A DNA stretch of 33,954 nucleotides from Deltaproteobacteria bacterium (GTDB lineage Bacteria; Desulfobacterota; DSM-4660; Desulfatiglandales; Desulfatiglandaceae): positions 1 to 33,954 of the forward strand of contig JAIPDI010000055.1 in assembly GCA_021737785.1 (NCBI GenBank), in the 5' to 3' direction. Position numbers and translations under genes: made by a program. Shown here piece after piece: positions 1 through 33,954 of this stretch. Each line of letters opens with the position of its first letter. Within the stretch, counting starts at the first letter, position 1. Below the pieces are notes generated by a model that had not been told where the DNA came from, did not search any database, and saw nothing but the letters and a program-made list of their open reading frames with translations.

Positions 1-148
1 AAAAAAATTATATCGAAACCCAAAGGGAAATGCAAGAGAAAAGTCGCCCCGAGGTCATTTTTTTAGGCCATTTCTCGGTCGGCAGCTAATGAGTCAGACT
101 CGCGCCAGAGCCGCATAGTAAGTCCGACAGGCTGCTAGGGAAAACTTA

Positions 149-349
149 TTAATTTAAAATTTTTCGATAAATAGTGTCGTCAGGAATTGAATTTCGCATA
201 GCAGTGAAAAGGATACGCAACTCGCTTTTTGTGGTGCCAAAATGATCGCGAATTTCTTGATTCGAATCAAGATCGAAGGTTTCACGGGGAGCGGTATAGG
301 AAGGGAGCGCAGCCGGTATTAATGCCGGCTTTTTTATTTTTGTAACCAC
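149..349 (-). CDS. small hypothetical protein, possibly DUF3606-like
   Basis: A 66-residue frame opening with GTG; upstream AAGG could serve as a weak ribosome binding site. The C-terminal half (FDLDSN..EIRDHFGTTKSELR..) loosely resembles the short DUF3606 pattern, in which a D-L-x-D start is followed by a helix-turn-helix-like stretch, but the match is weak. The first 15 codons coincide with a terminator-like hairpin read on the other strand, which lowers confidence that the N-terminus is real; translation may begin later or not occur. It stands alone with no partner gene. No function can be assigned. Confidence 0.35.
   Translation of the reverse strand: MVTKIKKPALIPAALPSYTAPRETFDLDSNQEIRDHFGTTKSELRILFTAMRNSIPDDTIYRKILN
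311..341 (+). terminator. possible intrinsic terminator
   Basis: AGCCGGTAT and ATGCCGGCT form a 9-bp stem with one G-T pair and almost no loop, followed by a run of T residues broken by one A. This is the shape of a Rho-independent terminator on the plus strand. No plus-strand gene ends just upstream within the window, so it may be a relic or serve a transcript I cannot see. Confidence 0.4.
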
Positions 350-615
350 CTTGATATATGAAACAGCATCTTCTGCGTGGAGAGGTTATTGATGATTTGG
401 TGCATACCCTCTGTCACGGAAGATGACTTTAGCTGGGCATAGTGGCGACACCAAGGGATATCCTAATTAATCTTCCATTGAAGTTTTATATTGAATAGGG
501 TTGAAACAGGCTTTTTGTTATGCCAATCACAACTTATTTAAATTAGCCTGATATTTAGTATATGAAATAAATCTGAATTTACTCCAAACTGGCATTTGAC
601 TCGATTAGCTTTGGG

Positions 616-1419
616 ATGAAGATGCTACAGCCTATTAGCGAAAAGAAAAAGAGCGAACATCTAAGAAACATCTTTATCACTAAGCGGTGGTATGAGAAAG
701 AGGAAGAGTTCAAATGTGCTGCAAAATATAGTGAATCCTTCGAATCCTTAAGGGCATTTTTGGACTATTTAAAGCATCATGAAATCACTATCGGCGCTAT
801 CACTAACGAAAAAACTAAAGTCCCCGCTTCTTTCAGTGACATCCTGTTAGCAGGTTTTCCGTTCACGGCAGACAACAGCTATTTAGAATACTTACATAAG
901 GCTTTAACTCTATACACTCCGGTATTCTTTATCAAACATAAGGGTATCCCCTGTGACCTGATTGTGCTTCCTAAAGAATGGGATACAGCACAGAAAATAG
1001 GTTTCAGTTGTTTCTTCAGAGAAAGCAAAATACAGCAATTCAGGAATGAAAATTTAACTTGGAGTGATTCGGATTTCGAATGCCCCAGGCTCAAACAGCT
1101 CTCTGAAGAAATACAGGGAGAATTTGCGAATGAGGGTAAGCCTTGTGAAAACGCACCAAGATACTACGGCAAGGACCTCATTAATGCTATCGCTGCCCTA
1201 TACAATAATGATACGTTTGAAAGGATCCGCATTTCTAGAATTGTTCCGATCACGACCTTTAGTTCCTTCTTTGACGCTATCTTATGGATGTACTGTATTG
1301 GGGAGGAAATTTTTAGCGCAAAAATTGAAGAAACCCGAGCCAAATCGCGAAATAACATGCAGCTCTTTGCAGACCTTTATTCCTATTTACAAGCGTCGGC
1401 AACAAAACAGGAGGGGTAA
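616..1419 (+). CDS. hypothetical protein, first gene of a two-gene operon with a cyclase-like protein
   Basis: A 267-residue protein I do not recognise. It is mixed alpha/beta with no membrane segment or signal peptide; a hydrophobic beta-like stretch (TPVFFIKHKGIPCDLIVLP, about residues 99-117) suggests a compact globular domain. Two ATGs (616 and 622) are possible starts; neither has a strong Shine-Dalgarno, so initiation may be weak. The next gene begins 5 bases after its stop and takes its ribosome binding site (GGAGG) from the last codons here, so the two are almost surely co-transcribed and probably work together. Base composition is AT-richer than the right half of the window, pointing to horizontal acquisition. 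No catalytic motif is evident. Confidence 0.75.
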   Translation: MKMLQPISEKKKSEHLRNIFITKRWYEKEEEFKCAAKYSESFESLRAFLDYLKHHEITIGAITNEKTKVPASFSDILLAGFPFTADNSYLEYLHKALTLYTPVFFIKHKGIPCDLIVLPKEWDTAQKIGFSCFFRESKIQQFRNENLTWSDSDFECPRLKQLSEEIQGEFANEGKPCENAPRYYGKDLINAIAALYNNDTFERIRISRIVPITTFSSFFDAILWMYCIGEEIFSAKIEETRAKSRNNMQLFADLYSYLQASATKQEG

Positions 1420-1424
1420 GAGAC

Positions 1425-2789
1425 ATGCTATATAGCTCAGCTGCTGAAATCCTTGAGCTTTACCAGAATCCTAATGTGCGGAAGATTTTCAGTCCCAGCT
1501 TCTACAAAAAAGACAGAAAAGAACAGGAAGAATTGATCAAAGGGGTTCCTCAATTCGCGAAAAAAGGTGTCAACATCGATACTATACTTGACACCTCACG
1601 CAATTACTATTTTTTCTCGGTTGACTTTCTTTCAAATGAGCTGGCAGACCATGTACATAACCGTGTTATAACGAAACAGGATGAGGATGGTGGCTTCCCA
1701 CTTGTAGATAGAGATTACCTCTTGGAGATACGGGGAAAAGAGTTCGAGGAAGCTATTGATAATTATTTAAAGAGCTATAAAGATACATTCAATAAAGTTT
1801 ATCAAAGGGATGTGCAGGATTTCAAACAGGTTTTGGTCCCCACATACTGGACTAATTATATAGTACTTCTGCTGCTAAGCAAATGGAAAACCTGTGTAGA
1901 GCAAGATAGCCATCCTTCGATTTCCTATCCGTTGGACAAGATAGTGTCAGCTATCAAGAAGGGTAAAGAATGGCTTGAGGACAATTCGCTAGATTCAGGT
2001 TTTCCTTTTTCGCACAAAAGCATATCTAATACTCCGAATACTTATGACACATGCATGGCGCTCATTGCTCTTAATTATACCACTAGCTATGACAATGACA
2101 TTCAAGACGGTGGCTTCTCCGGTAAAGAGCACTTAGAGGCTCTATTGCGGACGGATATTAGGAATGCAAACGGAAGCTGGAAGAAAGAGCCAGGCATTGA
2201 TAAAGAAGACACTGGTGCGACTGCCTATGCTACACAAACTCTGTTGAAATATTACCGCAGAGAGAACGATGACAAAGAAAGAGACAGGTACCTGCCTTTT
2301 ATAGAGAATGGCGTAAAATGGCTAATTGACAATCAACGCAAAAAGGAAGATGGCGGCTGGGGTGAATTTGGTCAACAACAAAGCCAAGAGTCATTTGTCG
2401 AAAAAACATGTTATGCTCTAATGGCACTAGCGAAATACCAAACCACTTTTTTTAAATATTCAGTAACTGAAGAGCCTATTGATGCTGGGTTATCCTTTCT
2501 CAATGAGAGAAAGAGGCCTTACAAACCCTATTCTATTGGTTTTGTCTGGCCGAACGATTATGAAATGGGCAAGGCTCCGGAAGAATGGAAAGATAGCCTT
2601 AAGAATTCGTCATTAGCAATTTCTGCCATGTTAAGATGTGGTGTTAAGGGGCATGATGTCGTAGTTCAAAAAGGCATTATCGGCACTTCTAGGTTTTATG
2701 AAAAAACACATGAAGAGAATAGCAACGCTTGGTACAACCCCATTTACTATTTTTGTATGTTAGCCGATTTTTTAAAAAGAGTGCAATGA
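1425..2789 (+). CDS. prenyltransferase/squalene-hopene-cyclase-like alpha-barrel protein
   Basis: This 454-residue protein shows the repeats of the terpene cyclase/prenyltransferase (alpha/alpha)6 fold: QDEDGGF near 85, QDGGF near 227 and DGGWGEF near 309, the last followed by VEKTCYALMAL, which is how the C-terminal domain of squalene-hopene cyclases reads (GGWGE...QTAWALLAL). At 259-263 DKEDT occupies the place of the class II cyclase DxDDT acid motif, with Glu for the second-last Asp. It is shorter than hopene cyclases (about 630 residues), and its first 190 residues look unrelated to them. It has no signal peptide, is probably soluble or peripheral, and is translated with the preceding unknown gene. 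Whether it is an enzyme or a binding scaffold (complement-like TED and protein prenyltransferase subunits share the fold) cannot be settled here. Confidence 0.8.
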   Translation: MLYSSAAEILELYQNPNVRKIFSPSFYKKDRKEQEELIKGVPQFAKKGVNIDTILDTSRNYYFFSVDFLSNELADHVHNRVITKQDEDGGFPLVDRDYLLEIRGKEFEEAIDNYLKSYKDTFNKVYQRDVQDFKQVLVPTYWTNYIVLLLLSKWKTCVEQDSHPSISYPLDKIVSAIKKGKEWLEDNSLDSGFPFSHKSISNTPNTYDTCMALIALNYTTSYDNDIQDGGFSGKEHLEALLRTDIRNANGSWKKEPGIDKEDTGATAYATQTLLKYYRRENDDKERDRYLPFIENGVKWLIDNQRKKEDGGWGEFGQQQSQESFVEKTCYALMALAKYQTTFFKYSVTEEPIDAGLSFLNERKRPYKPYSIGFVWPNDYEMGKAPEEWKDSLKNSSLAISAMLRCGVKGHDVVVQKGIIGTSRFYEKTHEENSNAWYNPIYYFCMLADFLKRVQ

Positions 2790-3566
2790 ATCCATATAGC
2801 TTGACAATTCTGGAAAGTCACTTATAGCCCTTGATTTATCGTTGTAGTATATGAATAAGCGATCCTGCTGGCTGCGATCCTCACCAAGAAATCCTTCCAT
2901 AAATTGCAGATCCCCCGTTACATGTCTTAATCTATCGTATGATTTTCTATCGTACTCTTTCAGGTCTGTATTACCATCTAACAGAGAACTTACTTCCTTA
3001 CTTATCTTCCGTACTCTTTTCAGCGTTGAATTGAGAATTTCTCCGGCAAATTCTTTTTCCAATACTCTAGACTTGATATCACTCAGCATCTTAGATACAG
3101 CTTCTTTCGTTGGCGGCAGGTCACGTTTTCTAAACCGTCTTTTTTTGATAGTATGTGAAATGTTCTTACTTATTGATCCGCCAAACCAGCCTACGATGAA
3201 TGTTAGGACCAGGCTAATAAGCTTTTTGAATTCTTTACCAAAAGACACAGTCCTGGTTTCATCAATAATTATTTTCCATCTATTTCTTCCAATTCTTTCC
3301 TTTTGAAGCGATATATTTCTGCTCGGGGTGGTATCTATATGAAGATCCACCTTTTTCCAGTTGATTTTAAATTTCCCTTCCTTGTCCGTTCTCAATATCT
3401 CCATGGGATTTTTTTCTTTACCGGCGTACACTTCGATCTCGGCATTTGTAACAGGAACATTTCCAGACATTACCTTCCCTTCGATTGCTGCATCCTGACC
3501 GTATGACTGATTTGACAATAGGAAGATGCTGAGACCTGTAAGAACACTGGCCAATTGTCTTTGCAT
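2772..3566 (-). CDS. membrane protein: signal peptide, carboxypeptidase-regulatory-like domain, one TM helix, helical cytoplasmic tail
   Basis: The start at 3566 is chosen because GGGAGGAG lies 4 bases upstream and the protein then begins with a signal peptide (MQRQLASVLTGLSIFLLSNQSYGQ). The 264-residue product continues with an exported Ig-like segment (IEGKVMSGNVPVTNAEIEV..., followed by D-K-E-G-K-F) typical of carboxypeptidase-regulatory-like domains. A single transmembrane helix lies around LISLVLTFIVGWFGGSI, then a very basic stretch (KKRRFRKR) predicts an inside orientation, and about 120 helical, charged residues follow. The 3' end overlaps the cyclase-like gene by 18 bases, tail to tail. 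Its outside sensor-like domain and inside tail suggest signal transfer or an anchor; this is inference. A longer reading from 3614 lacks a plausible signal. Confidence 0.75.
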   Translation of the reverse strand: MQRQLASVLTGLSIFLLSNQSYGQDAAIEGKVMSGNVPVTNAEIEVYAGKEKNPMEILRTDKEGKFKINWKKVDLHIDTTPSRNISLQKERIGRNRWKIIIDETRTVSFGKEFKKLISLVLTFIVGWFGGSISKNISHTIKKRRFRKRDLPPTKEAVSKMLSDIKSRVLEKEFAGEILNSTLKRVRKISKEVSSLLDGNTDLKEYDRKSYDRLRHVTGDLQFMEGFLGEDRSQQDRLFIYYNDKSRAISDFPELSSYMDSLHSF

Positions 3567-3909
3567 ATCACTCCTCCCTAAATGCCCCCAACAAACTTTT
3601 TTCTGGAAAGGCATGCCTAAAGCTAACTTTGGGCAAAAGAATTATCCGAAGGCGTCACGTTTTACCTCGCCCTATTCATCCTGTAATCAGAATGATGCTT
3701 TGCCTTTGGCGTCATTCAATGTATTCAGTTTCTTTTGAAACAGTATAACTCCCGGCCCTCTGACTTTACAACATTTTCCGTCGCGCTAATAGACATATGC
3801 AGGCTTTACAAATAGGATGTTGTTGTGTTTCTACTGCTCAGATCAATAAACAGCGGTTCGTTATGAAAATAGCAGAACGGAAACCCTATCTTGGCCCTCA
3901 GGACCTTTG
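3567..3909. other. intergenic, no gene seen
   Basis: This stretch lies upstream of the membrane protein gene and downstream of the ImmA/IrrE gene. It must hold the promoter of the former but I cannot pick one out with confidence. On the minus strand a 32-codon frame ending near 3810 (reading VLRAKIGFPFCYFHNE..) is open and protein-like, but has no start or partner and may be a relic. Confidence 0.4.
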
Positions 3910-4677
3910 CTACGGCTTTATCCAGAGAAGGGAGAGGACAAAGCCATAGTGCGGTGATGCAATTGAATGCTCGACGATTTCATCAAGGCCACGGGGTGCA
4001 ACCCAGGCATGAGCGTCTACCTCAACCGGTTCAGTCTCCATCTCTTTACCCGCAAAAAAATCGTAGGCCAGGGTTCCCTTGTCGAGTTCCTTGCCTCTTT
4101 TGATGTACGGCCACCAATCCGGGCTCTTGTAGAACCATTTGATTTTGCCGTTGGCTGAATGGACAACAGCGCACTTCTCAGGGCATAATCTCACAAACTT
4201 TATCGCTGTTGCAGTCAGTGATGCCCTGAAATCCTTGGCTATCTTCTTTACAGGTTCGAAGCTGATATTTCCGATATCACACCGCTCATGGACCAGCTTC
4301 GCAGGCAAAATCAGCTCGCTCGCAAAGAAATTGGCCTGGGTCTCCTGGCTTTCCTGATGCCAGTTCATCATATCTGCGTCGCTGCAAACCCTCTGTATAG
4401 ATTCGATATGATCCATAAGGAGATGCCCTAATTCGTGGGCAATGCTGAATCTTTTCCTTTCCGGACTGTCAGACGGGGAAATCCTGATGGTTGCCCGGCT
4501 GCCTGCCTTTACAATGCTTGCTGCTGCCCCGGTGAGTTTTTCCTCAACAACTGCTGCCCTTTTGGCAAAGGCGATATCCCTGACTCTGATATGCCCTGGC
4601 AGGCATATCCCGAATTCATCTACGACACCCGAAGCAAGGCGCTCAGCTTCAACCAGCTTGTAATGAATGTCATTCAC
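3910..4677 (-). CDS. ImmA/IrrE family zinc metallo-endopeptidase
   Basis: Zinc protease of the COG2856 family. From the GTG chosen as start it has 255 residues, with the HExxH site as HELGH at 81-85 and the third ligand region QETQANFFASELILP at about 111-125, both as in ImmA and IrrE. Relatives cleave repressors or regulators under stress or DNA damage. The GTG at 4677 overlaps the stop of the preceding gene (GTGAATGA), which implies translational coupling; an upstream ATG at 4779 would add 34 residues of unrelated composition and a long overlap. It is the last gene of a trio with a sigma-like protein and a small helical protein, which are natural candidates for its substrate or partner. There is no N-terminal HTH domain, so any DNA binding comes from a partner. 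Confidence 0.85.
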   Translation of the reverse strand: MNDIHYKLVEAERLASGVVDEFGICLPGHIRVRDIAFAKRAAVVEEKLTGAAASIVKAGSRATIRISPSDSPERKRFSIAHELGHLLMDHIESIQRVCSDADMMNWHQESQETQANFFASELILPAKLVHERCDIGNISFEPVKKIAKDFRASLTATAIKFVRLCPEKCAVVHSANGKIKWFYKSPDWWPYIKRGKELDKGTLAYDFFAGKEMETEPVEVDAHAWVAPRGLDEIVEHSIASPHYGFVLSLLWIKP

Positions 4678-5098
4678 TTCCGCCGTCGTCTTCCATGGCG
4701 CTCCGGCGTGCCATTTCAAGGTCTTCCAGAATGGAGACCATTTCGTCGGTTCCGATGTTTTCCAAATCCCTATATGCAAAGCCGAAGTCAGGTTCGCTCA
4801 ATTCTCTAATCCTTTCAATCAGTTGATCCCTTGTCCAATTACTGAATTTCCCGATGAACTCATGACCTTTCTCTGCCAGCTTGAGCCTCTTTTCCATGGC
4901 AGTATCCAAAACTGACCTTTTCGCCGCCATGGATATGCTCAGCCGTGCCCTCTTCAGCCGGGCTAATGCAGCATCTACATCAATTCCCTGATCCCTCATA
5001 TCCGCCTTTATCTCTTCAGCAGACATTCCTTCGCTCATGCCTAGGGCGTCGGTGAGGGCATCCATGGTCCGCAGATATTTTTCCTTGTCTATGCTCAT
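4670..5098 (-). CDS. small acidic helical protein linked to ImmA/IrrE protease
   Basis: A 142-residue, highly charged, helix-rich protein without membrane segments. It contains an 'EIKADMRDQGIDVDAALARLK' type segment near residues 24-45 that is seen in small proteins encoded before ImmA/IrrE proteases, but has no named domain I can assign. A good ribosome binding site (GGCAGGAAG) precedes the ATG. It sits 23 bases after the sigma-like gene and overlaps the protease gene by 8 bases, so all three form one operon. A likely role is substrate, adaptor or inhibitor for the protease or the sigma-like protein; this is inference from position only. Confidence 0.7.
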   Translation of the reverse strand: MSIDKEKYLRTMDALTDALGMSEGMSAEEIKADMRDQGIDVDAALARLKRARLSISMAAKRSVLDTAMEKRLKLAEKGHEFIGKFSNWTRDQLIERIRELSEPDFGFAYRDLENIGTDEMVSILEDLEMARRSAMEDDGGSE

Positions 5099-5121
5099 TC
5101 TTCCTGCCTTTCCTTGGAAGA

Positions 5122-5745
5122 CTATTTCTTTTTCGGATTGTAATTTTCAAGCTTGCGCCGCAGCCTTCTAAGAAGATTGTTGACCTTTTTTATGTCAAAT
5201 CCTGTCTCCTCTGCAATCTCACGGGGCTTGCTTACTCCGTCTTCTATGCATAATATAACAATGCCCAAACCCTCGTCTTCATCTGAAAGGCTATCCAGCA
5301 ACTTCTTAAAGGCCTGCAGGTTCTCATCCTCTATTAGCTCCTCTTCTGGGGTCTTAGGCTCAGCTCCCTCTGTTTCACGGGCTGATTTCAGGATTTTTTC
5401 TTCTTTTGGCGTGCCATCTTCGTGAAAAAGCGATTCCCCCGGGAAGTCCGCCTCATGCTCGGCCTTGTGGCTGGTTGTGCTTCGCACAATGCCAATAAGG
5501 AAATCCGCGAGATCCGGGCATGTCTCTTTGTTCCAGTTCCTGAAATTTCCCCTTGTTCCAATGCCATACGCGCATGCAACCGCTTCATGCACAAGCGCTT
5601 CAGGGTCAACCTCATCACCAAGCCAGCTGAATTTTTTGGCTCTTGATACAGCATACCTCAACACCTTTGGGAAAACCACCTCCCAATCCGCCTTATCAAG
5701 CTCCTCACGGATGGAAGTATCATATTTTGGGGAAGGATGGTTCAT
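5122..5745 (-). CDS. RNA polymerase sigma-70-like protein
   Basis: A 207-residue protein laid out like a divergent sigma factor. The N-terminal helices (KVLRYAVSRAKKFSW...DPEALVHEAVACAYG) resemble region 2, a charged linker of about 50 residues follows, and the C-terminus has a region-4-like helix-turn-helix (KPREIAEETGFDIKKVNNLLRRLRRKL). The linker is rich in Glu and may be disordered. The ATG follows GAGG at 4 bases. First gene of the operon with the 142-residue protein and the ImmA/IrrE protease. In known systems ImmA-type proteases remove repressors, so a protease-gated transcription switch is a reasonable hypothesis. It lacks the clear -10 recognition signature of standard ECF sigmas, so it could instead be a sigma-derived DNA-binding regulator. 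Confidence 0.65.
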   Translation of the reverse strand: MNHPSPKYDTSIREELDKADWEVVFPKVLRYAVSRAKKFSWLGDEVDPEALVHEAVACAYGIGTRGNFRNWNKETCPDLADFLIGIVRSTTSHKAEHEADFPGESLFHEDGTPKEEKILKSARETEGAEPKTPEEELIEDENLQAFKKLLDSLSDEDEGLGIVILCIEDGVSKPREIAEETGFDIKKVNNLLRRLRRKLENYNPKKK

Positions 5746-6006
5746 AACCTCAGCCTTGCTGCTTGCTGCCTGATTATTGCCTTTTATTGTCCTATGCCGG
5801 TAAAGTCCAATAATTCGCCATTATTTCTAACCGTAGGAACTGCGGTGGCTGTTCCGGCCGGTTCTGTCTGGCCTTCTTCTAAACACCCGCTGGCAGTCTT
5901 TTCTGAATCTTTGGCAAAAAACAGAAAATCGTCGGCAGTACCTTTCATGAGCAAGAATGGGGCAACAAGGTTAGTACATCAAATCCATTAGAAAGGAGGT
6001 GATAAC

Positions 6007-6162
6007 ATGTCAACACCGCACGCGCCATATTACTACAAAGAGGGACACGATACCTATCATTGGGAATCTTCATGCTCCAAGAACCATTATCCTGCTCCAG
6101 GCTGGAAAAGAACCGATTCCCGGCCTGCGAAAGAGCAGTGCAACGAATGCAAGAGCAAGTAG
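6007..6162 (+). CDS. 51-residue cysteine-containing small protein
   Basis: The ATG follows an almost perfect Shine-Dalgarno (AAAGGAGGTGATAAC), which argues strongly that this tiny frame is translated. The protein starts MSTPHAPYYYKEGHDTYHWE and carries one Cys at 23 and a CNEC pair at 45-48, with His residues at 5, 14, 18 and 27. This could bind a metal as a minimal zinc ribbon. No family recognised. It opens a plus-strand run with two further small genes and is divergent from the sigma-like operon, sharing its roughly 260-base control region. Confidence 0.6.
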   Translation: MSTPHAPYYYKEGHDTYHWESSCSKNHYPAPGWKRTDSRPAKEQCNECKSK

Positions 6163-6233
6163 GCTTGCCATGCGCTGAACGAAAACGATATTTGTTGCCC
6201 CTTCTTAAACCTTCAAAACGAGGAGATTGAAAA

Positions 6234-6491
6234 ATGGCAAAATCCAAAGTGACCCGGCCCAAAGCTGCCCGCAACGCTTCGAAATCCCTTCGAAGCAGGA
6301 ATAGCGGTGCGAAAACAAAGGCTGCTGCCGGAAGCGCTCTGTCTCAGAGCAAATCCCCGAAAAAGATCACCTCTAAGAGGGCAGCGAGTGCCGCATCATC
6401 GGTCCTCCGGGATGGCAGGACTGCAAAAAAGTCAAAGTCAGCAGCCGGAAGCGCGCTTTCTCAGAGGCCGTCCAAAAACAAGAAGAAATAA
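6234..6491 (+). CDS. basic Lys/Ala/Ser-rich repeat protein
   Basis: 85 residues, strongly basic and probably disordered or DNA-associated. It contains a repeated motif: AAAGSALSQ at about 35-43 and SAAGSALSQR near 69-78, with RAASAASSVLRDGRT between them, so it is two and a half copies of a unit of about 35 residues. Small proteins with 'AAGSALSQ' motifs occur in many proteobacteria, usually without a known role. GAGGAGATTGAAAA precedes the ATG. The gene lies 71 bases after the Cys-containing protein and 10 before the SinR/Cas2-like gene. Histone-H1-like nucleic acid binding is a guess from composition. Confidence 0.65.
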   Translation: MAKSKVTRPKAARNASKSLRSRNSGAKTKAAAGSALSQSKSPKKITSKRAASAASSVLRDGRTAKKSKSAAGSALSQRPSKNKKK

Positions 6492-6501
6492 GGAGCTAAT
6501 A

Positions 6502-6780
6502 ATGCCAAACAATCTGTTTATTTCTTATGACCTTCATTCGCCTGGGCAAAATTACGAAGAGGTTGCCGACGCCATCAAGAAGCTCGGAAACTGGGCCAAG
6601 GTGCAATACTCGCTGTGGTACGTCAAGTCGCATTTATCCGCCTCTGACGCTGGGGAAAAAGTCTGGGCAGTCATGGACAGCAATGACTCTCTGATTGTGA
6701 TAGATGTGACAGACAACTTTGCATCCTGGTACAACCTCAGCCCGGAAGTTTCAGAATTCATGAAAAGTCACTGGAATTAG
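6502..6780 (+). CDS. SinR-family / Cas2-fold small protein
   Basis: 92 residues starting at the ATG preceded by AAGGAG with 7 bases spacing. The sequence NLFISYDLHSPGQNYEEV...LGNWAKVQYSLWYVKS...VWAVMDSNDSLIVIDV matches small proteins often annotated as 'SinR family' or, loosely, Cas2: a beta strand ending in YDL, a helix, a strand ending in W-Y/I-x-K-S, and a D-x-N-D-S-L-I-V strand. These share the ferredoxin-like fold of Cas2 and VapD, which include nucleases. No cas1 or CRISPR repeats are near, so it is not an adaptation gene. It ends the three-gene small-protein run. A role as an RNase-like toxin or nucleic-acid-binding partner is possible but unproven. Confidence 0.65.
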   Translation: MPNNLFISYDLHSPGQNYEEVADAIKKLGNWAKVQYSLWYVKSHLSASDAGEKVWAVMDSNDSLIVIDVTDNFASWYNLSPEVSEFMKSHWN

Positions 6781-6955
6781 CAGGTTAAGCCAGCTAATAG
6801 CCTCCACAGCTGGAAACATTAACCAGCGGGTTCTGGCACAATGTGTATTCAGTAGGGCAGCAGATTTCTGGAACAGAAAGGTCATTGCCAGCCAATGCGT
6901 TTCTTTCTGGCTTGATTCTTGTTGAAAAGGCAAGTTCCAGAGCTAACCTGGCCCG

Positions 6956-7231
6956 TCAAAGCTTAGGCACCTCTTTCCCTGCTTCTGACTCCTCAAGCTG
7001 TTTCTCCTGGATTACGGTTTCGTGGGCGCGGTTAAAGAGCTTTGTAGCCCGCTCAAACGTGATGCTCCCCTGCCCTATTTTGAGGCATAGCCCCACCCTC
7101 AGCGCATGCAGCAGCTGAATATCATCATCCCCCTGGTATTTCGCCACAAGCGCATCCCATTCAGCCCAGGTTTTCTTGTCTTTGCAGTAATTCCTTGGCT
7201 CTTCTGCAAAAGAACACGTGGTGAAATAGGG
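6956..7231 (-). pseudogene. truncated unknown gene, 3' part only
   Basis: A minus-strand frame of about 92 codons that is open from a stop made inside the motif GGGTCAGGTCT (7229-7239) to its own stop at 6956. It contains TWAEWDALVAKYQGDDDIQ and HALRVGLCLKIGQGSITFE, which look like real protein. There is no ATG; the only internal start is a GTG at 7147 that would give 63 residues with no ribosome binding site. I read it as the C-terminal end of a larger gene cut at its 5' side. The family is not recognised. Confidence 0.45.
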
Positions 7232-7424
7232 TCAGGTCTGCTGTTGACTCTTGTTTATCGTATCTTGCTTTCTCATGGTCCCCGTTGACAACATTGATGG
7301 ATTAGCCAGTCGTCATAACATTGTGTCCCGGAGTTGACATGAAAATTAGTTCGGCTGATTCCCAATAAGGTTTTCGCTCCTATGCTCGCCCGCTAAGCCT
7401 TTGCGTCCTGCATCCCTTGGCCCC

Positions 7425-7832
7425 TCATCTTGCACCAGATCTGATTTCATCAAGCAAATGAGGATGTTTGTCCAACAGCTTAAAAAGGTTGGTCACCGAT
7501 GAGAGGGGCCTGGCCTTGCCCCGCTCATAGCGTGAAAATGCATTGGGTCCCCCCCCTGTAAGGACCGCGGCTTCCTGCTGCGTGAGCCCCAGCTTCCTAC
7601 GTATCCTTGCAAGCTCAGCCGCCTCCATTTCATCGCGTTCCCTGGCGAATTGTTTAATGGCATCAGCGAAGCGAACGCCTTCACCCTCGTCGAATTCGAC
7701 TTCGCCGCAATTCTGACAGTGCCATCCAGCGATGTTGGATACAACGGTATGGTGTCCTCTATAGGCGTAAGGGACATCGCGCACGGTATGGATCATCTGC
7801 CTTTTCCCGCAATTCAGGCATTCGCCCCTCAT
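7425..7832 (-). CDS. mqsA: MqsA-family antitoxin (zinc ribbon + HTH)
   Basis: 135 residues aligning by eye along the whole length of E. coli MqsA (YgiT). The N-terminal zinc-binding domain has CLNC near 5-8 and CQNC near 39-42, then the motif RDVPYAYRGHHTVV. The XRE-type helix-turn-helix domain has LGLTQQEAAVLTGGGPNAFSRYERGKARP near 86-114, and the end LDKHPHLLDEIR is typical. MqsA binds and neutralises the RNase toxin MqsR and represses the operon through its HTH. The gene follows an MqsR stub by a 1-base stop/start gap, so it keeps the normal order but has lost its toxin. It may now act as an orphan regulator or as an anti-toxin against other MqsR proteins. Confidence 0.9.
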   Translation of the reverse strand: MRGECLNCGKRQMIHTVRDVPYAYRGHHTVVSNIAGWHCQNCGEVEFDEGEGVRFADAIKQFARERDEMEAAELARIRRKLGLTQQEAAVLTGGGPNAFSRYERGKARPLSSVTNLFKLLDKHPHLLDEIRSGAR

Positions 7833-7833
7833 C

Positions 7834-7938
7834 TCATTTCTCCTTGAATTGGATCACAATCGCCCCGTCCTGGCGCAACGTAACCTTGACATAAGCGATT
7901 CCGACAGGCGTTTCAGGATGGTAGACATCGGATAAAAA
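7834..7938 (-). pseudogene. mqsR: mqsR toxin remnant (C-terminal end)
   Basis: The minus-strand frame directly upstream of mqsA reads DVYHPETPVGIAYVKV... and ends VIQFKEK, then stop. This matches the C-terminus of MqsR (E. coli: QDVYRP...VYLKITV...VSFKEK). The frame is closed by a TAA 3 codons before this segment and the N-terminal two thirds of the toxin, including the RNase core, are not recognisable upstream. The toxin gene is therefore deleted or eroded while the antitoxin is kept. Confidence 0.7.
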
Positions 7939-8180
7939 TTAACCTTATAGGGTAATTTAGTCAAGCTGATTCTGCCAGATCAGGCGATAATTTCACACCT
8001 CGCGAGGCACAAGGTTCATGGCTGGTGGCTCATCGCTTATAGATGAAGGGTCAATGGTCAAAGGTGAAAGCCCAAAGGCGTGTGGGTCAGGGCTCGCGGG
8101 CAATTGAAAGGCATCTTATTGAAACGCATCGTAATATCAAAGGAAATCGGTTCAGGCATTAGGGTCTCGGTCTCTCCTCC

Positions 8181-9326
8181 TCATGCCTGGCCAAAAAAGA
8201 GGTTGGCCGCATCCGTGAAAAAATCGGTGAGCCGGATAAAGCGTATCTTGTCCTCATAATAGGTCTCATCTCCGGCGTACAATAGGAACGCCCTGGCATC
8301 AGGGTATTCCTTGAGGAACGCCTTGAGGCCGGCAACATCTCCCTCCCTGACGCGACTTGCGCCGGTCACCTCAATGGCAAAGAAGGCCTTTTCTCCGTAA
8401 AGGATGAAGTCTACCTCGGCGTTATGCCCGGATCTCCAGTAGCGGATCGAATACCTTTTTCTGAGGTAGGCGTTCAAGGCGATCAGTTCCTGGAGGACCA
8501 GGGTTTCCAGGGCAGGCCCTATGGTTTCTCCATGGGCTTCTAATGGTCCGACAGGTCGCAACGCTCTGAAAAGGCCCGCATCGAAGAAATAGAACTTCGG
8601 GTGGGCCTGGGTCTTCCTCTTGGCCCGCTTTTGAAACACCGGAATACGGTACCCGATATGGAGGTCATCGAGGATTTCAAAATATCCCTCAACCGTCTTG
8701 CGGGGAACTGCACAATCCCTCGCCACAGTGGATACATTCAGTATGGAACCCTGGGAAAAGCTGGCGCTTTCCAAAAAGCGCGTGAAGGAGCCGATATTGC
8801 GTATGAGGCCTTCCTGCGAGATCTCTTCCTGCAAATAGACCTGAACATAGCTGTCAAGGAAATCCCTGGCGTCTTCCGCGGTATAAGCCAACGGAATGAG
8901 GCCATGATCCAAGGCCCTGCTCAAGTCAAAATCATTCTTCAGCTCTGCCGCTGTCAAAGGATACATCCTGAGGGTCAAAGCTCTCCCTCCCAGCAGGTTA
9001 ACGCCCCCCCGGCGAAGCTTCCGATTGCTCGAACCCGTCAGGATGAAACGCAATCCTCTTTTTTCGATAAGGCGATGGATTTCATCCAGTAAGGGAGGAA
9101 TCTTCTGGATTTCGTCAATAACGACCCAGTCCTGGAAACCATCCTGTATCATCCTTTCCAGCCGGTCAGGCTGCGCGGTCAGGCTATTAAAGGTGGATGC
9201 CTTCAGGAGATCCACAAACAGGGCCGAAGGGAACTGGTGCTGCACCCAAGTGGATTTTCCTGTTGACCGCGGTCCAAACAGGAAGAAAGAGGTGCTATCC
9301 GGGTATGATAGAATTCTGGTGTACAT
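8181..9326 (-). CDS. AAA-type ATPase with DUF4143 domain (COG1373)
   Basis: 381 residues. The N-terminal AAA domain has Walker A GPRSTGKST at 18-26, Walker B WVVIDEIQK at 67-75 and a sensor-like ILTGSSNRKLRR at 95-106. The C-terminal DUF4143 part carries a PD-(D/E)xK-type arrangement: GHNAEVDFIL at 300-309 followed by FAIEVTG at 316-322. Proteins of this group are common in bacteria and archaea, often near toxin-antitoxin genes, but their role is not settled. The ATG lies directly at the predicted transcription start, so the mRNA seems leaderless. The promoter and first codons are duplicated at 11792-11904. Single-gene transcription unit. Confidence 0.9.
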   Translation of the reverse strand: MYTRILSYPDSTSFFLFGPRSTGKSTWVQHQFPSALFVDLLKASTFNSLTAQPDRLERMIQDGFQDWVVIDEIQKIPPLLDEIHRLIEKRGLRFILTGSSNRKLRRGGVNLLGGRALTLRMYPLTAAELKNDFDLSRALDHGLIPLAYTAEDARDFLDSYVQVYLQEEISQEGLIRNIGSFTRFLESASFSQGSILNVSTVARDCAVPRKTVEGYFEILDDLHIGYRIPVFQKRAKRKTQAHPKFYFFDAGLFRALRPVGPLEAHGETIGPALETLVLQELIALNAYLRKRYSIRYWRSGHNAEVDFILYGEKAFFAIEVTGASRVREGDVAGLKAFLKEYPDARAFLLYAGDETYYEDKIRFIRLTDFFTDAANLFFGQA

Positions 9327-9409
9327 GTCGCCATTTTATACAAAAAAATGGCGGTGTCAATGCCATTATTCTTTGATCAGTTGAAATCGCTCTAATGTCA
9401 ACATGTTGT
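9297..9409. repeat. 113-bp direct repeat, copy 1 (promoter and 5' end of the DUF4143 gene)
   Basis: Nearly identical to 11792-11904, with about 8 mismatches in 113 positions by eye and no gaps. It spans the first ten codons of the DUF4143 ATPase, its promoter, and about 50 bases beyond. The two copies are in the same orientation and bracket both PIN/antitoxin pairs. Confidence 0.85.
9329..9360 (-). promoter_or_regulatory. promoter and palindromic operator of the DUF4143 gene
   Basis: On the minus strand TTGACA (9360-9355) and TAAAAT (9338-9333) are separated by 16 bases, and the ATG starts 7 bases after the -10. Inside lies a perfect dyad, CGCCATTTT and AAAATGGCG with a 7-base centre (9329-9353), overlapping the -10 and reaching to the -35. 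This is a good candidate for a repressor site. The start codon would be at +1, so no leader or ribosome binding site. Confidence 0.65.
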
Positions 9410-9925
9410 ATTCAAAAATGGAAATAGTAGGGAGGGATGTTGAACCGTCCTACTTCAGCGTTCAGTCCTCGTCTCTCCCGGCGATCCATTGGGTCAAATA
9501 GACATCTTCACCGCAAGTCGCTAAGGCCGCAAAGGAATCTGGCTTTATCGTTTGTGGCAGAGACAACCACAAACGACAATCCGCATGCCTCCGGCAGGGG
9601 ACAGACACTCACGTCCTCAGCGGACGTTGCGCCTTGAAGGACCACGCCGAAGCGTGGGGGTGGGCGGTTACCGAAAGAGGTTACCCTGTGGAGTTACTGG
9701 AATCAGGGGGTGATGATTTTGACCGGGGCAAGGGGGCCGGGAAAAGAACCATGGTCCCTCAGCATTATCCGGGAAGGCGCCAAGATGTAAAACAATCAAG
9801 AACAAACCCGATGGGTGTGTCAGGAAAAACTGAGACAAAAGGGATAAGAAACTGAACGACGCCCCCAAGATCTTCAGATTTCATCCCCTATTGGAAAGTC
9901 ACTGCAAATCGATCTTGCAGCCTTT
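9410..9925. other. gene-free stretch with small hairpins
   Basis: No convincing gene. Around 9500-9535 it has the degenerate 'ACCGCAAG...CGCTAAGG...CGCAAAGG' pattern common in intergenic repeats. At 9611-9627 ACGTCC pairs with GGACGT, and at 9642-9657 CCACGC pairs with GCGTGG around a CGAA tetraloop; just before them is GGGGACAGACAC, similar to ends of REP-type elements. A direct GGTTACC repeat follows at about 9667-9685. This could be a REP-like pair or a structured RNA. Confidence 0.4.
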
Positions 9926-10372
9926 TCAGTCCGGCGTGCAGGAGGGAACAGCATCAGCATCTCTTCTTGCAACAAACTGGTCTATAAACTGCTTGGGCGA
10001 TACGATCATGCATCCCATCCTGGCCTTCTCAGGATAATGCTTGAGATTGCCGGTGATCAAGGGAACCCCTTCGGTCAGGGCGGTTTCAAGAAAGGGGATG
10101 TCGCCTGGGTCAGGGATGTCATGGGCCACGACGCACGACAACGTATAATAGGAATTTCTGACCAGATACTCGATCACATTTTCGCGTTCGGATTTCCCGA
10201 AATATCGGAGGAAATACTCTCTGCGAAGGACGTCCGTATATTCGCTCAGAATTCTATCATCGACAACAAGTTGTAATGCACCGGATCTCAATAGATCGAC
10301 AATCTTCCCGGGTGGGCCGGAGGGATTCAGCATGCCGGAAATCAACACGTTGGTATCGAGGACGATCTTCAT
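9926..10372 (-). CDS. PIN-domain toxin (COG1569 type)
   Basis: 148 residues beginning MKIVLDTNVLISGML, the typical first strand and first catalytic Asp (D6) of PIN_3/COG1569 putative toxins. A second acidic residue lies in ILSEYTDVL (E44), and the later pair is in DIPDPGDIPFLETA and PLITGNLKHYP. PIN toxins are Mg-dependent RNases. The ATG overlaps the antitoxin stop (ATGA), so translation is coupled and the antitoxin is made first. The C-terminal tail (about residues 133-148, containing two Cys-poor charged stretches) extends past the usual domain end. RNA target unknown. Confidence 0.85.
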   Translation of the reverse strand: MKIVLDTNVLISGMLNPSGPPGKIVDLLRSGALQLVVDDRILSEYTDVLRREYFLRYFGKSERENVIEYLVRNSYYTLSCVVAHDIPDPGDIPFLETALTEGVPLITGNLKHYPEKARMGCMIVSPKQFIDQFVARRDADAVPSCTPD

Positions 10373-10647
10373 TTTAGGCCACGATCCCTTCGGCTCTTGA
10401 TAATTTCATCCTCAATGACGCCCGGACCCGGTGGGCTTGGAACCGCCTTTTTTCGTGCCTCCATAACTGCTGCGGAGAACAAGGCCCGCCGTATCTCAGC
10501 AAGGGATCCTTCCACGTTTTCCGGCGGAATTCCAATCAGCAGAGCAAATGGCTGACCGTCCTTTGTCAGGATCAATTCCCGTTCCTTTGCCAGGCGTTCC
10601 CGTAATGAACGGGTCTTTTTAAGATCTTTCACTGCCAGATAGTTCAT
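10369..10647 (-). CDS. antitoxin of the PIN toxin (Phd/YefM-like)
   Basis: 92 residues. The N-terminal part LAVKDLKKTRSLRERL...ELILTKDGQPFALLIGI is the Phd/YefM-type antitoxin fold that binds DNA and pairs with PIN or RelE toxins; the C-terminal part (SAAVMEARKKAVPSPPGPGV...RRDRGL) is the flexible toxin-binding tail. AAAGGAGATAATC precedes the ATG. First gene of a bicistronic operon with the PIN toxin and under a strong promoter with a palindrome at the start site, as expected for autorepression. Confidence 0.8.
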   Translation of the reverse strand: MNYLAVKDLKKTRSLRERLAKERELILTKDGQPFALLIGIPPENVEGSLAEIRRALFSAAVMEARKKAVPSPPGPGVIEDEIIKSRRDRGLK

Positions 10648-10665
10648 GATTATCTCCTTTTGATC

Positions 10666-10709
10666 ATATAATTATATTATTTTATAGGGCATACTTTTGG
10701 AAATGTAAA
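10666..10709 (-). promoter_or_regulatory. promoter and palindrome of PIN/antitoxin pair 1
   Basis: On the minus strand TTTACA (10709-10704), a 17-base spacer and TATAAA (10686-10681) form a near-consensus sigma-70 promoter. The perfect 12-base palindrome ATATAATTATAT at 10666-10677 covers the predicted start site and is a candidate antitoxin operator. A 25-30 base leader with a Shine-Dalgarno follows. Confidence 0.65.
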
Positions 10710-10857
10710 CAGGAAATCTTAGCAGGGAGCTGCCGCGGTGAAAAAATACCAACAACGGGTTCATGGGGGAGGCGCTAAGAACCTGAAGTTGTTTATGTTT
10801 CGCGGGAAACCTCTTTTCAATCCTGATATCGGAATTCCAGGAGCGCCGGCGTTCCGC

Positions 10858-10891
10858 TTGACAAATTGAATTTTAACACGTACAATTGTAC
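10858..10891 (+). promoter_or_regulatory. promoter and palindromic operator of PIN/antitoxin pair 2
   Basis: TTGACA at 10858-10863, exactly 17 bases, then TACAAT at 10881-10886. The -10 lies inside the perfect palindrome GTACAATTGTAC (10880-10891). The toxin ATG begins 8 bases after the -10, at the expected +1, so the transcript should be leaderless. Confidence 0.75.
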
Positions 10892-10893
10892 CC

Positions 10894-11283
10894 ATGAAAA
10901 TAATCGCCGACACAAATACATTTATAGCCGTTGCCTTAAACGAGCCGGAAAAGGTCAAAATAATTCAACTTACTGAAGGACATGAATTGATTGCGCCTGA
11001 TGTTTTACCGTTTGAAATTGGGAACGCCCTAACGGCAATGATGAAAAAAGGCACCTTGAAAAAAGAGGAGGTTGCATCGGCGTGGGAGATTGTTCAACAA
11101 ATACCGGTTGATCTGAGGCCTACTGATATAAAATCGGCCTTGAGTCTTGCCATTAAATTTAACCTTTATGCATACGATGCATATTTTTTGAAATGCGCTG
11201 AAAACCTCCATAGCCCACTACTTACGCTTGACCATGGAATGCAAAGAGTAGCTCGGGAGATGGGCATCACGATTTTGGAGTAA
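10894..11283 (+). CDS. PIN-domain protein, probable VapC-type toxin
   Basis: 129 residues starting MKIIADTNTFIAVAL, with D6 as first PIN acid, a central E in LPFEIGNALTAM (about 41), D in YAYDAYFL and D in LLTLDHGM near the C-terminus: the four-acid PIN set. The same-strand gene 7 bases downstream encodes a Phd/YefM-like antitoxin, so the toxin is first in the operon, the reverse of the usual order. There is no ribosome binding site; the start codon appears to be the first transcribed base. Predicted RNase; target unknown. Confidence 0.8.
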   Translation: MKIIADTNTFIAVALNEPEKVKIIQLTEGHELIAPDVLPFEIGNALTAMMKKGTLKKEEVASAWEIVQQIPVDLRPTDIKSALSLAIKFNLYAYDAYFLKCAENLHSPLLTLDHGMQRVAREMGITILE

Positions 11284-11290
11284 ATTAATC

Positions 11291-11533
11291 ATGAAAGTCT
11301 ATACTTATTCTGAAGCAAGACAGCGTCTTGCGGAGGTTCTTAATATTGCCAGAAATGAGGAGGTCGTTATCAAAAGGAGAGGCGGTGAAACCTTTTCTAT
11401 CGTTTATCGGAAAAGCAAAAAGTCACCGTTTGATGTTCCAGGAATTAAGACCAAAGCAACCACAAAAGATATTGTTGCGGCGGTCAGGGAATCCAGGGAG
11501 CGGTTTGCCGAATCGGGTAGCCAGGGATTTTAG
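11291..11533 (+). CDS. Phd/YefM-like antitoxin
   Basis: 80 residues starting MKVYTYSEARQRLAEVLNIARNEEVVIKRRGGETFSIV, the canonical Phd/YefM N-terminal DNA-binding and dimerisation domain. The tail (DVPGIKTKATTKDIVAAVRESRERF) is the likely toxin-binding part. It follows the PIN toxin gene by 7 bases, with GGAG 10 bases before the ATG. In reverse-order pairs the antitoxin usually needs its own or stronger translation; here it has the only ribosome binding site in the operon. Confidence 0.8.
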   Translation: MKVYTYSEARQRLAEVLNIARNEEVVIKRRGGETFSIVYRKSKKSPFDVPGIKTKATTKDIVAAVRESRERFAESGSQGF

Positions 11534-11585
11534 CCCCCCAGCCCGCCAAGTGTAAGAATGTCCTGATCCTTCCCGCTTCAACTGT

Positions 11586-11663
11586 AACCATCCCAGCCCT
11601 TAAGGGATTCCGATGGATGTAGCAGGAAAGCCTCAGTAAATACGTATCGTTTTCAACAGGCAT
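11586..11663 (-). pseudogene. REP-associated tyrosine transposase remnant
   Basis: A minus-strand frame reads VENDTYLLRLSCYIHRNP and LRAGMV, the strongly conserved segment of Y1/REP-associated transposases (usual form: DEYLLELSRYIHLNPVRAGMV). The similarity stops on both sides; the HUH motif and catalytic Tyr regions are absent. The frame continues without similarity into the antitoxin gene. A small relic of RAYT activity. Confidence 0.7.
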
Positions 11664-11770
11664 GCTTTTGGAAAGGTTGGCGATAATTTGTTCGCAGGAG
11701 GACATGTTAGTTATTGTTCATCAATGTGAAGACATATCAATGTGATACTGATCCGCCATTTCTCCGATCA

Positions 11771-11821
11771 CATCCAAAAAAAAGACACTCCATCCGGGTA
11801 TGATATAATTCTGGTGTACAT
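11771..11821 (-). pseudogene. 5' stub of a second DUF4143 ATPase gene
   Basis: The minus strand reads MYTRIISYPDGVSFFL from a start embedded in the same promoter/operator as the intact gene at 9326 (MYTRILSYPDSTSFFL). Similarity ends before the Walker A motif and the frame runs into unrelated sequence with an early stop. It is a duplicated gene reduced to its first 15 or so codons. Confidence 0.7.
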
Positions 11822-11904
11822 GTCGCCATTTTATATAAAAAAATGGCGGTATCAATGCCATTATTCTTTGATCAGTTGAAATCGCTTTAATTCTAACAGG
11901 TTGT
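11792..11904. repeat. 113-bp direct repeat, copy 2 with conserved operator
   Basis: Second copy of 9297-9409. The dyad CGCCATTTT, 7 bases, AAAATGGCG is kept perfectly at 11824-11848, while the -35 has drifted from TTGACA to TTGATA and the dyad centre has one change. From 11905 to 12116 I see nothing recognisable. Confidence 0.85.
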
Positions 11905-12116
11905 CCTGTTAGTGGCTGTGTGTGAGAAGTCCGGATGGTGACTGTTGGCCGGATGGGGAAGGTTGCTTTTTACAGTCAAGGGGATGGAATCGCTTCAGGC
12001 AGGATACTCGCTGAACCGGAAAGTAGAAATAGGTATCGGGGAACGATGCAGGGCAAATAACCACTTCTCAGGCCCTCGCCTTCATTAATTTGGACTGACT
12101 GGGTACAAATGCCCCC

Positions 12117-12242
12117 TCAAGTATTCTTAAACCAGTCGCCATCTACTTCCACGCTTTCGACCATCTCGGCCCTTATGCCGAGGCGAAGCTCCTTGAGTTT
12201 GTTTGCCAGTTGATCTCCATCCATGAGATCAATGAGAATTCC
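12117..12242 (-). pseudogene. mrr: Mrr-type restriction endonuclease C-terminal fragment
   Basis: The minus strand reads ILIDLMDGDQLANKLKE, LRLGIRAEMVESVEV, then DGDWF and a stop. This resembles the end of Mrr-family endonucleases (typically KIVLIDGERLAELM...GVGV...YEIKKIDEDFF). Only the last 40 or so residues remain; the 5' side is cut exactly at the motif GGGTCAGATCT (12243-12253), and the catalytic domain is missing. The call rests on a short match and is moderate. Confidence 0.55.
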
Positions 12243-12335
12243 GGGTCAGATCTTGTTTTGTGAATTAGACAGCAACGCCTGATCACTCTTATCGCTCAAA
12301 GGGCAGGAGTCTGGAAGCGACATCGCTATTTTACG

Positions 12336-12378
12336 TTGACGAGGGCATGGTGTGTATGCAAAATAGAAACTATACACA
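12336..12378 (+). promoter_or_regulatory. putative vapBC promoter and inverted repeat
   Basis: TTGACG (12336-12341) and CAAAAT (12359-12364) are 17 bases apart. TGTGTAT (12351-12357) and ATACACA (12372-12378) form a perfect 7-bp inverted repeat around the -10 with a 14-base centre. Position and symmetry fit a ribbon-helix-helix VapB operator. Confidence 0.55.
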
Positions 12379-12398
12379 TCACTTCCATGGAGGCCCCC

Positions 12399-12593
12399 AT
12401 GAGAACCAATATTGTTATAGATGACGATCTGATGAATGAAGCGATGGTGCTCAGCAGGCTTCAGACCAAGAAGTCGGTCGTTGAAACCGGTTTGAGGCTG
12501 TTGATCCAGATCAAGAAGCAGGAGCGGATCAGGGATCTGCGCGGCAAATTGAAATGGGACGGTGACCTTGATGCCATGAGGTCCGATCAATGA
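12399..12593 (+). CDS. vapB: VapB-family antitoxin
   Basis: 64 residues from the ATG preceded by GGAGG (spacing 5). MRTNIVIDDDLMNEAMVLS is the classical VapB ribbon-helix-helix opening (beta strand then helix), followed by TKKSVVETGLRLLI as second helix and a C-terminal toxin-binding tail (LRGKLKWDGDLDAMR). It overlaps the toxin gene by 4 bases (ATGA). A longer upstream in-frame reading lacks the pattern. Confidence 0.9.
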   Translation: MRTNIVIDDDLMNEAMVLSRLQTKKSVVETGLRLLIQIKKQERIRDLRGKLKWDGDLDAMRSDQ

Positions 12594-12988
12594 TCCTGGT
12601 CGACTCATCCGTCTGGATCGACTATTTCAACGGTGAATCCACATGGCAGACGGATCTGCTGAATGCCTATCTCTCAGCCATTCCCATCGTCATGGGCGAT
12701 CTGATTTTGACAGAGGTCCTCCAGGGATTCAGGTCTGATAAGGACTTTGACACGGCAAAGACCTTTTTAGATGCCCTCCCGTTTCGTAAAATGGGGGGCT
12801 ATCAGGTAGCCGTACAAAGCGCCCTAAACTACAGGAAGCTTCGAAAGATGGGGATTACCGTGCGGAAGACAATGGATGTCATTATCGCGACGTTTTGCAT
12901 CATCGAGGGATTGACATTGCTCCATGATGATCGTGATTTTGAGCCCATCGCATCCCGGTTTCCTTTAAGTACTTGTAAGCCCGAATGA
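12590..12988 (+). CDS. vapC: VapC-family PIN RNase toxin
   Basis: 132 residues starting MILVDSSVWIDYFNG, the VapC signature with D5 as first catalytic acid. E42 (LILTEVLQGF), D98 in TMDVIIATFC and D117 in LLHDDRDF complete the site. Coupled to vapB by an ATGA overlap. Third PIN toxin in 3 kb, each of a different subfamily judged by sequence. Followed by a short GC-rich hairpin (GGCCGCTGCCGG at about 12990) without a clear T-run. Confidence 0.9.
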   Translation: MILVDSSVWIDYFNGESTWQTDLLNAYLSAIPIVMGDLILTEVLQGFRSDKDFDTAKTFLDALPFRKMGGYQVAVQSALNYRKLRKMGITVRKTMDVIIATFCIIEGLTLLHDDRDFEPIASRFPLSTCKPE

Positions 12989-13146
12989 GCCGGCCGCTGC
13001 CGGTCCTCTAAAGAATCGTCCTCTGCTCATGGATGATAGCTGATGCCGCATGGGCAGTTGTGGGGGATAATGGCGCAACTGATTGGGGTGGCCCTGTATG
13101 AAGATTTTCGGTCGAAGGGAGTCGCTTTCGACCCCCCGGGGGCATG

Positions 13147-14301
13147 CTAGGAAAGGGCCTGATCGAAATCCGCGATCATGTCCTCTGTGGATTCGAGCCC
13201 CACGGACAGGCGGATCAGGCTGTCGGAGATCCCGAGGGCCTTCCGGTCCTCGGGCGCCATTCCGGCATGGGAGGTGGCGGCCGGACGGGTGATGAGGGCC
13301 TCCACCCCGCCGAGGCTCGGTGCACAGATGGGGAGGGTGACCCGCTCTATGAACTGCTCCGCGGCCTCCAGCCCGCCCCTGATCTCAAAGCTCATCATCC
13401 CGCCGAAGCCTTCAAACAGATCTGATGCACGGGCATGCCCCGGGTGCGTATCGAGCCCTGGGTAATTGACCATCTCAACGGATGGATGGGCCTGAAGGAA
13501 CCGGGCGATCGCAAGGGCGCTCTCGTTCTGATACTGCATCCTCACGGCCAGGGTCTTCATCCCGCGATGGAGGAGGAAGCAGGCATGGGGGTCCAGGGAG
13601 CCGCCCAAGTGGGCCAGTTTGTGGGCGATCCGTTCGATCATGCTGGAAGGGCCGATCACTGCGCCGGCCACGATGTCCGAATGCCCGTTTAAGTACTTGG
13701 AGCAGCTGTGGAGGGAGAGATCAAACCCCCAGTCCAGGGGCCTGAAATTGACCGGGCTGGCAAAGGTGTTGTCAATCAGGGACACGATCCCCGATGCCTT
13801 GGCAAACCGCACCACCGCCTTCAGGTCCGCCACCTGGAGGAGGGGGTTGGTCATGGTCTCCACATAGATGGCCCTGGTGGTGGGCCTCAGTTTGGACTGC
13901 CAGGAGTCCGGGTCATTCCCATCGATGAAATCGAATGAGATCCCGAGCAAAGGAAGGTCGGTGGTGATGAAATCGTGGGTCCCGCCATAGAGGCAGTCTT
14001 GGGCCAGGAGGTGATCCCCCGATGACAGAATGGTGAGGAGCGTTGTGGAGATGGCGGCCATGCCGCTGGCGGTTACCAGCCCGGCCTCTCCGTTTTCGCA
14101 GGCGGCCAGCTTCTGATGGAGGGCCACGTGATTCGGGGTGTTGTTGAGGCGGATGTACTTGAGATCAAAGTAGCCGGGTTCGCCAAGGGCCTCGAAGGTG
14201 GATGACTGGAACACCGGGAGGCTGACGGCCCCGCAGATGCGCGGGTCGGGCTCGCCGGCATGGATGAGTTTGGTCTCGAGATGCCTGTAGGTTCGGGTCA
14301 T
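13147..14301 (-). CDS. Cys/Met-metabolism PLP enzyme (cystathionine gamma-synthase/beta-lyase family)
   Basis: 384 residues, the usual family length. The PLP lysine is K202 in SLHSCSKYLNGHSD; D177 in LIDNTFASP binds the pyridine nitrogen; the glycine-rich phosphate site is VTASGMAAIS at 77-86; and SLGGVEALITRPA is the typical C-terminal substrate-binding loop. The usual Y-x-R...NPT motif appears as YIRLNNTPN at 49-57. Family members make or break cystathionine or homocysteine-type thioethers; which one cannot be told from these motifs. GGAAGGAG precedes the ATG. No riboswitch is visible in the short leader. Monocistronic. Confidence 0.88.
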   Translation of the reverse strand: MTRTYRHLETKLIHAGEPDPRICGAVSLPVFQSSTFEALGEPGYFDLKYIRLNNTPNHVALHQKLAACENGEAGLVTASGMAAISTTLLTILSSGDHLLAQDCLYGGTHDFITTDLPLLGISFDFIDGNDPDSWQSKLRPTTRAIYVETMTNPLLQVADLKAVVRFAKASGIVSLIDNTFASPVNFRPLDWGFDLSLHSCSKYLNGHSDIVAGAVIGPSSMIERIAHKLAHLGGSLDPHACFLLHRGMKTLAVRMQYQNESALAIARFLQAHPSVEMVNYPGLDTHPGHARASDLFEGFGGMMSFEIRGGLEAAEQFIERVTLPICAPSLGGVEALITRPAATSHAGMAPEDRKALGISDSLIRLSVGLESTEDMIADFDQALS

Positions 14302-14353
14302 GGGGTGCTCCTTCCGAATGGCGCATGATTGAAAATTCGAAAGCCTCTCCTTT

Positions 14354-14566
14354 ATGGATTCCCTCCCCCTCGATGCAATAAAGCTCAGCCTCGGGGTCCG
14401 GGTCTATCCGAATACCCCGCTGGCGCACAGGGCCATTGAAGAGGGCCGGATCGCTCAAACAAGCGATCTCCTGTTTCCCCGGTTTTATATGGCAGAGGGG
14501 CTCTATCCCTGGCTTCGAGAGACCATAGACGCCCTCATATCGGAGCGACCCCACTGGATCTGTTAA
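14354..14566 (+). pseudogene. radical-SAM protein C-terminal remnant
   Basis: About 70 codons reading IKLSLGVRVYPNTPLAHRAIE and DLLFPRFYMAEGL, which is the C-terminal region of B12-binding radical-SAM proteins (pattern: G-R-x-Y-P-x-T-x-L ... D-L-L-x-P-x-F-Y). The Fe-S-binding CxxxCxxC region is absent and the frame is closed a few codons upstream, next to the divergent PLP enzyme gene. It has no ribosome binding site. A relic of a lost gene. Confidence 0.6.
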
Positions 14567-14652
14567 GCAGAACAAAACGCCTGCAGGTGACCATTGGGGA
14601 TATCAAAGCCTGCGCCAGGGATGTCGTAGATCTGGTTGCCGCTGAGGAAGTA

Positions 14653-15093
14653 TTACTCGACGCCCTTCCGGGGGTCTTCAACGGGCGGGGAGGAAGACCG
14701 CTTTTCTTGCTTTTCTTGAAAGCGTTTTTCAAGTTTTTCATTGAGTTCATCGAACTTTAGTTTCTGTTCTTCATCCAGCCTTGTTCTGATCTGGGCCTTG
14801 ACCTCCTCATGAAGCGCTTTCATCTGGGGACGGTATTGGAGCTTGAGGTCAGATGCCTTCTGGTCAAAGGCCATAATAATGGGCCGGATCTCCTCCTGCT
14901 GGGCCGGCGTCAGGTCCAGGTCATGGGTGAGCCGTTCAACAATTCTTTCACCACGGGGCGGCCTGTGGTGAAACATCTTCTCTATTTTTTCCTCAAAATA
15001 GAGGCTTGCCCCCAGAATCCCGGTCAATGCGCCCACACAAAAGATAAGGGCCACGCCCGCAGCCAGCTTCAATTTGGGTCTGCTTCCTGTCAT
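14653..15093 (-). CDS. Spy/CpxP-like membrane-anchored periplasmic protein
   Basis: 146 residues: a basic start, one hydrophobic helix (LAAGVALIFCVGALTGILGASL, about 10-31) acting as signal anchor, then a long helical domain with HDLDLTPAQQEEIRPII near 57-73, an LTxxQ-type motif as in Spy, CpxP, CnrX and ZraP. The C-terminus is coiled-coil-like and rich in Glu, Lys and Gln. Such proteins act as chaperones or metal sensors for envelope stress. It overlaps the preceding gene by 4 bases and is third in an operon with an ECF sigma factor, an arrangement like the CnrYXH-type sensors. No obvious metal ligand cluster except an HH pair near 42. Confidence 0.8.
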   Translation of the reverse strand: MTGSRPKLKLAAGVALIFCVGALTGILGASLYFEEKIEKMFHHRPPRGERIVERLTHDLDLTPAQQEEIRPIIMAFDQKASDLKLQYRPQMKALHEEVKAQIRTRLDEEQKLKFDELNEKLEKRFQEKQEKRSSSPPVEDPRKGVE

Positions 15094-15419
15094 GATGCAC
15101 CTAGAATCTGAAACAGGGAATCATCGAGTCCGGTCTCCAAAAACACCCTTGCCATCTCGTACTCGGAGAGGATGTCCATCCGCTGGTAGAGGACAGCGCC
15201 GAGGACCAGAAACATCGCGGCCGCCGCAGGGGCAAAGCGCCAGACACCTTCAAAGAGGGCTGTCATCCCGCGCCGGGATCTCAGCGGTCCCAGGCCCCTG
15301 ACGCGGGCCATGACGCGCCTCTCCCAGGCATCGCCGATTTCAGTGTCCCCCCCTCCCTTGTAGGCGGATGACAGTGCACGTTGGACCTTCTTGAGGTCTT
15401 CCTTTTTGAGGTTCATCAT
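15090..15419 (-). CDS. single-pass membrane protein, probable anti-sigma factor
   Basis: From the ATG at 15419 (GGGGAGG 5 bases upstream; a second ATG follows at once) it has 109 residues. A cytosolic part of about 60 residues holds an EDLKKVQRALSSAYKGGG helix. One TM helix (FAPAAAAMFLVLGAVLYQ) and a short outer tail ending in DDSLFQILGAS follow. Its start overlaps the sigma-factor stop, and its stop overlaps the Spy-like gene. No zinc anti-sigma HxxxCxxC motif is present. The role of holding the sigma factor inactive is inferred from size, topology and position. Confidence 0.65.
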   Translation of the reverse strand: MMNLKKEDLKKVQRALSSAYKGGGDTEIGDAWERRVMARVRGLGPLRSRRGMTALFEGVWRFAPAAAAMFLVLGAVLYQRMDILSEYEMARVFLETGLDDSLFQILGAS

Positions 15420-16009
15420 TTTGCCTCCCCTTTTTTCAGGAGTCCGGAAAGAAGTTTCCGTAACAATTTCCGGGCCCTGAAGGCGCGGACTTTTACGTTT
15501 GTGATGCTCCATCCCATGAGTTCGGCGGCCTCGCTTCCGGACATCCCTTCCAGGTAGACCATCTCCATCACCATACGATCTTCTGCTGATAAACGGGCCA
15601 GGGCCCAGGCCAGGACCTCTTTGGCCTCCTCCTGCCGGGCCTTTTCATCGACAGAGGCGGTTGATTCCGACGATATGACGGCCTCCAGCCATTCACTGTG
15701 CCTTTCGGACAAGGAACTCATGGGCGACTCCTGGGTGCGATATCCCTTTCTCCAATAATCACAGCACGTCCTGACGGCAATTACGGACAGCCATTTTTTG
15801 AAATGGCTTTCGGGATCGAATCCGGGCAGAGACCGGTAGGCCCTTATAAACACCTCCTGGGCGATGTCCTCGATGTCTTTTCCAGGAATCCGCCGCTTGA
15901 TGATTTTGAGAGCATGGTCTTTATACCGATCCAGCAGGAGAGCAAAGGCATTTGTCTCTCCCTGAAGAATACGCCGTACGATTTCCGAGTCTTTGGGTGG
16001 ATTCACCAT
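15416..16009 (-). CDS. ECF sigma factor (RpoE-like)
   Basis: 197 residues. Region 2 includes LLDRYKDHALKIIKRRI and DIEDIAQEVFIRAYRSL, then FKKWLSVIAVRTCCDYWRK (2.3-2.4). Region 4 is LSAEDRMVMEMVYLEGMSGSEAAELMGWS with a clear helix-turn-helix and VKVRAFRARKLLRKLL. Length and order are those of group 4 sigma-70 factors. The reading starts ATG GTG; AGAGGG lies better for the GTG, so the first residue may be absent. First of a three-gene operon with an anti-sigma candidate and a Spy/CpxP-like protein, suggesting control of envelope or metal stress. Confidence 0.88.
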   Translation of the reverse strand: MVNPPKDSEIVRRILQGETNAFALLLDRYKDHALKIIKRRIPGKDIEDIAQEVFIRAYRSLPGFDPESHFKKWLSVIAVRTCCDYWRKGYRTQESPMSSLSERHSEWLEAVISSESTASVDEKARQEEAKEVLAWALARLSAEDRMVMEMVYLEGMSGSEAAELMGWSITNVKVRAFRARKLLRKLLSGLLKKGEAK

Positions 16010-16669
16010 TCCCTCTATATCCCATCACGGATCGTGACGTCAATAGTCCCATCTTTTTCAGGCTATTACGCGGGGAAAGCCATCGGCTGTTCATCTCAAA
16101 ACAGCTGGAATTGCGCCCATATGATACAACAATTCGCCCCATTTGTATCTGTCTGTTCAGAAAAGGCCTTTCCATGCGACGTCTCTACTCCTTAAATGAC
16201 CTTGCGGGCCGTCTTTTAAAACCTCGATGTCAGGGCTTCATGACCGCTGCTCAATGCCCTTTCACATACCGAACGCCCGGGTTTGTCTATTACATCGCAG
16301 GCTTTTAGAAAAAGTTACGATTTTCCCGCACATTAACCGGTCCCGAGAAGCGGGATGGCTCGTCCCCCAAACAGGCGTTGACCCTGTACCCGCCAGGGCC
16401 TTTGCCGGACCCGGGAGGAGTCTTCCCCGGGGTCTTCCAGGTGAAATGAGGACTCCTTGGGATTGTTGGACCCGTAAACACTTGCACCGGCAACCCTTGA
16501 ACCCAGCCGCCCATGTAGAAATTGCTTGACCCATATCAAAAAGAATTGTTCTAATGAAAAATTAGGCATTGCCGTATCGATTGAATCTCTGACTCAAAAA
16601 AGACCGCCTATTCCGACGCAACCGATTGTGAACCGCACATTGTGTGAGATAAAGAAAGAAAAGAGGAAG
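16010..16669. other. gene-free region between the ECF operon and glnS
   Basis: It contains the divergent start regions of the ECF operon and glnS. CACGGATCGTG near 16025 is a short palindrome just upstream of the sigma gene. Between 16300 and 16520 both strands have open frames rich in Gly and Pro, typical of GC-rich non-coding DNA; none has a ribosome binding site or a pattern I know. Confidence 0.4.
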
Positions 16670-18790
16670 ATGACCATGCACAATCCCGAATCTGCACCAT
16701 CCCTGGACTTTATCCGATCTATCATTACAGAAGACGTGAAGGCGAATAAGAACGGCGGAAGGGTCCATACCCGGTTCCCGCCCGAGCCCAACGGCTATCT
16801 CCATATCGGGCATGCCAAATCCATCTGCCTCAATTTCGGTGTCGCAAAGGAGTTCGGGGGCCTCTGTAATCTTCGGTTTGACGATACCAATCCAACCAAA
16901 GAAGAGGAAGAATATGTGATGTCCATCAAAGAGGACGTCCGGTGGCTCGGGTTTGACTGGGAAGACCGCCTCTATTATGCATCAGATTATTTCGACCAGC
17001 TCTATGAATATGCGCTTCAGCTCATCAGGAACGGCAAGGCCTATGTGTGCGATCTGAGCCCGGAGGAAATCCGGGCCTACCGGGGAACCCTGACCGAGCC
17101 GGGAAAGGACAGCCCCTACCGGAATCGCTCCGTTGAAGAGAACCTGGCCCTGTTCGACCGGATGCGGAGAGGCGAATTCGAGGACGGGGCCTGTGTGCTG
17201 CGGGCCAAGATCGATATGGCGGCGCCCAACCTGAACATGCGGGACCCTGTGCTCTACCGGGTGCTTCACGCCCCCCATCAACGGACAGGGACAAAATGGT
17301 GCATCTACCCGATGTACGACTTTACCCATGGGCAGTCGGATTCCATCGAGGGGATTACCCATTCCCTCTGCACCCTCGAGTTTGAAGATCACCGGCCCCT
17401 GTACGACTGGTTCATCCGGGAACTCAAGATCTTTGCGCCGCGGCAGATCGAGTTCGCACGGCTCAATCTCTCCTACACCGTCATGAGCAAACGAAAGCTC
17501 CTGGAACTGGTTCGAGGGGGGCACGTAAGCGGTTGGAACGATCCCCGTATGCCCACCCTGTCGGGCATGCGGCGACGGGGGTACACGGCCGAGGCCATCC
17601 GGGATTTCTGCGACCGGATCGGGGTTGCCAAAAAGGAAAGCATGGTGGACATCGGACTCCTGGAGCACTGCCTTCGGGAAGACCTCAACCAGCGGGCACT
17701 GCGGAGGATGGCGGTTCTCCATCCCTTGCGGGTGGTGATCGACAACTATCCGGAAGACCGGGTGGAGTACCTCGATGCCGAAAACAACCCGGAAGACCCG
17801 GCCATGGGATCGCGAAAGATCCCCTTTTCCAGGGTCCTTTATATCGAGCAGGAGGACTTCCGCGAAGACCCGCCCAAAAAGTACTTCCGCCTGGCCCCCG
17901 GCCAGGAGGTCCGGCTGAAACATGCCTACTATATTACCTGTGAACGCGTGGTAAAGGATGAAACCACCGGCGAGGTAATTGAACTCCGCTGTACTTATGA
18001 TCCGCTAACCCGGGGGGGATGGTCTCAGGACGGCCGGCGGGTCAAGGGGACATTGCACTGGGTGTCGGCCGCCCACGCCATTGAAGCCGAGGTGCGGCTC
18101 TACGATCATCTGTTTGTCACGCCCAATCCCGCTGATCCGAAGGAAGGGGCAGATTTCATATCCCTTCTCAATCCCGGATCGCTTAAGACCCTCACCGCCG
18201 CCCAGGTAGAGCCGAGCCTGGCCGCGGCAGCGCCGGGAACGTTCTTTCAGTTCCTGAGACTGGGCTATTTTTGCGTGGATACGGTTGATTCCACTGTTTA
18301 CAGACCGGTGTTCAATCGAACGGTGACCCTGCGGGATACCTGGGCCAAGATCCAGAAGACCCGGCCGGAGCAGGCTGCGCCCGAGATAGGCCCGAAGACA
18401 GGCGACCAAAAGGGAAGCAAATTGGCCGGTAAAGAACCCGATGACGCGGCGCCGGTCAGTCAGGAGATCACCATAGATGATTTTGCCAGGATTGACCTGC
18501 GCGTCGGCGTGGTGATGGAGGCCGGACTTGTTAAAGGGGCAAAAAAGCTGATACGGCTTATGGTGGACTTAGGGGAGGGACGGCTGCGGCAGGTCTTCAG
18601 CGGTATTCGTTCCACGTATGCCGATCCGGAGGTCCTGGTGGGCAAGAAGGTGGTGGTGGTTGCCAACCTGAAGCCCCGCCAGATGAGCTTCGGTCTGTCA
18701 GAGGGGATGGTCCTGGCAGGGGTCGGTGAAGACCGCCTCGGAATCGCCACTGTTGAAGGAGACCTCCTTCCGGGGGATAAGGTGATGTAG
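16670..18790 (+). CDS. glnS: glutaminyl-tRNA synthetase with C-terminal tRNA-binding (Trbp111/EMAP-II-like) domain
   Basis: Charges tRNA-Gln with glutamine in the cytoplasm. From the ATG at 16670 (16676 is an equally good start; AGAGGA lies upstream) it has 706 residues. The class I HIGH motif is YLHIGHAKS at about 43-51 and the KMSKS counterpart is VMSKR at about 271-275, followed by GLSEG-free anticodon-binding beta barrels, as in GlnRS rather than GluRS ([13 protein letters not shown] is diagnostic). Residues from about 600 to the end form a separate OB fold ([12 protein letters not shown]...[19 protein letters not shown]), the tRNA-binding domain known from MetRS C-termini and Trbp111. 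A charged linker of about 50 residues joins the two. Many fused GlnRS carry YqeY at this place instead, so the OB fold is notable. Confidence 0.95.
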
Positions 18791-18805
18791 CAGAGGCGGG
18801 AAAGC

Positions 18806-18874
18806 CGGAGGTCAGAGGTCGGAGATCAGAGGTTGGAGATCGGAAGTCGGAGGTCAGGGATCGGAAGGCGGAGA
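18806..18874. repeat. degenerate tandem heptamer-like repeat
   Basis: A purine-rich run of GGAGGTC, AGAGGTC, GGAGATC, AGAGGTT variants, about nine or ten units of 7 bases. It lies in the 232-base gap between glnS and orn, which are convergent. Similar runs occur between genes in this kind of genome; no spacers, so it is not CRISPR. Confidence 0.75.
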
Positions 18875-19022
18875 CTTGTTGCCTTTTATCAGGTTGTTGT
18901 GGGAGCGGCTTTCAACGCGATATTGCGATGTCTCGCGGCTTGGAAGCTGCTCTCACAGGGTTTACACGGAAGCTTGACAGGAGATAACCGGCAAAACCGT
19001 TACCGACATAACGGCCTGCGGC

Positions 19023-19643
19023 TCAAGGGACAAACACATGCCTGCGGTAGTAGATGAGTTCATCGATCGATTCGCGGATGTCGCTCAGGGCCAGATGTGT
19101 TTTTTGTTTCTCGAACCCGGGGAGGGAAGGATACCATCGTTTGACCAGCTCCTTGATCGAACTGACGTCGATGTTGCGGTAATGAAAAAAGGCCTCCAGG
19201 CGCGGCATGTGTCTGTAAAGAAAACGGCGATCCTGACCGATGGAGTTGCCGCACAGGGGGGATTCGCCCTCTTCACAGTATCGGGACAGGAATTGAAGCG
19301 TTTCCTCTTCAGCCTGAAGGGGGGTACAGGTGGAGGATCGGATGCGGTCCAGAAGTCCTGAGGCCCCATGGTGTTCCAGGCTCCACGGTTCCATGTGGGA
19401 AAGGATATCCTCGGGATGATGGAGGACCAGGTCCGGCCCCTCGGCGATGATGTTGAGCCGGGCGTCGGTGACGATGGATGCAATTTCCACGATCACATGA
19501 CAATCCGGGTTCAGTCCCGTCATTTCAAGATCGATCCAGACAAGAGGCTTTTCCAATTCATGAACCTTCCGGACCAGGATATTTAGCGATGTGTTCCCCT
19601 TGCAGCCGGTGAAACCACCGGCACTGCGGCGGAGGCGTTTCAA
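19023..19643 (-). CDS. orn: oligoribonuclease
   Basis: DEDDh 3'-5' exonuclease that finishes RNA decay by degrading two- to five-nucleotide RNAs (including linear di-GMP). [12 protein letters not shown] gives the first D and [12 protein letters not shown] the second D, and [15 protein letters not shown] the final H and D. Orn is normally about 180 residues and starts a few residues before WIDLEMTG. The frame here is 206 residues from ATG; a TTG at 19556, 8 bases after GGAAGG, would give 177 residues and fits the family better. The sequence before that is not conserved-looking. Convergent with glnS, monocistronic. Confidence 0.9.
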
Positions 19644-19771
19644 CTATCTTATCAATGTTTGGGATCCATATTCAATAAAAACCGGAGGGCTTTCCTGAAG
19701 ACACCCTCGGGAGCCTGTGACGACTTCAGATTTTTCGGCAAGACCGTTTATATAAGAGCAGCTGCATATTT

Positions 19772-19917
19772 GATGCATTCGTAAAAAGCCGTCACCCCGT
19801 TGAATCCCGCCGAATGGCGGGACGGGGTCCACGGGCTATGAGTGCTTGAGAACGCTGGTTTCCGGCTTTCGCCGGAATGACGGAAAAGGGGCTTTTTCGA
19901 CTTTTTACGAGACCATC
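19772..19917. mobile_element. MITE-like element with 20-bp terminal inverted repeats
   Basis: The ends read GATGcatTCGTAAAAAGcCG and, on the other strand, GATGgtcTCGTAAAAAGtCG: 16 of 20 positions agree. Inside are two strong hairpins, ACCCCGT...ACGGGGT enclosing TCCCGCC/GGCGGGA, and TTCCGGC/GCCGGAA. ATTT occurs at both outer borders and could be a target duplication. No coding capacity. It lies between orn and the CNT transporter gene, in the latter's upstream region. Confidence 0.65.
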
Positions 19918-20024
19918 ATTTTTGAAAAAAATTGTATCATTGACCGTTAACCGCCCGGTCTGCTATCCTCCCTTCTCCGGAACCTCCCCTTCACGCCTTA
20001 CGGCATTATTGTCGAGAGGAAAAA

Positions 20025-21272
20025 TTGCCCCGACTCCAGAGTTTCATAGGGTTCATGGCCCTGGTCTTCCTGGCATGGCTTTTTTCTGAAAATCGGAAAA
20101 GGGTGAATGTCAGGACCGTTGCCGCAGGCCTGGGACTTCAGGTCCTTTTGGCCCTGGTTCTGCTGAAATTTCCAGGGAGCCAAGAGGTCTTTCTCTGGTT
20201 GAACCGGGGCGTGGGCGCCATCGAGGCGTCTACGAGGGCGGGAACCGGATTTGTCTTCGGCTATCTGGGAGGGGCGCCGCTTCCCTTTGAAGAAAAGGCT
20301 CCGGGTTTGAGCTATGTTTTTGCATTTCGGGGGATCCCGCTTCTTCTGGTGATCAGTGCCCTGTCATCCCTCTTTTTCTACTGGAGAATCATTCCCTGGG
20401 TGGTGAATGGGTTTTCATGGGTCCTGCGGCGCGTCATGGGCATCGGTGGGGTCGAAGGCCTGGGCGCTGCAGCCAATGTCTTCATCGGCATGGTGGAATC
20501 GCCTCTGATCGTCAGGCCCTACCTTACGCGCATCTCCAGGAGCGAACTCTTTACCATCATGGTCTGCGGCATGGCCACCATTGCAGGGACGGTCATGGTG
20601 CTCTACGCATCCATCCTCCAGCAGGTAGTGCCCGGGATCATGGGACACCTCCTGGTGGCATCCATCGTCAGTGCGCCCGCAGCCATTACCGTAGCCAAGC
20701 TGATGATCCCGGAGACATCGGCCCTTTCCGGAGAAGGGGTGGCCCTGCCCATAGAGGCGCGAAGCCCCATGGACGCCATCACCCGGGGCACGGTGGCGGG
20801 CATCAGTCTCCTCCTCAATATTGTGGCCATGTTGATTGTCTTTGTGGCGCTGGTCCATTTGCTGAACATGGTACTCGCCTTCCTGCCGGAATTTTCCGGC
20901 CGGCCGGTGACGTTCCAGAGACTGGTGGGCTACCTCATGGCCCCGGTTGTCTGGCTCATCGGCATCCCCTGGTCAGAGTCGGTGACCGCCGGCTCATTGA
21001 TGGGGACCAAGACGGTCTTGAATGAATTGCTGGCATATCTCGATCTGGCCGGCCTGCCGAAAGACGCGCTCAGCGAAAGGAGCCGTCTGATCCTGATCTA
21101 TGCCATGTGCGGCTTTGCCAATTTCGGTTCTCTCGGCATCATGATCGGCGGCATGGGGGCCATGGCAAAGGAGAGGAGGGACGAGATCGTGGGCCTGGGA
21201 TTGAGGTCTATTGTGGCCGGGACCATTGCCACGTGCATGACCGGAGCCCTGGTGGGAGTGATTTATAAATGA
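20025..21272 (+). CDS. concentrative nucleoside transporter (CNT/NupC family)
   Basis: 415 residues, hydrophobic throughout with about ten membrane segments. Recognition rests on GMVESPLIVRPYLTRISRSELFTIMVCGMATIAGTVM, where NupC-type proteins read G(Q/M)xEAPLxIxPYL...SEL..vM..GMATIAG, on the domain with PWSESVTAGSLMGTKTVLNELLAYLDL, and on the end CGFANFGSLGIMIGGMGAMA. These form the nucleoside and cation sites of Na+- or H+-coupled uptake. Translation starts at TTG, 4 bases after GAGAGGA. Slightly unusual is VESP for the common TEAP-type motif. Monocistronic; imports nucleosides for salvage. Confidence 0.88.
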   Translation: MPRLQSFIGFMALVFLAWLFSENRKRVNVRTVAAGLGLQVLLALVLLKFPGSQEVFLWLNRGVGAIEASTRAGTGFVFGYLGGAPLPFEEKAPGLSYVFAFRGIPLLLVISALSSLFFYWRIIPWVVNGFSWVLRRVMGIGGVEGLGAAANVFIGMVESPLIVRPYLTRISRSELFTIMVCGMATIAGTVMVLYASILQQVVPGIMGHLLVASIVSAPAAITVAKLMIPETSALSGEGVALPIEARSPMDAITRGTVAGISLLLNIVAMLIVFVALVHLLNMVLAFLPEFSGRPVTFQRLVGYLMAPVVWLIGIPWSESVTAGSLMGTKTVLNELLAYLDLAGLPKDALSERSRLILIYAMCGFANFGSLGIMIGGMGAMAKERRDEIVGLGLRSIVAGTIATCMTGALVGVIYK

Positions 21273-21320
21273 CTATTTTCTGAAGCGGGACGACTCACCC
21301 GCAACCCAATGTCGTCCCTT

Positions 21321-21395
21321 AGCTCGAAGCTCAAAGCTGAAAGCTGAAAGGGGGGTTGAACGATCCTTTGAGCTTTGAGCTTTCAGCTTTCAGCC
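21321..21395. repeat. heptamer repeats forming an imperfect inverted repeat
   Basis: GCTCGAA, GCTCAAA, GCTGAAA, GCTGAAA on the left and TTTGAGC, TTTGAGC, TTTCAGC, TTTCAGC on the right, about 20 bases apart. The halves can pair with scattered mismatches. It lies between the convergent CNT and livF genes and could act as a bidirectional stop, but there is no T-run. Confidence 0.7.
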
Positions 21396-21534
21396 TATTG
21401 TTTCCGGCCAATGAAAGACTTTCTTGTTTTTTGTGACAGACCCGGCAATAAGGCACTGATGAATATTGAACAGTTGGAATCATTCATGCGGCACGGCGGT
21501 GCACCCCCTGTGCCATCCCCTCAGCGCCATGCGC

Positions 21535-22242
21535 TCAAATCCCCAGATAGGCCTCCCTTATTTCGGGTGACCCCTTGATCTCTTCAGGATTTCCTTCCGC
21601 CTTGATCCGGCCTTCGTGCAGGATATAGACATAATCCGCCGCATTCAGGGAGGCGTCCGCGTTTTGTTCGATGAGCAGGACGGTCAGTCCGATGTCATTT
21701 TTCATTTTCTGAATGGTGTCGAAGACTTCCCGAACCAGCAACGGGGCCAGGCCCTGGCTCGGTTCGTCCAGCATGATCAGATACGGCTTGGTCATCAGGG
21801 CCCGGGCAATGGTGACCATCTGCTGTTCACCGCCGCTCAGCGACCCGGCCGTCTGATGTTCCCGCTCCTTGAGCCTGGGAAACAGGGAGTGTACCATGTT
21901 GAGCGATTCATCCCTGTGGGCCGACGCTTTTTTCAGATAGGCCCCCATGAGAAGATTTTCATGAACCGTCATGTTGGGAAACAGGTGTTTTCCCTCAGGC
22001 ACCATGGCCACGCCCATGTCGACTTTCTTGTGGGTGGGAACGAGCGTGACATCCGATCCGTTATACACGATTTTACCGCTCCACGGCTGGATCGATCCGA
22101 ACACCGTCATGAGGAGGGTGCTCTTGCCCGCGCCGTTGGGACCCAGAAGGGAGGTGATCGTTCCCTTCTTGACCTGAAGACTCGGCTTCCACAGGACCTG
22201 CATGGGACCATAGCCTGATTCAAGTTCTGTGACCTTTAACAT
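21535..22242 (-). CDS. livF: branched-chain-amino-acid-type ABC transporter ATPase LivF
   Basis: 235 residues. Walker A GPNGAGKST near 34-42, signature LSGGEQQM near 136-143, Walker B YLIMLDEPSQGL near 157-168 and the switch His in LLIEQNAD follow the LivF pattern. The short C-terminus is that of LivF, not LivG. Last gene of the liv operon; it overlaps livG by 7 bases. It powers uptake with LivG on the inner face of the membrane. Confidence 0.92.
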   Translation of the reverse strand: MLKVTELESGYGPMQVLWKPSLQVKKGTITSLLGPNGAGKSTLLMTVFGSIQPWSGKIVYNGSDVTLVPTHKKVDMGVAMVPEGKHLFPNMTVHENLLMGAYLKKASAHRDESLNMVHSLFPRLKEREHQTAGSLSGGEQQMVTIARALMTKPYLIMLDEPSQGLAPLLVREVFDTIQKMKNDIGLTVLLIEQNADASLNAADYVYILHEGRIKAEGNPEEIKGSPEIREAYLGI

Positions 22243-22985
22243 GCTTCGTCCTCCGGCGAACGGCCCAGGTATACTTCCACCACCCTGGGATTTTCCAGGG
22301 CCTCTTTTGTGGGAGCGTCCACTATTTTTGAACCCTGATGCAACACGATGACCTTTTCCGCCAATCCTACCACCGCCCGCATGATATGCTCCACCATGGC
22401 CACGATGGCGATATTCTCCTCTTCGGCCACCCGTTTGATAAACGCCACCATTTGATCGATATCGTTGGGATGCATCCCTGCCATGGCCTCGTCCATCAGG
22501 AGGAGCTTGGGTTTCATGGCCAGGGCCCGGGCAATCTCCATCAGCTTTTTTTCAACCGGGGTCAAAGTGCCGGCGGCCTTGTCTCTATGGGCCGTAAGGT
22601 CCACCCGCTCGATAATCTGATCCGCAACCTCCAGTGACCCATCCACGCTCAGCCGATGGCCCTGGGTGCCGAACATGGCCCCCACCGCGATGTTTTCCCT
22701 CACCGTGGCCGAGGCGAACGGCCGGGGGATCTGAAATGTCCTTCCGATCCCCAAAGGGGCCCGTTTGAAGGGAGGGAGCCTGGTGATATCCCGGCCCTCG
22801 AACATTACCGTCCCTTCTTCAGGGTAGAAAACACCACTGATGACGTTAAACAGGGTGGTCTTACCGCTCCCGTTGGGACCGACGATCCCCACGAATTCGC
22901 CCGGGGCGATTTCCAGACTCACCTGATTGACGGCCACCAGGCCGCCAAAGCGTTTGGTTACATTTTCAAGCTTTAATAAGGCCAT
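22236..22985 (-). CDS. livG: ABC transporter ATPase LivG
   Basis: 249 residues with Walker A GPNGSGKTT near 36-44, Walker B KLLLMDEAMAGM near 159-170 and the MVEHIM switch region. The ABC signature is LTPVEKK rather than LSGGQ and the D-loop is MAGM; both are usual in this LivG subgroup. The insertion and the C-terminal VYLG end are typical. GCC-rich spacing of 8 bases separates it from livM. Second ATPase of the importer. Confidence 0.92.
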   Translation of the reverse strand: MALLKLENVTKRFGGLVAVNQVSLEIAPGEFVGIVGPNGSGKTTLFNVISGVFYPEEGTVMFEGRDITRLPPFKRAPLGIGRTFQIPRPFASATVRENIAVGAMFGTQGHRLSVDGSLEVADQIIERVDLTAHRDKAAGTLTPVEKKLMEIARALAMKPKLLLMDEAMAGMHPNDIDQMVAFIKRVAEEENIAIVAMVEHIMRAVVGLAEKVIVLHQGSKIVDAPTKEALENPRVVEVYLGRSPEDEAC

Positions 22986-22993
22986 GATGCCCC

Positions 22994-23992
22994 TTAAACA
23001 ATAAAACGTGCCATGCCGGTCCCTTTGGTTTTCGCCTTCATCATCCCCACGATGCCTTCGGGGAACAAGACGATGATCACAAGGATGACCGGGGCGAAAA
23101 TGAGCAGTTGAAATCCCGGGAGAAAGATGGAGAGGTAATACTTGGAAATACCATAGACCAGCCCGCCCACCACCGGCCCCAGCAGGGTTCCCGCACCCCC
23201 GAGCATGACGATGATGATGGCCTCTATGGTATAGTGGATCTCAAACACCTCGGGCGGAAATACATAGGGCGTTTTCAGGGCCCAGGCAGTGGCGCCGAGC
23301 AGCCCCGCAAAACACGCGCTGGTAATAAAGGCGATGATCTTGTACTTGGTGACATTGATCCCCATCACCTTGGCGGCGTCTTCGTCTTCCCTCAGCGCGG
23401 TCAGGGCGTAGCCGATCTTACTCCGCATGTAAACCAGGGTCACAAACGCGGCCAGCGCGGCAATCACCAGGACCATGATGTCGGCCCAGTAGGTGCACAG
23501 GGCCGCAGCAGTATCCCTCCCCAGAACCTTGTTGAGGTCCGCCGTGAATATCATGCCTTCAGATCCATTCCATATTCGGGCGCCCTCGATCAGAAATCTG
23601 AATCCCTCGTTCACCCCGATGGTGGCAATGGCGAAATAGGCCCCTCTGAGTCTCAGGGCCACAGCCCCCACGGCCATGGAAAGGAGCGTGGACATCACCA
23701 TGGCCAGTCCAAACCCGATGACGATAATCCATGCACCGAGGAATTCATACTGGACCAGCCGGGTAATGGATAAGGCCATGCCGTAGGTCCCCACACCGAG
23801 GAATGCCACATATCCAAAATCCACATACCCTGTCATGCCCATAAACACATTGAAGGCCTGTCCCAGGGCGCAGTAAAACAGGAGCATGGACATGAGCTGC
23901 CACATCCCTTCCATGTTTTCAGCGACAAGAAACATGATAGCATAGGCAGCAAATACAGGGATGAGCGGGAAATATTTTGGTATCTGTTTCAT
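22994..23992 (-). CDS. livM: ABC transporter permease LivM
   Basis: 332 residues with about nine membrane helices. The conserved GQAFNVFMGMTGYVDFGYVAF segment (N-terminal) and the EAA-like loop LGGAGTLLGPVVGGLVYGI (about 260-280) identify LivM. Overlaps livH by 4 bases. The basic C-terminus is cytosolic. Forms the membrane channel with LivH. Confidence 0.92.
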   Translation of the reverse strand: MKQIPKYFPLIPVFAAYAIMFLVAENMEGMWQLMSMLLFYCALGQAFNVFMGMTGYVDFGYVAFLGVGTYGMALSITRLVQYEFLGAWIIVIGFGLAMVMSTLLSMAVGAVALRLRGAYFAIATIGVNEGFRFLIEGARIWNGSEGMIFTADLNKVLGRDTAAALCTYWADIMVLVIAALAAFVTLVYMRSKIGYALTALREDEDAAKVMGINVTKYKIIAFITSACFAGLLGATAWALKTPYVFPPEVFEIHYTIEAIIIVMLGGAGTLLGPVVGGLVYGISKYYLSIFLPGFQLLIFAPVILVIIVLFPEGIVGMMKAKTKGTGMARFIV

Positions 23993-24876
23993 TTTGCACT
24001 CAGGATTCCGGTGGGTCTGATTAAGAGGATGACCAGCAATATCACAAAGGACAAGAAACGGGTAAGGGCAAAGGGTTCCACCCCCGGTATATACGCGAAC
24101 AGCGTGTATGAGCCGTTTTCAATGAGTCCGAATACCAGCCCGCCGAAAAAGGCCCCGTAAGGCGATGAAAGTCCGCCCAGTACGGCGATGACAAAGGCTT
24201 TGAGGGTGTATCCGCCTCCCATGTATGGATTGATCCCCACGGGGATGAACATGGTAAGGAGAACGCCGCTGGCCACGGTCAATCCTATGCCCAAAGAAAA
24301 GCTCAGCGCATATGCACCGCCCACATTGATTCCGCACACGCGGGCCCCTTCACTGTCCTCCACCACGCTGCGAACCGCCGATCCAGCCCGGGTCTTCTTG
24401 AACCACAGAAAGAGGAGCACTGCGATAAGGATGCTCCCGATACAGGCATAAAGCTTGGACATGGGCAACACGGTGATCCCCAGGTCTATTTTGCCCACAG
24501 CCCAGTTGTAGCCGCGAAATTCTGAACCGAAAATCAGCTTTATCAGCTCTTCGAGTAAGACGCCGATGGAGAAGGTGGCCAGGAGGGTCGCCAATTCAGG
24601 GGCCTTGATCAGTTTTCGGATGGTGGTATAATAAAATATGAATCCCAGGCCCATGCCCACCATAAAGGCAACAGGGATGGCGATGATAGGACTGATTCCG
24701 AGGGAACTGAAAAGAAACAGGGTCACGAAGGCCCCCACCATGATGAATGCCCCGTGTCCGACATTGACCACTTTCAGGACACCGAAGATAAGACTGAGGC
24801 CCATGGTAGCCATCCCGTACACCGCGCCCAGTACGACTCCCTGTATCAGATTTCCGCCCAATTGTTCAAAAAACAT
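23989..24876 (-). CDS. livH: ABC transporter permease LivH
   Basis: 295 residues, eight or so membrane helices. LIQGVVLGAVYGMATMGLSLIFGV at the start, GHGAFIMVGAF, and the loop LGGLSSPYGAFFGGLVFGLIEN are LivH hallmarks. It follows livK by about 100 bases that include a strong hairpin. With LivM it makes the pore of the importer. Confidence 0.92.
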   Translation of the reverse strand: MFFEQLGGNLIQGVVLGAVYGMATMGLSLIFGVLKVVNVGHGAFIMVGAFVTLFLFSSLGISPIIAIPVAFMVGMGLGFIFYYTTIRKLIKAPELATLLATFSIGVLLEELIKLIFGSEFRGYNWAVGKIDLGITVLPMSKLYACIGSILIAVLLFLWFKKTRAGSAVRSVVEDSEGARVCGINVGGAYALSFSLGIGLTVASGVLLTMFIPVGINPYMGGGYTLKAFVIAVLGGLSSPYGAFFGGLVFGLIENGSYTLFAYIPGVEPFALTRFLSFVILLVILLIRPTGILSAK

Positions 24877-24931
24877 GGCACGATTTCCTCGTGGTCTTAA
24901 AGGGACAACCGCCCTGTTGCACAGACAAAGA

Positions 24932-24963
24932 GCCCCCGGTCCAAGGCAGGCTTGGTCGGGGGC
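24932..24963 (-). terminator. attenuator-type hairpin between livK and livH
   Basis: On the minus strand GCCCCCG plus CCAAG pair with CTTGG plus CGGGGGC around a 5-base loop; the stem is 12 bp with small mismatches in the middle. TCTTTGT follows, too weak a T-run for full termination. Such a hairpin after the binding-protein gene usually stabilises its mRNA and lowers read-through into the permease genes. Confidence 0.6.
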
Positions 24964-24975
24964 ATCAACTGATGA

Positions 24976-26250
24976 CTACTTAGGAACGGCCTTTACGCCC
25001 TTTGCCTTTTCCTGGAAGGTTGGCATAGGATAGCAGACCTTTCCGGTCTGGGCTGCTTTGGGCCACACAATGACCCTTTTGCCGTCCTGCCACTGTACAT
25101 CCACCATGGTGTGGCCCACCTGCAAGCCGCTGTCATCCACATCCCAGCCCCCGTAAAAGCTCATGAACTTAAGGCTGCCCAAGGCATCCCGGACCTTGGT
25201 GGAATCGATGGCATTGGCCTTCTGAACCCCCAGGACATAGGCCAGTACCTGGGCACCGGCCTCGGCCGCATGGTAATCCGGAAGCATATCCTCGCTGGTG
25301 TGCTTTTTGAACAGTGCCATAAATTCTTCCTGGGACGGTCCGATCCATGGGAGCCCGGCTGCCTTGGCCTCTTCGGCGGAATATTTCACTCCGTATTCCC
25401 AGTGCGAAGGTCCCATGACGCCTTCGGCCATGGTGGTTAATGCCTTGTAAAATGCCGGCAGTGTGGCCGCGGCAATAAGGGAAAGGCCGTTTGTATTAAT
25501 GTCCAGATCCGCCATCTGCCGGTTAAAGAGCTGGCCGTCTTCAAAATGGCCGCCGCCCAATACAAAATCGGGTTTGCTGGCCTTTAGGGCCGAGAGAAGC
25601 GGGGTTAAATCCGTAACCCCTTTGGGATAGGTGCGCTCGAAAACAACTTCGAAACCCAGTTTTTTGGCGTGTTCCTTGGCGCCTAACATGACCATTTTGG
25701 CAAACTCTGAATCCTCATAGGCCAGGGCCACCTTCTTGTCATCGGGGGCGATTTTGTGAATCATATCCAGGGTCCCCTCGTGATAACTGGTGGCAGGCCC
25801 GATGGTCTGAACAACATATCTGAATCCCTGCTGGAAGATCTCGTTGCTAGCCCCCCCGTGGTCCATGTAGAGCATTTGACGGCTTTCGGTCACCGGCGCC
25901 CCCCTGAGGGTTAAACCGGAGCTGTAAGGCGCAAACACCACATTCACCTTGTCCACGGAAACCAGCCTTCCGATGAGACTCGTGACAGCCTCTTTTTTCG
26001 ATTCACAATCATAGTATTTATAGTCCAGCGGGACCTTTTTGCCGCCTATTTCCACGCCGCCGTAAGTTGTATTGACCCATTCGACACAGGCCTTGATACC
26101 GCCCACCGCCTGCTCGCCAGCCTTGGCAAATTTACCGGAAAGGCAGGCAGGATGACCGATAACAATTTTGTCCGGGGCCGCACCTGCAAACGAGATCCCG
26201 GCCAAGAGAAACATGAACACAATAAAACCCCCAACCAATGACCGCTTCAT
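24976..26250 (-). CDS. livK: periplasmic substrate-binding protein of the Liv-type importer
   Basis: 424 residues with a signal peptide (MKRSLVGGFIVFMFLLAGISFAGA) likely cut before APDKI. The mature part is a type I periplasmic-binding fold of the Leu/Ile/Val-amide family: KIVIGHPACLSGKFAKAG, the VNTTYGGVEIGGKKVPL segment and the VNVVFAPYSS motif. There is no lipobox Cys. First gene of livKHMGF. Paralogues of this family carry amino acids, amides, urea or aromatic acids, so the ligand is not given by family. Its neighbourhood of UbiD, UbiX and an acid ligase favours an organic, perhaps aromatic, acid. Confidence 0.9.
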   Translation of the reverse strand: MKRSLVGGFIVFMFLLAGISFAGAAPDKIVIGHPACLSGKFAKAGEQAVGGIKACVEWVNTTYGGVEIGGKKVPLDYKYYDCESKKEAVTSLIGRLVSVDKVNVVFAPYSSGLTLRGAPVTESRQMLYMDHGGASNEIFQQGFRYVVQTIGPATSYHEGTLDMIHKIAPDDKKVALAYEDSEFAKMVMLGAKEHAKKLGFEVVFERTYPKGVTDLTPLLSALKASKPDFVLGGGHFEDGQLFNRQMADLDINTNGLSLIAAATLPAFYKALTTMAEGVMGPSHWEYGVKYSAEEAKAAGLPWIGPSQEEFMALFKKHTSEDMLPDYHAAEAGAQVLAYVLGVQKANAIDSTKVRDALGSLKFMSFYGGWDVDDSGLQVGHTMVDVQWQDGKRVIVWPKAAQTGKVCYPMPTFQEKAKGVKAVPK

Positions 26251-26686
26251 AATTGCCTCCCTTTACTTGATTAATGTTAATCTTTATCCAACATTATCAA
26301 ATGGCTATAAATGGACAATAACGGGTTGATCTTACTTGAGATTTTAATTTTAAAAAGAGGGATTTTCTTTATTTACGGGTTAACAGCGTTTTCGTTTTGA
26401 TTCGATCTCACATTCTCTGATATTCACATTCGACCGAAAAACCAATATTGTTACCCTAAGCAGGTTAGATCTTATTAAAGGAGGTAATGATCAGATCTTG
26501 AAGAATACGGCGCGATGGTATAAAAGATTTCATCAAAAAGCAAATATTTTTTAAGAAAATTCCACCTGAACGGTGAGGCCTACCCGATTCTCGAGTATCC
26601 GCTCTGCATCGGCGGCCGTGGGGGTCTCTTTCTCCTGTCGTTGCTGCCCCGATGGTCCGTTGAAAGATTTCGCACGGATGCCCGGG
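26251..26686. other. upstream region of the liv operon, no gene
   Basis: AT-rich, 436 bases between the HD gene stop and livK. On the minus strand TTGTCC and TAATGT, or TTGATA with ACATTA, could be promoter elements for livK; none is compelling. AGGGAGGCAATT before the livK ATG is a good ribosome binding site. On the plus strand AAAGGAGGTAATG at about 26478 looks like a start site but the frame closes after four codons. Confidence 0.45.
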
Positions 26687-27595
26687 TCAACGGGTCCCCC
26701 GGATGCGCTCCAGATTTCGAATGGTCCCCGCACGTCGCAGGTGTTTCCGTGGGGTGTCAGGGTGCTGTTCAAGAATCTGTTTGAGAAAGGTGATGCTCTC
26801 TTCAATGGCGGACAGGTAAAGATCGTCGTCAATTCCCCAACGCGCACGAAAATGGTGGCGCATATACTGATTGACCCCTCCCAGTTCGTGCTGAAACCGG
26901 TCTATGGTCATCGCATAAAACCCGGGGGTATTTCTGTAAAAGTCCAGTTCGCTGCCGAGTCCCGCGATGCCGGCGATCTTGAATTCGTCATAGAGAAAAG
27001 GGAGTTTTTCAAGATAGGTGCGGTCGGCCATCTGGCCCAGAAGATCGGCGGTACCCAACATCTTGCCAAGCATTTCATTCTCATGGGACGTGAACCGTAT
27101 CTCATGGATCTTTACATCGAGTCCCGTACAGTTGAGAATATTCCCGCAAAATTCAAAATCTTCTCTTGAGAAGCCCCTTGGCGCAAAATACGTATCCATA
27201 AAGGCGATGCTTCGCCTAATGTGGCTCATGGTGTATCTGGCGCCGGGCCCTTCTTCATCAAAGGTCAGCAAATATCCTGCATCGTGGAAAAGGGCGCTGA
27301 TCAGGCCCAGAGCGACACTCCATTCCGAGAAAGGATGGCCTGATACGCCTGCGCCATGAATAATCCTGGCCATGGCAAGGAAGGTATCCGTGGTGTGCTT
27401 CAGGTCATGATACTGGGTGTCGCACGCACAATACCCCGGGTACCCGCCTTCAAAAAGGCTTAGAACGTCATGAAAAACACCATCCAAAGGTCCTATATCA
27501 AATTGGGGAAACAGCATCAACAGAATGTGTTTTGCTTCATCCAGAACATCCTGGGGACTTTCCATGTTGACGAGAGTGCTTATCTGGGGGGTCAT
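26687..27595 (-). CDS. HD-domain metal-dependent phosphohydrolase
   Basis: 302 residues. Metal ligands of the HD superfamily are visible as YHDLKHT (H63, D64), LFHDAGY (H104, D105) and a later D in GTADLLGQMADRTYLEKL (D184). The spacing fits a PDEase-like HD fold, and Y-H-D-x-x-H-T is reminiscent of cyclic-nucleotide phosphodiesterases. There are no response-regulator or GYP motifs, so it is not a classical HD-GYP. A second ATG at residue 11 is possible. It has its own strong promoter, so it is probably independent of the UbiX operon upstream. Substrate unknown. Confidence 0.75.
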   Translation of the reverse strand: MTPQISTLVNMESPQDVLDEAKHILLMLFPQFDIGPLDGVFHDVLSLFEGGYPGYCACDTQYHDLKHTTDTFLAMARIIHGAGVSGHPFSEWSVALGLISALFHDAGYLLTFDEEGPGARYTMSHIRRSIAFMDTYFAPRGFSREDFEFCGNILNCTGLDVKIHEIRFTSHENEMLGKMLGTADLLGQMADRTYLEKLPFLYDEFKIAGIAGLGSELDFYRNTPGFYAMTIDRFQHELGGVNQYMRHHFRARWGIDDDLYLSAIEESITFLKQILEQHPDTPRKHLRRAGTIRNLERIRGTR

Positions 27596-27906
27596 GGATT
27601 CTATCGGGGGCCTCCTCGGGCCATTGATTTGCAGGCCAAAATGTTACAACGGGGGGTATTATGATATGGAAAAGGCCTTGCCTGTCAAGAAGTATAAACG
27701 TCTTGACTCTAAATCCGGAATTCAATGCCGGGCGATCAAGGGCTGTTGAGGGTCTGTCGGTGGCCCTCTTGACACGGAGGGTCCTGTCCGCAGGTCGGGG
27801 TCGCAGCGGACGGAGATGTTGGTTCACACCCTGAATTCATCGGGGTGTCCGTCGGGTTGGGGAAAATGACCTTTTCATGGGAACGCGGTTCAAAACCTTT
27901 GGGAGA
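27596..27906 (-). promoter_or_regulatory. HD-gene promoter region
   Basis: On the minus strand TTGACA (27689-27684) and TATCAT (27667-27662) are 16 bases apart, a near-consensus sigma-70 promoter with a leader of about 60 bases ending in GAGGAGG 14-18 bases before the first ATG. Nothing else is recognisable in the 311 bases between this gene and ubiX; open frames here have no start signals. Confidence 0.6.
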
Positions 27907-28467
27907 TTATTCACCCCAACGCTTGAAGAGATGATGTTCAATGCGCAGGTAGTCAAATATCTTTCCGATGGTCTGGTGAATGATATCCTCTATGGTTTTG
28001 GGCTGGTGGTAAAAGGAGGGGACCGGAGGGAGAAGATGGGCACCCATATCCGCGGCCATGGTCATAAGTCTCAGGTGGCCCTTGTGGAGCGGGGTTTCCC
28101 TGACCACGAGGACCAATTTCCGCTTCTCCTTCAATGTCACGTCCGCGGCCCTGACCAGGAGGTTGTCGGTATAGGAATTGGCGATCCCGGAAAGGGTCTT
28201 GATGGTGCAGGGCGCCACCACCATTCCATCGGTCAAGAAAGAACCGCTGGCCAGGGTGGCGCCCACATCGCGGTTGCTGTAGCAATAGTCGGCCATGGCC
28301 TTGACCTCGGCCGGTGTGGTGGTCGTCTCGATCTCGATATTTCTCTCTCCAGCCTCGGAGATAATGAGGTGGGTCTCGATCTTTCTTTCCCTGAGGAGGC
28401 CCAGGAGTGTGACACCGTAGATCACGCCGCTGGCGCCTGCAATTCCCACAATGATCCGCTTTTTCAT
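27907..28467 (-). CDS. ubiX: UbiX-like flavin prenyltransferase
   Basis: 186 residues, standard UbiX length. GIAGASGVIYG (8-18) binds FMN phosphate; APCTIKTLSGIANSYTDNL, RAADVTLKEKRKLVLVVRETPLH and PPVPSFYHQPKTIEDI carry the conserved Ser, Arg, Glu and Tyr/Pro residues of the family. It prenylates FMN with dimethylallyl phosphate to give the prFMN cofactor of UbiD-type decarboxylases. Its placement 37 bases after the Tm-1-like gene, in a unit that begins with a UbiD-like gene, indicates that it serves that enzyme. ubiX here is the usual symbol; pad1 and bsdB are equivalents. Confidence 0.92.
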   Translation of the reverse strand: MKKRIIVGIAGASGVIYGVTLLGLLRERKIETHLIISEAGERNIEIETTTTPAEVKAMADYCYSNRDVGATLASGSFLTDGMVVAPCTIKTLSGIANSYTDNLLVRAADVTLKEKRKLVLVVRETPLHKGHLRLMTMAADMGAHLLPPVPSFYHQPKTIEDIIHQTIGKIFDYLRIEHHLFKRWGE

Positions 28468-28504
28468 ATATTCTCTCTATATACAGCCAGGTATTCACCA
28501 ATAA

Positions 28505-29719
28505 TCAGAGAATTTTCAAGGACGCTTTGACCACCGCCGCTGCAAATTCAGGATCTTCCATATTGGCGTCGATTTCCAGGATCTCGATGTCCGGGTTCAA
28601 ATCCCTTCGGAGCTCGTGCACAAAGGCACGGTCTTCTTCAGGATCATAGGTGGCATTCCCCGGATAATCCACGGAAGACCATCCCCTTAAGGGGATGAGG
28701 ACCTTTACAGGACCCCTTGCCGAATTCAGTTTATCCCTGAAGGCGCCCCCCACCTCTTTCAATTCAGCAGGGGATAGACGGATCCAGGTGCGGTATTTGT
28801 CCAGATCGTACTTTCTCCGTTCATGATATTCCGGTTTGTATCTGGATTTGGCCGGGGTCATGTGATTGACGCTGCATGTTGAGATGATCTGGGGGATCCC
28901 TCCCCTTCCTGCAGATTCCATCCGGTTGGGGCCGGCGTCCCGCATGAAGCCGAAGAGGTGTTCTCCGACCCCGCCCGGCGCCAGGTCGATGACGCCTTGA
29001 AACAGACCCTGTGAGATCATCTCTTCCATAGCCCTGTCCCCAATGCCTGCCGCGGAAAAACCGATGACCTGATGGCCGGCTGCTTCCAGGGACGTCCTTA
29101 CCGAACTGGCGCATTGCTCGCAAGGTCCCAGCATGGTAATGGCGATCGCCTTTCCCTTCTTCGCCTTCGGCGAGATAATGGTCTCATGGACCATCCCGGC
29201 CATGGCATGGGCGGCACGGTCCATTACGTTTTTCAGGAGGTCGGAGAGGCCGGATATCTCGATAACCGAATGAAACAGGGCGATGTCGCCGGTGCCGATA
29301 TAACGCGTAGAAAGCCCGGGAAGCGCGGCCGTGGAAGAGATCATCAGCTTGGGGATGCCGAAAGGGAGGGCCCGCATGACCTCTGTGGCCATGAGAGAAC
29401 CGGTGGATCCGCCCATGCCGATCACCCCGTCCAGGTTCCCTTCACCAAGCCGTTCCACGGCAATGCGAGATGCCCCTGCGATAGTGATATTGGTAATCCG
29501 CGAACGCTCTTTGGAGACACGGATTTCCTCAATGGTGCTTCCGCCGGCCGCAGCCACCTGATCCGGCGTAATATCGGCACGGGTCGGTCCTTCGCCCCTC
29601 ATGGAGATGTCCATGAGGAGCGGAGTCAGGCCAAGAGATTGAACCTTATCCCTCAGATAATAGGTCTCCTCACCCTTGGTATCCAGGGTGGAGATAATGA
29701 GTATCGTTTTTTCCGCCAT
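28505..29719 (-). CDS. Tm-1-like / UPF0261 protein
   Basis: 404 residues covering the whole UPF0261 family. The N-terminal ATP-binding-like half has IISTLDTKGEE (8-18), IGMGGSTGSLMATEVMRALPFG and PKLMISSTAA; the C-terminal half has GFSAAGIGDRAMEEMI, DLAPGGVGEHLFG and PLRGWSSVDYPG. The tomato Tm-1 protein, which inhibits tobamovirus replication, has this domain. Bacterial relatives are often found next to aromatic acid or UbiD gene clusters, with unknown activity. It lies between the ligase and ubiX genes. A metabolic role on an acid or acyl intermediate is inferred from context. Confidence 0.88.
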   Translation of the reverse strand: MAEKTILIISTLDTKGEETYYLRDKVQSLGLTPLLMDISMRGEGPTRADITPDQVAAAGGSTIEEIRVSKERSRITNITIAGASRIAVERLGEGNLDGVIGMGGSTGSLMATEVMRALPFGIPKLMISSTAALPGLSTRYIGTGDIALFHSVIEISGLSDLLKNVMDRAAHAMAGMVHETIISPKAKKGKAIAITMLGPCEQCASSVRTSLEAAGHQVIGFSAAGIGDRAMEEMISQGLFQGVIDLAPGGVGEHLFGFMRDAGPNRMESAGRGGIPQIISTCSVNHMTPAKSRYKPEYHERRKYDLDKYRTWIRLSPAELKEVGGAFRDKLNSARGPVKVLIPLRGWSSVDYPGNATYDPEEDRAFVHELRRDLNPDIEILEIDANMEDPEFAAAVVKASLKIL

Positions 29720-29834
29720 AATAGGTAGCCACAGCTTTCGCAGATTGCCGCAGATGACTGAAATAGCTTACCTATCAGCCATCTCTCAATCATCATTAGC
29801 AATCCTTCATTGTTCAATCTTAATTCTTCAATTC

Positions 29835-31493
29835 CTATCCCTTTTCCGCCGCTATCCTGGCCTTGATGTCCTTTTTCAGCGTCTCCTTATTCACCTTGCC
29901 CGAGTCGCCCACTGCGGGAAATTCATCAACCACTTCGAGCCGTTCCGGGAGTTTGAACATGGCCAACTGCTTTCCCTTCAGGAATTGCACCATCTCTTCA
30001 AAGGTGAAGGTCTGGCCTGCCTTGGGGATGACATAGGCGCAGCACCTCTCCCCCATTTCCCGATCCGGGTACCCCACAATGGCCACCGAGGCCACCTTTG
30101 GGTGCTCGTTCAGCAGCCCTTCTATCTCCGCCGGGTAAATGTTCTGCCCGCCCCGGATGATCATATCCTTGGCCCTGCCCAGGATCCAGAGACACCCCTG
30201 GTCGAATTTGACGATATCGCCGGTGGTGGTCCATCCGTCAGGATCAAAGACCGTGGCGGTCAGGGTCTCGTCCCGATAATAGCCTGCCGGGGCATGGGGG
30301 CCTCTGAAATAAAGGATGCCGGGGTCGCCTTCCGGGACCTCCTGTTTTCCCTCTTCATCCATGAGCCGCACCTTGTTTCCAGGGAGCATCCTGCCCACGG
30401 TGCGGCGTCGGAGGTCCTTGGGATCCTCCACCCTGCACCCGGATACCGACCCCATATCCTGGGTCCCCAGATCGCTGGTAATGGCGGCCCCGAAGGCCTC
30501 TTCCGCCTCTTCCGCAACCTGAGGGGAAAGATAGCCGCCGGCAGAACGGATAAATCGCAGCGAACTGAGATCGTATTTAGAGGTATCTGCCTCCAGCATT
30601 CGGACCAGGTGGGTGGGCACTACGCCGATGGCCGTGGCCCTTTCTTTTTCTATGAGGGCCAGGGCACCTTCCGGCGTGAATTCCTCCAGCATGACCGTCT
30701 TGGCCCCGGCCAGGGGCGCGGCAAAGTAGGTGAGGGTCCCTGCGGCCCCGCCCGCATGGGGGGCGATGGCCATGGTGATGTCGTTTTTATTGAGTCCCCA
30801 GATATCCACCCTCCCCTTTGATGTGCAGACCCTGGGGGCACAGGGCCATTCCACCAATTTGGGGAGGCCCGTGGTCCCGCTGGTGGTGGTCAAGAGCGCC
30901 ACGTTCCAGATAGGGTCAAGTCTCCTTTGGGCAAGGACCGATTCATCCACCGGCCTTTTCGCACGTTCCTGGGCCAGTTTGGTAAGGGAATAGGTCCCTT
31001 CAGGGGCCGAATCCGGAACCTCGTCGTCAAACAGAAAGATGTATTTGAGGTGGGGGAATCTCTGCTGTAGATCTTTGTACATCTCGAGGTAATCAAACTT
31101 GCGATATACGTTAGGGATGATCACGGCCGTGGCCTCGGTCCGTTCCACCATGTATTCCAGTTCCTTCTGTCGCAGGTAAGGATAGACGGTCAGGGATATG
31201 AGCCCGGCCCTTTCGCAGGCGATTCTGGCCAGGAAGCCGTAAACGCTGTTGGGAGACTGGATGATAACGCGAGAGAACTTGGGAATTCCCATCTCGACCC
31301 ATGAAATGGCCATGGCATCCACGAGGCGCTTGGCCTCGGCCCAGGTGACCCTGTACTTGGCATCTACAAGGGCCTCTTTGTCGCCAAATTCCCTGGCATT
31401 CCTGTCGTAGAAATCATAGAATGTTTCATTTGTCCAGTATCCGTCCTGCAGAAACTCATCCACCATTTCTTTTGTGTACCGAATCGGTTTCAC
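29835..31493 (-). CDS. AMP-forming acyl/aryl-CoA ligase
   Basis: 552 residues of the ANL superfamily. P-loop TTTSGTTGLPK at 202-212, A5-like SDLGTQDMGS, A7 GWTTTGDIVKF, A8 LGRAKDMIIRGGQNIYPAEIE and A10 lysine in SGKVNKETLK are all present. It begins with GTG after GGAGG at 6 bases. The N-terminal motif resembles 2,3-dihydroxybenzoate-AMP ligases and related aryl acid activators, but the acid pocket cannot be read reliably. Downstream of the receiver gene and upstream of the Tm-1-like gene. Likely forms the CoA thioester or adenylate of the acid that the pathway degrades. Confidence 0.88.
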   Translation of the reverse strand: MKPIRYTKEMVDEFLQDGYWTNETFYDFYDRNAREFGDKEALVDAKYRVTWAEAKRLVDAMAISWVEMGIPKFSRVIIQSPNSVYGFLARIACERAGLISLTVYPYLRQKELEYMVERTEATAVIIPNVYRKFDYLEMYKDLQQRFPHLKYIFLFDDEVPDSAPEGTYSLTKLAQERAKRPVDESVLAQRRLDPIWNVALLTTTSGTTGLPKLVEWPCAPRVCTSKGRVDIWGLNKNDITMAIAPHAGGAAGTLTYFAAPLAGAKTVMLEEFTPEGALALIEKERATAIGVVPTHLVRMLEADTSKYDLSSLRFIRSAGGYLSPQVAEEAEEAFGAAITSDLGTQDMGSVSGCRVEDPKDLRRRTVGRMLPGNKVRLMDEEGKQEVPEGDPGILYFRGPHAPAGYYRDETLTATVFDPDGWTTTGDIVKFDQGCLWILGRAKDMIIRGGQNIYPAEIEGLLNEHPKVASVAIVGYPDREMGERCCAYVIPKAGQTFTFEEMVQFLKGKQLAMFKLPERLEVVDEFPAVGDSGKVNKETLKKDIKARIAAEKG

Positions 31494-31504
31494 GTGAAGC
31501 CTCC

Positions 31505-31558
31505 AATTTAGAATTTAGAATTAAGAATTAGGAGTAAGCATCAGGAATTAGAAAATAG
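31505..31558. repeat. degenerate AT-rich repeat (TTAGAATT-like)
   Basis: A run of AATTTAG, AATTTAG, AATTAAG, AATTAGG and similar 7-8 base units in the 212-base gap between the ligase and the receiver gene. A related AT-rich run occurs near 29790-29835. No gene. Confidence 0.55.
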
Positions 31559-31705
31559 GATTCACAAATCCCTTTTCGAATAATGATTAGGACTCGGCCG
31601 TACTGCTCGACAGTCCGAATTTTCAAGAAATATGCACTTCATGGAGCAACAGGGACGCAGTCCTGAAGGTTCCCATTTTTGAGGCGCGAGCAGCTTATTG
31701 CGGCC

Positions 31706-32227
31706 TCATCCGTCTTCCTTTTTTGTTCTGTCCCTGATGCCGGCCCTGAATTTGTCCCAGAAGTCCTTGTCCGTATCCTGCCAGGCGGCCCCCCATCTTC
31801 TTTCAAAATAAGAAGTGGGCAACCGTTCCTGCCAAGGCCCCCATGGGTTTTTCCCCTTTTCTCTTGCCTCCAGGACGTCATTCAGAAAGGTCACGATATT
31901 GGATATCTCCTCCTTGGGAAGATACGAATCCGCGCCCTCCTTGATGGACCGCACCAGGTTCCCCGGAGTGAAGGCATGGGCGGTCAACATGATCGGAATG
32001 ATGTGCTTCTGCTTGGCGATCTTCAAGAGGCCATAGCCGTCCACCCCCATGATATCCAGGATGGCGATATCAAACGTCTGAGACGCCATGAGCTCTTTTG
32101 CTTCTTCGAATGTGGAAGCCCTGGCGACTTCGCACATCTCCAGCAGCTCCTCCAAAATGTCCAGGATATCGGTTTCGTCATCCACGATGAGAACCCTTTT
32201 GCCGTTTAACCGCGTGCTGTCTGACAT
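31706..32227 (-). CDS. stand-alone response-regulator receiver protein
   Basis: From the ATG at 32227 (AAGGAG 8 bases upstream; a nearer ATG at 32233 is only 2 bases from it) it has 173 residues. The CheY-like receiver has acidic D16-D17 (VLIVDDETD), phosphorylation site D58 (AILDIMG), T82 (IMLTAHA) and K105 (SYLPKEE). The last 45 residues are charged and aromatic (WGPWQERLPTSYFERRWGAAWQD...), with no DNA-binding or enzyme domain. No histidine kinase is in the window. Embedded between the UbiD-like and ligase genes, an unusual place for such a protein. Confidence 0.88.
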   Translation of the reverse strand: MSDSTRLNGKRVLIVDDETDILDILEELLEMCEVARASTFEEAKELMASQTFDIAILDIMGVDGYGLLKIAKQKHIIPIMLTAHAFTPGNLVRSIKEGADSYLPKEEISNIVTFLNDVLEAREKGKNPWGPWQERLPTSYFERRWGAAWQDTDKDFWDKFRAGIRDRTKKEDG

Positions 32228-32253
32228 GTTCATAACTCCTTGCTTTTGCAGTC

Positions 32254-32306
32254 GGTTAATCATTATGGGGATCAATGATCGCACTGACCCTTCATAATAA
32301 TTAACC
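32254..32306. promoter_or_regulatory. 14-bp inverted repeat before the receiver gene
   Basis: GGTTAATCATTATG (32254-32267) and CATAATAATTAACC (32293-32306) are inverted copies with one mismatch, 25 bases apart; the centre holds a smaller palindrome, GATCAATGATC. It fills most of the 91-base gap between the UbiD-like gene and the receiver gene. It could be an operator or an mRNA hairpin; no T-run, so a terminator is less likely. Confidence 0.6.
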
Positions 32307-32318
32307 AACAGCGCATAA

Positions 32319-33725
32319 CTAGAACCCCAGTTCAGACCACCTGCCCTTGACCTTTTCCACCATGGCGGGATCCAGCTCAATGGGGATCGGCTTTTCTTTC
32401 CAGTCATAGGGGATGGTGGCGTCCAGAAGGAGCCGGCCCGTGATATCCCTGGAATCGATGGGGAGGGAGGGATCGAGAGGTGTGGACCGTCCCCGCTTGA
32501 TCACCTGGCTCCGGTTGGGCTGGAACCGGAAACTGAGGGCATATAATACCCTTGGGATATCCCACGGATCGATGTCCTCATCCACCACGATGACCGTTTT
32601 AAGACCATAGGCCCCCATTTCCGTGGAAATGGCCGCGGTCAGGACCTGATCCGCATGACCGGGGTACATCTGCTTGACGGAAATGATGGCCAGAAATCTG
32701 CCGGAACCTTCTGGCGGACAGTAGACCGCTTTCAGCCCAGGGATCTTCATGGCCAGCAACTGCTGCCACAGAGTGGCGCCATAGGAGAGGGCCATGGTCA
32801 TGTGGGTATCGGTGACAGCCCGGCCCACTGTCGTACCCCACAGAATCGGGTTGTTTCTATGGGTGATGCATTTGACATCGATAAAATTCCTGGGATCCGT
32901 GCCCACTCCTGAGTAGTAGCCGGTGTATTCACCGAACGGCCCTTCTTCCATGAACTTTTCTGCATCCACTTCCCCTTCGATCACGATCTCCGCATGTGCC
33001 GGGATGGGAAGGTCCACGGTCTCCCCCTTGACGACCTCAACGGCTTCGCCGCGCAGGGCCCCTGCCACATCATATTCCGAGGTGAACGCCGAGACCCGGG
33101 CAGCTCCCAGGATGAACAGGAGGGGATCGCACCCGATCACCGAGGCCACCGGCATCGGCTTTTTCATGGCCTGATATTTCTTGAGCATAATGTCGGCGTG
33201 TTTTCCCTTGATAAACTGGGTCCCCATCTTGTCCTTGCCGAGAAGCTGGCTCCGATAGGTCCCCAGATTGACCCAGCCGGTCTCCGGGTCCTTGCTGATG
33301 ATGAAATGGGCCGTGCCGATAAAGCGGCCCCCGTCTAAGGGATACCACTGGGGAACAGGGAATTTGTAAAGATCGATGTCATTGCCTGTAAGGATGTTTT
33401 CCTTGCAGGGGGCATCGCCGGCATTCACCCATTTGGGCGGAATCAGGTTATCCCCTAACCTGGCCCATGCCTTATATAGGTCCACCAGGGTCGAATCCAG
33501 GGGCTGTCCCATGATGAGGGCGAGGCGTTGTGCCGTGGTGCACACGCTGGTGATGACCGGCGTATCATACCCCTTTACATTCTCAAACAAGAGGGCCGGA
33601 CCGGCCTGCTCTTCATTGAGCTTGGCGATGTGGGACAGCTCCAGGTTCCAGTCCACTTCCGCGGTAATCCGTTTACACAAACCTTCTTTTTCACCTGCGG
33701 CGATAAAATCTCTCATGCTTTTCAT
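32319..33725 (-). CDS. UbiD-family prenyl-FMN-dependent decarboxylase
   Basis: 468 residues, normal for UbiD. N153 and R158 in WVNLGTYRSQL correspond to the prFMN/substrate-contacting Asn and Arg, and E261 and E266 in EEGPFGEYTGYY to the catalytic pair with the same spacing of five as in characterised UbiD and Fdc1. PVPQWYPLDGGRFIGTA and the Mn/K-binding surroundings are kept. A GGAGG lies 10 bases before the ATG. First gene of the catabolic cluster. The family reversibly decarboxylates aromatic or alpha,beta-unsaturated acids and includes phthaloyl-CoA and hydroxybenzoate decarboxylases; the substrate here is not known. Confidence 0.92.
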   Translation of the reverse strand: MKSMRDFIAAGEKEGLCKRITAEVDWNLELSHIAKLNEEQAGPALLFENVKGYDTPVITSVCTTAQRLALIMGQPLDSTLVDLYKAWARLGDNLIPPKWVNAGDAPCKENILTGNDIDLYKFPVPQWYPLDGGRFIGTAHFIISKDPETGWVNLGTYRSQLLGKDKMGTQFIKGKHADIMLKKYQAMKKPMPVASVIGCDPLLFILGAARVSAFTSEYDVAGALRGEAVEVVKGETVDLPIPAHAEIVIEGEVDAEKFMEEGPFGEYTGYYSGVGTDPRNFIDVKCITHRNNPILWGTTVGRAVTDTHMTMALSYGATLWQQLLAMKIPGLKAVYCPPEGSGRFLAIISVKQMYPGHADQVLTAAISTEMGAYGLKTVIVVDEDIDPWDIPRVLYALSFRFQPNRSQVIKRGRSTPLDPSLPIDSRDITGRLLLDATIPYDWKEKPIPIELDPAMVEKVKGRWSELGF

Positions 33726-33828
33726 CGATAGTATTCCTCCATAGCGTTAAGATTTTGTTATGGTTGTTTTTTCATCAAATACCGAACCCGGGAAAACCGG
33801 GAAATGAAAAAGTTTTCACACGGAGACA

Positions 33829-33954
<126 letters not shown>

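Follow-up and report, generated by a model that had tools for sequence, protein, structure and literature searches.

The closest described relatives of the protein reported here, P0002, are the squalene-hopene cyclases and related enzymes (SHC/OSC; TIGR01787, TIGR01507, PF13243), which are about 640 aa long, form two rings and carry the motif DxDD. Class II cyclase domains consisting of one ring are also known. Ring folds are also found in the beta subunits of protein prenyltransferases (PF00432), with D-x-C and H as zinc ligands, and in the TED domains of complement and alpha-2-macroglobulin, which P0002 would resemble in the general fold. P0002 shares with the SHC/OSC proteins its alpha/alpha repeats, the DGGWGE...TxxAL.AL turns and the inner helices, but it has 454 aa and about six repeats, and DxDD is absent in register.

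P0002 is encoded by the second gene of a two-gene unit near one end of the window, which is the whole contig C55 (33,954 nucleotides) of a 5.33 Mb assembly from the phylum Thermodesulfobacteriota. The features of the unit are as follows.

1 to 139, no strand assigned: dispersed repeat with 7 further copies in the assembly
616 to 1419, plus strand: P0001, 267 aa, protein of no recognised type
1410 to 1424, plus strand: AGGAGGGG, ribosome-binding-like site, and the 5-bp intergenic gap
1425 to 2789, plus strand: P0002, 454 aa, SHC-related protein without DxDD, probably folded as one alpha/alpha ring
2199 to 2213, plus strand: codons of DKEDT (P0002 residues 259-263), which do not fall in the DxDDT register and lack conservation

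The two ORFs are in tandem, with 5 bp from stop to start, and AGGAGGGG precedes the P0002 start within the 3' end of the P0001 ORF; the tight coupling noticed in the initial annotation is thus borne out. The promoter and terminator scan gave nothing better than shuffled sequences. GC content is about 0.40 over positions 1-4000 and mostly 0.47-0.61 elsewhere in the window, in agreement with the earlier description of AT-richer, apparently acquired DNA. The sequence at 1-139 occurs at seven other assembly sites with 82-100% identity, and because several of these copies lie at contig starts, an unassembled multi-copy element is indicated to abut the unit. The repeat, which had no match in the Rfam search, looks like the end of the element at which the assembly broke off. 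A group II intron match (33829-33899, minus strand; Rfam RF00029, 56.8 bits) sits at the opposite end of the contig, just upstream of a UbiD-like gene.

The homology of P0002 to SHC is distant but beyond chance, judged from profile and pairwise comparison. P0002 matches TIGR01787 with 30.7 bits (E=1.3e-7), far under the curated cut-off of 322.7 bits, and PF13243 with 20.8 bits against a cut-off of 26.1. Smith-Waterman scores against four genuine SHCs of the phylum are 72-107, while shuffled sequences score 37-38 +/- 5 and none of 300 reaches the observed values. These results uphold the view that P0002 is cyclase-like in sequence. The DGGWGEF...TCYALMAL and DKEDT strings are both present in the protein. 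The canonical SHC of the host genome is encoded on another contig (C33; 697 aa, DVDDT at 416, TIGR01507 822 bits), and P0002 is therefore not required as the hopene cyclase of the organism. The genome has one more weak match of SHC type, on C31, but this is a different protein bearing a signal peptide, with no evident relation to P0002.

DKEDT had been proposed to stand where class II cyclases have DxDDT, and a cyclase of a new type, DxED replacing DxDD, was among the readings offered for P0002. That reading is not supported, since by alignment the presumed catalytic residues are out of register and lack conservation. DKEDT was paired with DxDDT in none of the P0002 alignments obtained, those with the four genuine SHCs included. 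In three of the four best SHC alignments, which follow two partly different paths, GSWKKEPGIDKEDTGATAYATQTLL of P0002 lies opposite GSWFGRWGVN--YIYGTAAVLPGL of SHC, and DGGWGEF...TCYALMAL lies opposite DGGWGE...TAWALMAL, about 100 residues past DxDDT. DKEDT usually falls opposite the GVNYIYGT repeat of SHC. DVDDT of the SHC from the same genome (L023) falls on VPTYWTNY of P0002, and DTDDT of another SHC (L011) on (P)NTYDT. The hhalign comparison of A1 with SHC gave another register (304-434 to 279-386, E 2.7e-5), with DKEDT outside the aligned span. The repeats are alike and slide along each other, so that the register is not unique, and none of the registers obtained gives DxDD. In P0004, a homologue of P0002 from another genome, the residues aligned to DKEDT are ECPDV; a weak local match (6 bits) places CPDVGAT of P0004 on PDVDDTA, with G and A at the two later acid positions. 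Several repeats of this SHC-like family start their inner helices with acidic-Thr turns, and for this reason finding D-x-E-D-T in a repeat protein of this sort is not evidence of a cyclase active site.

P0002 could still be an unorthodox cyclase or act on small molecules in another way, with different residues protonating or binding the substrate and P0001 serving as an accessory enzyme. Besides the significant relationship to SHC and the existence of single-ring class II cyclase domains, P0002 and P0004 have D262, C329, W142 and N394 in common, residues that could line a cavity, and another enzymatic activity is possible on that account. The absence of DxDD in every register obtained and the presence of ECPD in P0004 in place of DKED speak against it. 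No isoprenoid gene operonic with the ring gene was recognised at either locus, in line with the earlier remark that terpenoid genes are missing among the neighbours in the window, and hopene cyclization is covered by the SHC encoded elsewhere in the genome. Such an enzyme is considered quite unlikely.

The repeats of P0002 were thought to be confined to its last 260 residues, which proved too narrow. Turn motifs are found at residues 85 (QDEDGGF), 189 (LDSGF), 248 (ANGSW), 308 (EDGGWGE) and 371 (IGFVW), and with the starts of the inner helices they fit about six units over residues ~74-454. QDEDGG (85-90) and WT...KWK (142-155) are repeat-like and are kept in P0004. With unit boundaries set by eye in both proteins, the mean similarity between units was reached by 1 of 300 shuffles in P0002 and by none of 300 in P0004. 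When P0002 and P0004 are compared unit by unit, four of the six find their best match at the corresponding position, and the match is weak for units 3 and 6. The repeat analysis suggests that P0002 is a single alpha/alpha ring, or toroid. At 454 aa for P0002 and 458 aa for P0004, with about six repeats each, both are below the size of a two-ring protein (~600 aa or more). AlphaFold models built from two-sequence alignments had a mean pLDDT of 36 for P0002 and 33 for P0001, too low for fold comparison, and PDB searches with single sequences and profiles gave no meaningful match for the proteins of the pair.

P0002 was also compared with the other ring families. Like a prenyltransferase beta subunit, it would probably form one ring from about six repeats, but it has no PF00432 match at E<=1 and no PDB match. 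Its single D-x-C (DTC at 208) is not conserved in P0004, which has no D-x-C, and the zinc ligands of the beta subunits are absent. TED domains gave no Pfam match for P0002, and the thioester motif (GCGEQ/CGEQ-type) is absent from both P0002 and P0004. After P0004, the match of P0002 ranked highest in the phylum, with E 1.8e-4, is a protein from genome G401 (L013:2149-3189), which is also short and SHC-related. It differs in a far clearer SHC similarity (PF13243 1.5e-10, over the cut-off) and in its neighbour, a true HAD phosphatase downstream instead of a P0001-like ORF upstream. This SHC-like protein and the phosphatase (L013:2149-4087) form a different small-ring pair.

P0004 is a 458-aa protein with 27% identity to P0002 (E about 1e-20 to 2e-20), encoded in one other genome of Thermodesulfobacteriota (G129; contig JANQFE010000056). 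A single locus, recorded as L003, L012 and L016, was found by both genome searches, one over a sample of 395 genomes from the phylum and the other a pattern-based scan of 84,980 species genomes. On the same strand, 11 bp ahead of P0004, lies a 218-aa ORF of no recognised type, P0005. The C-termini of P0001 and P0005 share a 28-residue block, which in P0001 is PITTFSSFFDAILWMYCIGEE, with P....S.F.D.I.W....GE in common. The C-terminal parts score 48, against 25 +/- 5 for shuffles, of which 1 in 1000 reaches that score; over the whole length the similarity is weak (14 of 1000 shuffles). Since order and strand are the same in the second genome and the C-terminal block is shared, the pair is probably conserved as a real unit, judged from these sequences at n=2 loci, and the statement that the two genes always occur together has the same n=2.

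The pair is rare. It was found in 2 of the 395 sampled phylum genomes, and none of 85 genomes of its own class has a convincing match besides the source genome itself. Class-wide searches around both genomes and a second draw of the phylum, largely repeating the first, revealed no further homologue. The scan of the 84,980 genomes uses short conserved peptides, and absence from it is therefore weak evidence. Plasmid and phage tblastn and IMG/VR scans with P0002, A1, P0004, P0005, P0001 and A4 found no relative; relaxed plasmid matches were mostly annotated SHCs, and the one from Planktothrix lies in a terpenoid cluster. The unit is apparently an acquired, horizontally moving accessory module. 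The genes could instead be orphans or decaying passengers that a mobile element carries along, without any conserved shared role, as their rarity, AT-rich composition and position near the contig end at a repeat would allow. However, both ORFs are intact in both genomes despite only 27% identity of the ring proteins, and order and strand are kept; mere passengers are regarded as decidedly improbable.

P0001 has no domain match in Pfam, NCBIfam or PADLOC. A HAD_2 match (E 0.057) is partial, below the cut-off and attributable to chance. Effector domains, whether nuclease, NADase, membrane or of another type, were not recognised in the proteins of the pair, and neither P0001 nor P0002 matches any PADLOC model.

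The neighbours in the window include a CapP-like M78 peptidase (PADLOC 6.9e-59), a MqsA antitoxin, a DUF4143 ATPase and three PIN genes. M78 (ImmA/IrrE) peptidases regulate defence or mobile elements; the gene here (3910-5098, minus strand) is close to CapP and has an overlapping 142-aa ORF. The P0004 locus has an adjoining IS5-type transposase, a Fic gene nearby, a HEPN gene and a further ORF that begins with a winged-helix-like part and has TM segments. Beyond the pair, no gene is common to both loci. P0003, a convergent 280-aa ORF adjoining the unit with an apparent signal peptide and TM segment, was rejected as a third component, having no homologue in 297 genomes and none at the P0004 locus. 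Also among the neighbours is an ORF at 6307-6780 (plus strand) whose second half weakly resembles Cas2 (PADLOC E ~1e-3); CRISPR genes were not noticed in its vicinity. Elsewhere in the window, a glutaminyl-tRNA synthetase (16526-18790, plus strand) has, by eye, an apparent C-terminal Trbp111-like tRNA-binding domain.

Accessory regions of any kind often contain toxin-antitoxin and M78 genes. These surroundings are as expected for accessory DNA, and they make a role in conflict plausible; the defence or signalling role raised in the initial annotation would likewise follow only from the neighbourhood. A strict antiphage or conflict system, with P0002 as sensor and P0001 as effector or adaptor, active upon infection only, would fit the CapP-like peptidase, toxin-antitoxin and PIN genes here, the Fic, HEPN and transposase genes at the P0004 locus, and the patchy distribution of the pair. 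It is nevertheless somewhat unlikely, given the missing PADLOC matches and effector domains, and in the literature searched, ring proteins of this type are not described from systems of defence or conflict. Two adjacent genes amid TA-rich surroundings also recall a toxin-antitoxin or toxin-immunity pair. A toxin-like domain is lacking, as is any Pfam, NCBIfam or PADLOC match, and P0002 is unusually large for an antitoxin, which makes this the most improbable of the explanations considered.

The explanation tentatively preferred is a mobile two-gene accessory module, in which a single ring related to that of SHC joins with its partner P0001 in binding a ligand or protein, possibly with a role in conflict or defence. 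P0002 would be a toroid of about six helical hairpins (~74-454), sharing ancestry with the SHC ring and without the SHC catalytic acid, and the ring would most likely offer a binding surface or cavity for a ligand or protein. P0001 is probably in complex with P0002, as suggested by their coupling and recurrence, and one of the two may sense while the other acts, in either direction. Low GC, patchy distribution, the nearby multi-copy repeat and the IS5-type transposase beside P0004 apparently agree with such a module. Against it stand the number of loci, two, the weak similarity of P0001 and P0005 and the otherwise unrelated neighbours, and the ring may have a pocket with unconventional catalysis. 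The initial annotation had suggested that the fold was reused for binding, the gene being tightly coupled to P0001 and lying in acquired DNA. This suggestion gains from the recurrence of the arrangement in a distant genome and from the missing catalytic motifs of cyclase, prenyltransferase and TED, and holds as far as sequence comparison reaches.

A more specific proposal, regarded as unlikely, is that the two genes make up a mobile two-component module for immunity or signalling that has not been described before, an acid-less single-ring relative of terpene cyclases being the sensor for P0001. Should the pair indeed act in immunity or signalling, the terpene-cyclase ring would join the folds that have been reused for recognition.
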